Source: Nitrosopumilaceae archaeon
GTDB taxonomy: Archaea > Thermoproteota > Nitrososphaeria > Nitrososphaerales > Nitrosopumilaceae
DNA: 64,000 nt
NCBI GenBank assembly: GCA_005798405.1
Contig: SYJQ01000028.1
Span: 124,001 to 188,000, forward strand
Reading direction: 5' to 3'
Shown: piece after piece, positions 1-64,000 of the stretch
How positions within the stretch are numbered: the stretch's first letter is position 1
Layout of the letters: each line of letters opens with the position of its first letter
The notes under the pieces: model-generated
The model's database searches: none
Told to the model about the DNA's origin: nothing
Seen by the model: only the letters and a program-made list of their open reading frames with translations
Program-made: the position numbers and the translations under genes

Positions 1-1
1 C

Positions 2-22
2 GGCTGGAGCACCAAGATTTAA
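2..22 (+). CDS. possible C-terminal tail of an upstream gene
   Basis: The second frame reads GWSTKI followed by TAA at 20-22, which could be the last residues of a gene beginning before the window. Too little is present to name a family. The frame of the next gene is also open back to the window edge, so the assignment is weak. Confidence 0.25.
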   Translation, partial: GWSTKI

Positions 23-57
23 TTACTAATGAGAAAGTTTTTTCAATAGACCTAATC

Positions 58-909
58 TTGGACAGGAAAAATATCGAGATTAATCCTTTACTTGAAACAT
101 ATGGTAAGTATATCGATAAAATCAACCATGCATTAGATAGAGAATTATCATTATATTCAGAATCAGAATTCATTGAACCATTAAAATATTCATTAGAGGG
201 GGGGAAACGAATCAGACCAATCATCTTAGTTTTGGCTGGTGAAAGTGTAGGAAAAATCGATGATAATACATTGGCTGCATCTTGTGCTGTGGAATTTTTA
301 CATATGGAATCGATCATACATGATGACATAATAGATAATGAAACTATGAGAAGACAAAAAGAACCATTTCACATCAAATATGGATATAACACAAGTGTAC
401 TAACAGGAGATTTTGTTTTAGGATTAATTCTTGCAATTTCTTCAAGATTAGATAATGCGAGAATTACAAAGGATTTGGCAACAACTGCAATGTTGATGAG
501 TGAGGGAGAAATGATAGAAGGCAGATTAGAGACTAGTGAAGATGTTACTTTTGATGATTATCTAAAAGTGATCGAATACAAAACTGCTACGGCATTTGAA
601 GTGGCAGCAAGAATAGGTGCAATCATTGCAAATGGTAGTGAGGAAGAGATAGAAGCCCTAACAGAATATGGAAAGAATATAGGAATTGCATATCAAATAA
701 GAGATGATTTGTTAGACTGGAAGAATGAGGATAAATTATTTAATTTGTTGATCAAAAAAAGTTCGGATCCAAGAGATGTTTTTAATAAAATGGAAGAGCT
801 CTTAAAAAAATATTCAGACAAAGCAAGAACAAGTTTAAGAAAAATTTCAGAGAATGATGCAAAAATGAATTTAGATAATCTTATAAAATTTACAACATTT
901 AAGGCATAA
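58..909 (+). CDS. short-chain isoprenyl diphosphate synthase
   Basis: Trans-prenyltransferase, probably making geranylgeranyl or farnesyl diphosphate for archaeal ether lipids by condensing isopentenyl diphosphate with an allylic diphosphate. The GGKRIRP substrate-binding segment, the first Asp-rich motif (HDDIID) and the second (RDDLLD) are all present. At 283 aa it is shorter than the usual ~320: the loop after the second Asp-rich motif, normally carrying a GKKTLP-like lysine patch, is replaced by a short unrelated stretch. TTG at 58 is the first usable start, but the frame is open to the window edge, so an earlier start cannot be excluded. It converges on nuoN with an 11-base overlap of 3' ends. 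Confidence 0.85.
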   Translation: MDRKNIEINPLLETYGKYIDKINHALDRELSLYSESEFIEPLKYSLEGGKRIRPIILVLAGESVGKIDDNTLAASCAVEFLHMESIIHDDIIDNETMRRQKEPFHIKYGYNTSVLTGDFVLGLILAISSRLDNARITKDLATTAMLMSEGEMIEGRLETSEDVTFDDYLKVIEYKTATAFEVAARIGAIIANGSEEEIEALTEYGKNIGIAYQIRDDLLDWKNEDKLFNLLIKKSSDPRDVFNKMEELLKKYSDKARTSLRKISENDAKMNLDNLIKFTTFKA

Positions 910-2383
910 CACCTAAGCTAAGTGTTGGTGCAGCAAATTCTACAAATTTGATAATTGGATCTGGATATACACCGAATCCTACCAAAAAGATTATTGAAAA
1001 TATCATGATTGCAATAACAGATTTTGGTTCAGATACTCTTTTTTCAGTTTCTCCTTCAAAGTACATTTTTCTTGTAATCCAACCATAGTAAGCTAATGAT
1101 AGAGCGCTGTTTAGAACTCCAGCAATTGCAAGCCAAGGTGCCCACCATATAGTGGAGCTAGCATCCAATGCGCCACCAAATAGCATGATTTTACTCCAAA
1201 ATCCAGCAAGTGGAGGTACACCAGCTAAAGCAAATAACGAGATAATTAATCCAAGGGATGTAATTGGCATTCGTCTTCCAAGTCCTTTGAGTTTATCGAT
1301 ATTAGTTACAGCAAGTGTGGTTACTATTCCTGCAATTGCTATGAAGGCAGCACCTTTCATTACAGCGTGATTTAATATTTGATATAATGAGCCTTGGAGA
1401 CCAAGAGAACTGTATGGAGCTACTGCAAGTCCGATCAAAATGTATCCAGCATGAGCAATGCTAGAATATGCTAACATTCTTGCAAGATTCTTTTGCATGA
1501 TTGCAGCAATGTTACCAATAGTCATTGTCATAACTGCAATTATTCCAAGAGCTAAAGTCCAATCAAGATTTAGTACAACCATTCCAAGTACAATTATTCT
1601 AATTGTTGCTGCAAACCCTGCTTTCTTTGTTCCAGCTGCAAGTAGAGTTGTAATGGTTGGAGGTGCACCTTCATAAGTGTCAGGTAACCATTGATGGAAA
1701 GGTACTAACCCCATCTTAAATCCAAATCCTGCAATAAACATTCCAACAGATAGTAATGCTAATGGTAATAACGAAGGATCAAGAGTGGAATAACCCTGAA
1801 TAACTTCGCCAATATTTGTTGAACCGGTTAGTCCATAAGATAATGAAATTCCATAAACTATAATTGCAGAAGATAGTGCCCCAAATAAGAAATACTTTAG
1901 TGCAGCTTCGTTTGAACTTGGATTCTTTTTCATAAATCCAACAAGAACATATGTTGGAATACTCATCAGCTCCCATGCTACAAATAACATCACCAAGTCA
2001 GTAGAATATGCTACTAACACCATGCCGATTGTTGAAAGTAGTATCAAGGAATAGTAAACAGCAGGATAGTTCTTTTTTCGCATGTAATTAAAGGAGCCAA
2101 CAGTGGTGAAGATTGCAACAATTAGCATGGCTATTGCAAAGAATCCACCAAATGCATCATCTACAAGCACATCTTCAGAAAATAATGCAGATGGCAGAAT
2201 GTTATCAGTTAAGAATTGATATGCAACATATCCAATTGATGCAATTAAGGCAGCAAATGCAATAACGGCATAAAATGAGTTTGAGCCTTTTTCTTTTCGT
2301 GCAATACTGATGATGGGTAACAAAACTCCTACTGTACCGAGAATTGCAATTATTACCAATGGTGTTGAACTGATTTCTAGCAT
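899..2383 (-). CDS. nuoN: NADH-quinone oxidoreductase-like complex I subunit N
   Basis: Antiporter-like proton-pumping membrane subunit of complex I, about 14 hydrophobic helices, 494 aa, normal for the family. The conserved Glu in WELMSIPTY corresponds to the key TM5 Glu of antiporter-like subunits, and lysines in KKAGFAA and later helices fit the proton channel. It is the last gene of the 11-gene operon, 13 bases after nuoL. Assignment as N rather than M or L rests on length, sequence features and terminal position. Confidence 0.93.
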   Translation of the reverse strand: MLEISSTPLVIIAILGTVGVLLPIISIARKEKGSNSFYAVIAFAALIASIGYVAYQFLTDNILPSALFSEDVLVDDAFGGFFAIAMLIVAIFTTVGSFNYMRKKNYPAVYYSLILLSTIGMVLVAYSTDLVMLFVAWELMSIPTYVLVGFMKKNPSSNEAALKYFLFGALSSAIIVYGISLSYGLTGSTNIGEVIQGYSTLDPSLLPLALLSVGMFIAGFGFKMGLVPFHQWLPDTYEGAPPTITTLLAAGTKKAGFAATIRIIVLGMVVLNLDWTLALGIIAVMTMTIGNIAAIMQKNLARMLAYSSIAHAGYILIGLAVAPYSSLGLQGSLYQILNHAVMKGAAFIAIAGIVTTLAVTNIDKLKGLGRRMPITSLGLIISLFALAGVPPLAGFWSKIMLFGGALDASSTIWWAPWLAIAGVLNSALSLAYYGWITRKMYFEGETEKRVSEPKSVIAIMIFSIIFLVGFGVYPDPIIKFVEFAAPTLSLGVMP

Positions 2384-2396
2384 CTCATCTTATCTC

Positions 2397-4472
2397 CTAT
2401 ATCAACAATATCAGGACTACAAATAGTAATCCTGCTCCAAATACGAATAGATAAGATTGGGTTACACCGGTTTGAGTTCCTTGAACTACTCTTGCACTCC
2501 AACCAACTGCTTTTTGCAATCCATTGTTCATTCCATAATCGATAGCGGTCTTTTCAAAGTATCTGAATACTCCTCTTGAAAGCCATAATGGGGCCACAAC
2601 AAAACACCAGTAGACAATTGCGTTAAGATAAAATCTATTCAGAATGAGTTTATGAATGGCAGAAAATAAAATGTTTGAATTTACAAATTTAACAGGATCA
2701 ACCCACCTGCCAAAATAGAACACGTATCCTAATCCAGTTCCAATTGCAAATGCAGATAATGACGCAGCGAGGGCAATAGGATTAATTCCATCCAAGAATC
2801 CAGGAAGTATGGAGTTTTCAATTTCATGTACAGAATGGATTCCAAATGATTCTTCAAGATAATCTGTAAACAATTCGTGTAGTCCTCCTTCAAAGGATAA
2901 TCCAACTAGGCCAATAGCAATTGTAAGCACTGCAAGAATACCATATGGTATCCACATAGATAATGGTGCTTCATGAATATGATGACCTTCTTCTTCCATT
3001 TTTTGAATATGTTTGCTCTTTGAACCATAGAATACCAATCCCAACATTCTAGTCGTATAAAACGCAGTTATTACTGCAGTCAATACAGCAATTGCAAATA
3101 TTGGCATGGCCCATTCATGTCCTGATGTATAAACAGCGCCAAAAATAGAATCCTTACTCCAAAAACCCGTCGTGATAAATGGTGCGCCCATTAATCCAAG
3201 ACCCGCGGCCCACATAAACGCATAAGTTTTTTTCATATTTTTGCGTAATCCACCCATATCAGTCATAAATCTTGAACCGACAACATGTAACAATGAACCT
3301 GCAGCCATGAACAATGATGCCTTAAACATTGCATGAGAAATTAGATGAAAGAAACCTGCAGTGTATCCATTAACAAATTGCTGTGATAATCCAGCAATGC
3401 CCAATACCATCATCATATAACCAATTTGAGAACCAGTAGAATATGCAAGTACTTTCTTAATTTCAGAATTAACCATACCCTGAAGTCCTAAGAGAAGTGC
3501 AGTGGTAGCACCAACTATGAGAATTATTTCAAAGAATTGGTCTGCTAGAATTCCAGCAGCACTTAAAGCAAAAACTAATGGTGCTAATCGCATAACTAGG
3601 AAGACACCGGCTTTCACCATTGTTGCAGCATGAATTAAAGCAGAAACTGCTGTTGGGCCAGTCATTGCTTCTAAGAGCCATTCATTTAGTGGGAATTGTG
3701 CTGATTTACCAACAGCACCACCAAATAATAAAATGAATGCAGGTACCAAGAGACCTTGTGCAGACATTGCTGTAGCCCAAGCTGTATCATGCATTAATTC
3801 TCTAAACCCAAATGTTCCGGCAAATAAGAATATCAAAAGCATACCTGCAATCATCATGACATCACCAACTTTTGTCATGATGAAAGCTTTCATACCTGCA
3901 TGAGTTGGAGAATAATAATCTAAAAGGCCAAGAACAGTTCGTCCTTCAGTACCAACATGATCTTTCTTTCTATCACGATACCAAAAGCTAATCAATGCAT
4001 AAGATGCAAGGCCTACACCTTCCCAACCAAAGAATACTTGTAACAAATTATCAGATAGAACAATTAATTGCATTGAACCGATAAAGAACATCATCCAGAA
4101 CCAAAATCGGGTGATTGATTTATCGCCTTTCATGTATCCTGTGCTGTAAATCATGATGAGAAATGAAATCCATCCAACTACGTTTGCCATAATTATTGAA
4201 AGTGGATCAGCTAGAACGCCGGCTTTCAGACCAATCGAATTAATCCAAGATATTTGATCATGAATCTCATGTGCTTCCAATGCAATTGGAAGTAAAGATG
4301 CTGCAGAAAGTGCACTCATTAAAGCAAATCCTACTGCTACATATCCAGTTGCATTTTTGGATATTTTTCCAATTCCCGGCATTATTAGTGCAGCAATAAA
4401 AGGAAGTATCCAAATTAACCAAGCACTTGATGCACCTGCTTCAAATGGCAAACCTAACATTTCAGTTGCCAT
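2397..4472 (-). CDS. nuoL: complex I subunit L (antiporter-like)
   Basis: Largest proton-pumping membrane subunit of complex I, 691 aa, with about 16 transmembrane helices and the C-terminal extension that in NuoL includes the lateral amphipathic helix. The TM5 Glu is seen in FFGWEGVGLASY, followed by the invariant-type AGMKAF segment and FPLNEWLLEAMTGPT. It lies 3 bases after nuoM, so M precedes L, the reverse of the common bacterial J-K-L-M-N order. It ends in a hydrophobic tail (LLFVVLILLI). Confidence 0.95.
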   Translation of the reverse strand: MATEMLGLPFEAGASSAWLIWILPFIAALIMPGIGKISKNATGYVAVGFALMSALSAASLLPIALEAHEIHDQISWINSIGLKAGVLADPLSIIMANVVGWISFLIMIYSTGYMKGDKSITRFWFWMMFFIGSMQLIVLSDNLLQVFFGWEGVGLASYALISFWYRDRKKDHVGTEGRTVLGLLDYYSPTHAGMKAFIMTKVGDVMMIAGMLLIFLFAGTFGFRELMHDTAWATAMSAQGLLVPAFILLFGGAVGKSAQFPLNEWLLEAMTGPTAVSALIHAATMVKAGVFLVMRLAPLVFALSAAGILADQFFEIILIVGATTALLLGLQGMVNSEIKKVLAYSTGSQIGYMMMVLGIAGLSQQFVNGYTAGFFHLISHAMFKASLFMAAGSLLHVVGSRFMTDMGGLRKNMKKTYAFMWAAGLGLMGAPFITTGFWSKDSIFGAVYTSGHEWAMPIFAIAVLTAVITAFYTTRMLGLVFYGSKSKHIQKMEEEGHHIHEAPLSMWIPYGILAVLTIAIGLVGLSFEGGLHELFTDYLEESFGIHSVHEIENSILPGFLDGINPIALAASLSAFAIGTGLGYVFYFGRWVDPVKFVNSNILFSAIHKLILNRFYLNAIVYWCFVVAPLWLSRGVFRYFEKTAIDYGMNNGLQKAVGWSARVVQGTQTGVTQSYLFVFGAGLLFVVLILLI

Positions 4473-4475
4473 AAA

Positions 4476-6029
4476 CTATGCTCCCAATACCCCGTTCATA
4501 TATGGAATTATTTGATTAAAGAATATGTCAGGATAAATTCCTAGAACTATTGTAAATCCTGCAAGCACCATCATTGGTGCAGTCATATACCAACTTCCTT
4601 CTTTAACATGTTCAAGATGTTGTGGAAGTTTTCCAAAGAATACACGTTTTAGCATCCAAAGAATATAAGACATTGTTAGCGCAGTTGCAACAAGACCTAA
4701 ACCAAATGTAACAGCTCTAACAGTTGAGCCCTCATCAATAGCAGTTTCTAATGCACCATAAAATAAGGTCCATTCACCCATAAAGCCGCTAGTTGGTGGA
4801 ACTCCCATAATTGTCAATGCACCAATCACTGCACATACAGCAGTTATCGGCATCTTACCAGCTAATCCACCTAGTTGAGAAATATTTCTAGTACCAACTT
4901 TAACAATTATAATTCCAGCCATCATGAAGAGGATACCTTTACCAAGTGCATGTGTAACATACATCATCTCAGCACCAGATAATCCAAGTACAGACATGGA
5001 TCCAATTCCAAATAGAATGTAACCCATTTGACTAATACTAGAATATGCTAGTAATCGTTTGATGTCGTCTTGCATCAGTGCCATTGCGCCACCATAAATC
5101 ATTGTAACAAGACCCCAAATGTGGAACCAAATTGAAAGATCAGCAAATGTGTTTGGTAAAAATTCCACAATTAATCTGAAGATACCATAAGCACCAATGC
5201 CAATCATTGCAGGAGATAATAGTGCACTAATTGGAGTTGGTGCAGAACCGTGAACCCATGGAAGCCATATGTGGAACATGAATACTGCAAGTTTAACTCC
5301 AAGTCCAATGGAAATTGCAACTGCTGAAAGTATCAAAATATCATGTGGAATTTCTGATTCTTTGATATCCGCAAAATCAAAACTTCCAATTGTAAGACCG
5401 ATCATTAAAAATCCCAATAACAATACGACTGCACCAGCATGAGTCCAAAACAAGAACATCAGACCAATTTTTCTTCTTGGACCTGCGCCCCAAAGAGCAA
5501 CTAAAAAGAAACCCGGAATCAGCATTACCTCAAAGAACACATAAAATTCAATTAGGTTTGTAGATAATACAGTACCAAGCATCCCCATTGCAAATACAAG
5601 ATAAAGTGCAAAGTAGAGTCCGGATTTAGCATTGACATAGTTTGAAAGAGAAGATGATTCAACTATTGTTGAATGTCCACTAGATGATGTGACTTCGTGT
5701 TGTTCTTCTTCATATTGTTCATGGAATCTGTGAATCATGTATGGTTTTGAATAAAGTGCCAAAATTGTACTTAGTACGTAAATCATAATAGCGAATGGAG
5801 ATGCCAAGCCATCCAACAGGAAACCAAACTCGCCAAACTGTTCTGTCCATGGGTAATGTTCTTCGGTAGTACCACTCATTGCAGCCAGAATTACCAATAC
5901 AGTGGTATAAAGCAAAAGTCCAAACGTAAACCACATTGCAGGAGTAGGACCCATTTTTCTTCCAATTATGTAGGCAATTGGTGATAATAGTAAAGGCAAG
6001 AAAACTGCCTGCAAAAGAGCATATTCCAT
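4476..6029 (-). CDS. nuoM: complex I subunit M (antiporter-like)
   Basis: Proton-pumping antiporter-like membrane subunit of complex I, 517 aa, about 14 helices. It has the conserved Glu in FEVMLIPGFF and the channel motif FHIWLPWVHGSAPTP, both typical of NuoM. A hydrophilic insert rich in Glu, His and Ser lies near residues 100-130 between the third and fourth helices; this may be a lineage feature. Its start overlaps the nuoK stop by one base (6029), implying translational coupling. Confidence 0.95.
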   Translation of the reverse strand: MEYALLQAVFLPLLLSPIAYIIGRKMGPTPAMWFTFGLLLYTTVLVILAAMSGTTEEHYPWTEQFGEFGFLLDGLASPFAIMIYVLSTILALYSKPYMIHRFHEQYEEEQHEVTSSSGHSTIVESSSLSNYVNAKSGLYFALYLVFAMGMLGTVLSTNLIEFYVFFEVMLIPGFFLVALWGAGPRRKIGLMFLFWTHAGAVVLLLGFLMIGLTIGSFDFADIKESEIPHDILILSAVAISIGLGVKLAVFMFHIWLPWVHGSAPTPISALLSPAMIGIGAYGIFRLIVEFLPNTFADLSIWFHIWGLVTMIYGGAMALMQDDIKRLLAYSSISQMGYILFGIGSMSVLGLSGAEMMYVTHALGKGILFMMAGIIIVKVGTRNISQLGGLAGKMPITAVCAVIGALTIMGVPPTSGFMGEWTLFYGALETAIDEGSTVRAVTFGLGLVATALTMSYILWMLKRVFFGKLPQHLEHVKEGSWYMTAPMMVLAGFTIVLGIYPDIFFNQIIPYMNGVLGA

Positions 6030-6334
6030 TATCCCTTCAAGCTCCTAAAGTCTGCAATGTCAATATTCTGATACATGCGGTATGCTACAATAATTAATGA
6101 AAGTCCAACTGCAACTTCGGCTGCTGCTATTGCAATTGAAAATAATGCTAATGTTTGACCACCACTGTGTGGTAAAAATCGTCCAAATGCAACCAAATTA
6201 AGATTTGCCGCGTTGATAATTATTTCAACTGCAAATAACATTCTAATGGCATTTCTCTTTACAGATAAACCATAGATTCCAATGCCCAAAAGGGCAACAG
6301 ATACTAAAACAAAATCAATCAGTTCGTTGCTCAT
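6029..6334 (-). CDS. nuoK: complex I subunit K
   Basis: Small three-helix membrane subunit, 101 aa, part of the proton path joining the quinone module to the antiporter-like subunits. Both conserved membrane glutamates are visible: AVEIIINAANL (helix 2) and AAAEVAVGLSL (helix 3). The ATG overlaps the end of nuoJ by 20 bases and the stop overlaps nuoM by one, consistent with tightly coupled translation. Confidence 0.94.
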   Translation of the reverse strand: MSNELIDFVLVSVALLGIGIYGLSVKRNAIRMLFAVEIIINAANLNLVAFGRFLPHSGGQTLALFSIAIAAAEVAVGLSLIIVAYRMYQNIDIADFRSLKG

Positions 6335-6827
6335 TCTCTACATCCTCTCTTCTTGCTAAAACTAGTGCGCCAGTAACTGAACCGGTTAATATTAGTGCCA
6401 TTAAAATCAAAGCTGGCCAATAATATGTCAGAAAGTCTGCACCAATACTTCTAAAATCAACTGCAGGTTCATCGGTAGTTATTGTTTTGATGCCGGAATC
6501 CATTATGACTGAACCAAGCGCAACCATAAAAACTAGCATAAGTGCAATGCCAACAAATTTTCTTCTTTTATCTTCAATTTTCTTGAATATGAGTTCTCTT
6601 TTTACCAACATGACGGTAAACAAAATTAAAACTGCTATAGAACCCACATAAACCGCTAGTTGGAACATTGCAACAAACGGTGAATCCAAAAGTAAAAAGA
6701 ATCCTGCAATTCCACCGAGTGTACCCATCAAAGCAATAGAACCATAAATTAAAGATCTTAATTCAAGTGCAGCTATTGCAGAACCAATTGTAATTACAGA
6801 TAATGCAAGGAATACGGCATCAGCCAT
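6315..6827 (-). CDS. nuoJ: complex I subunit J
   Basis: Membrane subunit with five predicted helices, about 170 aa. The conserved glycine-rich region of helix 3 (AVYVGSIAVLILFTVML) matches the NuoJ pi-bulge segment. I prefer the ATG at 6827, overlapping the nuoI stop by eight bases; a GTG at 6836 would add three residues. The C-terminus is charged (RREDVENEQRTD) and overlaps nuoK. Confidence 0.93.
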   Translation of the reverse strand: MADAVFLALSVITIGSAIAALELRSLIYGSIALMGTLGGIAGFFLLLDSPFVAMFQLAVYVGSIAVLILFTVMLVKRELIFKKIEDKRRKFVGIALMLVFMVALGSVIMDSGIKTITTDEPAVDFRSIGADFLTYYWPALILMALILTGSVTGALVLARREDVENEQRTD

Positions 6828-7317
6828 GTGTTGCACCTCTATCGGTAATTTTTATTTCAGAATCTTGAGAAACAAATGGTTTTACTTGAAGTTGGGCTGG
6901 GGTGTAAATCAAACCCTCCTTGCTAAATGAAGAAAGTTCATAATCATTTGTCATGTACAATGCATAAAATGGACATGCATCTACACATAATCCACAAAAT
7001 ACACATTTGCCGTAATCAATTTGTGGCATGATAGCTTTTTTATTTTGTTTATGTTCTTCTGGAACTTTTACCATTGCGATTGCTTCTGCAACACCTTCGC
7101 ATGCAATGGAGCATAGCTGACAACCAGTACAATGATCATGAAATAACATATGGCGCCCTTTGTAACCAGCAATTCCAACACCAGTTGATGGATCAAATTG
7201 ATAACCATCACCAACAAACTTTAGTTTTTCTTCAGGATATCGTAATGTAAATCGTTTAATTGCTAAATGCTTAATTCCTGAATTTAATGCCTTGATAATT
7301 CCAGTAGCTGTATTCAT
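6820..7317 (-). CDS. nuoI: complex I subunit I, 2x[4Fe-4S] ferredoxin-like
   Basis: Peripheral-arm iron-sulfur subunit that passes electrons to NuoB, 165 aa. Two four-Cys motifs are visible: CTGCQLCSIACEG and CVFCGLCVDACPF. The first ends in Cys-Glu rather than the usual Cys-Pro, but all eight ligands are present. In the absence of nuoEFG, this subunit is probably close to where electrons enter from the unknown donor. Its start overlaps the nuoH stop by one base. Confidence 0.94.
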   Translation of the reverse strand: MNTATGIIKALNSGIKHLAIKRFTLRYPEEKLKFVGDGYQFDPSTGVGIAGYKGRHMLFHDHCTGCQLCSIACEGVAEAIAMVKVPEEHKQNKKAIMPQIDYGKCVFCGLCVDACPFYALYMTNDYELSSFSKEGLIYTPAQLQVKPFVSQDSEIKITDRGATHG

Positions 7318-8615
7318 TACAATATTCCTCCAGGTCCCAAGACTCCAGCGTACAACAAACCGAGTGCTATAAAGATGTTAACGAATGCAAGTCCAATTAA
7401 TTTGTACCAACCAAGACTCAATAACATATCAATTCTGATTCTTGGAAAAACACCTCTTGGTAATAGAATGAAAAAGATTACACCCATTGTTTTTATCACA
7501 AACCATACAACACCATTTAGCATCTCTTGTGAGAATACCGGCAATCCAGGAATTTTAGCAGTGATTGGACCCATCACTATTCCATCAGTTATGATTTCCT
7601 CAGGGAAAGGAGGCCAAATCATAGGACCGGTCCAACCACCGAGGAATAAAACAACAAACAGTGCTGCAAATGCATAAAGTTTCAAATATGTTCCCAATTG
7701 AACAAGACCGTAAATCATTCCAGAAAATTCAGTCAACCAACCAGCGACAATTTCACTTTCTGCTTCTGGTAAATCAAATGGGATTCTTTCTAGTTCAGCT
7801 AATATGGTAATAAAGAAAATAATTGCGCCAATTGGCAAGAAGATAATCCATGGGAAATTGGTTTGACTTACAACAATTTCAGAAAGATTTAGAGTTCCTG
7901 TAAGAATTACTACTCCTAACAATGAGAGAATCAATGGAATTTCAAAAGATACCATTTGATGTAATGCTCTTATTCCACCAATGAATGGAAATTTACTATT
8001 TGAAGACCAAGCAGAAAGAATAGTTATGATTGGAAAGAATCCAATAATTGCAAACACCGCAAGCAATCCAACATCTACATCTGCAACGACCCATCCAGGT
8101 GCAACTGGAATTAATGCAACAAATGCTGCTGCTGTTGCGACAAATATTACAGGAGCTGCCCAAAAAATCGGTTTGTCAGCTTTTGCGGGAATAATAATTT
8201 CTTTTGATATTAGTTTTAGTCCATCTCCCATTAATTGCAAGATTCCTTCAATTTTTCCACAGTAAAAAGGACCTACTCTAAGTTGTAATTTTGCCAACAT
8301 TTTTCTTTCGATAAAGATTGTTCCAGCTGCAATTAATGCAGCAAAACCAAATCCAGGAAAAGCAGCAATTCTAAACAAATCAGTAGTCATAAAGGCTTTC
8401 AAAATTGGAAGAGTTCTAGATGGATCTGCCAACCATGTCAATGCAAGAAATGGTGTAAGTAGTTCACCGTCAATTACAGGCATTTCAATATAGAATAAAA
8501 TTACTTGAACTGCAGGTAATCCAATCAATGAAAAGATAAGAATTATCCAAAATACATTATCTAAAAGAGACTTTACAAATTCACTAAACTTGAAGTTTGG
8601 TGCAATGACAGACAT
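7317..8615 (-). CDS. nuoH: complex I subunit H
   Basis: Membrane subunit forming the quinone-access cavity with NuoB and NuoD, 432 aa with eight to nine helices. Family motifs seen include ERKMLAKLQLRVGP, GGIRALHQMVSFEIPL and ELERIPFDLPEAESE, the acidic quinone-site loop. It is longer than the bacterial ~325 aa mainly through N-terminal helices and an extra hydrophilic loop near residue 330. It directly abuts nuoD. Confidence 0.95.
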   Translation of the reverse strand: MSVIAPNFKFSEFVKSLLDNVFWIILIFSLIGLPAVQVILFYIEMPVIDGELLTPFLALTWLADPSRTLPILKAFMTTDLFRIAAFPGFGFAALIAAGTIFIERKMLAKLQLRVGPFYCGKIEGILQLMGDGLKLISKEIIIPAKADKPIFWAAPVIFVATAAAFVALIPVAPGWVVADVDVGLLAVFAIIGFFPIITILSAWSSNSKFPFIGGIRALHQMVSFEIPLILSLLGVVILTGTLNLSEIVVSQTNFPWIIFLPIGAIIFFITILAELERIPFDLPEAESEIVAGWLTEFSGMIYGLVQLGTYLKLYAFAALFVVLFLGGWTGPMIWPPFPEEIITDGIVMGPITAKIPGLPVFSQEMLNGVVWFVIKTMGVIFFILLPRGVFPRIRIDMLLSLGWYKLIGLAFVNIFIALGLLYAGVLGPGGIL

Positions 8616-9752
8616 TTATCGATCTGCCTCCACTGGCCAATAATTAAGGCTCCAATACACTGATGGCATGTTTCCAAGTTTTTCTCCTTTGAGAAGATAA
8701 GGTAACGCAATAAGATTTCTAAATGAACCGACACTTAGTTTTACTCTATAAGGTTCAGGTTTGCCATCTGAGACGATATAGCAACCCAATGAACCTCTAC
8801 CAGATTCTACACGTTTGTATACTGAATCAAGTCCTTTTCCTTTTGGATTTGGTTTTAGCTTTACTCTCACAGAGCCCGACTTTGGCATTTTTTGTAATGC
8901 GTGTCTGATTATTCTACAGCTTTCCATCATGTCAAGCCATGGAATTTTTGATCTTGCATAAGAATCACCTTCTTTAAGGACATTAGTTTGAAAATCTAAT
9001 TCATCATAAACATCGTATGGTTCTTTCTTTCTAAGGTCATAATCGACACCACTAGCTCGAAGAACAGAACCAGTGGTACCTAATCTAATTGCGTCTTCAC
9101 GTGATAAAACACCAGTGTTTGCAGTTCTAGCAATTAAGATGGGGTTATCATAAAAAACTGCTGCATATTCTTTGATTCGTTTTTCAAAATAGTTTACTTG
9201 TCTCAAACAAACATCTTCAAAGTTTGGTGGCAAATCATTTCTTACACCACCTGGTACAAAATGAGCATGTGTAACTCTAGCTCCTGTCATTTTTTCCAAT
9301 AGATCAATTAGTAATTCACGATCACCTGCTGGCCACATAAACATTGTAGAGTGACCTAAAAATATTCCATAAATTGCAAGCCAGTACATTGTGTAAACAC
9401 ATCTATTCAATTCAGATGCAATAACTCGAATGTATTTTGCTCGTTCTGGAACTTCAATACCAAGGAGTTCTTCAACTCCTAAAACATAGGGATACAAAAC
9501 ATTGCAAGAATCATGAATTACAGGTCTCTCTAAATGTGGTATGTTTGTGATATAATTTCTATATTCAGCCATTTTTTCTTCACCACGATGAACATAACCA
9601 GGATCAGGATCACATGCTACTATAAAATCACCGTCAATTTGTACAATAATTCTCATATGACCAGAACCTGGATGTTGTGGTCCAACATTGAGAGTCATAA
9701 TTCTCTCATCTACTTTCTGAAGTGCTAGTCCTGGAGGTAATTCTTTATTCAT
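8616..9752 (-). CDS. nuoD: complex I subunit D (49 kDa-type)
   Basis: Peripheral-arm subunit that shapes the quinone-reduction site together with NuoB, 378 aa. The N-terminal NVGPQHPGSGHMR motif carries the quinone-site histidine region; GYVHRGEEK, FVPGGVRNDLPP and RASGVDYDLRK are further family motifs. C and D are separate genes here, two bases apart, not fused as in some bacteria. Confidence 0.95.
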   Translation of the reverse strand: MNKELPPGLALQKVDERIMTLNVGPQHPGSGHMRIIVQIDGDFIVACDPDPGYVHRGEEKMAEYRNYITNIPHLERPVIHDSCNVLYPYVLGVEELLGIEVPERAKYIRVIASELNRCVYTMYWLAIYGIFLGHSTMFMWPAGDRELLIDLLEKMTGARVTHAHFVPGGVRNDLPPNFEDVCLRQVNYFEKRIKEYAAVFYDNPILIARTANTGVLSREDAIRLGTTGSVLRASGVDYDLRKKEPYDVYDELDFQTNVLKEGDSYARSKIPWLDMMESCRIIRHALQKMPKSGSVRVKLKPNPKGKGLDSVYKRVESGRGSLGCYIVSDGKPEPYRVKLSVGSFRNLIALPYLLKGEKLGNMPSVYWSLNYWPVEADR

Positions 9753-9754
9753 AT

Positions 9755-10339
9755 CTATCTTCCTTTAATTGCAAAGTCCTTTCTTAGCGGTGGTAAATCT
9801 GCCCAATCTTCTGGCAAAAGCAATCTTCTATTATCAGGATGACCTTGAAAGTAAACCCCAAACATTTCAAAAATCTCTCTTTCATGAAATTCTACACTGT
9901 AAAATATTTCTCTAAGACTGGGAAGTTTTGTTGCATCATTTCCAGGAATTGGATTTTCTTCTCTTTGTGCTCGAGTTGCTAATACAAGAATTTGTCTTGA
10001 TAATGAAGGATCAGTATAGGAACCTAAATGATAAACCACTTCAATCTCTTTATCCTGAGGATAATCTACGCCTGATACAGATTCAGCATGATCAAAATTT
10101 AGAACGTCTCTTAGAAATCCAGCTACTTCTTTAACGTCATCCTTTCCAACATTAATCCTAACTCGATCTGGTTTTACAAATGCCACTTTAATTCTAGTAC
10201 CAAATTTTTCAACAATTCTATCTGCAAGTCCTTTTTCAAATTTTGGTAATTCAATTTCTTTTTCTGGAGTTACTTTAGCAGATACAGGTTCTGCATCAGA
10301 TACTGTTTCAATTTGTTCATTATCAGAATCAGAACTCAT
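9755..10339 (-). CDS. nuoC: complex I subunit C (30 kDa-type)
   Basis: Peripheral-arm subunit, 194 aa. The diagnostic segment EREIFEMFGVYFQGHPDNRR is present near the C-terminus. The first ~35 residues form an acidic, Glu/Ser-rich extension not needed for the family fold. The start codon overlaps the nuoB stop by one base, implying coupled translation. Confidence 0.93.
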   Translation of the reverse strand: MSSDSDNEQIETVSDAEPVSAKVTPEKEIELPKFEKGLADRIVEKFGTRIKVAFVKPDRVRINVGKDDVKEVAGFLRDVLNFDHAESVSGVDYPQDKEIEVVYHLGSYTDPSLSRQILVLATRAQREENPIPGNDATKLPSLREIFYSVEFHEREIFEMFGVYFQGHPDNRRLLLPEDWADLPPLRKDFAIKGR

Positions 10340-10863
10340 TATACATACTTCCTAGCCTTCATTCTCTTGATTTTTTCTTGTAGTAACATACATCCTTGAA
10401 TAAGAGTTTCAGGTCTAGGTGGACATCCTGGAACATAAACATCAACAGGTAAAACCCCATCAATGCCCGGAAGTACATTGTATGAATCAAAATACAATCC
10501 ACCCGTGATTGCACAAGCCCCCATTGCAATGACATATTTCGGTTCTGGCATTTGATCATAAACTAAACGTAAACGTGGTGCCATTTTTCTTGTGATGGTT
10601 CCTTGAACTACAATTAGATCACATTGTCTAAGTGAACCGAATGCCTCAATGATACCAAATCTTTCGACATCATATCTTGGACTAGATGCAGCTCCAAATT
10701 CTACACTACAACATGCAGTTTCAATATGGACAGGCCAAAGAGACCATATTCTACCCCAGTTGATTGCATAGCCTAATGGTTTATCGATTGCTTTTTCTAA
10801 GATATCGCCTAACTTTCCAACAAACACATTTGCATTTTGTGGTGTCATCAGGTCTTTTAGCAA
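10339..10863 (-). CDS. nuoB: complex I subunit B (N2 cluster)
   Basis: Holds iron-sulfur cluster N2, the electron donor to quinone; 174 aa. All four ligands are visible: the tandem cysteines in ETACCSVEFG, the Cys in MGACAITGG and the Cys in VPGCPPRPE. The conserved VQGTITRKMAPRLR strand-loop follows. It lies 40 bases after nuoA in the same operon. Confidence 0.95.
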   Translation of the reverse strand: MLKDLMTPQNANVFVGKLGDILEKAIDKPLGYAINWGRIWSLWPVHIETACCSVEFGAASSPRYDVERFGIIEAFGSLRQCDLIVVQGTITRKMAPRLRLVYDQMPEPKYVIAMGACAITGGLYFDSYNVLPGIDGVLPVDVYVPGCPPRPETLIQGCMLLQEKIKRMKARKYV

Positions 10864-10903
10864 TCTAATCCCTCATTTCCATAATTTTGATTTGTATAAA
10901 AAA

Positions 10904-11278
10904 CTACCATATGTCTCGTCTCCCAGATTGATGTAATGCAAAAGCCATTGCAGCAAACATAATTGCTAAGAAACCAATAATTGGTAAAGTTGCGGATTTA
11001 GGAAGTTCTAAAAGTGCACTTCCCCACGCATATAAGAAAATGGCCATAACATCAAAAACAACAAACATCAAAATGTAAGCATAATACTGCATCATAAAAT
11101 GAGTTCTTCCTTCGCCTGATGGAACTTGTCCACATTCCATTGGCAAAAATTTTACTGGGTTACTTTTTTTTCGAGGAGAGATCATTCTAGAAATTAAAAG
11201 TGCAGGTGCCATTGCTACTACCGCAAATCCAAACATTAACACTACGGTACTATAATTGCCCGCTAATTCCCCGACCAA
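10904..11278 (-). CDS. nuoA: complex I subunit A
   Basis: Three-helix membrane subunit, 124 aa, first gene of the complex I operon. Family motifs are MECGQVPSGEGR in the first loop and YYAYILMFVVFDV in helix 2. The start is TTG at 11278; a TATA-like TTTTTATAC on the minus strand centres about 27 bases upstream, which fits a leaderless transcript beginning at this TTG and supports the choice. Confidence 0.93.
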   Translation of the reverse strand: MVGELAGNYSTVVLMFGFAVVAMAPALLISRMISPRKKSNPVKFLPMECGQVPSGEGRTHFMMQYYAYILMFVVFDVMAIFLYAWGSALLELPKSATLPIIGFLAIMFAAMAFALHQSGRRDIW

Positions 11279-11300
11279 TTTAGCTTTGAACCCAAGTTTT

Positions 11301-11310
11301 TGTATAAAAA
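11301..11310 (-). promoter_or_regulatory. TATA box of the nuo operon
   Basis: The minus strand reads TTTTTATACA, centred about 27 bases before the nuoA start. This spacing places the transcription start at or next to the initiation codon, as in leaderless archaeal mRNAs. No clear operator is visible next to it. Confidence 0.5.
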
Positions 11311-11388
11311 GGTATGCACTTTTTTAAATTAGATTTTAGAAAAGTGGTTTTTGTAAAGTACTAAATAGGATAACTACTAAATGCGATC

Positions 11389-11853
11389 ATGTCGTTAAAT
11401 GTTGGAGATATTGCTCCTAATTTCGAACTACCAGATATAGATCTCAAAATGAGGACTTTGGATGAATTTAGAGGAGGAAAAATCATTCTATCATTCTTTG
11501 TGGCTGCAAGTTCTCCAATTTGTGAAAATGAGCTGTGTGAATTCAGAGATTCTTGGAGTGAATTATCTAATCTTGGTGCCCAAGTAGTTGCAATAAGTAA
11601 TGATGGTCCATTTGCAAACAAAGCATTTGCACAAAAACACAACTTCAATTTTCCAATATTGGCAGATTATAACAGTAAAACAATTCGAGATTACGATGTT
11701 TTAATGCCACATCTACTACATATCAAAGATTACAATGCTGCAAAACGTTCAGTATTCATAATAATGGAAGATGGAAAGATTGGATACAAGTGGGTGTCTG
11801 AAAATCCATTAAAAGAACCGGATTATGAAGAAATTAAAAAATTCTTGAAATAA
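11389..11853 (+). CDS. peroxiredoxin, BCP/PrxQ type
   Basis: Thiol peroxidase of the AhpC/TSA superfamily, 154 aa, cytoplasmic, reducing hydrogen peroxide or organic peroxides with electrons from thioredoxin. The peroxidatic Cys45 lies in SSPICENE and a second Cys50 follows five residues later, the C-x4-C spacing of the PrxQ/BCP subgroup. The canonical TxxC threonine is Ser here. It is divergently transcribed from nuoA; TACTAAAT centred about 27 bases upstream may be its TATA box. Two thioredoxins in the window could reduce it. Confidence 0.9.
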   Translation: MSLNVGDIAPNFELPDIDLKMRTLDEFRGGKIILSFFVAASSPICENELCEFRDSWSELSNLGAQVVAISNDGPFANKAFAQKHNFNFPILADYNSKTIRDYDVLMPHLLHIKDYNAAKRSVFIIMEDGKIGYKWVSENPLKEPDYEEIKKFLK

Positions 11854-11862
11854 GTTAGTTTT

Positions 11863-12375
11863 TTATTCTATTTCTGCAACTATATCGTTTTTAGCTACAG
11901 TTCCACCAATTTTGATTTTAATAGATTTGATTGAACCATTTTTATGAGATTTAACAGATACTTGCATTTTCATAGATTCTAAAGTACAGATAACATCTCC
12001 TTGTTTCACCGAGTCACCTTCTTGAACAGCGATAGAAACAACTTTACCGGGAATTTGACTTTTTAATGCCAGTTGAGTATCAGTCGAACTGCTACCTCCA
12101 GAATTTTTGAAAACAATTTTATCAAAATTAGTATGCATGTTAAGTGTAATAGGAACATTATCAATGATGAGATTCATTTCATTTGTTGAATTTTCAAGAT
12201 ATTTTGCTCTATGATATTTTTGATCTAATACAAATTCAATTCCTTTAGAATCCATTTTTAGAATTTTTATTTGATGTTTGTCAGAATTAATTTTAATTAC
12301 GTATTCATTGTTACCAAGATTTTCAGTTATTTCTCCATCAAATATTTTTTCAACATCTTTTATTTTATAATCCAT
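11863..12375 (-). CDS. biotin carboxyl carrier protein of acyl-CoA carboxylase
   Basis: Carries the carboxybiotin arm between the carboxylase and transferase subunits. About 170 aa; the C-terminal ~75 residues form the biotinyl domain with the modified Lys in ESMKMQV, a variant of the usual AMKM. The N-terminal half is unrelated to bacterial AccB and probably docks the partners. ATG at 12375 is preferred; a TTG one codon earlier is possible. It is the third gene of the pccB-accC-bccP operon. Confidence 0.9.
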   Translation of the reverse strand: MDYKIKDVEKIFDGEITENLGNNEYVIKINSDKHQIKILKMDSKGIEFVLDQKYHRAKYLENSTNEMNLIIDNVPITLNMHTNFDKIVFKNSGGSSSTDTQLALKSQIPGKVVSIAVQEGDSVKQGDVICTLESMKMQVSVKSHKNGSIKSIKIKIGGTVAKNDIVAEIE

Positions 12376-12381
12376 CAATCA

Positions 12382-13869
12382 TCAATCCAGTTTATTTTTC
12401 CAATTTGAATTATTAGAAGTTGAATTTTGTACTCTACTCTTATAATATTCAGAATAAACAATAGCAGCTGCTAAAGCAGCCTCACTTTTTTCAATTTTTT
12501 CAGTTTTGAGATCTTCTTTTAATCTATCAATGATATTATAACGATTAAGGAAATCGGTAGAAAGATGTCCATTTTTGTATTCATCTGTATTCAAAATTGT
12601 TTTGTAAAGTGGTATTGATGTCTCGACACCTTGAATGTAAAAATCATTTAATGCGTTAAGCATTCTGGTTCTTGACTCCTCAAATGTCTGTCCCCATGTA
12701 CAAAGTTTGGCCATCAAAGAATCATAAAATGCAGATACAGTACATCCAGAATAAAGATAGGTATCACATCTAACACTTGGTCCAGATGGAATAGTAACAT
12801 CAGGTACAGGACCAGTCGAAGGAGCAAAATCCAAGAATGTATCTTCTGCGTTTATTCTGCATTCAATTGCATAGCCATTCATTTTGAGATCTTTTTGTTT
12901 GAATGGAAGGGGTTCACCATTTGCAATATCTATTTGTAGTTTAACGAGGTCAAGTCCCGATACAAGTTCGGTGATTGGATGTTCTACTTGCAATCTAGCA
13001 TTGATTTCTATAAAATAAAATTCACCGTTATCTGCTCGAAGAAATTCAGCAGTTCCAAGATTAGTATAATCAACTGCCTTAGATGCTTTAACAACCAATT
13101 CACCAATTCTGTCTCTTGTTTCTTGATCTACTATAGGAGATGGTGTTTGTTCAATAAGTTTTTGATTACGTCTTTGAATCGAACATTCTCTTTCAAATAT
13201 ATGAACTGCATTACCATGTTTGTCTCTTGCCATTTGATATTCAATATGTCTAGTTTTTTGTAGAAATTTTTCAACAATAATTGCAGATTTCCCAACCGCT
13301 GAAATGGATTCGCTTGTAACTGTTTCAAATCCTTCTCGTAGTTCTTTATCATTATTTACTAATCGAATTCCACGTCCACCGCCACCAAAAACAGATTTTA
13401 GTAGAACTGGGTATGAGATATCATTAGCAATTTTTAATGCATCTTCAACATCTTTTACTAGACCTGGACTTCCTGGCACAGTTGGAACTTTTGCTTTCAA
13501 CATAGCAGATTTACATTGCATTTTATCACCACAAAGATCCATAGATGCAGCACTGGGACCAATAAAATTTATTTTATTTTTTTCACATTTACCTGCAAAG
13601 TCTGAGTTTTCTGAAAGAAAACCATAACCAGGATGTATAGCATCGGCACCAGAAGAAAGTATAGTTTCAATAATTTTTTCTTGATTTAGATAAGATTTTG
13701 CAGGTGCAGCCTCACCAATATGATACGCTTCTGTAGCTTGTTTTACATGTAAAGAATTGTAATCTTCGTCAGAGTACACTGCAACAGTTTTGATTCCAAG
13801 CGCTTTGCATGTTTTAATAACACGTAAAGCGATTTCTCCTCTATTTGCGATAAGAACTTTTTCAATCAT
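12382..13869 (-). CDS. accC: biotin carboxylase subunit of acetyl/propionyl-CoA carboxylase
   Basis: ATP-dependent carboxylation of biotin with bicarbonate; ATP-grasp enzyme of ~495 aa. The N-terminus KVLIANRGEIALRV, the glycine-rich ATP loop KSVFGGGGRGIR and the active-site region EINARLQVEHP are visible. In thaumarchaea this enzyme serves the 3-hydroxypropionate/4-hydroxybutyrate CO2-fixation cycle, carboxylating acetyl-CoA and propionyl-CoA (family knowledge). I chose ATG at 13869, which leaves two residues before the conserved KVLIANRGE; a GTG at 13878 overlaps the pccB stop and is possible. Confidence 0.93.
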   Translation of the reverse strand: MIEKVLIANRGEIALRVIKTCKALGIKTVAVYSDEDYNSLHVKQATEAYHIGEAAPAKSYLNQEKIIETILSSGADAIHPGYGFLSENSDFAGKCEKNKINFIGPSAASMDLCGDKMQCKSAMLKAKVPTVPGSPGLVKDVEDALKIANDISYPVLLKSVFGGGGRGIRLVNNDKELREGFETVTSESISAVGKSAIIVEKFLQKTRHIEYQMARDKHGNAVHIFERECSIQRRNQKLIEQTPSPIVDQETRDRIGELVVKASKAVDYTNLGTAEFLRADNGEFYFIEINARLQVEHPITELVSGLDLVKLQIDIANGEPLPFKQKDLKMNGYAIECRINAEDTFLDFAPSTGPVPDVTIPSGPSVRCDTYLYSGCTVSAFYDSLMAKLCTWGQTFEESRTRMLNALNDFYIQGVETSIPLYKTILNTDEYKNGHLSTDFLNRYNIIDRLKEDLKTEKIEKSEAALAAAIVYSEYYKSRVQNSTSNNSNWKNKLD

Positions 13870-13874
13870 ATTAA

Positions 13875-15422
13875 TCACAAATTGATATTTCCATGTTTTC
13901 TTGGAAGTTGTTTTTCTCTTTTGTTTGCAAGCATTTCTAATGCTTTTATCAACATAGGTCTTGTTTCAGCTGGATCAATTACATTATCAATAGTACCATG
14001 AGATGCAGCAACGTATGGGTTTTCAAATTTTTCTGAAAATTCACTGATTAATTGTTTTTTAAGAGATTCAGGATCATTGGAACTGGATAATTCCTTTCTA
14101 TACATAATTTTGACAGCTGCTTCAGCACCCAATACAGCACATCGTGCAGTTGGCCATGCATAATTTACATCAGTTCTTAGATTCTTACTTCCCATGGCTA
14201 TGTATGCACCGCCATATGCTTTTCCTATTACAAGTGTAATTCTAGGAACAGTAGCCTCACAGTAAGCATAGAGAAGTTTGCTACCATGTCTAATGATGCC
14301 ATTATGCTCTTGATTAGAACCTGGCATATATCCAGGAGTATCTACAAATGTAATGATCGGAATATTGAATGCGTCACAAAATCTAATGAATCTAGCTGCT
14401 TTGTTTGATGAATCAATATCAAGTGCACCGGCAAGATGAAGTGGTTGATTAGCAACAATGCCTACGACTTTGCCGTTTAATCTTCCATAACCTACAACTA
14501 CATTTGGTGCAAACAATTCATGAATCTCAAAAAATTCATGATTATCAACAACAGAGTGAATAATTTCTTTCATGTCGTATGGTTGTAAAGGATTATCAGG
14601 GATGATATTGATTATATTATGATCAAGTCTGTTTGGATCGTCATCAGTTTTTATTTTTGGTGGTTCTTCAGTATTATTTTGTGGAAGAAAAGAGATTAAT
14701 TTTTTTATATAATCCATACATTCGTATTCATTCTTTGCAACAAAATGTGCAACACCACTTTTTATTCCATGTGTCATTGCTCCACCTAAATCATCAAATG
14801 AAATTTCTTCTCCTAAAACAGTCTTTACTACATCAGGGCCAGTTACAAACATGGTTCCTGCTTTATCAACCATAATAACAAAATCAGTCATTGCTGGAGA
14901 ATATACAGAACCTCCAGCTGATGGACCGATACTTGCAGTAATTTGTGGAATAACACCAGAAGCTAATTGATTATGATAAAAAATATCAGCAAATCCATCA
15001 AGACTCATAATCCCTTCTTGAATTCTTGCACCGCCTGAATCCATTATACCAATTATAGGACAGCCTGTTTTGACTGCATGATCCATTAATTTTGTAATTT
15101 TTTTAGCTCCCATTTGACTTAGTGTTCCACCAAGTACAGTGAAGTCATAAGCAAAGACAAAGATTTGTCTACCATTTATGGATCCATAACCACCAACAAC
15201 ACCATCAGTATAGAATTTTTTTTTCTGCATATCATATTCATGATAATGATGAGTTGTAAGTGGATCAATTTCAGTAAAAGTGCCAACATCCAATAAAAGA
15301 TCAATTCTCTCTCTAGCTGTTAACTTACCTTTATCATGCTGATCCTTGATTTTATCTTGTCCTCCACCTTGTAAGGATATTTTATTTCTCTTAGAATATT
15401 CATCAATTTTTTCAAAATGCAT
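13875..15422 (-). CDS. pccB: acyl-CoA carboxylase, carboxyltransferase subunit
   Basis: Transfers CO2 from carboxybiotin to acetyl-CoA or propionyl-CoA, making malonyl-CoA or methylmalonyl-CoA. 515 aa with the tandem crotonase-like halves of the PccB/AccD5 family: the first CoA-binding region includes GGSVYSPAMTDF and the second GGAYIAMGSKNL. It heads the three-gene operon, so carboxyltransferase, carboxylase and carrier are co-transcribed. The order and the absence of fusion resemble other archaeal bifunctional carboxylases. Confidence 0.93.
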   Translation of the reverse strand: MHFEKIDEYSKRNKISLQGGGQDKIKDQHDKGKLTARERIDLLLDVGTFTEIDPLTTHHYHEYDMQKKKFYTDGVVGGYGSINGRQIFVFAYDFTVLGGTLSQMGAKKITKLMDHAVKTGCPIIGIMDSGGARIQEGIMSLDGFADIFYHNQLASGVIPQITASIGPSAGGSVYSPAMTDFVIMVDKAGTMFVTGPDVVKTVLGEEISFDDLGGAMTHGIKSGVAHFVAKNEYECMDYIKKLISFLPQNNTEEPPKIKTDDDPNRLDHNIINIIPDNPLQPYDMKEIIHSVVDNHEFFEIHELFAPNVVVGYGRLNGKVVGIVANQPLHLAGALDIDSSNKAARFIRFCDAFNIPIITFVDTPGYMPGSNQEHNGIIRHGSKLLYAYCEATVPRITLVIGKAYGGAYIAMGSKNLRTDVNYAWPTARCAVLGAEAAVKIMYRKELSSSNDPESLKKQLISEFSEKFENPYVAASHGTIDNVIDPAETRPMLIKALEMLANKREKQLPRKHGNINL

Positions 15423-15548
15423 TGATATTGTAGAAAAGAAATCTTCCTATATTAATTTAGTTTGATTATTTTTGGAATTTATTAGAACATGCATGAATGA
15501 TTTTGACGATATTTGTTCAGATCGAATGGTTTTGAATCAACTATTAAT

Positions 15549-15866
15549 TTAAGAATTTAGATTTAAAAGGGGAAAATTCTTTTTTACGGATTTTTGATAT
15601 AAATTAAAAGGATTTTGCTCTTCACTGCACTTTTTGCATATACATAACTGAGAAACTCTTTGAATGTTACAATTATCTTGAAATTCACATTGTGAGCATC
15701 CAGCTGAACCTCTACAAACAATACACTGAAGTTCATTTATTTGTGCACATTTTTCATGTTTTACTCCTAATCCTTTTGACCACAATCCAATTTCATTTAC
15801 TTCAATTTTTTCATTACAAACAACACAAGTGCCTGGAAATTTCATTGGGATTTTTCTCCAACTCAT
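15549..15866 (-). CDS. small Cys-rich zinc-binding protein
   Basis: 105-aa protein that I do not recognise. Four Cys pairs or clusters are visible: CVVCNEK near residues 14-17, a KHEKC, then CIVC, CSQC, and a C-terminal CICKKC, enough for two zinc sites. The final ~20 residues are basic and unstructured-looking. Its ATG overlaps the rfcL stop in an ATGA arrangement, so it is translated with the clamp-loader subunit; a role near DNA is possible but is inference only. Confidence 0.7.
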   Translation of the reverse strand: MSWRKIPMKFPGTCVVCNEKIEVNEIGLWSKGLGVKHEKCAQINELQCIVCRGSAGCSQCEFQDNCNIQRVSQLCICKKCSEEQNPFNLYQKSVKKNFPLLNLNS

Positions 15867-17017
15867 CTAATTGATTCAATCTCCTTTTCAAGAACATCAT
15901 CAAAAGTATCTAGTTCTAATTTTAATTTTTTATTTTTTATACAAAATAACACATATGGAAAACATATTGTGATAAATGCGCTGGATGAAAGATGTAAATT
16001 TTTAGCCATTATAGAAGATAATGTTTTTATTTTTTTTCCATCCCATCTAATACGATTTAGAAGTGGCCATGAAAGATTGTATTGTGCGTATCTTATTCGT
16101 TCATCTTTTGTATATAATCCAATTAAAATTTCATTTAGATAACGAAGTAATCGCCAATTTTGAGTTTTCATAATTCTTCCATAAAGTATGTCAGCTTCAG
16201 AAATAATTTCTAAAAATTTTGCAAGAGTGTCAATGTCTAAATTGCTGGTAATTATACTAGAGTAAAAAGCATCTATTTTTAATTTTGGATCAATTTGAAT
16301 AGAATACAAAACACTTCTAGCTTCATCAAGTGAATTTGCTTTAAAAAATGCGTTAATACCATCTTCTACATTTATGCTTTCAAATGATTTTTCAGTTTGA
16401 GGATTAAATCCAGTTACAAGAGATTGTGTCAAATTAATCATTGAACGAATATCACCTCTTGATCTATCAATTACTTTAATTATAGAACCAGGACTGAGTT
16501 TTGCATTTTCTTTTTGTAAAATATTTTCAAGATATATTTTCAAAAGGCGTGGAGGTAGTGGCTTAAAAAAGATAGTTTTAACAACTTTTTTGATACTTTT
16601 CATTTTATCTGAAATATCTGAATTTGCAGCTAATATGATAGGCACTGTAGGTTCTTTCAGAATTTCAATTAATGCTTCGGCACCACCATAATCCCCCCTA
16701 CCATGAATTCCATCTACCTCATCTATGAAAATCATTGGCATTCCCATTACACTGACATTGCTCAATACAGGTGAGAGAATTTCATTAATTCTAGATTTAC
16801 TTCGCACGTCACTTGCATTCAATCCAATCATATCATATCCAAATTGTTTTGCAGAAAGATATGCAATTGTTGTCTTTCCAATTCCAGGCGGGCCAACTAA
16901 TAGAATTGGTTTTGTACCTTTTTTCCATTTTGTGAACCACTCAATTATGAAAGATCTAGATTCTTCATTACCAATCATGTCAGAAATATTCTGAGGCCTA
17001 TATTTTTCGGACCACAT
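15863..17017 (-). CDS. rfcL: replication factor C large subunit
   Basis: AAA+ clamp-loader subunit that, with RfcS, opens PCNA onto primed DNA. Walker A is GPPGIGKTT, Walker B FIDEVDG. About 384 aa, shorter than the ~400-500 typical of archaeal RfcL; no obvious PIP box ends the protein. ATG at 17017 gives the family-typical N-terminus MWSEKYRPQ; an upstream GTG at 17029 overlaps the preceding stop. It sits second in a three-gene operon. Confidence 0.9.
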   Translation of the reverse strand: MWSEKYRPQNISDMIGNEESRSFIIEWFTKWKKGTKPILLVGPPGIGKTTIAYLSAKQFGYDMIGLNASDVRSKSRINEILSPVLSNVSVMGMPMIFIDEVDGIHGRGDYGGAEALIEILKEPTVPIILAANSDISDKMKSIKKVVKTIFFKPLPPRLLKIYLENILQKENAKLSPGSIIKVIDRSRGDIRSMINLTQSLVTGFNPQTEKSFESINVEDGINAFFKANSLDEARSVLYSIQIDPKLKIDAFYSSIITSNLDIDTLAKFLEIISEADILYGRIMKTQNWRLLRYLNEILIGLYTKDERIRYAQYNLSWPLLNRIRWDGKKIKTLSSIMAKNLHLSSSAFITICFPYVLFCIKNKKLKLELDTFDDVLEKEIESIR

Positions 17018-17025
17018 CAAGTTAA

Positions 17026-18141
17026 TCACTTAGGGAGTTTAGATTCAAACTCTGACCATTTGTTTGCTTTTTGTAATTGATTATACCAATATTGATTGTA
17101 GTGTTCAACTGTCAAAAATAAAAACTCTAAAAATTCAGTATGTGAAAATTCTTCAGGTAGTAATTTAAGTGCTAAACGAGCATCTTGAAGATATAAATTA
17201 CTTTTTTCTAATGTTAATTCAAATCCCTTTTTGACATCATTTGATAATAAAGTGTAATACAATGGCCATGACGGAATTTTTACAAATCCATTTTTGATCG
17301 AGTCTTCAATTTCATTTCCACATCCAACACCTTCAGCAGCTCTTGCCATTCCAAGATAGAAAATTTCTCCGAGTGGTCTTTCTGCCAGAGCCATATTTCT
17401 TCCAGCAGTTCCCATCACAGATCGGTATTTTTTGTAAGACAAATTCATTTCTTCTTCTGTAATCTTGGTGGGTTTTGATTTTAATTTTTCATCAAGATAT
17501 TGACCTATTCTAGCATCCTTGAATCCTTCTTCAAATTCTTTTAGAACCTCAGGTCCACCTTTAGAAATTTTATCTCGAGCTAATTTCAAAATATACGGAT
17601 TCATTAGTTTGTAATCATCAAGATATTCCAAGTCTTCATCTTTGTCAACAATTCTATCCATTGGTTCACTAAGATCAATTGCTAAAATATGACCTTCAAC
17701 AATATCTTGTCTTAATTGAGGATCTTTTTTTCCAGTATAATTAGAGGCTCCATCAAATAACGCATTAAATACAGGAAAAGTCATTTTTACAAAATTTGAA
17801 TTTAAAATACGCAGTACTCTATCTTTGATTACATCCGGACTTTCTAATTTTGATTTAATATGATCAATTTCAGAGGCTTGAAGAATGATTTCAGTAGAGC
17901 CTACTTCATTTCCAAATGCTTGTTGTGTTGAGTTTGGAGAAAGATCAGACTTAATTTCATGTAAAAGATCTCTTGCAAATCTATCTGCAAAATTTGGAAA
18001 TTCATTTTCTGTTTCTTCTTTGTATTGAGTAAATAATTTGTAACCTTTAGATTTGAATAATCCTTGTTTCATAATTTGTTTTCCAGGTTTTGTACTCATC
18101 AAAGATTCTTTGCTTATAACAGATTGATCTTTTCCACTCAC
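17026..18141 (-). CDS. conserved-looking protein of unknown function, 371 aa
   Basis: I do not recognise a family. The sequence is soluble, charged and apparently mostly helical, with no signal peptide or membrane segment. Notable stretches are the acidic block IVDKDEDLEYLDDYK (about 160-175) and a Gly/Ala-rich MARAAEGVGCGNEIE segment (about 268-282). It lies immediately upstream of rfcL with a stop/start overlap, so it is probably co-expressed with the clamp loader. A link to replication is suggested only by this position. Confidence 0.75.
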   Translation of the reverse strand: MSGKDQSVISKESLMSTKPGKQIMKQGLFKSKGYKLFTQYKEETENEFPNFADRFARDLLHEIKSDLSPNSTQQAFGNEVGSTEIILQASEIDHIKSKLESPDVIKDRVLRILNSNFVKMTFPVFNALFDGASNYTGKKDPQLRQDIVEGHILAIDLSEPMDRIVDKDEDLEYLDDYKLMNPYILKLARDKISKGGPEVLKEFEEGFKDARIGQYLDEKLKSKPTKITEEEMNLSYKKYRSVMGTAGRNMALAERPLGEIFYLGMARAAEGVGCGNEIEDSIKNGFVKIPSWPLYYTLLSNDVKKGFELTLEKSNLYLQDARLALKLLPEEFSHTEFLEFLFLTVEHYNQYWYNQLQKANKWSEFESKLPK

Positions 18142-18211
18142 ACACGATGAGTTGATATATTGTTATTTATGCTTTCAAAAATGAAAATTTCTTTCACTTA
18201 AATTACGAATA

Positions 18212-19027
18212 ATGAAAAAGAAAATTATGGAAATCATTGAAATTCTTCGTAATGCATCAAAACGGATTTATGAAAATGTAAAAGATTTAGCAGGTACTGA
18301 TAATGCTGCAGGAGATTTTGGTAGAGGTGCAGGGGGGGATATTTCACGCAATATTGACATTATTGCAGAAAAAACAGTGTTAGATTATCTTAAAGAAATT
18401 AATTTTGATTGTGTTGTTTTAGGAGAAGAGTGTGGCAGGGTAGAATTATCTGAAAATCCAAAAGGATTTGTCATTATGGATGCAATTGACGGTTCTGCAA
18501 ATGCTGTGAGAGGAGTTCCATTTTTTTGTAGTTCTTTAGCATTTGCAACGGAAGATAAATTGAGTTCCATTACAGACGGAGTAATAACAAATTTATCAAA
18601 TGGAGATATGTATTGGGCATCAAAAGGAATGGGGGCATTTTTGAATGAATTAAAAATCAGAGTTCATGATAAAGAGCCAATTTACAAAATTATCGGAATA
18701 AACACTTCAGGAGCTACACCTGAATTGATGAAGAGATTATATCCAATATTCGAACAACACAACCACATAAGACATTTTGGTGCAAATGCATTGGAAATGG
18801 CCTTTTTTGCAAGAGGGTTAATGGATATTTTCATAGATTTAAGAGATAAAATTAGGATTCAAGATATTGCTGCGGGATATGTCATAGTAAAAGAGGCAGG
18901 CGGATTACTTTTAGATGCTGATTTGAATCCACTTGATGCAGATCTTAGTTACAAAACAAGAGTTTCATTTATTGCAGCAGCAAATCAAAATATAATAGAC
19001 GATGTTATTTCACAAATAAAAAAATAA
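18212..19027 (+). CDS. inositol monophosphatase / fructose-1,6-bisphosphatase family enzyme
   Basis: Mg-dependent, Li-sensitive-type phosphatase fold, 271 aa; archaeal members often hydrolyse both inositol-1-phosphate and fructose-1,6-bisphosphate. Metal ligands are seen in GEECG (Glu), DAIDGSAN (a variant of DPIDGT) and QDIAAGYVIVKEAGG. The substrate cannot be decided from sequence; thaumarchaeal gluconeogenesis or inositol-lipid synthesis are both reasonable. Divergent from the 371-aa gene across a 70-base gap. Confidence 0.87.
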   Translation: MKKKIMEIIEILRNASKRIYENVKDLAGTDNAAGDFGRGAGGDISRNIDIIAEKTVLDYLKEINFDCVVLGEECGRVELSENPKGFVIMDAIDGSANAVRGVPFFCSSLAFATEDKLSSITDGVITNLSNGDMYWASKGMGAFLNELKIRVHDKEPIYKIIGINTSGATPELMKRLYPIFEQHNHIRHFGANALEMAFFARGLMDIFIDLRDKIRIQDIAAGYVIVKEAGGLLLDADLNPLDADLSYKTRVSFIAAANQNIIDDVISQIKK

Positions 19028-19117
19028 AATTATTCATAACACAAATCAAAACATACCAAAAATTCTGTTGAAAAAATTACATTTTAAATAAAATAAAGAT
19101 TAATGCCCTAAGATTAT

Positions 19118-19957
19118 CTATCCGTATGATTCATACTTAATTTCGTAACTTCCATCTTTACGTTTTTCTTCTTTTGTAACAAATCCTTTTGGTCCTAAAT
19201 ATTCAATAACTCCATCAATAGTACCTTGGTATCCGCAAATGTAGACTTTGGTATTTGCAGTTGTAACTGTTTCACCAACCATTTCTTCTAATGGTGAGAC
19301 ACCATTTTTGTTTGGTTTGAAGAAGGATTCAACTCTGCCTACATGTCCTGACCAAGTTCTGTTAAAGAATTCCTTGGGTCTGCTAATAGCTGCCCTATAT
19401 TTGAAATTCCATTGATCTTTTCCTCTCTCAATACTTTCATTCTCCAAGTTTGTTAGCAATTCTTTGTAGCTTAATTCATCAACATAACTTGCACCATGAA
19501 AAACAATGATTTCTCTTTTATCTCCAGTATCGTGTAAATGTTTAGCAAAAGCGATAAATGGTGCAAGACCGGTTCCACCTCCTACACAAACAATTCTTCT
19601 ATTATCAGGTTGACCGTTTGGTAATTTATCATCGATTAGTAAAGCATTACCAGTAGGATCTCCCAAGTATACCTCATCACCAACATTTGCATAAAATAAT
19701 TCAGTTGTAACACGACCGGGCAAAGGCTTTCTAACCCATCTAATTACAAATTCAAAATAATCTCGATTTTCAGGATGTGATGCAATTGAGTATGCTCTTC
19801 GAACAACCTTTTGTTCAGATGGTATTGGTACTCCTATAGTAAGAAATTGACCTGTAGTGTATTTTGGCATACCGTCATTTGGAACTAACCGAATTACAAC
19901 TAGATCTTCTTTAAGTAATTGCATGTAAGTAATTTTTGCCTTATGTTCTACTACCAT
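19118..19957 (-). CDS. FNR-type FAD/NAD(P) oxidoreductase, copy 1
   Basis: 279-aa ferredoxin-NADP reductase-like flavoprotein that probably exchanges electrons between ferredoxin and NAD(P). The FAD motif RRAYSIAS, the NAD(P)-binding GGGTGLAPF and the C-terminal CGYQGTIDGV are present in the expected order. It ends in the same YESYG tail as the paralogue at 30394-31239, with most of the core identical by eye. An 8-bp inverted repeat lies directly upstream of the ATG and may be an operator. The partner ferredoxin is not proven; two zinc-ferredoxins lie at 42.3-43.5 kb. Confidence 0.88.
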   Translation of the reverse strand: MVVEHKAKITYMQLLKEDLVVIRLVPNDGMPKYTTGQFLTIGVPIPSEQKVVRRAYSIASHPENRDYFEFVIRWVRKPLPGRVTTELFYANVGDEVYLGDPTGNALLIDDKLPNGQPDNRRIVCVGGGTGLAPFIAFAKHLHDTGDKREIIVFHGASYVDELSYKELLTNLENESIERGKDQWNFKYRAAISRPKEFFNRTWSGHVGRVESFFKPNKNGVSPLEEMVGETVTTANTKVYICGYQGTIDGVIEYLGPKGFVTKEEKRKDGSYEIKYESYG

Positions 19958-19958
19958 A

Positions 19959-19980
19959 CAAAGTAATTTTTGTTACTTTG
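19959..19980. promoter_or_regulatory. inverted repeat at the start of FNR copy 1
   Basis: CAAAGTAA and TTACTTTG are perfect complements separated by six bases (TTTTTG), located one to 23 bases before the ATG at 19957. In a leaderless gene this covers the transcription start and the TATA-to-start interval, a place where a repressor would block initiation. The paralogue at 30394 has no matching repeat. Function is inferred. Confidence 0.4.
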
Positions 19981-20181
19981 GATAAATGTATTTCTGTCAA
20001 ATTTTGATTCTAGATAAACTCAGATCAGATTTGTTCATAAATAAAAAATTTTAACATATAATTTGGAAAATAAGGTATTGTAGCTAAGAATATGTCAGAA
20101 ATGTATTTTTTAAACGATTATTCAGTTTTACGAGGTGTGTATTATCTTTTGATATTTATATCCAGAGATTAAACTGGGGGT

Positions 20182-20343
20182 ATGGCTAAATTGAAATGTA
20201 GCGATTATGGATTTGAGTGCGATTTTGTAGCCGAAGGTGAAATAGAGCAAGTAATAGAAGAATTTGGAAAACACACAGAAGATGTACATGGGATAGATTA
20301 CTCAAAAGAAGCTCTAATGCAATTTATTCTTAGAAAGAAATAA
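20182..20343 (+). CDS. small DUF1059-type protein
   Basis: A 53-aa protein beginning MAKLKCSDYGFECDFVAEGE. The CxDxGFxCDF core followed by a helix with HTEDVHG matches the small DUF1059 family common in archaea and bacteria, whose function is unknown. A run of G residues (ctggggg) precedes the ATG by one base. It is cytoplasmic, with no membrane segment. It stands alone, between two minus-strand genes. Confidence 0.8.
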   Translation: MAKLKCSDYGFECDFVAEGEIEQVIEEFGKHTEDVHGIDYSKEALMQFILRKK

Positions 20344-20400
20344 GATGCATAAGCATTGAATGATTTGTCATATAATTAATTAAAATAATAAACCAAAAAA

Positions 20401-21477
20401 TTAGATGTAAATTCGTTTCATTGTTTCTGCAAGGATTGGAACTTCTTTTTCGATTATTTTTTCTACAGCAGGAACTATACCAGATCTGGCTTTTACGTTT
20501 TCTTCATATATCTCAGCAATTTGATCTCTAAACAATAATTTAATCCCTGGAAGTGCAGTTATTCCCTCATCGACTGTTCGTGGATCAGATAAATCTAAAA
20601 TTAATGTGCCTTTCTTCTTTTCTTCCATAACCAATTTTATTCTATCAAAAGTGATCAAGAAATAATCAGATGTGGTCGCAACAAAGATAATATCGTATTT
20701 ATCAAATCCAGCCAAAACTTCTTCAAATGCAATTGCTTTTCCACCCAATATTTTAGAAAATCCAGTCGAACGCTCAATAGTTTTACTTGTGACATCAAAT
20801 GTGAATCCTTTTTTATTAAGAGTTTTAGCAACCATAGCTGCAGGTTCGCCTGTACCTATTAACAAAATACGTTTCTTAGCGTCCAAACCTGCTTTTTCAT
20901 CTACAATTTTAACAGAGACATCTCCAAGAGAAATTACATCTTTGCTAATTCCAGTCGTATCTCTGATACGAGTCGCAATTCGTATTACGCTTTCAAATAG
21001 TTTATTCAAAACTACTCCAGACACGTTAATCTGTTTTGCATGAGAAAGGGCTGCCTTAATCTCATTCAATATTTCTTCTTTTCCTACAACAACTGAATCC
21101 AAACCACATGCTAATCTCAAAAGATTAAGATAAACATCTGTACTTTTGTAAACTTCAAGAGTTTGATCAAAGTGATCAATATCAATTTGTTCTAGTTCTG
21201 ATAGAGACTGCCAAGTTTCTTTTATTTGGTTTAAAACAAGAGATTTTCCTTCCGTTGTTCTCCCATCTGGAGTATCTCCCGTTTCCAAGTTACTCACTGT
21301 AAATATTTCAATTCTGCTAGAAGTCTGAATTATAATGCATTCTGCAACACCTGGAATTTTCTTAAATGTTTCACATGCGACTTTCAGATCTTTAAATCTA
21401 AATCGTGATAATGTGTAAAGTGGTACATTTTTAAAAGTAACTCTTGCATTAATTACATCAAAATTAATTTCGTTCAC
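20401..21477 (-). CDS. glutamyl-tRNA reductase-like protein lacking catalytic residues
   Basis: 358-aa member of the HemA (GluTR) family: N-terminal catalytic-type domain, a Rossmann NADPH domain (IGTGEPAAMV near residue 180) and a C-terminal helical part. The active-site motif TCNR reads TSSR (Ser53 in place of the nucleophilic Cys). The conserved HLxRVASGLDS reads NLLRLACGLDS (His to Asn), and LGEPQI reads VGKEEI (Glu to Lys). Family knowledge says Cys and His are needed for reduction of glutamyl-tRNA to glutamate-1-semialdehyde. No other haem gene is adjacent; it follows the Ala-rich gene by 11 bases. It may be a repurposed paralogue or a divergent GluTR. Confidence 0.75.
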   Translation of the reverse strand: MNEINFDVINARVTFKNVPLYTLSRFRFKDLKVACETFKKIPGVAECIIIQTSSRIEIFTVSNLETGDTPDGRTTEGKSLVLNQIKETWQSLSELEQIDIDHFDQTLEVYKSTDVYLNLLRLACGLDSVVVGKEEILNEIKAALSHAKQINVSGVVLNKLFESVIRIATRIRDTTGISKDVISLGDVSVKIVDEKAGLDAKKRILLIGTGEPAAMVAKTLNKKGFTFDVTSKTIERSTGFSKILGGKAIAFEEVLAGFDKYDIIFVATTSDYFLITFDRIKLVMEEKKKGTLILDLSDPRTVDEGITALPGIKLLFRDQIAEIYEENVKARSGIVPAVEKIIEKEVPILAETMKRIYI

Positions 21478-21488
21478 ATCATCACCAT

Positions 21489-22166
21489 TTATTCTCTAAG
21501 TTTATTCCTTCCACCTTTAGCAGTACGGAAAACATTCATACCAATGTAATAATTCTCATAAATTGATTCTAAATATTCAAGTTCTTGTTGTGTTGTGAGT
21601 ATATCCTTTTTAGATGCATGAGGATCATTTTTTAATTTCTTTAATTTTTGTTTGGTTTCTTCTAAAAAGTTTCCTACTCCAGATTCATAATTAGACATAC
21701 CACCAAATTCTGGACTTAGTACATGTTGTGGAATATATTTTGGAGTGTTATCTGTTGGAATTTCCACTTTTCTTGTAAGTTCATCTTGTTCGTCGGATGA
21801 AAGAACAGGTCTTGGAAATCTATCTTTTTTGGCTAAGAAAAATTCAGGCTCTCCCATTTCTCTTCTAAATATTTCTTCACCCTTGCGTTGATTAGTAAAT
21901 GCTGGTGCTTTAGTTGCTGCAGCTTTAACTTCTGCAGCTATTGCTTTGTATTCCTCTTCTGCAGCTGCTTCTGCTACGGCCTTGGCAGCGGCAGCTTTTG
22001 CTAATGCAGCTTCTACTTCAGCTTCTGCCTGAGACACTGCTGCAGCAGCTTTTGCCGCTGCTTCTATTTTTGCTGCGGCAGCTTTTACTACATCTTTTGG
22101 TGTAGATTCGGATGCTGAAATTTCAGATGTTGTCTCTACCTTAGATTCTTGGTTCTCTTCAGACAT
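21489..22166 (-). CDS. Ala/Glu-rich helical protein of unknown function
   Basis: 225 aa in two parts. Residues ~20-95 are extremely rich in Ala, Glu and Lys, predicting one long helix or coiled coil like a spacer. Residues ~95-225 are a normal-composition domain (FRREMGEPEFFL, VEIPTDNTPKYIP, then a coiled-coil-like KQKLKKLKNDP and LEYLESIYENYY). I do not recognise the family. It precedes the HemA-like gene by 11 bases, so the two are probably co-transcribed and may act together. No signal peptide. Confidence 0.75.
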   Translation of the reverse strand: MSEENQESKVETTSEISASESTPKDVVKAAAAKIEAAAKAAAAVSQAEAEVEAALAKAAAAKAVAEAAAEEEYKAIAAEVKAAATKAPAFTNQRKGEEIFRREMGEPEFFLAKKDRFPRPVLSSDEQDELTRKVEIPTDNTPKYIPQHVLSPEFGGMSNYESGVGNFLEETKQKLKKLKNDPHASKKDILTTQQELEYLESIYENYYIGMNVFRTAKGGRNKLRE

Positions 22167-22365
22167 CAGAATTTACTAAAATTGCCTGAATTTTAATATT
22201 CTTGTAAGAGAAATTCTCAAAGATTATCTTTCAAGAGACAAACTTATCATAATTGAGAACAAATATAGTTAGAATTACCTACTTGTTAATTTTAACACCA
22301 TCAAAGTATGAGAGATCTAGATCGATAAAGACAAAATCACAATAAAAATTTAAGAAGATAAAAGG

Positions 22366-22440
22366 CGCCCTCGGCGGGATTTGAACACGCGTCTCAACCG
22401 TGACAGGGTCGAATTCTAGACCGGACTATACTACAAGGGC
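22366..22440 (-). tRNA. tRNA-Asp (GTC)
   Basis: The minus strand folds as a cloverleaf with acceptor GCCCTTG/CGAGGGC and anticodon loop CTGTCAC, giving anticodon GTC. CCA is not encoded and no intron is present. Two stem mismatches are unusual: A-A in the D stem (12-23) and T-C in the T stem (52-62). Confidence 0.9.
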
Positions 22441-22536
22441 ACAAATTATTTCAAACAAATTGCCAGATTAAAAGTTTCTGTAAGAGTAAAAAATTTTGTA
22501 AAAGACTAAATTATACACGTCAAGCATTTTTCTCAG

Positions 22537-22610
22537 GGGTCTATGGCGCAGCCAGGTAGCGCACCGGACTTTTAATCCGGTTGTCGTGGGTCCGAATCCC
22601 ACTAGACCCG
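22537..22610 (+). tRNA. tRNA-Lys (TTT)
   Basis: Clean cloverleaf: acceptor GGGTCTA/TAGACCC, D arm GCGC/GCGC, anticodon stem CCGGA/TCCGG with loop CTTTTAA, T arm GTGGG/CCCAC. Anticodon TTT. No intron, CCA not encoded. It is divergent from tRNA-Asp and ends four bases before the 3' end of argH. Confidence 0.97.
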
Positions 22611-22613
22611 CTC

Positions 22614-24074
22614 CTATCTTAACAATTCATTAATTTTGTCAGAGAGATTATCTAATGCCTTTAAGATATCATTGTCTCTTTTTGTTGCATTGATTCTGTA
22701 ATCATTGATTTTTTTCATACGATCTTCAATCATTCTCTTCTGCTCATCATATCCAGAAGAGCCAAAAGATTTTCTTTCCTTTAGAGATGATGTAATGGTA
22801 GTAGATTGAATTGCTTTCATTATCAAGTCTGGATTAACTTTTGTTTCCTGAGCAATTTTCGAAATTTCTTTCATACTAAGTTTATTCATAGATTTGTTTG
22901 ATTGATGTGCTATCTGTACTAAACCTCCTGCAATTTTATGAGTTGTTCTAAACGGAATTCCATTCTGAACTAATTTCTCTGCAATGTCAAGTGCAATTAG
23001 ATAACTAGATTCAGCTGCCTTTTTCATTTCTTTTTCATTAACATGTAATGTAAGAAGAATTGATTTTAAAATAAGTAATGCACTAATAGAAATTTTGGAT
23101 GTTGACCAAATTGAGGATTTAATTTGTTGTAGATCACGCCCATATCCTGAAGCTAAACCTTTGATCGTAGTTAGAATCGCAGTGAGATTTCCAATTATCT
23201 CTGCAGTTTTTCCTCTTGTTAATTCTAAGATATCAGGGTTTTTCTTTTGTGGCATTACGCTTGACGGAGATGTAAATTCATCAGCTAATTCTATAAAAGA
23301 AAATTCAGATGTAGACCAAATTACAAAGTCTTCAGAAATTCTGCTGAGATTAGTCATCATTATTGCGATCATTGCAACATATTCAGCAACGAAATCACGT
23401 GTGCTTGTTGCATCAAGGGAGTTCTCAACGAGTCCATCGAACCCCAACATCTTTGCAGTGCTATGTCGATCAATTGCAATGCTAGTTCCACCAACAGGTC
23501 CTGCTCCTAAAGGACTTTGATTAACATGACTAAATGTAGCATAAAGACGATCAAAGTCTCTAAACAATACGTCGGACTGAGCCAGCAGATAGTGTGAAAA
23601 TAAGCCTGCTTGAGCTTGTTGAAGATGTGTATAAAGAGGCATTATTGTTTTTTGATGATTTTTTGCCAAAGATACAAGTGCTTCAATTGTATCAAGTAAA
23701 CAATTACAGATAATGTTAATATCATCACGAATTTTCATTCGAATATCCAAAGCAACTTGATCATTTCGTGATCTCGCAGTGTGCATTTTTCCTCCACTTG
23801 CCATACCTGCTTTTTTGATTACAAGAGTTTCAATTAGTTCATGAATATCTTCTGCTCCAGATGAAGCATCGAATTTTTCATTTTTTAAAGATTCTAATGC
23901 AAAAAGAATTTTTTTTGCATCATTTTTTGTGATGATTTGGTTTTCATATAACATAAGAGCATGAGCTTGACTTCCAATAATATCATAAAGTGCTATTTGA
24001 AAATCATCATTTATCGATGAAACATAATCCAAAGTAATATCACTCAAATCAGTACCAAGACGTGAACGATACAT
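22614..24074 (-). CDS. argH: argininosuccinate lyase
   Basis: Last step of arginine biosynthesis: argininosuccinate to arginine and fumarate. 486 aa, fumarase/aspartase superfamily. The signature SSVMPQKKNPD is present, as are the N-terminal MHTARSRNDQVALD segment and TSTRDFVAEY. Length is normal (~460-490). The gene stands alone and is divergent from the MIP18-type gene at 24124. Confidence 0.95.
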   Translation of the reverse strand: MYRSRLGTDLSDITLDYVSSINDDFQIALYDIIGSQAHALMLYENQIITKNDAKKILFALESLKNEKFDASSGAEDIHELIETLVIKKAGMASGGKMHTARSRNDQVALDIRMKIRDDINIICNCLLDTIEALVSLAKNHQKTIMPLYTHLQQAQAGLFSHYLLAQSDVLFRDFDRLYATFSHVNQSPLGAGPVGGTSIAIDRHSTAKMLGFDGLVENSLDATSTRDFVAEYVAMIAIMMTNLSRISEDFVIWSTSEFSFIELADEFTSPSSVMPQKKNPDILELTRGKTAEIIGNLTAILTTIKGLASGYGRDLQQIKSSIWSTSKISISALLILKSILLTLHVNEKEMKKAAESSYLIALDIAEKLVQNGIPFRTTHKIAGGLVQIAHQSNKSMNKLSMKEISKIAQETKVNPDLIMKAIQSTTITSSLKERKSFGSSGYDEQKRMIEDRMKKINDYRINATKRDNDILKALDNLSDKINELLR

Positions 24075-24123
24075 TACCTAAGGTTCTAGAATGGTTATAT
24101 ATAGCATCGACGCTTTTTTCGAC

Positions 24124-24447
24124 ATGAGTCTAGATATCAAACAACTTCGGGTAAAAATTTTCGATGAGTTATCAAAGATTGTAGATCCTGAAATCAATAC
24201 ATCAATTACAGATTTAGAATTGATTGACGAAGTCGACATCAACAACAGTAATGTTAAAGTGGATTTGCATCTAACTAGTCCATTTTGTCCTGCAGTTTTT
24301 GGATTTAAAATTTGTCAAGATATTCATGATAATCTTTTGAAAGTAAATGGAATTGACGATGTCAAAGTAAATGTTTCAAACCACTTTATGGCAGAACAAA
24401 TTAACAATCAGGTAAACAACAGTCCTAATCCAAAAAAGAAAAATTAG
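24124..24447 (+). CDS. MIP18 (DUF59) family protein, likely iron-sulfur assembly
   Basis: 107 aa from the preferred ATG (MSLDIKQLRVKIFDEL). The DPEINTSITDLELI core and the conserved Cys in TSPFCP are those of the MIP18/SufT-like family, which helps mature iron-sulfur proteins. An in-frame ATG at 24091 would add 11 residues without family similarity. It converges on sdhB, an iron-sulfur subunit, overlapping its end by four bases; the functional fit is suggestive only. Confidence 0.85.
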   Translation: MSLDIKQLRVKIFDELSKIVDPEINTSITDLELIDEVDINNSNVKVDLHLTSPFCPAVFGFKICQDIHDNLLKVNGIDDVKVNVSNHFMAEQINNQVNNSPNPKKKN

Positions 24448-25196
24448 CTTCTAAATCCCAACATATAGCCTCGAAGTAATTGAATTCCCATGGCGGGATC
24501 TACTCCTTTTGGGCATACTTGACTACAAGAACCTGCAAAATGACATCTCCAAATACCGTGAGAGTCATCAAGAATTTTTAGTCTATCGTCTTTTCCTTTG
24601 TCTCTGCTATCAGCAACATAACGATATGCTTGAGCTAGTGCTTGAGGTCCTACAAATGAAGAATCAGTTGCCATTGTAGGACATGCAGAATTACACAAAC
24701 CACATTTGATACAATTTGAGAATTGAATGTACTGTTCTAATTCTTCTGGAGATTGTAGGAATTCTTTTGTGTTAGTTGAAATCTCAGTGTCATCACGAAT
24801 AAGATATGGTTTTACTTTATGATGTGTATCAAATAGTCGTTCAAATTTAACTGCTAGATCACGAATTATTGGAAAATTATTCATTGGTTCTACTGTTATA
24901 ATGTTTGAATTCAATTCACTGATTTTTGTAAAACATGCAAGTCTTGGTTTACCATTGATAATCATCCCACATGAACCACATGTAGCTTGTCTACAAGAAT
25001 ACCTGACAGCAACAGAATGATCAAAGTGTTTCTTCACATCAAGAATTGCCTCTAATACCGTAGTCCATTTTTCATATTGGATTTGAAATTCCATGAAGGT
25101 TTTGGTGCTATCATGTTCAGGATTGTATCTTGCAATACGTAGAGTGATTGATTGTGATGAAGACATGTTTTCTGCAAGACTAGTTGTTTGTGCCAT
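24444..25196 (-). CDS. sdhB: succinate dehydrogenase iron-sulfur subunit
   Basis: 250 aa, passes electrons from the flavoprotein to the membrane anchor. The [2Fe-2S] site is SCRQATCGSCG plus a later Cys in RLAC; the [4Fe-4S] motif is CIKCGLCNSACP; the last cluster is served by CHFAGSCSQVCPKG. The N-terminal ~15 residues are an added extension. It is the last gene of sdhA-C-D-B, starting directly after the sdhD stop. Confidence 0.95.
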   Translation of the reverse strand: MAQTTSLAENMSSSQSITLRIARYNPEHDSTKTFMEFQIQYEKWTTVLEAILDVKKHFDHSVAVRYSCRQATCGSCGMIINGKPRLACFTKISELNSNIITVEPMNNFPIIRDLAVKFERLFDTHHKVKPYLIRDDTEISTNTKEFLQSPEELEQYIQFSNCIKCGLCNSACPTMATDSSFVGPQALAQAYRYVADSRDKGKDDRLKILDDSHGIWRCHFAGSCSQVCPKGVDPAMGIQLLRGYMLGFRS

Positions 25197-25541
25197 CTAT
25201 GTCATCCCCGTATTTACCATTATTATTGTTCGCGAACCATAAGCAATTAATGCAATCATAGCTACAACACAGCCGTATGATACTGCTTTTTCATATGTCT
25301 TACCTTGTTTTAATTCAAGTAAAATAACTCGTAATCCATTAAAGCCATGAATAGACAATAAAATCAAAATTATTTCAAGCATGCCAGCATAAGGTAGAAA
25401 TTTGTAATTTGCAATGACGCTATCATATTCAAGAGATTCTGAAAATCCTTGTGTAAGACGCATTAAGATGTGAACTGCCACCAGAGCTACTGCAGCTAAG
25501 GCAGTTCCATAATGAATTTTCATAATTATGCTTTCTCTCAT
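25197..25541 (-). CDS. sdhD: succinate dehydrogenase membrane anchor subunit D
   Basis: About 115 aa with three hydrophobic helices, anchoring the complex and contributing to the quinone/haem region. Candidate haem or quinone residues are His in IHYGTAL, HILMRL and SIHGFNGLRV. I prefer ATG at 25541, just beyond the sdhC stop; a TTG (25553) or GTG (25550) upstream would overlap sdhC. The C/D naming is by order, not by proven homology. Confidence 0.85.
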   Translation of the reverse strand: MRESIIMKIHYGTALAAVALVAVHILMRLTQGFSESLEYDSVIANYKFLPYAGMLEIILILLSIHGFNGLRVILLELKQGKTYEKAVSYGCVVAMIALIAYGSRTIIMVNTGMT

Positions 25542-25542
25542 T

Positions 25543-25977
25543 TTATTCACCAAGCATTACGGCTAATCCATACATCATTGCAATTGCAGCCAATATGATA
25601 GCAGAATAGATACCCATTTTATGTCGGACATTTTGTGATGCTGGAATATATGGATAGTCAGGTCTTGCAGGCTTACCTACGCCAACTCCACCATGTCCAA
25701 GCATGACTCTAATTCCATTTACAGTATGAAAAACACACATCGCAATTACTATTGCCAAAATAGCATGACCTGTATTAGTTTGTGTCAATTCAAGAAATTC
25801 ATTCCATCCAACTTGACCTTTTAAAATGGAACTAGTTTCGTAAATATGACCTATGAAATATGCCAATAATCCTAATCCACTTAATCGCATTAACAAGTAG
25901 GCAACTCGTTCAATACCATATCTTCTAGGATTAATCATTCCTCCAATACCTTCTTTGTGTTCATCTGGTTTTGTCAT
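25543..25977 (-). CDS. sdhC: succinate dehydrogenase membrane anchor subunit C
   Basis: 144 aa with three hydrophobic helices. RLSGLGLLAYFIGHIY and VFHTVNGIRVMLGH match the SdhC pattern, with His residues placed to ligate haem b. The N-terminal INPRRYGIERVAYLLMR faces the cytoplasm. It directly abuts sdhA, whose stop is one base away, and is followed by sdhD with near overlap. Confidence 0.88.
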   Translation of the reverse strand: MTKPDEHKEGIGGMINPRRYGIERVAYLLMRLSGLGLLAYFIGHIYETSSILKGQVGWNEFLELTQTNTGHAILAIVIAMCVFHTVNGIRVMLGHGGVGVGKPARPDYPYIPASQNVRHKMGIYSAIILAAIAMMYGLAVMLGE

Positions 25978-27690
25978 CTAGTATTTTCTCTCCACTGGTT
26001 GATATTTAGTAATTGTAACAGGATGTGTTTTCATGATAGGTTCTTTCGGATCATAATATGCAAGAGTGTGATGTAAAAAGTTTGCATCATCACGTTTTGG
26101 ATAATCTGTTCTTGCGTGTGCACCTCTAGATTCTTTTCTGTTAATAGCTCCAAGCAAAACTATTTCTGCAACTCTGAACATTGAATCAAGTTCCATTACA
26201 TTTGAAAAGTTGGTGTTGTATTCTTTAGCTTTGTCATCAACGTGTTTCCAAGTTTGCTCTTTTAGTTGACGGATTTTTTTTAATCCTTCAACCATATTTT
26301 TTTCATTTCTGAAAACATATGCTTTATCATTCATAGTGTCAGTTAATTCTTGCCTAATTTCATACGGGTTAACATCACCATTACCTCGAAAAATTCCATC
26401 GTAGATTCTCTTTTCTTCGGCTGCAACTAAGTGATGTGGCCAAGGAGTTACAGGAATACCTTTTTCAATATAATCAACTGCCAAATTACCTGTAATTTTT
26501 CCCCAAACTATACACTCAGAGGTTGAATTTGCACCAAGTCGATTTGAGCCGTGAACGCTATTACATGCTGCCTCACCTGCAGCCCAAACACCTTGAAGTT
26601 CTGTAGCTCCATCAATATTGGTATGGATACCACCCATCATATAGTGGCATACAGGTCTAACATCAAGAACTTCAGTTGCAGGATCTAATCCTGAAAATTT
26701 GATAGATATTTCTCTAATACCGCCTAATTTTTCTTTAATTTTTTCATCACCGATATGTCTCAAATCAAGTTTCATACAATCAACACCTGTTTCATGTTTG
26801 AATCCACGGCCTTCGCTCATTTCTGTCATCATAGATCTTGAAACAATATCTCGTGGAGCTAACTCCATTTTTTCAGCAGCATATTTTTTCATAAATCTTT
26901 CACCTTTGTTATTTAGAAGATATCCTCCTTCACCCCTAGCACCTTCAGTGATCAATATTCCAGAAGGTAAAATTCCAGTAGGGTGAAATTGTACAAATTC
27001 CATATCTTTTAGTGCCATACCTGCACGTAACGCCATATCCAACCCATCAGGAGTTGATGATAATGCATAAGTTGAAAAACTATACAGTCTTCCAGCTCCA
27101 CCAGTTGCAATAATCAAAGCTTTTCCTTTAATAGCGTAAAAATTACCAGAAGAAAGTTCAATTGCAGTAATTCCCATAAATCGTCTTCCATCATGAATAA
27201 TTGATGTTGCAAACCATTCATTGAGATATTCTATATTATCATATTTTTGACAAGTATCATACAGAGTTTGCATTTCAAAGAAACCTACTTTATCAGATGC
27301 ATATGTGGCTCTTGGAAAACTATAACCACCAAAGTTTCTTTGTCCTATTCTTCCGTCTTTTCTTCTAGACCAAGGCATTCCCCAATGATCCAATTGGTAG
27401 ATTTCTTTTGGCATTTCTACGCAAAGTCTTTCAGCAACATCTTGGTCAGCAAGAAAATCACTTCCTTTTACAGTATCATAAATATGAGATTCGATTGTAT
27501 CACCTTCATCTTCAAAAAGAACCGCAGCTGTTCCACCTTCTGCAGACACAGAATGTGAACGCATAACTTGTAGTTTTGAAACTATTCCAATTTTGATTTT
27601 TGGATTCTTTCTAGCAGCCTCTATTGCAGCTCTTAGACCTGCTAATCCAGAACCACATATTATCAAATCAAATTCAATAGATTCGACCAT
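25978..27690 (-). CDS. sdhA: succinate dehydrogenase flavoprotein subunit
   Basis: 570 aa, oxidises succinate to fumarate; in thaumarchaea the enzyme serves the oxidative and perhaps cyclic carbon pathways. The FAD-binding GSGLAGLRAAIEA begins at residue ~12; the covalent-FAD His is in RSHSVSAEGG; the substrate-site segment FVQFHPTGI and GSNRLGANSTSE follow. First gene of the sdh operon. A TATA-like ATTTAAC lies ~30 bases upstream on the minus strand, and a palindrome at 27764 lies further up. Confidence 0.96.
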   Translation of the reverse strand: MVESIEFDLIICGSGLAGLRAAIEAARKNPKIKIGIVSKLQVMRSHSVSAEGGTAAVLFEDEGDTIESHIYDTVKGSDFLADQDVAERLCVEMPKEIYQLDHWGMPWSRRKDGRIGQRNFGGYSFPRATYASDKVGFFEMQTLYDTCQKYDNIEYLNEWFATSIIHDGRRFMGITAIELSSGNFYAIKGKALIIATGGAGRLYSFSTYALSSTPDGLDMALRAGMALKDMEFVQFHPTGILPSGILITEGARGEGGYLLNNKGERFMKKYAAEKMELAPRDIVSRSMMTEMSEGRGFKHETGVDCMKLDLRHIGDEKIKEKLGGIREISIKFSGLDPATEVLDVRPVCHYMMGGIHTNIDGATELQGVWAAGEAACNSVHGSNRLGANSTSECIVWGKITGNLAVDYIEKGIPVTPWPHHLVAAEEKRIYDGIFRGNGDVNPYEIRQELTDTMNDKAYVFRNEKNMVEGLKKIRQLKEQTWKHVDDKAKEYNTNFSNVMELDSMFRVAEIVLLGAINRKESRGAHARTDYPKRDDANFLHHTLAYYDPKEPIMKTHPVTITKYQPVERKY

Positions 27691-27763
27691 TTGTTAGACT
27701 GTCTACCTAGAAAGCGGGTTAAATATGTAGTAATAGAGGCTAAAAATCTAGAAAAAATATTAT

Positions 27764-27779
27764 ATATCACTAGTGATAT
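27764..27779. promoter_or_regulatory. perfect 16-bp palindrome, candidate PadR operator
   Basis: ATATCACTAGTGATAT is a perfect palindrome lying 9-24 bases before the padR-like ATG, overlapping the TATA-like AATATTATATAT just upstream. PadR proteins bind AT-rich dyads as dimers and often repress their own gene, so autoregulation is likely (family knowledge plus inference). The site lies 74 bases upstream of sdhA, so an effect on sdh is possible too. Confidence 0.6.
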
Positions 27780-27787
27780 TGTTAATT

Positions 27788-28297
27788 ATGATTTCGGAGT
27801 GGTTTCAAAGAGTTGGAAGTTCAGTGCCAAGAGGATTTTCAAGATATTTTATTTTAGAATTACTAAAAAAGAAATCACATACTGGAAAAGAAATCATAGA
27901 TTATGCAGTTGAACAAAGTAATGGAATATGGAAACCTTCGCCGGGTTTGATTTATCCGTTATTGGGGAGATTACTTGATGAAGGATTAATTGAAGAAACT
28001 AAAGATGGAAAATATCAACTTACAAAAAAAGGAACAGAAACTGCAGAAGACGTTGACAAAATTAATGATATTGTTAGAAAACAACTAGATGTTCTTTTCA
28101 GATTAGGCAATGTAGGAAGATTTGTTGCAATGGATTTGTTAGAAAAGATGTCTACAATAGGTTCAATTCTTAATTCTAATTTTGCCAATATGACGAATGA
28201 GGAAACACAAAGATATAGAAAATTCTTAGAATCTGAACTAAAGAAGATAGATGAGAACAATACAACCAAAAAAAGAAAGGAAATCAAGATAGAATAG
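27788..28297 (+). CDS. PadR-family winged-helix transcriptional regulator
   Basis: About 169 aa from the chosen ATG (MISEWFQRVG). The DNA-binding domain (residues ~10-90) shows PRGFSRYFILELL, HTGKEIIDYA and PSPGLIYPLLGRLLDEGLI, the PadR winged-helix pattern; the C-terminal ~80 residues form the dimerising helices and end with a Lys-rich tail. The ATG five codons further upstream at 27773 would place the operator palindrome inside the gene and is less likely. Divergent from sdhA. Confidence 0.88.
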   Translation: MISEWFQRVGSSVPRGFSRYFILELLKKKSHTGKEIIDYAVEQSNGIWKPSPGLIYPLLGRLLDEGLIEETKDGKYQLTKKGTETAEDVDKINDIVRKQLDVLFRLGNVGRFVAMDLLEKMSTIGSILNSNFANMTNEETQRYRKFLESELKKIDENNTTKKRKEIKIE

Positions 28298-28354
28298 ATT
28301 TTTGTCTTATTTTAGATATTTTTAAAATCATAAATAATTCGAGTTAAAAGTAAA

Positions 28355-29224
28355 GTGGTGAAAAATCTTAAAAACATGCTAAAGGCAAACAAACCTCTTG
28401 TTATTCCAGGAGTTTATGATGCAATAGGGGCCAAAATTGCAGAAAAAGTAGGATTCCAAGCAATGTTTCAAACAGGATATGGAACTTCAGCTACATTATT
28501 TGGAATGCCAGATTATGGATTTATTGGTGCAACAGAAACACTTGATAATGCAAGAAGAATTTGTCGTGCAGTTTCAGTACCAGTAATAGTTGATTCAGAT
28601 ACCGGTTATGGTAATGCGTTAAGTGTTTGGAAATTAGTAAGAGAGTTAGAGGCTGCAGGAGCCTCTGGAATGTTTCTAGAAGATCAAAGATGGCCAAAAA
28701 GATGTGGACATATGAAAGGAAAAGAAGTCATAACACAGGAAGAATACACAGAGAAATTAGGTGCAGCAGTAGATGCAAGACAAAGTAAAAATTTCATAAT
28801 TGTTGCAAGGACGGATGCAAGAGCAACAGAAGGATTAGATGCTGCAATAGAACGAGGATTACAAAATAAAAAAACAGGTGCAGATGCCATATTTATTGAA
28901 GCACCGAGATCATTAGAAGAAATGAAGACAATTGGAAAAGCAATCAAAGCACCACTTGTTGCAAACATGATTGAGGGTGGCGCAACTCCAATGAGCTCTT
29001 CTGAAACATTACATAAATTAGGATTTAAAATAATTTTATACCCGCTTTCAGTATTGTTTGCAAATACTTTTGCAACGATGAATATTTTAAAAGAGTTAAA
29101 GAAAACAGGAACAACTGCAAAATTTAAACAAAAAGTAGTAAATTTTGATCAGTTCAATGATCTAGTTGAACTACCCAAGTTTCAAAAATTAGAAAAGAAG
29201 TATGGATTTTCAAAAAGAGAATAA
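28355..29224 (+). CDS. isocitrate lyase / PEP mutase family enzyme
   Basis: 289-aa TIM-barrel enzyme of the (methyl)isocitrate lyase/PEP mutase superfamily. The Mg-binding SDTGYGN and the catalytic KRCGH (the K[KR]CGH lyase signature) are present, so lyase activity is likelier than mutase. Substrate unknown: methylisocitrate or oxaloacetate-type substrates are possible. Start is GTG at 28355, or the next codon but one GTG at 28358. Alone in its transcription unit, 57 bases after padR. Confidence 0.82.
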   Translation: MVKNLKNMLKANKPLVIPGVYDAIGAKIAEKVGFQAMFQTGYGTSATLFGMPDYGFIGATETLDNARRICRAVSVPVIVDSDTGYGNALSVWKLVRELEAAGASGMFLEDQRWPKRCGHMKGKEVITQEEYTEKLGAAVDARQSKNFIIVARTDARATEGLDAAIERGLQNKKTGADAIFIEAPRSLEEMKTIGKAIKAPLVANMIEGGATPMSSSETLHKLGFKIILYPLSVLFANTFATMNILKELKKTGTTAKFKQKVVNFDQFNDLVELPKFQKLEKKYGFSKRE

Positions 29225-29253
29225 AATAAAAAATTTCAAGTAAAGTACAGATA

Positions 29254-29538
29254 TCAGCTGTTTCGCTTTACTTCAATTTCTATTGTTGAAACGTTTCTGG
29301 TTCTACCGTCTTGTGACTCTAATGACTCGGAGCCTATTTTGATTTCTCCAATAGAGTATCCAGCATTTTCTGTCTTTCTTGCAATGATTTGAGCTACATC
29401 CACAGCACGACCAATGCTTAGACCTCTAGCTTTGATGTAGACGGATGGTAAGTTTGCCAATTGAATTAGCGTTGATGTAACATATGCCATCAATGGTTTC
29501 TTACCAATGAATATGGTGTTTCTGGATTCGTTTGACAT
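29254..29538 (-). CDS. albA: Alba DNA/RNA-binding chromatin protein
   Basis: 94 aa, small dimeric nucleic-acid-binding protein that coats archaeal DNA. The N-terminal TIFIGKKPLMAYVT carries the conserved Lys pair (acetylated in Sulfolobus Alba) and KARGLSIGRAVDVAQII is the core helix. The C-terminal hairpin is rich in charged residues. Single gene on the minus strand. Confidence 0.93.
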   Translation of the reverse strand: MSNESRNTIFIGKKPLMAYVTSTLIQLANLPSVYIKARGLSIGRAVDVAQIIARKTENAGYSIGEIKIGSESLESQDGRTRNVSTIEIEVKRNS

Positions 29539-29655
29539 GAGAAAATCGGTATTTAACGATAATTTAAAGCTAAAAGAGGTTTTTTGACTTTAGAGAAAAT
29601 TTTATGAAAGATATTGAACCATTATTAAGTAGAATTAACGATTTTAATTAATAAC

Positions 29656-30213
29656 TTGAAAAACATCAAAGAAATTTTAGATTTCGGAGTAATTGAAGAA
29701 AAAATCAAAATTCTAGAATCTCTTTCTTCTACAAACAATACAGAAATCATAGAAAAAATCATTTTAAAATTAGATGATGATGACATTCAAGTAAGAGGAG
29801 AGGCATTTAGTTCGCTAGTGTTAAATGAAAACAAAATTTCAGATTTATTGATAAACAGTTTAAGATCTCAAAATAAGAATATCAGAGGTTATGCATCTTT
29901 AGTTTTAGCAAATAGGAATGACTTTAATGCGATACCGGAAATTGTCAAGCTCATATATGATCAAAGTTCCATGGTAAGATCGTGTGCATTGGGAGCATTA
30001 GGTCATCTCAAAGCAAATGAAACAAAAGAGGTGATCAATAGTTGCATGTTTGATTCTAATTTAGAAGTTAGAAAGAGTGCATTACAGGCAATTATCAATA
30101 TTGGATATTCATTACCAGAAGATAAAATTAAAGAAATGGCTAAAGAAAAAGATTCAGAACTAGAGAGACTACTTAACAATGTAAAAAGAGAGAGTGGACC
30201 GAAAGGGATTTGA
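29656..30213 (+). CDS. HEAT-repeat protein
   Basis: 185 aa built of about five helical HEAT-like repeats, with cores such as DDDIQVRGEAFSSLV, NKNIRGYASLVLA, SSMVRSCALGALG and NLEVRKSALQAI. Such proteins are usually binding scaffolds; partner unknown. Start is TTG at 29656. The last seven codons (ESGPKGI) and the stop lie inside the antisense tRNA-Ala gene, so the two genes overlap at their 3' ends by 19 bases. Confidence 0.75.
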   Translation: MKNIKEILDFGVIEEKIKILESLSSTNNTEIIEKIILKLDDDDIQVRGEAFSSLVLNENKISDLLINSLRSQNKNIRGYASLVLANRNDFNAIPEIVKLIYDQSSMVRSCALGALGHLKANETKEVINSCMFDSNLEVRKSALQAIINIGYSLPEDKIKEMAKEKDSELERLLNNVKRESGPKGI

Positions 30214-30268
30214 ACCCTCGATCTGATGCATGCCATGCACCCATCCTACCAGACTAGACGATCGGCCC
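30195..30268 (-). tRNA. tRNA-Ala (GGC)
   Basis: Minus-strand cloverleaf: acceptor GGGCCGA/TCGGTCC with the G3-U70 wobble pair that defines alanine tRNAs, anticodon stem GGTGC/GCATC and loop ATGGCAT, anticodon GGC. T arm GAGGG/CCCTT region contains TTCAAAT. No intron, CCA not encoded. Its 3' end overlaps the HEAT-repeat gene. Confidence 0.95.
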
Positions 30269-30393
30269 AATAATCAGTAAACTGATCGAATAACGTTTTT
30301 CAAATTGGTTATTAACGTTTAGCGGTTAAAGAGAAAACACATGTGTGAAATTAACACAAGATATTTAACCATAATTAGGATGGATGTAACGTT

Positions 30394-31239
30394 ATGGTAG
30401 TAGATAACAAAGCAACTATCACGTATGTACAGTTACTAAAAGAAGATCTTGTAATTATCAGATTAGTACCAAAAGATGGTCCAGTTCCAGAATATCAAGC
30501 GGGTCAGTTTATCACATTAGGATTACCAAATCCTGTAGAAGGTGGAAAAATTGTTAGAAGAGCATATTCAATTGCCTCTCATCCTGAAAACAGAAAATAT
30601 GTTGAGCTTGTGATTAGATGGGTAAGAAAACCACTGCCAGGTAGATTGACCACACAGATATTCAATGCAAAAGAAAATGATGAGATTTTATGGTTAAAAC
30701 CTACAGGTAGAGCACTTTTGATAAATGAGACGCTTCCGAATGGAGAAAAAGATAACAGGAGAATTATTTGTATTGGGGGAGGAACAGGTCTCGCACCGTT
30801 TGTCAGTTTTGCACAACATCTGCATGATACCGGAGATAAGCGAGAAATTATTGTTCTTCATGGTGCAAGTTATGTTGATGAATTAAGTTACAAAGAATTG
30901 CTAACAGATTTAGAAAATGAAAGTAGAGCAAGAGGAAAAGATCAATGGAATTTCAAATACAGAGCAGCTATCAGTAGACCACAGGAATGGTTCAACAGAT
31001 CGTGGTCAGGTCAGGTTGGAAGAGTTGAAACATTTCTTAGACCTAGAGATAATGGAATTTCACCATTAGAAGAGTTGATTGGGGATAAAATCACCAAAGA
31101 AAATACAATGTTTTATGTTTGTGGTTGGCAAGGAACAATTGATGGTGTAATGGATTTCTTAAAACCAAAAGGTTTCGTTACAGAACATGATAAGCGTTCA
31201 GATGGAAGTTTTGAAGTAAAATACGAATCTTACGGATAA
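30394..31239 (+). CDS. FNR-type FAD/NAD(P) oxidoreductase, copy 2
   Basis: 281-aa paralogue of the protein at 19118-19957, with the same motifs: RRAYSIAS for FAD, GGGTGLAPF for NAD(P), CGWQGTIDGV near the end and the YESYG tail. Likely moves electrons between NAD(P) and ferredoxin. Differences concentrate in the region of residues 95-120 (FNAKENDEILWLKPTGR) and 215-240, which may set partner choice. It stands alone between tRNA-Ala and tRNA-Pro and has no copy of the inverted repeat seen upstream of copy 1. Confidence 0.88.
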   Translation: MVVDNKATITYVQLLKEDLVIIRLVPKDGPVPEYQAGQFITLGLPNPVEGGKIVRRAYSIASHPENRKYVELVIRWVRKPLPGRLTTQIFNAKENDEILWLKPTGRALLINETLPNGEKDNRRIICIGGGTGLAPFVSFAQHLHDTGDKREIIVLHGASYVDELSYKELLTDLENESRARGKDQWNFKYRAAISRPQEWFNRSWSGQVGRVETFLRPRDNGISPLEELIGDKITKENTMFYVCGWQGTIDGVMDFLKPKGFVTEHDKRSDGSFEVKYESYG

Positions 31240-31283
31240 TCAATTTTTTAAAGAAATAAAATCTTCGAATAATTCTTACTATT

Positions 31284-31357
31284 GGGGACGTAGGTTAGCT
31301 TGGTATACTGCCAGCCTCGGGTGCTGGAGATCATGGGTTCAAATCCCATCGTTCCCA
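31284..31357 (+). tRNA. tRNA-Pro (CGG)
   Basis: Cloverleaf with acceptor GGGGACG/CGTTCCC, anticodon stem CCAGC/GCTGG and loop CTCGGGT, anticodon CGG, T arm ATGGG/CCCAT. No intron, CCA not encoded. Confidence 0.95.
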
Positions 31358-31408
31358 TATTCTGAGAAAGTCAATCATTGAAATATGACATTTTTTTAGT
31401 TAGTATAG

Positions 31409-32011
31409 TTGATAACTGCTCTATATCTAGCACATCTAAATCCAGTAACCAATGCACATGTTGAAATAATTAATGAATTAAAAAATAATGCAGATATTGT
31501 AAAAGTCATGCCTGTTGTTTTTAAATTAGGAGAAAGTGAAATTAATAGTAAAAGCTTCCCATTTAATTTTGAGATAAGGAAAAAAATGCTTACATCGATT
31601 TTTGGTAATTCTATTTTAGTTACTGATGATTATGCATTTTTTGCTCCTTTTAAAAAATACATGCCACCATTATTATCACCTAGATCGTGGGAATTACGAA
31701 AACAAATACTCAGAGGAGTGCAAGGTGATTTTTTTTCATATACGGGGGACAAGGCAGAAGGATACATGCTGAAAATATACAGATTAAAACCCAAAGTAGG
31801 ACAAAGAAGGACATTATCAGCAGCATCTGTAAAAAAAAGTCTCTATGATTCAGCATTAGGAATGGAATCAAATTGGAAAAAAGATGTTCCAGAAAGTGTT
31901 GTGAGAATTATTGAAGAAAATTGGGACATAATTAAGAAATTTTCAGATTCAGAAGATAAAACAACCCGAATTTTAGGAATGAAATTTCCAAAAGACGGAT
32001 GGTCCAAGTAA
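31409..32011 (+). CDS. HIGH-type nucleotidyltransferase (cytidylyltransferase-like)
   Basis: 200 aa. The N-terminal strand-loop LAHLNPVTNAHVEII resembles the NPxHxGH motif and RRTLSAASVKKSLYD resembles the ISSTxIR motif, so it belongs to the nucleotidyltransferase superfamily that includes NMN and pantetheine-phosphate adenylyltransferases. Substrate unknown. The first His of the HxGH motif is Thr. Start is TTG at 31409 because the upstream in-frame ATG is followed by a stop. It follows tRNA-Pro by 51 bases. Confidence 0.75.
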   Translation: MITALYLAHLNPVTNAHVEIINELKNNADIVKVMPVVFKLGESEINSKSFPFNFEIRKKMLTSIFGNSILVTDDYAFFAPFKKYMPPLLSPRSWELRKQILRGVQGDFFSYTGDKAEGYMLKIYRLKPKVGQRRTLSAASVKKSLYDSALGMESNWKKDVPESVVRIIEENWDIIKKFSDSEDKTTRILGMKFPKDGWSK

Positions 32012-32103
32012 AATTATCAAAAAACTACTATTTTTAGAAAAACAGAGTTTTTGATATTAAAAATAAAGATTAGAATAGAAAAAATAAAACAAGCTTCAAA
32101 AGA

Positions 32104-32169
32104 TTATTTCTTTTTTGAAGCCTTTTTGGTTGTTGTCTTTTTAGCTGCTGCTTTTTTCTTTGCTGCCAT
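32104..32169 (-). CDS. tiny Lys/Ala-rich basic peptide
   Basis: A 21-residue ORF, MAAKKK at the N-terminus, then AAAKKTTTKKAS and a terminal KKK. It is made only of Met, Ala, Lys, Thr and Ser and resembles a histone H1 tail, hinting at nucleic-acid binding. An in-frame stop lies six codons upstream, so it is not the tail of a longer protein. Codons are intact through the lysine run. It might be a real micro-protein or chance in A-rich DNA. Confidence 0.5.
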   Translation of the reverse strand: MAAKKKAAAKKTTTKKASKKK

Positions 32170-32514
32170 AATTGAAACGATGATTTACTAGAATTTCTAC
32201 AGGTGAAATTAAAAAAATTACACAAAATGGGTGATGTTCGGAATACAATTTTAAAACATTTTGAAAAAGAAAAAATGATCATAGATCAAAATCAGATCTA
32301 TATTTTTAGCATTTTTATCTTCATTTTTTTATCATCTCCAGATTATTGAAATTATCAAATCAATAATAACATGAAAATTTGAATAATTCAAAAACATCTT
32401 CAAATTTTAGTATTTTTATCAAATCAGAATATGTCTCAATTCAAGGTTTTAAAGAAAATATCAAAAACAGGAGTTTCCAGAATAGATTAATTACTGATAT
32501 GATGGGTATTTTTT
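32170..32514. other. AT-rich stretch without a recognised gene
   Basis: About 345 bases between the basic peptide and the transaminase. It holds a 7-bp inverted repeat, ATAGATC/GATCTAT at 32281-32301, followed by a T-run (a possible transcription end or binding site), and a 19-codon ORF at 32431-32490 with no recognisable similarity. I see nothing else supportable. Confidence 0.4.
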
Positions 32515-33432
32515 ATGAGTTTACCCCTTTCAAAATATGTTTGGTTTGATGGAAAATTTGTCACATTAGACAAGGCCAATGTTCCAATCACAACACATGC
32601 AATTCACTATGGAACATCGGTTTTTGAGGGAATACGAGCATATTGGAATGGGAAAAATCTTTTTGTCTTTAGATTGGATGAACACATTAAGCGATTTAGA
32701 AGATCAGGGCAATTCTATAATATTTCACTTAATTTTTCAGATAAAATTATCAGTAATGCAATAATTGAAATTTGTAAAAAAAATAAAATAAAAAAATCAT
32801 GTTATATTAGACCTTTTTATTTTGTGGGAAATTACGGAATAAATCTACATGTAACAGAAAAGGCACCAACTAATGTTGCAATTTTCACATTCCCATTTGG
32901 GGATTTATTTAACAAAAATGGAATTACTGCAGGAGTTGTATCATGGAGAAAATTTTCAGATATGTCAACACCGCCACAAGCAAAGATGGGAGGAAATTAT
33001 CTTAATTCAATTATAGCAACACAAGAAGCAAAAAGGAACGGTTTTGATGAAGCGATATTATTAGATCATAATGGAAATGTAAGTGAAGCACCAGGTGAAA
33101 ATATTTTCATTGTAAGAGAAGATAAGCTAATTACGCCACCATTATCATCATCCGCTTTGAATGGAATTACACGAGATGCAATAATAAAAATTGCAGGTGA
33201 TCTTGACATAGATATAACAGAAACTGAAATTGCAAGAAGTGAATTGACTATTTCTGATGAAATTTTTCTTACTGGTACTGCAGCTGAAATTACTCCAATT
33301 ATTTTGATGGACGGTAAAAAAGTAGGAGATGGTAAGCCTGGAGACATTACTAAAAAAATGATGAGTGCATATACGGACATAGTAATGAACAAAAACCAGA
33401 ATTACGCTCATTGGTTAACTGCGGTGTATTAA
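32515..33432 (+). CDS. ilvE: branched-chain amino-acid aminotransferase-like PLP enzyme
   Basis: 305 aa, fold-type IV aminotransferase converting branched-chain 2-oxo acids to Leu, Ile and Val with glutamate. HAIHYGTSVFEGIRAY is the N-terminal signature, AKMGGNYLNS contains the PLP-binding Lys, and FDEAILLDHNGNVSEAPGENIF the phosphate-binding region. Directly followed (no gap) by the Gfo/Idh gene at 33433, so it may be co-transcribed with the sugar cluster; a role in an amino-sugar pathway is less likely than in amino-acid synthesis. Confidence 0.9.
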   Translation: MSLPLSKYVWFDGKFVTLDKANVPITTHAIHYGTSVFEGIRAYWNGKNLFVFRLDEHIKRFRRSGQFYNISLNFSDKIISNAIIEICKKNKIKKSCYIRPFYFVGNYGINLHVTEKAPTNVAIFTFPFGDLFNKNGITAGVVSWRKFSDMSTPPQAKMGGNYLNSIIATQEAKRNGFDEAILLDHNGNVSEAPGENIFIVREDKLITPPLSSSALNGITRDAIIKIAGDLDIDITETEIARSELTISDEIFLTGTAAEITPIILMDGKKVGDGKPGDITKKMMSAYTDIVMNKNQNYAHWLTAVY

Positions 33433-34368
33433 ATGAAAATTGTTCAAATTGGTACTGGTGGATGGGGCAAAAATCACACTAGAATATTATCACAGTTAGG
33501 AGTTCTCTCTGCAGTTTGTGATGTAAATGCTGAAAGAAGTAAGGAATACGGTGAAAAATATTCGGTGAATCATTATAGTTCATTAGATGATTTGATCAGA
33601 TCTGAAGAATTTGATGGGGCTTTTGTTGTGACGCCGACTTCAACTCATACAGAAATTGCTACAAAATTGCTTGAGGTAAAAAAACATGTATTTGTGGAAA
33701 AACCAATGACATACAAATCAGAAGACGGTCAAAAAATAGCAGAGTTAGCAGAAAAAAATAAAGTAATACTGACATGTGGGTATATCGAACGTTTTAATCC
33801 TGCAGTAGACATAGTAAAAAAATTTGTTAAAGAAAAAAAGTTTGGAGAACTAGTAATGCTTGAATTTCATCGAGAGAATAGGATGCCACTACATATCAAA
33901 GATGTTGGAATAATTTACGATACTTCTGTACATGACATAGATACTGCAAATTGGTTGTTTGATGATATGCCTCAGGTAGTTTTTGCAAGATCAGGCAGGA
34001 TAAATCATGAGCATGAAGATTTTGCAAGCATAATGCTCGGATACAAAAACGATAAAGTGGCGATAATTTCATCAAATTGGATTACACCAAAGAGAGTCAG
34101 AACATTTACCGCTGTTTGTACGGATGCAATAATCACATCAGATTTTATTTCACAGGAAGTAAAAGTAGAGAAAAAAGAAGAGACAGAAATTCCTCGCAAT
34201 GAGAAACAAGAACCATTACTGTTAGAAATTCAAAGTTTTCTTGGAGCTATAGAAGGAAAAAATGACATAATTGTAAAATCACAGCAGGCAGTAAATGTAA
34301 CAAAAATAGCAGAAGCTGCACTTTTATCCAGCCAAAAAGGAATACCAATCTATCTGAATTTAAAATGA
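33433..34368 (+). CDS. Gfo/Idh/MocA-family NAD(P) dehydrogenase
   Basis: 311 aa. Rossmann motif QIGTGGWGKNH near the N-terminus and the catalytic-type EKP in HVFVEKPMTY; C-terminal sheet domain with ERFNPAV. The family oxidises or reduces hydroxyls of (UDP-)sugars and inositols. It is followed, with an ATGA overlap, by a Trm112-like small protein and then a hexapeptide-repeat acyltransferase; this trio resembles nucleotide-sugar modification operons of the Wlb/Wbp type, so a UDP-sugar substrate for surface glycans is inferred. Confidence 0.85.
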   Translation: MKIVQIGTGGWGKNHTRILSQLGVLSAVCDVNAERSKEYGEKYSVNHYSSLDDLIRSEEFDGAFVVTPTSTHTEIATKLLEVKKHVFVEKPMTYKSEDGQKIAELAEKNKVILTCGYIERFNPAVDIVKKFVKEKKFGELVMLEFHRENRMPLHIKDVGIIYDTSVHDIDTANWLFDDMPQVVFARSGRINHEHEDFASIMLGYKNDKVAIISSNWITPKRVRTFTAVCTDAIITSDFISQEVKVEKKEETEIPRNEKQEPLLLEIQSFLGAIEGKNDIIVKSQQAVNVTKIAEAALLSSQKGIPIYLNLK

Positions 34369-34634
34369 ATAAAGCAATGATGAATATTTTGGCATGTCCT
34401 ATAGACAAAAATCATCCTTTGGAATTATATGAAATTAAAGAAAAAAACAATGTTGTTTCAGAAGGTGCATTATTTTGTTCCAAATGCTCTAGATTTTATC
34501 CCATAATTGAAGAAATACCAATAATGTTACCAGATGAGTTAAGAAATAAGGAACAAGAAATACAATTCCTTACAAGCAATAAGAAAAACTTGCCTGAAAA
34601 AATTATTAGTATGGCAAAGCCATGGCATTTGTGA
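34365..34634 (+). CDS. Trm112-like small zinc-ribbon protein
   Basis: 89 aa. The pattern ILACPIDKNHPLEL ... LFCSKCSRFYPIIEEIPIML matches the Trm112/YcaR (UPF0434) fold, although the first pair has one Cys (CPID in place of CPxC). Trm112 proteins activate methyltransferases in archaea and eukaryotes; bacterial relatives sit in glycan clusters. Here it is overlapped at both sides by a sugar dehydrogenase and an acyltransferase, so a glycan-related role is possible. Its start overlaps the Gfo/Idh stop by four bases. Confidence 0.75.
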   Translation: MNKAMMNILACPIDKNHPLELYEIKEKNNVVSEGALFCSKCSRFYPIIEEIPIMLPDELRNKEQEIQFLTSNKKNLPEKIISMAKPWHL

Positions 34635-34639
34635 TATAA

Positions 34640-35116
34640 TTGGTTACTAATTTTATTTCAGAAAAAGCAAAAATTGGAGATAATGTAAAGATTTGGCATT
34701 TTTCATATATTGGGGATAATGTAGAAATTGGAAATAATGTAAAGATTGGTTCACTTGTACATATTGATTATAATGTAAAAATTGGAGATAATACAAAGAT
34801 AGAAGGGCAAGCATACATTCCACCACTTTCAAGAATTGGAAAAAATGTTTTCATAGGACCTGCAGCTGTATTGACAAATGATCCATACCCAATGTGTGAA
34901 AAAATGATCGGAGTTACAATTGAAGATAATGCAGTGATTGGAGCACGAGCTGTCATCAAGGCAGGAGTAACAATTGGGAAGAATAGCGTTGTTGCGATGG
35001 GGGCAGTAGTAACCAGAGATGTCCCTGAAGATTCTGTAGTCATAGGAGTTCCAGCTACAATAAGATACACTCGTAAAGAATACGATAAAAAGCAAAGACA
35101 GTGGATGGAAAGTTAG
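34640..35116 (+). CDS. left-handed beta-helix (hexapeptide) acyltransferase
   Basis: 158 aa made of hexapeptide repeats ([IV]G-x-N type), e.g. IGDNVEIGNNVKIG, with a loop at residues ~72-85 (AAVLTNDPYP) and a final IGVPATIRYT typical of sugar-nucleotide N- or O-acetyltransferases such as WbpD. Probably acetylates the product of the adjacent dehydrogenase. Start is TTG at 34640, six bases after the previous stop. It converges on the small membrane protein at 35113. Confidence 0.83.
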   Translation: MVTNFISEKAKIGDNVKIWHFSYIGDNVEIGNNVKIGSLVHIDYNVKIGDNTKIEGQAYIPPLSRIGKNVFIGPAAVLTNDPYPMCEKMIGVTIEDNAVIGARAVIKAGVTIGKNSVVAMGAVVTRDVPEDSVVIGVPATIRYTRKEYDKKQRQWMES

Positions 35117-35343
35117 TATTTTATCTCTTTTTTGAAAATCCAGTTTTTTAATTTCGACAACACCAAAATCCAAACTACTACTAGAATTATTGCGATGATT
35201 GCTTTAAGTACAGAAGTCAATAACAAATCTAAATCACCATAGCCAGAGATAGAAAAAGGGCCTAAAATTGCCACAAGGATTCCACCTCCAGCAAGAATCA
35301 GAATCCACATTACAAACAGAAATCCAAAAAGACCTATCTTCAA
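35113..35343 (-). CDS. small two-helix membrane protein
   Basis: 76 aa with two hydrophobic helices (residues ~5-28 and ~42-64) separated by a short loop ISGYGDLDLL, and a Lys-rich C-terminus. Not recognised. Its start overlaps the GPT-like gene's stop by four bases, so it is translated with that membrane glycosyltransferase and might be an accessory subunit. Confidence 0.65.
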   Translation of the reverse strand: MKIGLFGFLFVMWILILAGGGILVAILGPFSISGYGDLDLLLTSVLKAIIAIILVVVWILVLSKLKNWIFKKEIKY

Positions 35344-36332
35344 ATTACCACTCTCATCATAAATGCAGTAATTATTGCAAGTATTCCTGAAAAAATCGCT
35401 AGTTTAAAAATTGCATACCCAACTTGTTTTTCAGATAATGGACCACCTGCAAGGATCAATCTTACAAGTGTCACAGGTGCAGTCTTATCATTAGTTGCTT
35501 TTAGTTTGAAATCTTCAGTATGTTCAACAGGCTTTCCTTTGATTTGTCTGTGTTCTACGATTCGTTTCATACTTGAGAGAAACAAAAAGGAGTTAATTAT
35601 AGCAGGTAAAAGTGCAACAGCTGCAATAATTTCTACATGGCCAACGATTGCAATTGTACCATACATAGCACCCAAAGTCAAAGCACCAGAATCTCCAGGA
35701 AATATCTTACTTGGAATTTTATGATATTTGTAAAATGCTAATGAAACAAATCCTAAAGGTAAACTGATTATTGCCATTTCATAGTTTTGTAAAATAAACA
35801 ATGCAATGCTTAATGAAAAACTTGCAATGATCATAAAACCACTAGCAACCCCATTTAGTACATCAATAGAATTAATCGTATTACCTGTAACTGGGATCAT
35901 GAAAATTACGAGTCCGAGATAAAGAGCAGGTATTTGGACAGTTCCAAATAAAGGAAATGCTAGATTAGAGTCGTATGTTCCAAGGAAGATTATTGGTGTA
36001 GATGCAATTACTAGAGCAACTGGTTTAAACCATCCACCCATAACCTTTCGATCATCGACATAACCAACTACAAATGCAATAAAACTAGTAATCATTATTG
36101 CAAGAATTTCATTAATTTGGAAGAATCCATACAAAACAAGTTCAGATGCAATAATTCCAGCAATAATTGAAGGACCACCAGGCCTAACTACCATCACATG
36201 ATCTTTTTTGTTCATGTCTTTAACAGCAAGATTTCTTTTTTGTAAAAACTGGATTAGTGGTGGTGTTACAAAATATACTGTAAAAAATGCAACAATGCAT
36301 GAAACTATTGCAGGTATTATTAATTCAGCCAA
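35340..36332 (-). CDS. polyprenyl-phosphate GlcNAc-1-phosphate transferase-like (GT4, MraY/WecA/Alg7 family)
   Basis: 330 aa with about ten membrane helices. Family motifs are VVGYVDDRKVMGGW (Asp pair), TINSIDVLNGVASG (catalytic Asp region) and KIFPGDSGALTLGAMYG. It transfers a sugar-1-phosphate from a UDP-sugar to dolichyl phosphate, the first step of N-glycan assembly at the membrane. It lies one base after hel308, as the last but one gene of a replication operon, an odd position for a glycan enzyme. Confidence 0.87.
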   Translation of the reverse strand: MAELIIPAIVSCIVAFFTVYFVTPPLIQFLQKRNLAVKDMNKKDHVMVVRPGGPSIIAGIIASELVLYGFFQINEILAIMITSFIAFVVGYVDDRKVMGGWFKPVALVIASTPIIFLGTYDSNLAFPLFGTVQIPALYLGLVIFMIPVTGNTINSIDVLNGVASGFMIIASFSLSIALFILQNYEMAIISLPLGFVSLAFYKYHKIPSKIFPGDSGALTLGAMYGTIAIVGHVEIIAAVALLPAIINSFLFLSSMKRIVEHRQIKGKPVEHTEDFKLKATNDKTAPVTLVRLILAGGPLSEKQVGYAIFKLAIFSGILAIITAFMMRVVI

Positions 36333-38459
36333 TTATCTAACCTTACGTAGTTCTGACTTTATGTTATCTGCAATGGTTGAACCAATTTTATCTATTTCTG
36401 CTAATTTATTCACCGGAATTTTTCCTAAATCATCAAGGGTTTTAATTCCATGTTTATAGAGTACTCTTGCTCTTATTCTTCCAATTCCTTTTATTTTTAC
36501 TAAATCTAACAATTCCTCCCTAATACCATACATAATTCGTCGCCGTAGATTTTCTAATTCATCGAGTAAGTCTGCACGCTCAACGTGTTTTGAAATTTCT
36601 CTAAGGCAATAAGATAACCAATCTGCAGTCTCAACCATTCTATGCATATCGCCAGATTCGATTCCAAGATTATCAGAAAGAGTTAATTCAGATGATTCAG
36701 TAATCCAAGACTGCAAAGCAAGTAAACTCCTAGAACAGTCATATTCAGATATCGGTGCTAAAAGCTCAGAAGAATGATTATCTATCATCAAACTTGCAGT
36801 TTCATAGTCTTTTTGTCGAAGTGCGAATTTGGGGAAAAATTCCTCACAATTTGAAATCAAGTGTAAAAATCCAAAAGTATGTTTTCTTTCTTTTGATACA
36901 TTTTCAATGGCATCTCTAAAGTAGGTTGCTGTAAGCGGATCAATGTACAGCATAGATGTCTTTTTTCCAAATTCTGTTGCAGCATATCTTTCACCTTTTT
37001 TAATAATTAAAAATGCGTTTGTAAGGAATCGTAAGGAAATATCAATTGCAAACTTTATTGTTGCTTTTCTTGATTGTAATCCACCTAATGTTTGCAAAAA
37101 GAAATCAAGAATATCTTCTTTTTTAATTCCAGGACTTGTTACAATTACACTCAACACATGAGTTCTCAATGATTTATCATCTGTAATTTTTGATAAAATT
37201 GGTTCAGGTTCTCCATGGACATAGTATTCCATTAGATCTTCACGGTTACCATTTCCAATAATTATTGATTCTCCATAATTATCATATTGTGGTCTGCCAG
37301 CTCTGCCACATAGTTGTTTATATTCCAAAATACTAATTGGTCTATTTCCACCAACTTTTGCGTTGTATCTATTGATATTTGATATGACGACTCTCCTTGC
37401 AGGAAGATTTACACCAGCAGCCAAAGTTGGTGTAGAAGATAATAGTTTAATTGTTCCTTTCCGAAATTCAGTTTCTATTGTTTGTCTGCAATTTTGATTT
37501 AGCCCAGCATGATGAAATGCGACACCTTTTTTTATTAATGTTGCAAGAGTTCTTACTAATTCAGTATGTTCATTATTAGATAGAATTTTTTTTGAGATCT
37601 TTTCTAGTTCTTCTAATTCTTTTTTTTCTAAAAATTGTGAAATAATATCTGCTGCCTTTGTAGCAAGAGCTTTTGAGCGAGTTCTAGTTTCTGCAAAAAC
37701 TAGGGATTGGCCTCCATCTCTTACAGATTGTACGCCTAAATCAATAGGAATCCCACGAATACTGTGCTCAACTTCAAATTTTTTGCCATCACTCATGATT
37801 ACTTCTCCTGAATCATACACGCCCTCAGAAAGAGGTACAGGTCTCCAATCATTTTTTATCAATATACAACCAAGCCAGTTTGCAATCTCATCAGAATTAG
37901 TAATTGTTGCACTCAGACCTACAATTTGAGGCTTAGATACCAATAGTTTTAGTTTTGTTAAGATCATCTCTAATGTTGGTCCCCTACTTTCATCACCAAT
38001 AAGATGAATTTCATCTACAATAACTAACCCTATTTCGTCAATCCATTCAGCACCATGTCTGATTATGGAATCCATCTTCTCATTTGTTAAAATCAACACA
38101 TTATTTTTTTCAAGATTTTTTTCAATGTTTTCAAAATCTCCAGTGGAAATACCGACTCTGATTTTTTTTCCTAGTTCAACTTTTTCGAGTTTTTTAAATT
38201 CGGTAAATTTTTCAGCAGCTAATGCTCTTAGAGGACTAAGATAGATAACCTTACCATTGTTTTTTGAAAGATAACTGATTGCTGCTAGTATTGCTGTAAG
38301 AGTTTTTCCACTTGCAGTTGGTGCAGAAACCAGTATACTTTTTCCGTCAAGCAATCCAGCATCAATACAATCAGCTTGAGGAGGATATAATTTTGAAAAA
38401 CCTTCGGATAATAAAAAATCGATTGCAGGTTTAAGAAGATCTAGTTTTTCTATTTTCAT
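36333..38459 (-). CDS. hel308: Hel308-type superfamily 2 DNA helicase
   Basis: 708 aa ATP-dependent 3'-5' DNA helicase acting at stalled forks. Walker A SAPTASGKT, DEIH box (DEIHLIG), a RecA-like second domain with LCGRAGRPQYD, and a C-terminal helix-hairpin-helix region (LVKIKGIGRIRARVLYKHG) are present. ATG overlaps the mcm stop by four bases. Co-transcribed with gins23 and mcm, it probably works at the replication fork. Confidence 0.93.
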   Translation of the reverse strand: MKIEKLDLLKPAIDFLLSEGFSKLYPPQADCIDAGLLDGKSILVSAPTASGKTLTAILAAISYLSKNNGKVIYLSPLRALAAEKFTEFKKLEKVELGKKIRVGISTGDFENIEKNLEKNNVLILTNEKMDSIIRHGAEWIDEIGLVIVDEIHLIGDESRGPTLEMILTKLKLLVSKPQIVGLSATITNSDEIANWLGCILIKNDWRPVPLSEGVYDSGEVIMSDGKKFEVEHSIRGIPIDLGVQSVRDGGQSLVFAETRTRSKALATKAADIISQFLEKKELEELEKISKKILSNNEHTELVRTLATLIKKGVAFHHAGLNQNCRQTIETEFRKGTIKLLSSTPTLAAGVNLPARRVVISNINRYNAKVGGNRPISILEYKQLCGRAGRPQYDNYGESIIIGNGNREDLMEYYVHGEPEPILSKITDDKSLRTHVLSVIVTSPGIKKEDILDFFLQTLGGLQSRKATIKFAIDISLRFLTNAFLIIKKGERYAATEFGKKTSMLYIDPLTATYFRDAIENVSKERKHTFGFLHLISNCEEFFPKFALRQKDYETASLMIDNHSSELLAPISEYDCSRSLLALQSWITESSELTLSDNLGIESGDMHRMVETADWLSYCLREISKHVERADLLDELENLRRRIMYGIREELLDLVKIKGIGRIRARVLYKHGIKTLDDLGKIPVNKLAEIDKIGSTIADNIKSELRKVR

Positions 38460-40543
38460 ACTCGGTTATAATGACCGGGTTTTGATTCATAAATAGATGC
38501 TTCGCGAAGCATTCTTCTGATATAATTTCGTGCTTCTTCTTCAGAGAACTTTTCTGTCTTTTCTAGTTCCTTAACAAATGCTCTTTCTTCAACTGCAATT
38601 TTATTGTCACCTTCCATTGATTTTAGAATATCCATGAATAATTGCATCTTTGATACTTCACTTCTTGGTCTTCCTTGTAAAACTCCGAGATCTACTTTGC
38701 CAGTATTGACGTCAACACCTGCATCTTGTAACATACTTTGAATCAGAAATATTGCTCTTTCTGCATCTTCTTCTTCTACTTTGTCTTTCATGAGTAATCT
38801 TGCTCTGGCAGTTGAAAGTCGAATAATACCTTCAAGCTGTCTAGGAGTGACTGTGATCATCTCTTCAGATTCTACATTTCTCATTTGGAGATAATATTCA
38901 AGAATCTTTTCTTCTGCTTCTTTTGTCAAATCAGGACTAGATCTTTTTGCATATGAAAGATACTTTGTTAGTGTATCCACATCAATTACAGAACGTTTGT
39001 CAGTTCCCTGTGGTGTATGCAATTCAATGATGTGTCTTGCGATTTTTTCATCTTTTTCTCTTCCTGGAATATCACGTACTACAAAAATTAAGTCAAATCT
39101 AGTCAATAACGGAATTGGTAAATTTACATTTTCAGTGATATTTTTGAATGGATCATATTTTCCATACATTGGGTTTGCAGCTGCTAAAATCGAGGTTCTT
39201 GCATTTAGTGTGGCAACAATACCACCTTTTGCAATACTTGCAGATTGTTGTTCCATAACTTCATGTAGTGCACTTCTATCTTCAGGTTTCATCTTATCAA
39301 ATTCATCAATACATACAAGACCCTGATCACCAAGAACTACAGCACCTGCTTCCAACATCATGATTCCTGTTTTATCACGAACTACAGCTGCTGTAAGACC
39401 TGCTGCAGTTGAACCTCTACCTGAGGTGTACAGTCCTCTTGGTGCTATTCTTGCACAAAATTTTAACATCTCACTTTTTGCAGTACCAGGATCACCAACA
39501 AGAAATACGTTAATGTCACCTCTAATCTTGCTCCCATCGCCAAGCAATCTTTGAGTTGAACCAACAATCAATAACAAAATAGCTTCTTTGATTAGAGATT
39601 GTCCTTGGATGTGAGGTGCAAAAGAATCAATTAATCTCTGATAAACATTAGGACTTTGAGAAAGTGTTTTAATCATCTTTTCATCTTCTGGAGAGATTTC
39701 TTCTCTTTCTATTTTACGTGAAGTCTTAGAACCTCTTCCACCCAAAAATTCAATATTGTTTCCTTCAATTCGTAATCGGTATAATCCACTGTGTCCTCTA
39801 GTTATTCCTGCGATTGATTCTTGTTCTACTCTCACTATTCCAGTAAGAATTATCCTATCACCTGGCCTTGCATTATCCACAAGATCCTGCCTGATTGTTA
39901 CATCAATGTAATGAGGTAATTGACCTGGAGGAAGATCTTCAGGAAGTTCCTGCAATCTAAGAATTTGAAAGTCTATGAATTTGCTGGCTTCAGGTTTTAA
40001 TTCAAAATCTCTATGTTTACAACTTGGATTGTCACATACTATTGGAATTTTTACATCCATTCCCTTTAGCTGAATTACTTTTGTTTGATGTTCATCAGGG
40101 CAGACAAACACGAGTTCTTTTGCTAGTGGTTTTACTTCTGATGCTCTAACTACCATACCTGAAACACTGGTAATATTTCCAATAGTTTCAGCATTAATTT
40201 GTCTTAGACTTCGTTGAAGTGGATAATTTACTAATCTTACACGAACTTCATCTTTTATTTTTTCTGCATAATCAGGAAATCTTGTTTGAAGAGCTTCCTT
40301 TATTGCCCTTGAAAATGCATTTAGAACTCTATCAGGATCTGTTGTAAAAATAATTTCTATTTCAGGTTCTACTACAAGGTCATTATAATCAACAATGATA
40401 AATTTTGCACTCTTTGGCATCATCTCGTCGATTTGCTCGACATACTTGTAACTACCAAACTTGTCTTTGAATCTAGTTAGAAATTCTTTTACTTTATCAG
40501 ATAATGCTGATTCAGTAAAAGTACTAGTTTGAACTTTGCTCAT
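38456..40543 (-). CDS. mcm: MCM replicative helicase
   Basis: 695 aa hexameric AAA+ helicase, motor of the archaeal CMG complex. Walker A GDPGTAKSE, Walker B CIDEFDKM, and the arginine-finger region LLTRFDLIF are visible. The N-terminal zinc site is CPDEH ... CDNPSCKHR (C-x3-H and C-x4-C, not four cysteines). A C-terminal winged helix ends with REASIYESKPGHYN. It overlaps gins23 by 20 bases. Confidence 0.96.
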   Translation of the reverse strand: MSKVQTSTFTESALSDKVKEFLTRFKDKFGSYKYVEQIDEMMPKSAKFIIVDYNDLVVEPEIEIIFTTDPDRVLNAFSRAIKEALQTRFPDYAEKIKDEVRVRLVNYPLQRSLRQINAETIGNITSVSGMVVRASEVKPLAKELVFVCPDEHQTKVIQLKGMDVKIPIVCDNPSCKHRDFELKPEASKFIDFQILRLQELPEDLPPGQLPHYIDVTIRQDLVDNARPGDRIILTGIVRVEQESIAGITRGHSGLYRLRIEGNNIEFLGGRGSKTSRKIEREEISPEDEKMIKTLSQSPNVYQRLIDSFAPHIQGQSLIKEAILLLIVGSTQRLLGDGSKIRGDINVFLVGDPGTAKSEMLKFCARIAPRGLYTSGRGSTAAGLTAAVVRDKTGIMMLEAGAVVLGDQGLVCIDEFDKMKPEDRSALHEVMEQQSASIAKGGIVATLNARTSILAAANPMYGKYDPFKNITENVNLPIPLLTRFDLIFVVRDIPGREKDEKIARHIIELHTPQGTDKRSVIDVDTLTKYLSYAKRSSPDLTKEAEEKILEYYLQMRNVESEEMITVTPRQLEGIIRLSTARARLLMKDKVEEEDAERAIFLIQSMLQDAGVDVNTGKVDLGVLQGRPRSEVSKMQLFMDILKSMEGDNKIAVEERAFVKELEKTEKFSEEEARNYIRRMLREASIYESKPGHYNRV

Positions 40544-41054
40544 TTAAATCTCCTCTAACTTGTTTTTCAAATTCTATACTGTTATCATGAATGGTTTTAA
40601 AGAAAATACTTTCTTCAACAGTTAATTTACCATATAATTCAGAATTGAGTTTGGTTGAATCTGCAAGCTTTACAAGTTTCCCTCTCCTCATCCTAAATAA
40701 TTCTAGCATAATACTTTCTACGTGATTAAAATCATCACGATTCAAATTTTTCATTGATTCTTTTAGTTTGATGTAAAAGTGAGGATCAAGTGTAGACATC
40801 TGGTATTCTCCAACCATCTTTTCTTTTGATAATGCTTGTTTTAGTTCTGTAATCATGTCAGGTGTTTCAAGTGAAGCAAGCTTGTTTTGAGATAGAATTT
40901 TTCCTACCCACTGAGGTAAATTCAGAACCTCGCCTTGGGTGCCATTAATTTTAAGGCCTGCAACATTGAATTTAATATCATGATTTATGGTGACTTTGGC
41001 ATCCTTTAGACTATATCCAATAGAGTGCAATTTTTCTATCTTATCAATTTCCAT
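40524..41054 (-). CDS. gins23: GINS complex subunit, Gins23 type
   Basis: 176 aa. The order of domains, a small B domain first (NLPQWVGKIL near residue 45-55) followed by the alpha-helical A domain (ELFRMRRGKLVKLA near 115-130), is that of Psf2/Psf3, so I call it Gins23 rather than Gins51. GINS bridges MCM with Cdc45/GAN in the CMG helicase. It is the first gene of gins23-mcm-hel308. Confidence 0.85.
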   Translation of the reverse strand: MEIDKIEKLHSIGYSLKDAKVTINHDIKFNVAGLKINGTQGEVLNLPQWVGKILSQNKLASLETPDMITELKQALSKEKMVGEYQMSTLDPHFYIKLKESMKNLNRDDFNHVESIMLELFRMRRGKLVKLADSTKLNSELYGKLTVEESIFFKTIHDNSIEFEKQVRGDLNEQSSN

Positions 41055-41123
41055 CTTAAGATCACTACTCCTTCATAAGATCCTGATGTAATGGATCGAT
41101 CAATTCTGTTCACTATTTTGTTA

Positions 41124-41135
41124 GATCAATTGATC
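41124..41135. promoter_or_regulatory. 12-bp palindrome in the gins23/rfcS divergent promoter
   Basis: GATCAATTGATC is a perfect palindrome; its half GATCAATT recurs at 41097-41104 as a direct repeat 27 bases away. The site lies in the 125 bases between the gins23 start and the rfcS start. It may be a shared regulatory site for both transcripts, but AT-rich DNA produces short palindromes by chance. Confidence 0.3.
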
Positions 41136-41179
41136 CTATTAATTTCGATTTATTAGTGGGAAATAGACTAGAAGATCAC

Positions 41180-42130
41180 ATGTTATCTACAGGCATGTGG
41201 GTGGAAAAATACCGCCCATCAAAGCTCTCAGAGATTGTAAATCAGACAGAAATTATAGGTAGCCTAGAAGCACTAATCAAAGACCCAACAGATATGCCTC
41301 ACCTAATGTTTTCTGGCTCTGCTGGGGTTGGCAAGACAACTACTGCTTTGTGCATAGCCAGACAGATTCTTGGCGAATATTCTAAAGACTATACACTTGA
41401 GCTAAATGCGTCAGACGAAAGAGGAATAGGCATGGTTAGAGAAAAAGTAAAGAAATTTTCCAGGTATGCAGGAATGGTGGATGTTCCATTTAAGATAATT
41501 ATTTTAGACGAAGCAGATGAGATGACCTCTGATGCACAAACTGCGCTTAGACGAATAATAGAAGATACTGCAAAATATTGTAGATTTATCCTGATTGCAA
41601 ACAATATCTCCAAAATTATTGAACCTATTCAAAGCAGATGTGCCACCTTCAAGTTCACATCGATTCCTGAAGAAGACATGATAAATCATCTAGAAAGCAT
41701 AGCCAAAAAAGAGAAGGTAAAAACGGATAAAAAAGGACTAAAGGCAATTTATGATTATTCTGAAGGGGACCTTAGACATGCCATTAATCTGATGCAGGCA
41801 ACTGCAAGCATAGGAGACATTTCAGAAGAGAATGTGAAATCATCTGCTGGACTGACAAAAACTAGTGACGTTGATGGGGTTCTAAAAATGGCGTTGTCTG
41901 GAAAAATATTAGATGCAAGAGAGAAAATGATTGAATTAATCAAAGTTTATGGAATGTCAGAATCTGATTTTCTAAAATATCTAAATTCAGCAGTGTTCAA
42001 AACAAAACATGAAAAGTTATCAGAGATTTTAGAAGTAATTGCAAAATATGATTATAGAATTTTAGTTGGTGCAAATCCTGAGATTCAACTATCAGCTTTA
42101 TTAGCCGAATTAGGCAAATTAGAAAAATAA
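41180..42130 (+). CDS. rfcS: replication factor C small subunit
   Basis: About 316 aa AAA+ clamp-loader subunit. Walker A GSAGVGKTT, DEAD-box Walker B ILDEADEMTS, and the SRC motif IQSRCATF are present. I prefer ATG at 41180 because a TATA-like ATTTATTA is ~28 bases upstream; a GTG at 41156 and an ATG at 41195 (MWVEKYRP) are alternatives. Divergent from gins23; it partners with RfcL at 15863-17017. Confidence 0.93.
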   Translation: MLSTGMWVEKYRPSKLSEIVNQTEIIGSLEALIKDPTDMPHLMFSGSAGVGKTTTALCIARQILGEYSKDYTLELNASDERGIGMVREKVKKFSRYAGMVDVPFKIIILDEADEMTSDAQTALRRIIEDTAKYCRFILIANNISKIIEPIQSRCATFKFTSIPEEDMINHLESIAKKEKVKTDKKGLKAIYDYSEGDLRHAINLMQATASIGDISEENVKSSAGLTKTSDVDGVLKMALSGKILDAREKMIELIKVYGMSESDFLKYLNSAVFKTKHEKLSEILEVIAKYDYRILVGANPEIQLSALLAELGKLEK

Positions 42131-42133
42131 AAA

Positions 42134-42217
42134 CGCAGAGAGAGGGATTTGAACCCCCGGGTGCTTGCGCACACAGGCTCTCAAGGCCCGCGCCCTACCG
42201 AGCTAGGCGACCTCTGC
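42134..42217 (-). tRNA. tRNA-Ser (TGA)
   Basis: Minus-strand class II tRNA: acceptor GCAGAGG/TCTCTGC, anticodon stem CGGGC/GCCTG with loop CTTGAGA (anticodon TGA), and a long variable arm GTGTGCGCAAGCAC-like hairpin. T arm GGGGG/CCCTC region. No intron, CCA not encoded. It starts four bases beyond the rfcS stop. Confidence 0.95.
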
Positions 42218-42299
42218 AAAAAATGATGTATGATAGTGATTAAAATTTGTTGAGGATGGACAAAAAATTTGTAAAAAGAAGAAAAAAGAAATTAATTCT

Positions 42300-42842
42300 T
42301 TAATCGTGTGCGTGTGGATTTCCACTACTTGCCATTTTGACGAAGGTACCGGCTGCTTTCTCATGCCATTCTAGGTTAGCTGGTTCAATTCGAATAGCTC
42401 CTGTAGGACATATTTCCTGACAAGCCATACAAACAGTACAATCATGTTCTCGAATTGGCATTGATTTGTCAGTAAAATCTAATCGTTCGTCTTGTTCAGT
42501 TTTTCCAGTTCCTTCAAATGTTTTTCCAACTACGTCTTTAGCTGGAATATCTTGTTCGGTTCTGTACCACTGAAATGTTTGAACTGGACATACACTAAAG
42601 CATGAACCAGTTGCAACACAAGAATCCCAATCGACTGCAACTGTTGTTCCATGAATACCAAGAGGGACTTGTTTTTCTCCTCTTTCTTCATATGCTGCTT
42701 TTACTTCTTCATTTGAGAATGCTGCGCCTTCTGGATTACCTTTGCCCCAAATCCAATGGAAATTCTCGCCATTACCATGACTAGTTTTTCCAACTGGTTT
42801 TTGTTCGTGACAAAAATCTTCTGGTATTACTAAATCGACCAT
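42300..42842 (-). CDS. zinc-containing ferredoxin, copy 1
   Basis: 180 aa from ATG at 42842 (MVDLVIPED). Sulfolobus-type zinc-ferredoxin: an N-terminal zinc domain with His residues (KTSHGNGENFHWIWG), a first cluster motif SCVATGSCFSVCP and a second HDCTVCMACQEICP. The Asp next to the first cluster in Sulfolobus ferredoxin is Thr here. The start is supported by a TATA box 25 bases upstream, giving a leaderless mRNA. Paralogue at 42992-43513 shares the promoter block. Likely a general electron carrier. Confidence 0.9.
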   Translation of the reverse strand: MVDLVIPEDFCHEQKPVGKTSHGNGENFHWIWGKGNPEGAAFSNEEVKAAYEERGEKQVPLGIHGTTVAVDWDSCVATGSCFSVCPVQTFQWYRTEQDIPAKDVVGKTFEGTGKTEQDERLDFTDKSMPIREHDCTVCMACQEICPTGAIRIEPANLEWHEKAAGTFVKMASSGNPHAHD

Positions 42843-42859
42843 AAGCAAACATTATTGGA

Positions 42860-42887
42860 ATATTATTTAAAGCTAGACAAAATTAGT
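42860..42887 (-). promoter_or_regulatory. ferredoxin-1 promoter block, identical to that of ferredoxin 2
   Basis: 28 bases identical to 43532-43559. On the minus strand it contains GCTTTAAATAAT, a BRE/TATA unit centred ~25 bases before the ATG at 42842, and CAAAATT-type upstream bases leading into the palindrome at 42880. Because surrounding sequence differs between the two copies, the identity points to selection on regulation or to a recent duplication confined to this block. Confidence 0.75.
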
Positions 42888-42899
42888 TATAACTAATTT
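42880..42899. promoter_or_regulatory. 20-bp perfect palindrome upstream of the ferredoxin-1 TATA box
   Basis: AAATTAGTTATAACTAATTT reads the same on both strands. It sits just upstream of TATA, where archaeal activators bind. The corresponding site at ferredoxin 2 keeps the core TTAGTY-NN-RACTAA. It is a candidate operator for a redox, iron or stress regulator (function inferred). Confidence 0.6.
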
Positions 42900-42991
42900 A
42901 TAATAAATCACAATTCACATTCATTTTTTGCAGAACAATCACATGATAAACAAAATGAAAATAATTCTAATTGTAGGATTTGCAGAATATG

Positions 42992-43554
<563 letters not shown>

Positions 43555-43559
<5 letters not shown>

Positions 43560-43568
43560 CGGGACTAA
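43555..43568. promoter_or_regulatory. inverted repeat upstream of the ferredoxin-2 TATA box
   Basis: TTAGTC-GG-GACTAA, six-base arms with a two-base spacer, at the same distance from TATA as the palindrome of ferredoxin 1 (TTAGTT-AT-AACTAA). The right arms lie outside the 28 identical bases and have changed together with the left arms to keep the dyad, which supports a dimeric protein-binding site. Confidence 0.6.
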
Positions 43569-43651
43569 ACTTAACTACAATAAAAGATCTGTGCTCAAAT
43601 CCTATTTGAAATTTCCTTACGTTCATATCGTTTGAAGATCATATACAACAA

Positions 43652-44317
43652 ATGGATATTATCAAATTCGATGTTTACAGAGGACCAAACATAGGAATTT
43701 ACATTAATACAAATGATAATTTTGTTTTGCTTCCTATGGGTTTTGCTCAAACCAAAGCAGACAAACTTGGGGAGTATTTGAATACTGAAGTCCTGTATTC
43801 TTCTGTTGCAAATACTCGTCTTTTAGGAGCATTGATGGTCATGAATAACAATGGAATTTTGCTTCCAAAGACTGCATACATGGATGAATATGATTTTCTA
43901 AAAAAAGAAACCAAGATGGAAATTGGAGTATTGGATTCAAAATACACTGCACTTGGTAATGTGATTTGTGCAAATGATAAAGGAGCTATTGTGTCACCTT
44001 GGCTGTCAAAAGAAGATTGTCATACAATAGAGCAAGTATTAGGAGTTGAAGTTTTACAGAAAAGAATTGCTGGGTTTAATCAAACGGGGGCAGTAATGGT
44101 TGCAAACAATTCAGGGGCTGCAATACACCCAGAAGCTGACGAAGAAGACATGAAAGTATTTGCAAATGTGATGGGTGTAAGAGTAGAGCCTACTACCATC
44201 AATAACGGCATCCCATATGTCATGTCAGGAATCTTGGTAAACAACCATTCAGTTGTAGTTGGATCCATGACTAGTGGTCCCGAAATTATGATGTTAACTA
44301 GAGCTTTTCTAAATTAA
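43652..44317 (+). CDS. translation initiation factor aIF6
   Basis: 221 aa, five-fold pseudo-symmetric protein that binds the large ribosomal subunit through L14/L24 and prevents premature joining. Start is MDIIKFDVYRGPNIGIY. Repeats such as VANTRLLGALMVMNNNGILLP, GNVICANDKGAIVSP and NQTGAVMVANNSGAAIHP are visible. Length is normal for archaea (~220 aa). It converges on hisS with a 20-base overlap of 3' ends. Confidence 0.95.
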   Translation: MDIIKFDVYRGPNIGIYINTNDNFVLLPMGFAQTKADKLGEYLNTEVLYSSVANTRLLGALMVMNNNGILLPKTAYMDEYDFLKKETKMEIGVLDSKYTALGNVICANDKGAIVSPWLSKEDCHTIEQVLGVEVLQKRIAGFNQTGAVMVANNSGAAIHPEADEEDMKVFANVMGVRVEPTTINNGIPYVMSGILVNNHSVVVGSMTSGPEIMMLTRAFLN

Positions 44318-45578
44318 GAATAGATCTTGGATCATCTGTAAGTTGCTCTATATCAATTTGGGACTCGGTTCCATCGTGCATGTTTCGCAATACAATCTTA
44401 CTTTGTTCTAGCTCTTTTGGAGCTACTATAATGCAATACTTTGATTCAGATGCTTGTTCGATTTGTTTTTTTAGATTCTTTCCAGACAGATCAACATCAG
44501 TTGGAATATTGTCTAATCTAAGTAAAGATGCAATGCTCATTGCAACTTTTTGCATCTCTTCATTAATGTATAAAACTGAAACTCTAGTCTGTTTTGTTTC
44601 TGGAATTATTTTTTGTTCTTGCATTGTAAGTATAATTCTCTCCACTCCACCTGCAACACCCGTAGCTCCAATATCTTCTCGTCCAAATGCTTTTGTTAAC
44701 GAATCATATCTTCCTCCACCAGCTAAAGCACCAAGAGTTGAATTTTTGTCAAACACTTCAAAGACAGTTCCAGAGTAGTAATCCAGTCCTCTAACTATAC
44801 CAAAATTTATGCGTGTATTTACAACTCCTCTGTTTTCTAGTGAATCAATTAGTTGTTTTAATTCATCCCATGATTGTAACTTTGTTGTATCAAATTTTGA
44901 TTCTACTTCATGTATTGTTCCTTTGATTTGTGAAAACTCTAGAATCTTTTCTAGTTTGTTTATGTCATATCTATCTTTGAACTCATTTAGAATTTCTTGC
45001 TTTGATTTTTTTTGTATTTTATCAATTGCCCTTAACATATCTCCAACTAGTTTAGGATCTTTTGAATCAAATGTTTGATTGATAAATGATTCTACCAGAT
45101 TTCTATGATTGATGTCAATTGTGATATCTTTGAGCAATAAGGAATCAAATAATCTGGATGTTAATTCAATAATTTCAGCTTCGGATTCTAGTCCGGGTTT
45201 TCCGTAAATCTCTATATCCCATTGGTGAAAGTAACGATATCGTCCCTTTTGTGGTTCATCGTATCGAAATACACCACCGAATGCTGAGATCTTTGCTGGT
45301 AACCTCATTGATTTTTGTGAAGCTGCATATCTTGTCAACCCTACAGTAAAATCAAACCTTAATGCTACTTCTCTGTCTCCCTTATCTTTGAAATAGTAAA
45401 TTTCATCTTTAATTGCGGGTCCTGACTTTGTCTCTAATACAGATAACAGCTCAATTGGAGATGGATCCATAAATGAGAATCCATATAGAGTGGATAGTCT
45501 TTTAAAATGATTCCTAATGTGTTCAATGTTGGAATTTTCTGTTTCTTCAAAGTCTTTCATTCCACGTGGCAGTTCCAT
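44298..45578 (-). CDS. hisS: histidyl-tRNA synthetase
   Basis: Class II synthetase, 426 aa, charging tRNA-His. Motif 2-type ALRFDFTVGLTRYAA, the histidine-specific RGLDYYSGTVFEVFD, and a C-terminal anticodon-binding domain (PTDVDLSGKNLKKQIEQA) are present. Starts MELPRGMKDF, the usual HisS opening. 3' end overlaps aIF6 by 20 bases. Confidence 0.95.
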   Translation of the reverse strand: MELPRGMKDFEETENSNIEHIRNHFKRLSTLYGFSFMDPSPIELLSVLETKSGPAIKDEIYYFKDKGDREVALRFDFTVGLTRYAASQKSMRLPAKISAFGGVFRYDEPQKGRYRYFHQWDIEIYGKPGLESEAEIIELTSRLFDSLLLKDITIDINHRNLVESFINQTFDSKDPKLVGDMLRAIDKIQKKSKQEILNEFKDRYDINKLEKILEFSQIKGTIHEVESKFDTTKLQSWDELKQLIDSLENRGVVNTRINFGIVRGLDYYSGTVFEVFDKNSTLGALAGGGRYDSLTKAFGREDIGATGVAGGVERIILTMQEQKIIPETKQTRVSVLYINEEMQKVAMSIASLLRLDNIPTDVDLSGKNLKKQIEQASESKYCIIVAPKELEQSKIVLRNMHDGTESQIDIEQLTDDPRSILNLEKL

Positions 45579-45664
45579 TGGTGTTGTTGTTAATGGTAAT
45601 CATTTAGATTTTACTGTAATAACTATGCAGAACTAGGCAGTTTTTCAAAAATAAAAAAGAAAAG

Positions 45665-46861
45665 CTAGTTTGCAGGAACTGCAAAACCGTTTTCAATCAT
45701 TCGAAGTGCAGAATCTGCTTTTACGCACATTGGCAATCCGTTTGACGTCTTCATTATAAGGCTAAATCCTTCACGACATTCAATTTCTTCTGCATCAATT
45801 CCTGCAGTTACTTGTTGTCGTGGTGAAATCCATGCCAATTGCATAGATTTTGCCTTTTCAATGAATTCTGCTCTAAGTTCTTGTTTTTCCTCATCAGTTA
45901 GTGTAGATGACTTTTCTCGCAATTCAGCTTTTAATGCCTTCATCTCTGCATGTCTTGCTTTAATGTCAGCTTTTTGCTCGTCAGTGAGTTTACTAGACAT
46001 TATTGAGATGTGATCTTTGAATTTCATTTTGAGTTCTTGTCTTTTCTCATCAGATAATTCACCGTGTCTTTCTTGGTATTTGGCTCTGAGTTCATCCATT
46101 CTCTCTGGAGAAATATCAGTTGACATGATCATCTCTCGCATTCTTGGAGATAGATCGTGTTTCTCTTTCATTCTCTCTAGTGCGTCACGATGTTTTTCTT
46201 TGAAATCCATTGCAGTATTGTAATGTTCTTTTTTGTATACATCTCTTTGCTCAGGTGTCATTGCACACCATTCAGAAATTTTTGCCAATTTTTCAGCATC
46301 AGTAATTTCTGCTGCAAGTTCATCTTCAGTCATTTGACAGAATCTTTGATATTCTGCTTTATGATCACGAATTTCTTGATGTTTTTCTTGCATTTTATCT
46401 ACTAACATTTTGTGTTCAGCAATGTAAGCATCTCTTCCAGATTCATCTAATGCACAATATTCATCCATTCTAGATTTTAGATCTGCTTTGTCATGTTCTG
46501 CCAAGAATTTTTCCTTGTCATCATCAGACATTGCACAGTATTTCTCTAGTTTGCCTACCATGTTATAATCTGGTTTTCGCTCAGGGGCAATCTCTTTGAG
46601 AAAAGTTTCCATAGATATTTCACGTTGATCTTCACTTTGCTCACAAATATTTGCTAGTCTATCTTTGAACTCAGCAATTCTTGGATGATTCATAAAGAAT
46701 TTTTCTTTTTCTTCGTCATCCATACTGCAAAAATCAGCTAGTCTTTCTTTGAGGTCATTATGTTTTTCATCTGATTCAGCATATGCTACTGTATTACCAG
46801 CAATAATACCAGTAATCATGATCAGTGAAAAAACAACACTTAGAAGTTGTATCTTTTTCAT
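45665..46861 (-). CDS. exported Cys-repeat protein, charged helical
   Basis: 398 aa. A signal peptide (MKKIQLLSVVFSLIMITGIIAG, cleavage near YA-ES, residue 28) precedes six repeats with the core [FYWI]-C-x-[MLQ] at Cys 45, 73, 109, 136, 175 and 199, e.g. KLEKYCAMSDDDKEKF and RMDEYCALDESGRDAY. A long charged helical middle (~220-340) follows. The last ~45 residues form a two-Cys module (CREGFSLIM...GLPMC) also found in the protein at 58283. Extracytoplasmic; function unknown. Preceded by a 360-base gap. Confidence 0.8.
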   Translation of the reverse strand: MKKIQLLSVVFSLIMITGIIAGNTVAYAESDEKHNDLKERLADFCSMDDEEKEKFFMNHPRIAEFKDRLANICEQSEDQREISMETFLKEIAPERKPDYNMVGKLEKYCAMSDDDKEKFLAEHDKADLKSRMDEYCALDESGRDAYIAEHKMLVDKMQEKHQEIRDHKAEYQRFCQMTEDELAAEITDAEKLAKISEWCAMTPEQRDVYKKEHYNTAMDFKEKHRDALERMKEKHDLSPRMREMIMSTDISPERMDELRAKYQERHGELSDEKRQELKMKFKDHISIMSSKLTDEQKADIKARHAEMKALKAELREKSSTLTDEEKQELRAEFIEKAKSMQLAWISPRQQVTAGIDAEEIECREGFSLIMKTSNGLPMCVKADSALRMIENGFAVPAN

Positions 46862-47225
46862 TGTAACATTTTGATAATTTATCCATATAAAGAATAACGG
46901 ATCAATAAGCAGAAATGGTTATTAGCAATAATCTCTCTTTTCAAAATTATATAGTATAAATCAATATTAACTTATTTTTCAAAATATATTTTGTAATATT
47001 TAAAAAATAAAAAACATCTGAATGCTTTATATTATAATATTAATTTCATAAATACAACATAAGGAAAAAGACATTTCAATTAATCGCAAATTCCTTGATA
47101 AGTCATTTTCCTTATGTCTAATGAAATTTATTCTACAAAAAATGTTCTAAAATAATAAAACACAGGTTAATGAAATGGATCAAAGACCATCTAAATTAAT
47201 AATTAGCAAGATTTCAAAAACATAG
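46862..47225. other. AT-rich gap with a long inverted repeat
   Basis: 363 bases between the divergent exported-protein gene and archease, with no ORF above 13 codons. It contains the inverted repeat at 47057-47117 and a short palindrome AAAATATATTTT. Promoters of both flanking genes must lie at its ends. Confidence 0.5.
47057..47117. repeat. 16-nt inverted repeat, 29-nt loop
   Basis: ACATAAGGAAAAAGAC at 47057-47072 pairs with GTCATTTTCCTTATGT at 47102-47117, with 15 of 16 positions complementary (one A-A mismatch). It could be a transcribed hairpin, a small RNA, or a remnant of a miniature element. No target duplication is obvious to the eye. Confidence 0.6.
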
Positions 47226-47642
47226 TTGAGTTACAAGTTTTTAGATCATGCAACTGACGCATTTATTGAAGTAACTGCAAAAGATCTCAAAGAGGCATTT
47301 TTGGTTACTGCAAACGCAGTAATCAATCTAACACTAGATCAAGATAAGGTAGAAGAAAAAGATCAGAAAGTAATTGTCGCACAAGGAAAAGATCTCAGAT
47401 ATCTATTGTTTAGCTGGTTAGAAGAAGTGACTTTTGTTCTCATCACGGAAGGTTTTGCAATAAAAAGAATAGAACTTGAAATTCAAGAAAATAAAGGATA
47501 TAAAATCAATGCCAAAGCATATGGTGAACCACTTGATTTTTCAAAACACAATTTCAAAGTAGAAATTAAAGCCCCCACATTTTATGAGATGAAAATTGAG
47601 CAAAATAATGGCATATTTATGAGATTTTTACTTGATCTCTGA
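47226..47642 (+). CDS. archease
   Basis: 138 aa. N-terminal FLDHATDAFIEV is the archease DH-type motif region; the C-terminal GIFMRFLLDL matches the family's conserved end. Archease activates the RNA ligase RtcB and other tRNA-processing enzymes by promoting guanylylation; it binds metal through Asp and His residues. Start is TTG at 47226, giving MSYKFLDH. The ligase is not in this window. Confidence 0.92.
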   Translation: MSYKFLDHATDAFIEVTAKDLKEAFLVTANAVINLTLDQDKVEEKDQKVIVAQGKDLRYLLFSWLEEVTFVLITEGFAIKRIELEIQENKGYKINAKAYGEPLDFSKHNFKVEIKAPTFYEMKIEQNNGIFMRFLLDL

Positions 47643-47721
47643 ATTTGGTGAAATTTTATTATCAAATCCATAGAAGAATTTATCCGTGTTTTTTAAATGC
47701 AAATGTAATTCATTTCATATA

Positions 47722-49371
47722 ATGCGTACAAAGTTATTGGTATCTTTGGTATTTTCGTTAATTATTCTCATTACTCCAGCATATGCTAATGTCACTACGG
47801 TCTCTATGGAAAAAAGTTTCTACACTGTTGATGAAAAGATTTCATTTATTGGAACCGAAAGTGATGGTGGCAGTATAGTTACAGTGATTGTAAGAGCTCC
47901 AGATGGACATGCAGAATTACTTGGTGGTTTCTCAGATCCTCAAGGAGAATATGAAACAACTCCAAGAAATGTAAAAACTATTTTTTCAATACAAGGAATT
48001 TACAATGTAACGGCATTTACAGATAAAATTGAGAACGGTATTTCCATGCAGGTAGAATTTGATGGGACAAAAGTTGCTCCAATTCCAGATTTTGTGTTAG
48101 CACTTAATTCAATTTCAGATAAAACTATTGAAGAAGAAAAGACTCTAGTGTTTACTCCAACACTAACTCAATCATTAACAGGTGTAATATTCAGTCTTGA
48201 AAAAAATCCACCAACAGGTGCATCTATCAATAGTGAGACAGGGCAATTCACATGGACTCCAACAGAATCTCAGGGCCCAGCATCATATGTTTTTGATATA
48301 GTAGTGAAAAAAGGAGCATCAGAAGATAGAGAAGATGTAAAGATCACTGTAACTGAATTATCTCCTCCAATACAACCAGAACAAACACAAGAACCTGAAC
48401 CAACATCAGTAACAGAACCTGAACCAACATCAGAACCAACACCAGTGATGGAATCAACACAAGAATTAGGAATTGCATCGTTTGTAGATCCGACAAAAGA
48501 TCCACAGTCTTATGTCAACAGATACAATAATGAACCAAAATACAAAGAGTGGTTTGATACAAACTTTCCAGAATATTCCTCAATTTATCAAGCAGTGGGC
48601 TTGGAAAAACCATTACAAGTCCCAGCTCCATTTGTAGATCCGACAAAAGATCCACAGTCTTATGTCAACAGATACAATAATGAACCAAAATACAAAGAGT
48701 GGTTTGATACAAACTTTCCAGAATATTCCTCAATTTATCAAGCAGTGGGCTTGGAAAAACCAAAAGAGATAGCATCTTTTGTGGATCCAACTCTAGATCC
48801 ACAATTTTACATTGATAGATACAATAATGAACCAACATTCAAGGATTGGTTTGATACAAACTTTCCAGATATGACAATTTATGATGCAATTGGATTAGAT
48901 GAGTCAGAAATCAAAGAACAGGAAAGTGGACAATGCGGTACAGGGACAATCCTAGTTGACGGAGTATGCACAGTTGACGATAATCTACAAGGTGGTGGAT
49001 GTCTTATTGCTACTGCAGCATATGGCTCTGAGATGGCACCACAGGTACAATTTCTCAGAGAGATTAGAGATAACAAAGTGATGAATACTGAATCAGGTGC
49101 TTTGTTTATGAGTGGATTTAACCAATTGTATTATTCATTCTCGCCAAGCATAGCTGATCTGGAAAGAGAAAACCCAGTATTCAAAGAAATGGTAAAAATT
49201 GGAATCACCCCAATGTTATCATCACTTTCAATTATGTCAGCAGCTGATTCAGAACAAGAAATTCTAGGATATGGAATTGGAGTTATTTTGATGAATGTTG
49301 GAATGTATTTTGTAGCACCAGTCATGTTATTTTTTGGTATTAAAAAGGCAAAAACAAGACTAAGTTTTTAA
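47722..49371 (+). CDS. exported repeat protein with CFI-box C-terminus
   Basis: About 549 aa from ATG at 47722, which begins a clear signal peptide (MRTKLLVSLVFSLIILI, cleavage near AYA-NV). An Ig-like N-terminal domain, a putative cadherin/PIG-like domain (residues ~115-205), a Pro/Glu/Thr linker, three ~43-aa repeats (FVDPTKDPQSYVNRY ... SIYQAVGLEKP), and then the CFI-box-type CLIATAAYGSEMAPQVQFLR followed by a C-terminal membrane helix. Probably a cell-surface protein anchored at its C-terminus. Repeats 1 and 2 are identical at DNA level. An upstream start at 47686 spoils the signal peptide. Confidence 0.85.
   Translation: MRTKLLVSLVFSLIILITPAYANVTTVSMEKSFYTVDEKISFIGTESDGGSIVTVIVRAPDGHAELLGGFSDPQGEYETTPRNVKTIFSIQGIYNVTAFTDKIENGISMQVEFDGTKVAPIPDFVLALNSISDKTIEEEKTLVFTPTLTQSLTGVIFSLEKNPPTGASINSETGQFTWTPTESQGPASYVFDIVVKKGASEDREDVKITVTELSPPIQPEQTQEPEPTSVTEPEPTSEPTPVMESTQELGIASFVDPTKDPQSYVNRYNNEPKYKEWFDTNFPEYSSIYQAVGLEKPLQVPAPFVDPTKDPQSYVNRYNNEPKYKEWFDTNFPEYSSIYQAVGLEKPKEIASFVDPTLDPQFYIDRYNNEPTFKDWFDTNFPDMTIYDAIGLDESEIKEQESGQCGTGTILVDGVCTVDDNLQGGGCLIATAAYGSEMAPQVQFLREIRDNKVMNTESGALFMSGFNQLYYSFSPSIADLERENPVFKEMVKIGITPMLSSLSIMSAADSEQEILGYGIGVILMNVGMYFVAPVMLFFGIKKAKTRLSF
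48481..48612 (+). repeat. 132-bp repeat unit 1 (identical to unit 2)
   Basis: Encodes FVDPTKDPQSYVNRYNNEPK and onward to GLEKP. Identical base for base to 48631-48762; period 150 bases. A third, diverged unit begins at 48778. Confidence 0.9.
48631..48762 (+). repeat. 132-bp repeat unit 2 (identical to unit 1)
   Basis: Perfect copy of unit 1, separated by an 18-base linker encoding LQVPAP. Lack of even silent differences implies a recent duplication or ongoing gene conversion. Confidence 0.9.
48778..48900 (+). repeat. diverged third repeat unit
   Basis: Same protein pattern (FVDPTLDPQFYIDRYNNEPT, then DAIGLD) with many base changes from units 1 and 2, so it is the older copy. Confidence 0.8.
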
Positions 49372-49394
49372 TCATAATGTCCATTCATTGTAAC

Positions 49395-49541
49395 ATGGGA
49401 AAACTAAGTAGAAATCTTAGAATTTGTGGAGATTGCGGAATTGTTTACACTTCTGTAAGCTTGACAAAATACATTGATCAGTGTCCAATATGCAATTCTA
49501 AAAGATATGAAGCGATGCCAATTAAGACAGACATTGATTGA
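49395..49541 (+). CDS. small zinc-ribbon protein, 48 aa
   Basis: Starts MGKLSRNLRICGDCG and contains a second pair CPIC 17 residues later, giving a four-Cys zinc ribbon, then a short charged tail ending TDID. Not recognised as a named family. It sits between the surface protein and the thioredoxin gene on the same strand. It is too short for standard ORF calls, but the two CxxC pairs and clean reading frame support it. Confidence 0.6.
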   Translation: MGKLSRNLRICGDCGIVYTSVSLTKYIDQCPICNSKRYEAMPIKTDID

Positions 49542-49622
49542 AGATCTAGAAAAAATATTGTAAAAAATTATTTGAAAAACATTCAACATAGATTTTTTAA
49601 TAGAAACAAATTGTTGTAATTA

Positions 49623-50024
49623 TTGTCCGATGATCCTGAAATTGAGAAAATAAAACAAAGAAAACTCGAAGAGATGATCAGACAGCAAAATCAGCCTCAC
49701 CTTCAGCCTGGAATAATTGACCTAAATAGTGTAAATTTTACTCAAATAATTTCTGCGGAGAATCCCACGTTAGTTGATTTTTGGGCAGATTGGTGTGGCC
49801 CATGTAAGATGATGCACCCTATATTTGAGAGTCTGTCAAAGAAATATCCAAAAATAAAATTTGCGCGAGTTAATGTAGATCAAAACCAAAACATTGCAAT
49901 GAGATTTGCAGTACAATCAATTCCCATGTTTATCATGTTCAAATCAGGACAAATAGTTGATAAAATGATGGGTGCAGTAGGCGCACCTGGAATTCATATG
50001 ATCTGCAAAAAATATTCAGACTAG
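49623..50024 (+). CDS. thioredoxin with N-terminal extension
   Basis: 133 aa with the active site WADWCGPCK at residues ~57-65 and the cis-Pro loop QSIPMFIMF. The N-terminal ~30 residues (DPEIEKIKQRKLEEMIRQQ) form a charged helix not part of the thioredoxin fold. Cytoplasmic disulfide reductase; may reduce peroxiredoxins. Start is TTG. It converges on aIF5B with a four-base overlap. Confidence 0.9.
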   Translation: MSDDPEIEKIKQRKLEEMIRQQNQPHLQPGIIDLNSVNFTQIISAENPTLVDFWADWCGPCKMMHPIFESLSKKYPKIKFARVNVDQNQNIAMRFAVQSIPMFIMFKSGQIVDKMMGAVGAPGIHMICKKYSD

Positions 50025-51802
50025 TAAGCGTAAGCTGCATCTTTGCTACGCTGAATATCTATAATTTCATTCAGAGTTGCTTGTTCTTCAGAACTTAACT
50101 TGTGCATAAATTTGGCAAGAAGTTTTTTTGCTTCATGAGACGGAGGAAATGTATAAAATACTTCTTCTTCAAAAATATGTCTACCAATTGTTACACCTTG
50201 AACAGAACATGCAACCTCTTGCCCTACTTTGGCAGAAGTTACAGTTTTTTTATCAAGTTGAATTTGATGGACCAAACCAATTCGCCTTCCATCCTTATTC
50301 ATAAAAGGGACTTTTTGTTTCAGAGTTCCAACATCAATTCTAATTCCAAATACTGCAGGATCAGTATTTCTAAAAACATAGCCTTTGAGAAATGTGAATT
50401 TAGAAATTGGTGTTAGTTCTGCAAAAACTGCATCTTCTTCATTGGCAGTGTCTTCACTTACCCATGCATTGTAATTATCAATCAGACTGTAAATGATTCT
50501 ATCTTCAAAAATTTTGATGTGGCTGCTTTCTGATTCATCTTTTGCATCAGGAAGTACCTTGACATTAAAAGATAATATCACTCCCAGATGTCGGTCATTT
50601 TCTTTGATGGCTTTGGCTTCCATTATATCTCGGCGGTTAACTGGACCAATGTCTGCTTTAGCTATTGGTACTTGAGAGCGTCTTAGCATCTCAACTATTG
50701 CCTCAAGTGAGCCTATAGTATCACATTTTAAAACAACGCCATTTGTTTCCGTATCAATAAACACAGATTTCATTTCAGATTCAATTAGTTTGGTATATTT
50801 TGTCACATCTGCAGGACTTGAGGCAACATACAGAGTACTACCAGGCAAAACACCTTCAAGATCAGGGGATGCGATTTTGAGTCCTGCAGCTGCATCAACA
50901 CTTTGTACGGGTTTGAATTTATCTCTAGGATCTCTCATTTCATCAAGTGGTTTTGGTAAAAGAATTGCTTTTGGTTTTGTTACTATAACTGAATCTCTTT
51001 TTGCAACAACTATCGTGTCACCTTTTTTGATGCTGCCATCAATCAAAATTATGTTAGCTGTATGACCTAGTCCGATCTCATCATTTACTTCAAGCACTAT
51101 TCCTCTAGATTCCTTTTCTTTTTGATCTAATCTTTTTTGCAAGTATTGCTGTGTCAATCCAACCAATACTGCAAGTAATTCAGGTATTCCGACTCCAGAT
51201 CTTGCAGAGATTGGTACAATTGCAATTTCAGATTTAAAGTCTTTAACTCGATAAAATGCTTCAGATTGATATCCCAAAATAGACAGTGTTCCCACTACAT
51301 CGTAGATTTTTTGATCAAGATCAGTTTGAATAAACGCGTCTTGTTCTTTGATTGCTTGTGTGATAAATTTAGTTTCTGATTTTCTCCATCCAGATATTTG
51401 ATCACATTTGTTTAGTGCAACAACAAATGGAACTTTTCTGCTTTGTAGAATTTTTAGGCTCTCATTTGTTTGTGGTTGAAATCCTCTATTAACATCAACT
51501 ACAAGTATTGCAATATCTGCAGCAGAACCGCCTCTTGCTCTGAGATTTGTAAATACTTCGTGTCCAGGTGTATCAATTACTAAAATTCCAGGAACTTGGT
51601 TTTCTGATTCTTGTAATTTTTTGTATAATTGACCACATGTCTCTTTGATTGTTTCAGTTGGAAGAAAACTTGCACCAATGTGTTGAGTAATGCCTCCAGC
51701 TTCCCTACCTTGAACCCCTGTACCCCTAATTCTATCTAAGAGAGATGTTTTACCAGAGTCTACGTGACCAAGAACTACCACTATGGGTTGACGAATTTGC
51801 AA
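50021..51802 (-). CDS. infB: translation initiation factor aIF5B
   Basis: 593-aa GTPase that joins ribosomal subunits and positions initiator tRNA. G1 motif GHVDSGKTS, switch region DTPGHEVF, NKCD and SARSG elements are present, followed by the beta-barrel and C-terminal domains. It has the short archaeal form without a long N-terminus. It is the last gene of L7Ae-S28e-L24e-ndk-infB, five bases after ndk. Confidence 0.96.
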   Translation of the reverse strand: MQIRQPIVVVLGHVDSGKTSLLDRIRGTGVQGREAGGITQHIGASFLPTETIKETCGQLYKKLQESENQVPGILVIDTPGHEVFTNLRARGGSAADIAILVVDVNRGFQPQTNESLKILQSRKVPFVVALNKCDQISGWRKSETKFITQAIKEQDAFIQTDLDQKIYDVVGTLSILGYQSEAFYRVKDFKSEIAIVPISARSGVGIPELLAVLVGLTQQYLQKRLDQKEKESRGIVLEVNDEIGLGHTANIILIDGSIKKGDTIVVAKRDSVIVTKPKAILLPKPLDEMRDPRDKFKPVQSVDAAAGLKIASPDLEGVLPGSTLYVASSPADVTKYTKLIESEMKSVFIDTETNGVVLKCDTIGSLEAIVEMLRRSQVPIAKADIGPVNRRDIMEAKAIKENDRHLGVILSFNVKVLPDAKDESESSHIKIFEDRIIYSLIDNYNAWVSEDTANEEDAVFAELTPISKFTFLKGYVFRNTDPAVFGIRIDVGTLKQKVPFMNKDGRRIGLVHQIQLDKKTVTSAKVGQEVACSVQGVTIGRHIFEEEVFYTFPPSHEAKKLLAKFMHKLSSEEQATLNEIIDIQRSKDAAYAY

Positions 51803-51807
51803 TCAGA

Positions 51808-52209
51808 TCACTCAAATGCTACCCTCGATTCGTGATCAAAACTTTCCTGTGAATCAGATGCATGAATGATATTGTCACTAAATCCCAATCCAAAATCACC
51901 ACGTATTGAACCAGGTGCTGCCTCAAAAGATTTTGTTGCGCCAATCATTATTCGTGTAGTTGCAATTGCATTGTTTCCCTCAATAATTGCTACAACTACT
52001 GGACCTGATGTAATAAATGATGTAAGTTCACCAAAGAATGGTTTGTCTTTATGAACGCCATAGAAATTTTCAGCTTGTTTTTGTGTAAATGTAAACATCT
52101 TTAATTTTAAAAGTTTGAATCCCTTTCTTTCAAATCTTGCAATGACTTCACCAGTAAGTTTTCTAGCTACGGCATCAGGTTTTACAATGAAAAGAGTGTG
52201 TTCAGTCAA
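51808..52209 (-). CDS. ndk: nucleoside diphosphate kinase
   Basis: 133 aa. Transfers phosphate from ATP to other NDPs through a phosphohistidine; the catalytic His lies in NIIHASDSQESF. N-terminal TLFIVKPDAVARK and the GPVVVAIIEG loop are family-typical. It sits in the ribosomal protein operon, the usual archaeal location, directly after L24e. Confidence 0.96.
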   Translation of the reverse strand: MTEHTLFIVKPDAVARKLTGEVIARFERKGFKLLKLKMFTFTQKQAENFYGVHKDKPFFGELTSFITSGPVVVAIIEGNNAIATTRIMIGATKSFEAAPGSIRGDFGLGFSDNIIHASDSQESFDHESRVAFE

Positions 52210-52211
52210 TT

Positions 52212-52415
52212 TTATTTCTTGTGTTGAATTCCGCCTTTAACGTATTTTTTGGTCCACTTTAATTTTCTTGGATCACGTTTTAGTTCTAGTGCATTTTTCT
52301 TGCATTTTGCTGAACAAAACCATAAAACTGTTCCGTCATTTTTTGCAAGCATTGTACCTGAACCTTTTGCAACAGGTCTAGCACAAAAACTGCAGGGTTT
52401 AACTAAAAGACTCAT
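52212..52415 (-). CDS. rpl24e: ribosomal protein L24e
   Basis: 67 aa with a zinc ribbon: CSFCARPVAKGSG and WFCSAKCKKNALELKRDPRK. A basic C-terminus binds rRNA of the large subunit. Located between S28e and ndk. Confidence 0.95.
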   Translation of the reverse strand: MSLLVKPCSFCARPVAKGSGTMLAKNDGTVLWFCSAKCKKNALELKRDPRKLKWTKKYVKGGIQHKK

Positions 52416-52424
52416 CTATTTCAC

Positions 52425-52637
52425 CTAATGAATTTTCTTTGCTTCTCTTTCTGTTTCTCGTAGCATTAGAATTTCTCCAATCCTAACTGAACCTTTTACA
52501 TTTCTAGTGAGAATTCTACCTTTATCTTTACCAGAAAGAACTTTTACTCTAACTTGAATAACTTCACCAGCGATACCAGTTCTGCCAACAATTTGAATAA
52601 TTTCAGATTGAGTTACGTCGTCTGTTGTAGTGCTCAT
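52425..52637 (-). CDS. rps28e: ribosomal protein S28e
   Basis: 70 aa OB-fold protein of the small subunit. [17 protein letters not shown] and the C-terminal end [12 protein letters not shown] are typical of S28e. Starts with a short acidic segment; its ATG overlaps the L7Ae stop by four bases. Confidence 0.94.
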
Positions 52638-53020
52638 TTACTAGTCTTTCCACCTTTAATTTTAGCAATTGCTGAGACAACTTGATCAACTATGTGTTGT
52701 GCATCACCAGCATCTAAAATTGCTGCAGCGGCAGAAGTAATGTCAATGCCCAAAGACTTTCCTAATTCTTGTTTGCTTGGAACAAATGCATATGCTGCAC
52801 CCTGTTCTTCACATAGAATTGGAAGATGAGCAACTACCTCCGGTGGTTCAACATCTTCAGCGATAACGATTAGTTTACTTGTTCCTCGCTCAATTGCCTT
52901 TGTGGCTTCATTGGTTCCTTTCTTTACTTTACCGCTGGTAGATGCGACTCTAACAGCCTCCAAGATTGGATTTACGAGTTCTTCAGGCGTCTCAAATTTT
53001 ACATAATAAGCTTTACCCAT
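52634..53020 (-). CDS. rpl7ae: ribosomal protein L7Ae
   Basis: 128 aa. Binds kink-turns in rRNA, C/D and H/ACA sRNAs and RNase P RNA. The core [28 protein letters not shown] and the [11 protein letters not shown] end are diagnostic. First gene of the operon. Confidence 0.96.
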
Positions 53021-53061
53021 ACTATGTCACCCTTTAGGGATCATTCTCCATTCCAATCATG

Positions 53062-54432
53062 CTAGTAATTGGTTTTAAAAGTGTTATCGGAAATGACAGA
53101 CTTGACTTTTTGGAGGTATTTTGTCATCAAAGTGTCCAATTTTTGCTGACTTTCAGCTTCGCCATATATTCTGATTATGGGTTCTGTTCCGCTAGGTCTT
53201 ATCATTACCCAATTTTTAGAATCAGTTGTAATTTTGATTCCATCAGTTGTATCAGAATTTGGAAATTCTTCTTTTAGTGATTGTATTAATTTTTTAGAAT
53301 CTTCATGAGAACAAGCAACTTTATCTTTAGTTGTAAAAGAAGGTGGAAGACTAGAAGTTTCCTCAGATAATGTTTTTTCAGATGTAGCTAAAAGTTCCAA
53401 CATTAAAGCTAAAGTCATACAACCATCTCTTACTTGATTATGTTTTCCAAACATGAATCCACCATTTTCTTCAAAACCAATCAATGCATTTGTTGGTACC
53501 ATCTTTCGAGATACTTCCACACTTCCAACTTTGGTTCGTATAACTTGAGAATTAAATTCATTTGCAACAAGTTCTATGTTTGAACCAGAATTCAAGCAGG
53601 TAACAACTAGAGAATTGGGATTTTTTTCTAAGATAAATTTTGTCAGAACCAGTGCAGATTTGTCACCAGTAAGTATTTCTCCATTATTATCACAAAATAT
53701 ACTTCGATCACCATCACCATCAAATGCAATTCCAAGATCAGCATTATTTTTTTGAACTGTGTTAGAAAGTTCAGAAAGATTTTGTGGTGTTGGTTCTGAA
53801 CCACGACCTGGAAATGCACCATCAATTTTTTCATTTATCAGAAATGTTTCACATCCGAGAGATTTACAAAATAAAGGTGCAGTCATAGCTTGTGCTCCAT
53901 TTCCTAAATCCAGAACAACTTTAAGATTTCTTGATTTTATTTTTTGTGTATCTATTTGAGAAGATATTCCATCAACATAAACGTCAATTGCTTTATTTTC
54001 TGTTCCTGTAATTCCCCACTTTGAAGGATTTTTTGTCCAATTTTTTTTCAGAAAAATATCTTCGATTATCAATTCATCCTCTCTTGAAATTTCTACTCCA
54101 TCTTTTGCAGCAGGTTTGATTCCATTGTATTGTGGAGGATTATGAGATGCGGTGATCATTATTCCGCCAGAGTATCCAAGTGTCTTTACAGCGTATTCAA
54201 GACATGGTGTTGGTACAATTCCTGCATTATTGCAATCAAGCCCAGCATAATTTAGTGCAGAACATACAACTTTAGAAATTATTGGGCTTGATTCTCTTCC
54301 ATCATATCCAACTAATATCGGTCCTTTTTTGAAATATGTTGCAATTGCTAATGTCATGTCATGTACAAATTCTAAGGTGAAATCTTCAGAAAACACTCCT
54401 CGAATTCCATTAGTACCAAAAAATTTTGCCAC
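53062..54432 (-). CDS. glmM: phosphoglucosamine/phosphomannomutase family enzyme
   Basis: 456-aa alpha-D-phosphohexomutase interconverting hexose 1- and 6-phosphates. The phosphoserine loop TASHNPPQYNGIK, the Mg-binding DGDGDRS, and the sugar loop GFEENGGFMFG and phosphate loop RPSGTEPIIRIYGEA are visible. The N-terminus FFGTNGIRGVF is typical. GlmM versus ManB cannot be settled from sequence alone; the FEENGG sugar loop resembles archaeal GlmM. Alone on the minus strand, before tRNA-Leu. Confidence 0.88.
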   Translation of the reverse strand: MAKFFGTNGIRGVFSEDFTLEFVHDMTLAIATYFKKGPILVGYDGRESSPIISKVVCSALNYAGLDCNNAGIVPTPCLEYAVKTLGYSGGIMITASHNPPQYNGIKPAAKDGVEISREDELIIEDIFLKKNWTKNPSKWGITGTENKAIDVYVDGISSQIDTQKIKSRNLKVVLDLGNGAQAMTAPLFCKSLGCETFLINEKIDGAFPGRGSEPTPQNLSELSNTVQKNNADLGIAFDGDGDRSIFCDNNGEILTGDKSALVLTKFILEKNPNSLVVTCLNSGSNIELVANEFNSQVIRTKVGSVEVSRKMVPTNALIGFEENGGFMFGKHNQVRDGCMTLALMLELLATSEKTLSEETSSLPPSFTTKDKVACSHEDSKKLIQSLKEEFPNSDTTDGIKITTDSKNWVMIRPSGTEPIIRIYGEAESQQKLDTLMTKYLQKVKSVISDNTFKTNY

Positions 54433-54479
54433 ACTTTACTTCAATAATAGATAAATTTGTGTTTAATGGCAAGTCCGAT

Positions 54480-54564
54480 GCGGGAGTCGCCCAGCCTGGT
54501 CAAAGGCGTAGGGCTTAGGACCCTATCTCTTAGGAGTTCGTGGGTTCAAATCCCACCTCCCGCA
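54480..54564 (+). tRNA. tRNA-Leu (TAG)
   Basis: Class II cloverleaf: acceptor GCGGGAG/CTCCCGC, anticodon stem TAGGG/CCCTA with loop CTTAGGA (anticodon TAG), variable arm TCTCTTAGGAG-like, T arm GTGGG/CCCAC. No intron, CCA not encoded. Confidence 0.96.
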
Positions 54565-54621
54565 TAGATTGTAAATTTCTGTGAATGATTAATAATGAGA
54601 AAATAGTGATCAAAAAAAGTT

Positions 54622-55470
54622 ATGAAAAAGACAGTGATTGGGATTACAGTTGTTGGAAAAGACAGAGAGGGAATAGTTGCATCATTTACTAATTTCGTAT
54701 TTGAAAACGGTGGAAACATCGAAAAAGTAAATCAAAATGTAATAAAAGGTCTTTTTGGAATGTATCTTGAAGCATCTTTTACAAAAGCAGTGGATGTAAA
54801 GAAGTTTGATTCTGGAATTCAAGTATTATCAAAAAAAGAAAAGATGGATGTAAGTACTCATCATGAAACAAATTTAGAAAAAAACATTGCAATACTTGTT
54901 ACAAAAGAGCCACGCTGTCTGGAGACAATACTTGATGCTGCAAAAAAGAAATCATTGAAAGGAAGTATTTCAGTAATTATAGGAACAGAGAAAACATTAG
55001 AACCAATAGCAAAGAAAGCAAAAATTCCATTTATCGTGATAGGAGAATCAAATCAAGAAAAAGCTGAAGAGAAAATAATAGAGGTTTGTAAAAAACATGA
55101 AATTGATTTGATCGTGCTTGCAAGATATATGAAAATTCTTAGTCCAAACTTTGTTTGGAGATATCCAAATAGAATAATCAATATTCATCCATCATTATTA
55201 CCTGCATTTCCTGGTGCTCTAGCATATGCTCAAGCATATGAGAGGGGAACAAAAATTGTTGGTGTAACTTCTCATTATGTAACTGAAAACTTGGATCAAG
55301 GACCAATAATTTTCCAAGATTCTTTTAAAGTTGATCCAAATGATACACTAGAAGAAATCAAATCCAAAGGTCAAAAACTAGAAGCAGATACTTTGTTAAA
55401 GGCAACAAAGATGCATCTAGAAAACAAGCTTGAAGTTCGTTGGAGAAAGGTTCACATCAAGTCCAAGTGA
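54622..55470 (+). CDS. purU: formyltetrahydrofolate deformylase
   Basis: 282 aa. N-terminal ACT-like regulatory domain (ITVVGKDREGIVASFTNF) and a C-terminal formyl-transferase-type domain with IINIHPSLLPAFPGA and HYVTENLDQGPII, the catalytic His and Asp region. Hydrolyses 10-formyl-THF to formate and THF. It is followed by the creatininase-family gene after five bases, so the pair is likely one transcript. Confidence 0.92.
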   Translation: MKKTVIGITVVGKDREGIVASFTNFVFENGGNIEKVNQNVIKGLFGMYLEASFTKAVDVKKFDSGIQVLSKKEKMDVSTHHETNLEKNIAILVTKEPRCLETILDAAKKKSLKGSISVIIGTEKTLEPIAKKAKIPFIVIGESNQEKAEEKIIEVCKKHEIDLIVLARYMKILSPNFVWRYPNRIINIHPSLLPAFPGALAYAQAYERGTKIVGVTSHYVTENLDQGPIIFQDSFKVDPNDTLEEIKSKGQKLEADTLLKATKMHLENKLEVRWRKVHIKSK

Positions 55471-55475
55471 ATTAG

Positions 55476-56210
55476 ATGGTAGAAATTAAATCTCAGTTTG
55501 ATCCCGAACTAAGAAAAAGAATTGTAAAGAAAAAACAAGTTGCAGTGATTCCTGTAGGCTCAATAGAACAACACGGTCCACACTTACCAATATCAACTGA
55601 TTCAGATATTGTTACTGAAATAGCAAGACAGTTATCAGAAAAGGAAAACTTTCTACTTTTACCGACAATAACATATGGAGTATCATATGAACATGCACCA
55701 TTTTTCAACTTGAGTATCAAGGAATCGACTCTTAATACAGTTATTACTGATTTGTGTACATCACTTCTTGCAAATAACATCAGAACAATTTTTGTCATTA
55801 ATGGACATCATGGAAATCTAAAACCGTTAAAAAATATTGATGAAAAATTACAGAAGTTATCAAAAAACAAACTTGATGTTTTCTCACTTTCATATTGGCA
55901 TTTTATGCAAAGAGAATTTGATCATGCTGGATTTGTAGAGACGTCATTGATGCTTGCAATCTCAAAAAACATAAAAATGAAATTGGCAAAAAAGGGACTT
56001 GTTACAGATGGAATGAACAAGTCGCAGATTAGCAGTTTAGGTCGATTGGCAACAAAATCATTTCCAAAAGTTACTAAAAATGGAATTTGGGGGGATCCAA
56101 GAAAAGCCACTAAGAGAGAAGGGCAGATAATTTTAGATGAAATCATGAAAAATCTCGAAAAAAAGTGTCAAACTTGCCTCACTGGGCATAGTTCAAAGTT
56201 ACACCAATGA
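55476..56210 (+). CDS. creatininase-family amidohydrolase
   Basis: 244 aa. Metal-binding residues are in SIEQHGPHLPISTDSDIV (Glu, His, Asp) and NGHHGN, the creatininase signature. Archaeal relatives include ArfB, which deformylates a riboflavin/F420 precursor; thaumarchaea make F420, so this is a reasonable guess but not proven. ATG at 55476, five bases after purU; both enzymes would release or handle formate. The C-terminus has a KKCQTCLTGH segment of unknown use. Confidence 0.8.
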   Translation: MVEIKSQFDPELRKRIVKKKQVAVIPVGSIEQHGPHLPISTDSDIVTEIARQLSEKENFLLLPTITYGVSYEHAPFFNLSIKESTLNTVITDLCTSLLANNIRTIFVINGHHGNLKPLKNIDEKLQKLSKNKLDVFSLSYWHFMQREFDHAGFVETSLMLAISKNIKMKLAKKGLVTDGMNKSQISSLGRLATKSFPKVTKNGIWGDPRKATKREGQIILDEIMKNLEKKCQTCLTGHSSKLHQ

Positions 56211-56255
56211 AATTTTAATATAATCCCTCAACATCAAAGCCAATAAGTGAAATAG

Positions 56256-56492
56256 ATGTCCGTTGATATGGCAGTAAAAGTATTGGATGAGAGTATCAAT
56301 CAAATCGTATTGATAAAACTCAAAGGAGGCAAAACAATTAGAGGTAGTTTACTCGGTTTTGACCAACACATGAACCTGCTACTTGACTCATCAGAGGAAA
56401 TTCCTGCTGATGGCAATTCAAAAAGCCTAGGAACAATAGTCGTCAGAGGAGACAATGTTGTTATGATATCTCCTCCACCAGCAGCAAATTAG
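56256..56492 (+). CDS. Sm-like (LSm) RNA-binding protein
   Basis: 78 aa. Sm1 motif region [22 protein letters not shown] and Sm2 region [15 protein letters not shown] are visible. Forms a ring binding U-rich RNA. First of the LSm-L37e pair, a conserved archaeal arrangement; eleven bases separate the stop from the next ATG. Confidence 0.94.
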
Positions 56493-56502
56493 GTGATATG
56501 AG

Positions 56503-56670
56503 ATGACTAGAGGCACAACTTCAATGGGTGGCTTTACTAAGAAAAAAGTACACATCAGATGTAGAAGATGCGGTAATAATGCACTTCATAGACGTCACCA
56601 CCAATGTGCAAGCTGTGGTTTTCCAGAGGCTAAACGCAGAAAGTATTCCTGGATTAAATGGTATACGTAG
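56503..56670 (+). CDS. rpl37e: ribosomal protein L37e
   Basis: 55 aa. Starts [20 protein letters not shown]; a zinc ribbon CRRCG ... CASCGF is followed by a basic tail [14 protein letters not shown]. It is too short for a standard ORF filter. It follows LSm as in most archaea and its stop directly abuts the next ATG. Confidence 0.95.
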
Positions 56671-57603
56671 ATGCAAGAGATTGCAATAATTCTTAGTTCA
56701 TTAGCAGGTGTTGCTACGGCAGCTGCCGCAAGAAAAATGCCAAGAAATAAAACGCAATTACTAAGTCTTGGTGCTAGCTCACATATCAAAAGCCAAATTA
56801 ATTCTCTAAAAATCGAAAAAGATATCCTCACAAAAACTATTTCCAGATTATATCAAACAGATTCAGATTTTCCAAAGATTCAACGTGATAAATTATTGCT
56901 AAAGTACCAACATCAGTTGGGAATTGTATTAGCAAGATTAGAAAAACTTGAAGCTGCAAGTCATCATCCAGATTTAGGTCCAGTTGGAGATGGATTGATC
57001 ACATTAATGGATCAAAAACTATCAAAATTAGATGATAGATTATATGAATTATCATCAAAGATTGCAACTGTAACAATACCAGAAATTAAAAAAGAGCAAG
57101 TAGTTGAAAATAAACCAGAATCAAAACCAAGTAGAAAAGTATTCAACTTTGAAAAACCAGAAGAGGTAAAATTAGAACCAATAGTAATTCCACAATCAGG
57201 TTCAAGACAATCATTTGAATTAACTACATTAACTAGATTTTCAAACAGAGAGCCAAAATTCCCATTATTTGAAAAATTGATTGAACCAAAAGAGCAAACA
57301 ATACAAGAAATAACCAAGTCAAAAGAAGTCATAAGAGAAACAGTTCAACCAAAGATTGAAGATAAAATTGAGATCATACAAGAAACCATTGCAAAACCTG
57401 AAATTAAATTTGAAACAAAGCCAGACATCAATAAAGAAGTTGCAAAGATAACTGAGCATAAAGCCCTTCCAGAGCCAAAGAAATCAAATCCAAGCATAGT
57501 ACTAGAAGATGACTTTGATGAAGATAATTCAGACGACCTAGATAAAATCAAGGGAGAGATAATGAAAGTTCTCTCCAAGATTGAGCAAGCAGAGGTAGAA
57601 TAA
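56671..57603 (+). CDS. membrane-anchored coiled-coil protein of unknown function
   Basis: 310 aa. A short N-terminal hydrophobic helix (EIAIILSSLAGVATAAAA) is followed by a helical domain (residues ~30-135; KDILTKTISRLY, LEKLEAASHHPD, LDDRLYELSSKIA) and a long low-complexity Glu/Lys/Pro tail ending in a short amphipathic helix (LDKIKGEIMKVLSKIEQA). Not recognised. Its ATG follows the L37e stop with no gap and it is followed by rpiA with no gap, so it is part of a translation-linked operon. Confidence 0.7.
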   Translation: MQEIAIILSSLAGVATAAAARKMPRNKTQLLSLGASSHIKSQINSLKIEKDILTKTISRLYQTDSDFPKIQRDKLLLKYQHQLGIVLARLEKLEAASHHPDLGPVGDGLITLMDQKLSKLDDRLYELSSKIATVTIPEIKKEQVVENKPESKPSRKVFNFEKPEEVKLEPIVIPQSGSRQSFELTTLTRFSNREPKFPLFEKLIEPKEQTIQEITKSKEVIRETVQPKIEDKIEIIQETIAKPEIKFETKPDINKEVAKITEHKALPEPKKSNPSIVLEDDFDEDNSDDLDKIKGEIMKVLSKIEQAEVE

Positions 57604-58278
57604 TTGTCCTACGATGATGCCATTGAGGCATTGTCAACTGATGCATTAAAATTTGTAAAAGACGGTTATGTGATTGGACTCGGTAGTGGTAGAGCAGCTA
57701 CTGTACTTGTAAAATCTCTTTCATCACTAATTAAAACAAAAAATTACAAAATTAAAGGCGTACCAACATCATTGCAGATAAAATTGATTGCAGAGAAAGG
57801 AGGCATTCCATTAGTAGAGGCAGATCATGTTGATCACATAGATGTTGTCTTTGATGGTGCTGATCAAATTGATTCTCAAAGATTTGTCATTAAAGGTGGA
57901 GGTGGAGCTTTGTTACGGGAAAATATTTTGTTTAGTCTAGCTAAAAAAGTAGTAGTCATGGCAGATAAATCAAAATTTGTTAAAAACTTTACAAGAACAG
58001 TTCCAGTAGAAGTTCATCCGCTTGCAAGAAATTCAGTAACAGATGCAATCAAGAAATTAGGGGGAAGAACAGAACTGCGCTCACTTGATAGAGGTTATCC
58101 ATTTTTTACAGAAAATGGAAATATTATTCTTGATTGTGACTTTGGAGTAATCAAAGATCCAAAAGCACTCACCCAAAAAATTAAACAAATTACAGGAGTG
58201 ATGGAATCAGGAATATTTATCAGAAAACCAGATATAATTTACAGAGCCAAGATTGGCGGTAAATTTGATATAATTTAG
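57604..58278 (+). CDS. rpiA: ribose-5-phosphate isomerase A
   Basis: 224 aa. Interconverts ribose-5-phosphate and ribulose-5-phosphate. The GLGSGRAATVLVK loop, DGADQIDSQRFVIKGGGGALLREN and KVVVMADKSKFV match RpiA. Start is TTG at 57604, giving MSYDDAIEAL. It follows the coiled-coil gene without a gap. Converges on the Met-rich exported protein. Confidence 0.94.
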   Translation: MSYDDAIEALSTDALKFVKDGYVIGLGSGRAATVLVKSLSSLIKTKNYKIKGVPTSLQIKLIAEKGGIPLVEADHVDHIDVVFDGADQIDSQRFVIKGGGGALLRENILFSLAKKVVVMADKSKFVKNFTRTVPVEVHPLARNSVTDAIKKLGGRTELRSLDRGYPFFTENGNIILDCDFGVIKDPKALTQKIKQITGVMESGIFIRKPDIIYRAKIGGKFDII

Positions 58279-58282
58279 AAAA

Positions 58283-59191
58283 TTATTTTGAAGTGTCTTG
58301 AGATGAATTTTCATGTCGGATTGAATTCATAAATTCTGTATTTTCTAGCATTATGTCTATCATTTGTTGGCGTAAAGTAGAATCATCCATCATAGAATTG
58401 AGTATTTGCCCCATCAATTGATCTGTCATCAAATGCATGTGATTTGGATTTCCAAGCATGAATTCAGTCATTTTGTCCCTCATGGAATCATTTACCCAGA
58501 TGTGGTGAATCATATCCATCATAATGTCTTGATTATGAAAAGACATGGCATGTTGCATTGTATCATGAGTGTTTGATTGCATATCTGCATGTGGGGAATG
58601 ATTTTGTCCCATTGGTGAATTCATACCTTCTCCAGTAATTTCTTCATGTACTGAATGCATCCACATAGTATTTTCCTGTAGTGTGTTTGTCATCATATTG
58701 TGTTCTTTCATTTTTGTAATCATTTTTTCTCTAATCTTAGGATCATTAATCATTGGATCCATAAATTTTTTCAAAAAGTTTGAGTCATATTTCATTTTTG
58801 GAATCCACACATTCACTGTTTCTTGCATCATGTTTGGATTTTGTATCATCATATCATGCCAGTGCTGCATCATATTTTGGTTTGAGACCATATTACCCAA
58901 AAGATTGTCAATCATCTCAGGTCGCTTTACAAAAAGTGTGGAATCATATTTTCCATATTTTCTGTCAATTAATTTGAGATATGTAGACGGTGTAATACAT
59001 GTAGGAGAGCCATCACTTTTTTGTAAAAGCATCATTCCAGGTTTACATGTCAATATTTCCATGTCAGGTACTTCTTTCCATTGTTTTCTTGGAGGAATAA
59101 TTTCTTGTGCAAAAGTATTTTCAAAAAGTATTGAAACAAGACTAATGCTTAAAACAAATGTGAATAAAAATAAAATCCAGAATTTATTCAA
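58283..59191 (-). CDS. exported Met/His-rich protein, possible copper binder
   Basis: 302 aa with a signal peptide (WILFLFTFVLSISLVSILF, cleavage near FA-QE, residue 29). A two-Cys module (CKPGMMLLQKSDGSPTC) follows, shared with the exported protein at 45665. The rest is a series of helical segments unusually rich in Met and His (MMQHWHDMMIQNPNMM, NPNHMHLMTDQLMGQIL, DMIHHIW), about 13% Met by eye. Met/His clusters in exported proteins often bind copper, which ammonia oxidisers need; this is inference. Alone on its strand. Confidence 0.75.
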   Translation of the reverse strand: MNKFWILFLFTFVLSISLVSILFENTFAQEIIPPRKQWKEVPDMEILTCKPGMMLLQKSDGSPTCITPSTYLKLIDRKYGKYDSTLFVKRPEMIDNLLGNMVSNQNMMQHWHDMMIQNPNMMQETVNVWIPKMKYDSNFLKKFMDPMINDPKIREKMITKMKEHNMMTNTLQENTMWMHSVHEEITGEGMNSPMGQNHSPHADMQSNTHDTMQHAMSFHNQDIMMDMIHHIWVNDSMRDKMTEFMLGNPNHMHLMTDQLMGQILNSMMDDSTLRQQMIDIMLENTEFMNSIRHENSSQDTSK

Positions 59192-59271
59192 TGATTTAGT
59201 AATCGTTTTTATTTTAAAAAGCCTTTGTTAAATTCAAATCAAAATTTAGACTATTTTATGAGTTTAGAAAT

Positions 59272-59385
59272 CTATTCGTCATCTGAAACTAGCCATGATA
59301 GTCCTCTTAGTTCTTCCCATGCAGGTTTTGACTCCTTATTTTCTAACATAGCATAGTAGAGCAAAAAGTAGTTTAAAAGATACAT
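59272..59385 (-). CDS. possible 37-aa protein
   Basis: Minus-strand ORF starting MYLLNYFLLYYAMLENKE and ending WLVSDDE. The first ~13 residues are hydrophobic/aromatic; the rest, SKPAWEELRGLSWLVSDDE, has protein-like composition. The frame is open for nine codons upstream of the ATG to a stop, so the true start may be a non-ATG codon. Not recognised. Confidence 0.4.
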   Translation of the reverse strand: MYLLNYFLLYYAMLENKESKPAWEELRGLSWLVSDDE

Positions 59386-59425
59386 GAACCATTTGTTCAG
59401 ATCAATGATCCATGGTTAATGAAAA

Positions 59426-59453
59426 AAGACTTGGGCCAAATTGCCCAAGTCTT
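59426..59453. repeat. 11-bp perfect hairpin
   Basis: AAGACTTGGGC and GCCCAAGTCTT are fully complementary around a six-base loop (CAAATT). It is the most stable simple hairpin I see in the intergenic DNA. No T-run follows on the plus strand, but on the minus strand TTTTTTC follows, which would suit a terminator for minus-strand transcription. Confidence 0.6.
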
Positions 59454-59663
59454 GGACGGTGGTCGGTCAGTAGGTAAACGAATGACTCCTGTTAACGTAT
59501 GAAGACCGTAATAATTTAGGAAATTTTCCTTAAAAGACTCACGTAGAAATTATCAGTATGATCTAAATACTATTTTGATGAAATAAGCGTGATTGGAACT
59601 CTCACCAAACAACTAACCGTTGCTGGTCTTAAGATCCGATCTCAATTTTTTTATTGGAAAATA

Positions 59664-61052
59664 TCAATATGGACGATCAATGAATTTTCCATGTCCTAGT
59701 TTTCCAACAACTTCAAAATCTTCAGCAACTAGATGTCCTCTTACAATTGTTTTAACAGGCCAACCTTTCAACGACATTCCCTCATATACTACATAATCAG
59801 AAAATCCACCAAACAGTTCAGAAGACACTTTATTTTCTTTTTTTAAGTCTATCATGGTAATATCAGCATCTGCATCTTTAGACAGTGTTCCTTTTTTTGG
59901 ATACATTCCAAATATTTGAGCAGCGTTACTGCTTGTAAATCGAACAAATTTCTCAAGTGAAATTCTATTCTTGTTTACTCCCTCGCTTAACAAAATTGGT
60001 ATCACTGTACCTATTCCTGGAAATCCTGCCAACGCTCCCCAGATATCAGTGCCACCAAGTTTTAGTTTTAGTTGATTTGCAACATGATCTGTTCCTATAG
60101 TATCAATAAGATTGTTCGATAGTGCATCCCATACTGCAGCATTATCTTGTGCTGTTCTGATAGGAGGCATAACTTTGGCAAGATATCCTTTCTGATTTTC
60201 ATATGATAAAGTCAGATAATGAGGACATGTTTCAACAAAAATTTTTGTTCCTAGTTTTCGCTCTTCGCTAATTTGTTGTAATGCTTTTTGAGAACCAATA
60301 TGAACAAAGTAAATTACACATCCATAATCTCTTCCAAATTTTGAAACAGTTTTGATTGCCTTTGCTTCAAATTCAGGAGATCTACTCTCAGACCATGCAG
60401 GAAGACCATCACGTTTTTTCTCTTTAGCAGTCTTTATTCCACATGCACACGATTCATAATCTTCAGCATGAACCAATACAGGACATCCAAGTGATGCAGC
60501 AGTTTTTACTATGTTTTCTACTAGTTTATCATTTACATCTACTGTTGCTTCAGATAATTTAGAAGAGTATGGGGGCATATCCATATACACATGTCCCACA
60601 TCACCGCCAAGATTCATGTAAATTTTAAATGAAGTGATTCCTTTTTCAATACAGTAAGGCATTTCGCTAATTTGTTGAGGAGTGAAAATAGACGCATGTA
60701 TTGTATAATCAATGTAATGATTTTTTGATGCAGCATCTAGCTGATCTCGCAATGAAGTTTTAAAAGAATTTCCTAGTCGCAACATTCTCATCATAGTTGT
60801 TATTCCACCAATAGCTGCTGCATGTGATTCAGTTTTTGCAGCCTGATCAATTGGAGAGTACACTCCATAATGAACATGAGTATCTATTGGTCCTGGTATT
60901 GAGATTAGACCATTTCCGTTTATTTTATTATCACATGAAGGAATATCATTTGTAAAACCAACGATTTTTCCGTCATCAATTATAATATTTTTGTCAAGTA
61001 TTCCTTGAGGTAAAATTATGTGTGAATTTGTGATCACGGTGTCATACGTCAT
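59664..61052 (-). CDS. dihydroorotase/hydantoinase-family cyclic amidohydrolase
   Basis: 462 aa TIM-barrel metal hydrolase. The HxH motif is DTHVHYG, the carbamylated-Lys segment GITSFKIYMN, later metal His in LVHAED and VHIGSQ, and the catalytic Asp in IGTDHVA. It could be dihydroorotase (pyrimidine synthesis), dihydropyrimidinase or allantoinase; I cannot choose. It is not next to other pyrimidine genes. Confidence 0.85.
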   Translation of the reverse strand: MTYDTVITNSHIILPQGILDKNIIIDDGKIVGFTNDIPSCDNKINGNGLISIPGPIDTHVHYGVYSPIDQAAKTESHAAAIGGITTMMRMLRLGNSFKTSLRDQLDAASKNHYIDYTIHASIFTPQQISEMPYCIEKGITSFKIYMNLGGDVGHVYMDMPPYSSKLSEATVDVNDKLVENIVKTAASLGCPVLVHAEDYESCACGIKTAKEKKRDGLPAWSESRSPEFEAKAIKTVSKFGRDYGCVIYFVHIGSQKALQQISEERKLGTKIFVETCPHYLTLSYENQKGYLAKVMPPIRTAQDNAAVWDALSNNLIDTIGTDHVANQLKLKLGGTDIWGALAGFPGIGTVIPILLSEGVNKNRISLEKFVRFTSSNAAQIFGMYPKKGTLSKDADADITMIDLKKENKVSSELFGGFSDYVVYEGMSLKGWPVKTIVRGHLVAEDFEVVGKLGHGKFIDRPY

Positions 61053-61158
61053 CAGAAATTTTTGTGTTCTGCAGTCTATTATGCGTTGAGTATGGTATAC
61101 AAAAGTATCATGCCAGAAAACTCAGTAGATTTAACTAGCTCAAAATTGTAATTTTTTT

Positions 61159-62448
61159 GTGAAAATTTTACTTGTATTATGTATAGTTATTTTTATTGGA
61201 CTACCGGAAATATTTGCAGAACATAGCGGTAATCAATCATTACCACAAGTTCTTGATGAAAATTATCTAGTGCAACAATTTGTAGCAGAAGGAATTCCAA
61301 ATAATCCAACTACAATGACCTTTCTGGGAGATGATATTTTGGTACTGCAAAGATACGATGGAACAGTTAGGCTGGTAAAAGATGGCGTTTTACAACCATG
61401 GTCTGTTTTGGATGTATCTGTTGCAAAAGATGGAGAGCGTGGAATGCTTGGAATTACATCTGATGGATCCAAAGTTTATGTCTATTTTACAGCAGCTGAT
61501 GTTGATGCAGGAAAAGCAATAGAAAATAGAATTTACAGATATGATTGGAATGGAGAAAAATTAGTAAATCCAGTATTGCTTAAGACATTACCAAGTGATA
61601 ATTATTATCACAATGGTGGTGCAATGACTAGTTTTGACGGTCAGACATATGCAGTGATTGGAGATAATGGAAATTATGGCAGACTACAAAACAGAGATGC
61701 TGATTGGAAAAATGATACTAGTGTGATTCTAAGAATAGATCCTCCAGGATCATATTATGCAATGGGAATTCGAAATAGTTTTGGAATAACAGTAGATCCA
61801 ATAACTGGAAATTTGTGGGATACTGAAAATGGTGATGATGCAAATGATGAAATTAACATGGTGCCAGAAAATTTTAACAGTGGTTGGATTGAGATAACGG
61901 GTATTACAAAGAATCAAACTTTAATTGATTCATTACCAAAATATGGAGATTTTGTGTATAATAATCCAGAATTTGTATGGGAAAAACCAGTTTGTCCTAC
62001 GGGAATTGCATTTAGCACATCAGAGATATTTGCACAAACAGATAAAGTGTTTGTAGGAGATTGCATTAACGGAAATATTTACAGATTTAATCTAAATGAC
62101 GATAGAACTGGCTTTATTTTTAATTCGCCTTATTTACAAGACAACACACTAAACACTGATGAGTCAAATGAAGAAATTTTGTTTGGGACAGGTTTTGGGG
62201 CAATTACAGATGTTGAAGAAGGGCCAGATGGCTTTTTGTATATTGTTTCATTATCTAATGGTAAGATATATCGAATAATTCCAAAAGATGTTGTGCAGAA
62301 CGTACCTGAATTAAAAGGAGATTACATAAGTGAATTTAGTAAGATTATCGTTTATCTAGGAATAATTCTTGCTATCTCTGCAGTTGTAATTTACTTGATT
62401 ATCAGAAAGATAATTGCAAATCGACGATTTTCATTAGAAAATGAATAA
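61159..62448 (+). CDS. exported PQQ-sugar-dehydrogenase-like beta-propeller with C-terminal membrane anchor
   Basis: 429 aa. Signal peptide MKILLVLCIVIFIGLPEIFA; then a six-bladed-propeller domain like soluble glucose/sorbosone dehydrogenases (GERGMLGITSDG-like region, HNGGAMTSF, RNSFGITVDPITGNLWDTENG, DDANDEIN). The family binds PQQ and Ca, but binding residues cannot be confirmed by eye. A C-terminal helix (IIVYLGIILAISAVVIYLII) and basic tail anchor it to the membrane, exposed outside. Start is GTG at 61159. Confidence 0.85.
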   Translation: MKILLVLCIVIFIGLPEIFAEHSGNQSLPQVLDENYLVQQFVAEGIPNNPTTMTFLGDDILVLQRYDGTVRLVKDGVLQPWSVLDVSVAKDGERGMLGITSDGSKVYVYFTAADVDAGKAIENRIYRYDWNGEKLVNPVLLKTLPSDNYYHNGGAMTSFDGQTYAVIGDNGNYGRLQNRDADWKNDTSVILRIDPPGSYYAMGIRNSFGITVDPITGNLWDTENGDDANDEINMVPENFNSGWIEITGITKNQTLIDSLPKYGDFVYNNPEFVWEKPVCPTGIAFSTSEIFAQTDKVFVGDCINGNIYRFNLNDDRTGFIFNSPYLQDNTLNTDESNEEILFGTGFGAITDVEEGPDGFLYIVSLSNGKIYRIIPKDVVQNVPELKGDYISEFSKIIVYLGIILAISAVVIYLIIRKIIANRRFSLENE

Positions 62449-62474
62449 AAACACATCTCTGAGAGGTAATGCAA

Positions 62475-62546
62475 GGGCCGGTGGTTTAGTGGTATAATGC
62501 CTCGTTCGCAACGAGGATGTCGGGGGTTCAATTCCCCCCCGGTCCA
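62475..62546 (+). tRNA. tRNA-Ala (CGC)
   Basis: Cloverleaf with acceptor GGGCCGG/CCGGTCC including the alanine G3-U70 pair, anticodon stem CCTCG/CGAGG with loop TTCGCAA (anticodon CGC), T arm GGGGG/CCCCC. No intron, CCA not encoded. Compact at 72 nt. Confidence 0.95.
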
Positions 62547-62597
62547 TTAATAATTTTTCCAGAAACTATTATACATAAACAAAGATTACAAATTTTC

Positions 62598-62957
62598 ATG
62601 AAGGTTTTTGATGGAAAGAAAGCTGCACAAGATTACATGTCAAAACATACACTTGCATTTTCTACTCCAGAACTAACTCTGATGAGATTTGCATTTTGGC
62701 TAGGAGACACTGTTCCAGATCCTCAAAACAAAGAAAACTCTATTCCAAGAATGCTGACATTTATGGTAGAGCAAGACTTTGCACCAATTCTAATTGATGA
62801 TGACAAGTATGAGCCATCAGGTGCTGTCAAAAGTTCAAATGTTTATGGAAATGCATTTTCAGAAACTAGTGCAGATGGAAAGTTTTGTTCTGAATGTGGT
62901 ACCACGTTATCAAAAACAGCAAAATTCTGTCCTGAGTGTGGTACAACACAAGACTAG
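62598..62957 (+). CDS. zinc-ribbon protein, 119 aa
   Basis: Starts MKVFDGKKAAQDYMSKHTLAF. An N-terminal domain of ~85 residues precedes a double zinc-ribbon end CSECGTTL ... CPECGTT. Not recognised. The longer open frame beginning at 62517 runs through the tRNA-Ala and was rejected. Converges on another zinc-ribbon protein at 62978, whose tail is similar. Confidence 0.75.
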   Translation: MKVFDGKKAAQDYMSKHTLAFSTPELTLMRFAFWLGDTVPDPQNKENSIPRMLTFMVEQDFAPILIDDDKYEPSGAVKSSNVYGNAFSETSADGKFCSECGTTLSKTAKFCPECGTTQD

Positions 62958-62977
62958 TTTTGAAATAATTTTTAATT

Positions 62978-63505
62978 TTATGATTTAGTGCCACATTTTG
63001 TGCAGAACTTTGCATTTGGTCTTAATGATGCACCACATGCAGTACATCCATTTTCACTAGATACAACAGATCTTCTTGGCATAAGAGCAGGATCAGGAGA
63101 AGGTAAAGTTCCAACGTCACCAAATGCTTGTTGTGCAGATACAATACCAGGTGGACCACCCACAGGATTTTGTGCAGAACCAGATCTTGGCATTCCCATT
63201 CCACTCATCATTCCAGGTTGTCCCATTCCAGGCATCAGTCCTGGAGATTGTGTATTACCAGTGCCAGAACCACGAGATTTTTTCAGCTCAAAGATGACTT
63301 TGATTGCTAAAAATTCTAATGCAGAGTAAGCTACAACATAATCACCTAGTTTTTGAAAGAACTCTTTGTCAGTTAAGAGACCTTTTTTGTACATGTTATT
63401 GGTATCAAGAAATGATTCATAGTATCCCTGAGAATCATCAAACAAACTTTGCAGCTTGTCAAATAACATGTTTAGTGTATCTACTTCACCAAATGACATA
63501 TCCAT
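62978..63505 (-). CDS. helical protein with C-terminal zinc ribbon
   Basis: 175 aa. A helical N-terminal domain (residues ~1-75; DTLNMLFDKLQSLFDD), a Gly/Pro/Met-rich flexible linker (~75-135), and a zinc ribbon CTACGASL ... CTKCG at the end. The tail resembles that of the convergent neighbour. No signal peptide or membrane helix. Function unknown. Confidence 0.75.
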   Translation of the reverse strand: MDMSFGEVDTLNMLFDKLQSLFDDSQGYYESFLDTNNMYKKGLLTDKEFFQKLGDYVVAYSALEFLAIKVIFELKKSRGSGTGNTQSPGLMPGMGQPGMMSGMGMPRSGSAQNPVGGPPGIVSAQQAFGDVGTLPSPDPALMPRRSVVSSENGCTACGASLRPNAKFCTKCGTKS

Positions 63506-63564
63506 GCTTTAGTTTTGGAATATTAATTACTTTAGGATCAAAAAATGAAAAAATGTGTAATGGT

Positions 63565-63894
63565 TTATGCTTGTAATGCTCTATCAATCATATTTTTGTA
63601 TGACTCTTTTGATGCTGCACCAACTTGCTGACTAACTATCTCGCCTTTGTTTAGGAGAATTAGGGTTGGAATGCTAAAGACATTGTATTTTGATGCTAAT
63701 TCGCCTGCTTCATCTACGTTGACTTTGACAAATTTTACTTTGCCTTGATAGTCATTTGCCAGTTCTTCTACAACTGGGCCAACCATTCTACATGGACCAC
63801 ACCATTGGGCCCAAAAGTCAACAAACACTGGCATATCAGAGTGGATTACATTGATTTCCCAAGACTTTGCATCTGAAATTTCTGTTATTCCCAT
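63565..63894 (-). CDS. trxA: thioredoxin
   Basis: 109 aa, classic thioredoxin. Active site WAQWCGPCRMVGP at residues ~28-40, and cis-Pro in FSIPTLILL. Single domain, cytoplasmic, no extension, unlike the thioredoxin at 49623. ATG at 63894 (MGITEISDAK). It probably supplies electrons to peroxiredoxins and reductases. Confidence 0.94.
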   Translation of the reverse strand: MGITEISDAKSWEINVIHSDMPVFVDFWAQWCGPCRMVGPVVEELANDYQGKVKFVKVNVDEAGELASKYNVFSIPTLILLNKGEIVSQQVGAASKESYKNMIDRALQA

Positions 63895-64000
63895 TTGAGT
63901 ATAATTTACAGAACGTACCTAAAAATGTTCACCAGAATTAGCACCGTATTTTTTGTTGGAAAAGAAAAATCAAAAAACAGATTTAGTGATATATACTTAA

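Follow-up and report, generated by a model that had tools for sequence, protein, structure and literature searches.

A glutamyl-tRNA reductase paralogue without the catalytic cysteine travels with a C2-type protein and a dedicated flavoprotein in Nitrosopumilaceae

Background

The closest described relatives of the protein analyzed here are the glutamyl-tRNA reductases (GluTR, HemA; TIGR01035; structures 1gpj, 4n7r and 5yjl). The nucleophile of the M. kandleri enzyme is Cys48 (PMC3778395). A fold without its catalytic residues next to a retained active sister is also found in the trypanosomal AdoMetDC prozyme and the inactive DHS paralogue; the HemA-like protein resembles these, but its conserved partners are the C2 protein and a flavoprotein. 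C2 itself can be compared with the epsilon subunit of actinobacterial acyl-CoA carboxylases, as it too is small and helical and has its gene next to that of the carboxyltransferase. The same features are shared with haloarchaeal PccX, a small third subunit of acyl-CoA carboxylase. In contrast to epsilon and PccX, however, the C2 core matches no Pfam or PDB family and its association with the carboxylase is known from gene order alone. The flavoprotein of the locus, C1a, and a second one, C1b, match bacterial-type ferredoxin/flavodoxin-NADP+ reductases (2qdx, 1a8p) by sequence; C1a differs from these in that it is a copy specific to its lineage and linked to the HemA-like gene.

The Nitrosopumilaceae rank with the most abundant archaea on Earth, and their carbon and redox metabolism still has unassigned parts. 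A paralogue of GluTR that extends across a clade, lacks catalytic residues and has strict partners offers a compact, testable unit. The window analyzed comprises 64,000 nucleotides of a Nitrosopumilaceae genome. A sequence-only reading of this DNA had pointed out the HemA-like gene; its observation was confirmed as right, general and understated, and the coordinates it gave omit a wider unit with genes on both sides. New is that the gene belongs to a three-gene module with C2-long and C1a. No description of a Cys-less HemA paralogue was found in the literature searched, which consisted mostly of papers available outside subscription.

Active site of the HemA-like protein

The HemA-like protein P0001 (358 aa) is encoded on the minus strand at positions 20401 to 21477 with a GTG start, and its translation is the one given earlier. 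It consists of a GluTR catalytic domain without the Cys, His and Glu residues and of a retained Rossmann domain, whereas the dimerisation domain is missing. Pfam matches were obtained to GlutR_N (99.6 bits) and Shikimate_DH (69.5 bits), but GlutR_dimer was not found by Pfam, and the score of 195 bits against NCBIfam hemA (TIGR01035) lies below the cut-off of 209.6. An AlphaFold2 model had a mean pLDDT of 88, and Foldseek ranked GluTR structures at the top (1gpj, 5che, 4n7r and 5yjl).

At the Cys site P0001 harbors QTSSRIE (Ser53) instead of QTCNRxE, at the His site YLNLLRLACGLDS (Asn118) instead of the His-bearing motif HLxRxASGLxS, and at the Glu site GKEEI (Lys133) instead of GEEQI/GExQI. 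The translation thus bears out the claim that all three catalytic residues are missing. When aligned to 1gpj from M. kandleri, Ser53 corresponds to residue 48, Asn118 to His84 and Lys133 to Glu99. The 1gpj chain reads QTSNR at the place of Cys48; this Ser is presumably engineered.

A search for a second hemA with intact TCNR, which had been proposed as a check, found one elsewhere in the same genome. It encodes 423 aa with QTCNRIE, HHLLKLTSGLDS and GEEQI and scores 341 bits against NCBIfam hemA; by its sequence, the open reading frame immediately before it resembles a precorrin-2 dehydrogenase of the Met8/CysG-B type. An intact copy was also present in the paralogue-bearing genomes examined for canonical hemA, and all canonical HemA sequences inspected, including some of other families, contain the Cys in TCNR.

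Conservation and selection

Conservation was assessed in a sample of 117 distinct relatives of the HemA-like protein. No Cys occurs at the nucleophile position, which is occupied by Ala (86), Ser (23), Thr, Gln or Gly (two each), Asn or Pro (one each), and none of the 117 contains Glu at the Glu position. The His position is more variable, with His in 64, Asn in 45, Arg in five, Pro in two and Ser in one. Loss of Cys and loss of Glu are therefore the only universal losses. Conservation of TSSR and NLLRLACG, another check suggested earlier, did not hold to the letter, as TASR is the commonest form and His is retained in about half of the paralogues, but the missing Cys and Glu did hold in 117 of 117.

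As in GluTR, the N-terminal and Rossmann domains, the overall fold and a set of residues are retained, namely Arg55, Glu57, Ser128, G208-T209-G210, S231 and the PR motif P299-R300; Rossmann position 232 is Arg in 75, Lys in 29 and Met in 11 of the 117 paralogues. Unlike GluTR, the paralogues lack the catalytic Cys and the conserved Glu, have often lost the His, and share D71, R73, H102, D104, Q105 and D271, which are invariant in 117/117 and not conserved in canonical HemA. D71 and R73 are located in an insert missing from canonical copies, H102, D104 and Q105 fall in a DHFDQ-type stretch, and D271 takes the place of a Pro. Further differences concern the gene partners and the dimerisation domain, which about half of the aligned lineages have lost: it is retained in 10 of 22 aligned paralogues, and the other 12 lost it on the branch to Nitrosarchaeum, Nitrosopumilus and Nitrosopelagicus as well as in some other paralogues.

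Pairwise dN/dS within Nitrosarchaeum ranged from 0.065 to 0.118. The paralogue is maintained by purifying selection, and the low dN/dS together with the new invariant residues are signs of a new function and not of decay. The HemA-like protein is no GluTR of the known mechanism and almost certainly no functional GluTR at all.

Distribution and origin

According to the match tables, 107 of the 150 Nitrosopumilaceae genomes sampled carry the paralogue. Its bearers include many ammonia oxidisers of the sea and of fresh water. Named records that contain it belong to Nitrosarchaeum, Nitrosopumilus, 'Nitrosomarinus' and Nitrosopelagicus; those nearest to the window are mainly Nitrosarchaeum, to which the window therefore probably belongs. 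Several genera of the family lack it, and with C2-long as proxy there was no indication of it outside the Nitrosopumilaceae. In a maximum-likelihood tree all paralogues form a single clade with 100/100 support, which lies among the HemA sequences of Nitrosopumilaceae. The HemA-like clade thus arose inside this family by paralogy of GluTR, and the protein is a direct paralogue of Nitrosopumilaceae HemA, although the attachment point of the clade is unsure because of its long stem. The paralogues of lineage g16 group with those of g19 (99/98), whereas the canonical HemA copies of these lineages do not. This grouping is suggestive of a horizontal transfer of the module between the two lineages.

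One record, JAICOU010000003.1, is titled 'Nitrososphaeraceae archaeon SCK_bin.6' and encodes a HemA-like protein 92% identical to P0001; it is probably a misclassified Nitrosarchaeum-like genome.

The partner protein C2

C2-long (225 aa; 21489 to 22166, minus strand) is located upstream of the HemA-like gene at a distance of 11 bp and consists of an Ala-rich helix, an EPEFF motif and a C-terminal helical core of about 75 aa. It immediately precedes the HemA-like gene in all 24 loci where it was called, with gaps of 0 to 19 bp in 22 of them and of -4 and 191 bp in the other two. Long forms were recognized by a profile match from their first positions. By this measure, 106 of the 107 paralogue-bearing genomes encode C2-long, and none of the other 43 does. 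As these genomes are related to each other, the counts lack statistical independence and a Fisher value is no true probability. In the single exception the gene sits at a contig end.

The core, in the C-terminal part of C2 (positions 21489 to 21905 of the window), is common to small stand-alone proteins of ammonia-oxidising archaea. These short C2 forms measure roughly 67 to 190 aa and are encoded by genomes that lack the paralogue, among them genomes from families f2, f3 and f5, which belong to the same order. All 24 long forms contain the EPEF[FW] motif, against 0/24 short forms. Several g16 genomes with the paralogue hold both, the short form at the carboxylase cluster and the long form beside the HemA-like gene.

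No convincing relative of the core was found in Pfam, NCBIfam or PDB. Foldseek comparison of a C2 model (pLDDT 69) with the PDB gave weak helical matches, none at E <= 0.001, and therefore no function was drawn from them. Profile matches to designed coiled coils look compositional and were rejected as relatives.

Carboxylase genes and gene neighborhoods

The window contains the genes of an acyl-CoA carboxylase on the minus strand, which encode the biotin carboxyl carrier protein (11863 to 12378), the biotin carboxylase subunit (12382 to 13878) and the pccB-like carboxyltransferase subunit (13875 to 15422). In 21 of 24 tabulated loci (families f1, f2, f3 and f5), short C2 immediately precedes the carboxyltransferase gene on the same strand. 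In genomes without the paralogue it is typically placed between an RfcL/zinc-protein gene pair and the genes for carboxyltransferase, biotin carboxylase and carrier protein. Where the surroundings change, as in L090 and L098, C2 keeps the carboxyltransferase neighbor while the other side differs; in G189 it adjoins the RfcL/zinc-protein pair and not pccB. C2 does not follow every pccB, since family f8 (G210) has a 63%-identical pccB without a C2 core. The partner had been described earlier as an Ala-rich unknown. It is indeed Ala-rich, but it is not an incidental neighbor, as its C-terminal core is a small protein encoded next to acyl-CoA carboxylase genes in ammonia-oxidising archaea.

The position of the HemA-like gene relative to this cluster varies. 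At six loci (L043, L049, L050, L051, L054 and L069) the pair of C2 and HemA-like genes lies inside the carboxylase cluster, and several genes separate the module from pccB in the paralogue loci of g1 and g11. At L045, L046, L048 and L070 the HemA-like, C2 and FNR genes stay together amid otherwise differing neighbors. In L048 and L070 (g16) the module is flanked on both sides by homologous genes of about 318 aa (cluster C26), as if it had been inserted between tandem copies.

In the loci compared, no tetrapyrrole gene was recognized beside the HemA-like gene. This agrees with the statement that no haem gene is adjacent, and a function in a haem operon was rejected on these grounds. Together with the intact second hemA, the clade-wide Cys-less form and the purifying selection, it supports the earlier suggestion of a repurposed paralogue.

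FNR-type flavoproteins

C1a (279 aa; 19118 to 19957, minus strand) is an FNR-type FAD/NAD(P) oxidoreductase with FAD_binding_6 and NAD_binding_1 domains above the Pfam cut-offs and with PDB matches. C1b, the second oxidoreductase of this type in the window (30394 to 31239, plus strand), falls outside the C1a clade, and copies of its type are spread across ammonia-oxidising archaea. With a single exception, the tested genomes of ammonia oxidisers contain an FNR-type gene, and those with the paralogue contain an additional copy. The C1a clade is well supported (99/99), and its 25 rows all come from paralogue-bearing genomes. This additional copy fits the report that ammonia-oxidising archaea acquired an FNR family in their ancestor and expanded it afterwards (PMC7554672). 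There are two exceptions to the linkage: at L045 (G044, g18) the neighbor of the HemA-like gene is C1b-like rather than C1a, and in G063 the C1a copy is unlinked. The HemA-like gene thus travels with C2-long and a dedicated FNR-type flavoprotein.

Between the HemA-like and FNR genes lies a gene for a DUF1059 protein of 53 aa (20182 to 20343, plus strand), which is found at the same place in several relatives and is easily missed by gene callers.

Proposed function and alternatives

It is highly probable that HemA-like protein, C2-long and C1a form a co-functioning module, i.e. that the products of the three genes work together. Every step of the mechanism beyond this module is one that we infer. 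The retained Rossmann glycines, S231 and PR motif predict continued binding of NAD(P)H by the HemA-like protein. As R55 and S128 are also retained, the old substrate cleft may hold a small carboxylate-bearing ligand, and the new invariant residues of the paralogue point to a changed cleft or interface. The protein would be docked via the N-terminal extension of C2 (EPEFF region), while the C2 core would contact the acyl-CoA (acetyl/propionyl-CoA) carboxylase of the 3HP/4HB CO2-fixation cycle. C1a would act as flavin electron-transfer partner, and the assembly would serve the carboxylase as an accessory or regulatory unit that depends on redox state. Such a redox-linked unit is favored because of the dedicated flavoprotein and the gene order of C2 and carboxylase. 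The tie of the module to the carboxylase is tentative, with a probability somewhat short of even. That its role is regulatory or redox-related rather than the making of a new product is more doubtful. Overall, we tentatively regard the HemA-like protein as a neofunctionalised pseudo-GluTR, which could bind NAD(P)H and be the redox or regulatory component of a complex linked to CO2 fixation by acyl-CoA carboxylation. The finding directs attention to the small C2-type protein beside carboxylase genes. Its core is a candidate small subunit of acyl-CoA carboxylase, a designation that rests on gene neighborhood, as the core has no Pfam, NCBIfam or PDB relative.

The HemA-like protein might instead be a new enzyme that uses NAD(P)H to reduce an acyl-CoA thioester (malonyl-CoA or succinyl-CoA) or some other substrate with a carboxylate, and C1a would supply or balance reducing equivalents. 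An acyl-CoA substrate is already a thioester, and therefore the thioester-making Cys of GluTR would be unneeded. The acyl-thioester reductase fold is kept with G208-T209-G210, S231, P299-R300 and Arg55, the new invariant residues H102, D104, Q105 and D271 are polar, and the gene maps in or close to the cluster for the carboxylase, an enzyme that would produce malonyl-CoA. Furthermore, according to a model paper of 2018, the N. maritimus genes for the reductases of malonyl-CoA, acryloyl-CoA and succinyl-CoA had yet to be identified (PMC6038301). A search of 13 ammonia-oxidiser genomes with PF01118 (ASD family) found at most two strong proteins in each, which fits this reading, but the count is the same with or without the paralogue and thus does not discriminate. 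No obvious extra ASD-type malonyl-CoA reductase was seen among these 13 genomes. However, the 3HP/4HB cycle has been reported for all known ammonia-oxidising archaea (PMC7554672), whereas the paralogue is missing from several Nitrosopumilaceae genera and, by the C2-long proxy, not indicated outside the family. As many relatives that share the cycle lack it, the protein cannot be a general enzyme of this kind. A new reductase is unlikely. Its specific form, in which HemA-like protein, C2-long and flavoprotein constitute an NAD(P)H-dependent acyl-CoA reductase that needs no Cys and is coupled to the acetyl/propionyl-CoA carboxylase, is slightly less likely again; if true, a tRNA-dependent haem enzyme would have become a carbon-fixation enzyme in some marine ammonia-oxidising archaea.

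About as improbable as this coupled form is a role as regulator of canonical GluTR or of tetrapyrrole supply, for example as a catalytically dead, prozyme-like hetero-oligomer partner of HemA. The protein is a close paralogue of HemA, the dimerisation domain is retained in 10/22 aligned members, and dead paralogues that regulate active sisters are a known pattern (PMC5201418). However, the 12 members without this domain include the aligned Nitrosarchaeum, Nitrosopumilus and Nitrosopelagicus proteins, and the neighbors are C2 and FNR genes rather than recognizable tetrapyrrole genes.

It is very improbable that the protein is an active GluTR with Cys47 or Cys124 (the Cys of LACGLDS) as its nucleophile, a reading raised earlier. 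Cys47 is present in 114 of 117 paralogues and Arg55, Glu57, Ser128 and the Rossmann motifs are retained, but Cys47 occurs equally in canonical copies (14/15) and is Val in the remaining three paralogues, Cys124 is found in only 40/117, Glu133 is lost throughout, and the paralogue genomes examined for an intact hemA possess one as well. On this conservation pattern both residues were rejected as alternative nucleophiles.

Gene decay, a mutation confined to one strain or an error of assembly has a negligible probability. Nothing beyond the loss of catalytic residues speaks for it, and it is refuted by the 117 relatives, by the presence of the gene in 107/150 Nitrosopumilaceae genomes with open frames, by a dN/dS of about 0.1 and by the new invariant residues.

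Cys-less members can be a trap for annotation. A g16 paralogue (L047, 7983 to 9242, minus strand) scores 236.5 against NCBIfam hemA, above the equivalog cut-off of 209.6, and automatic annotation would therefore mislabel it as glutamyl-tRNA reductase.
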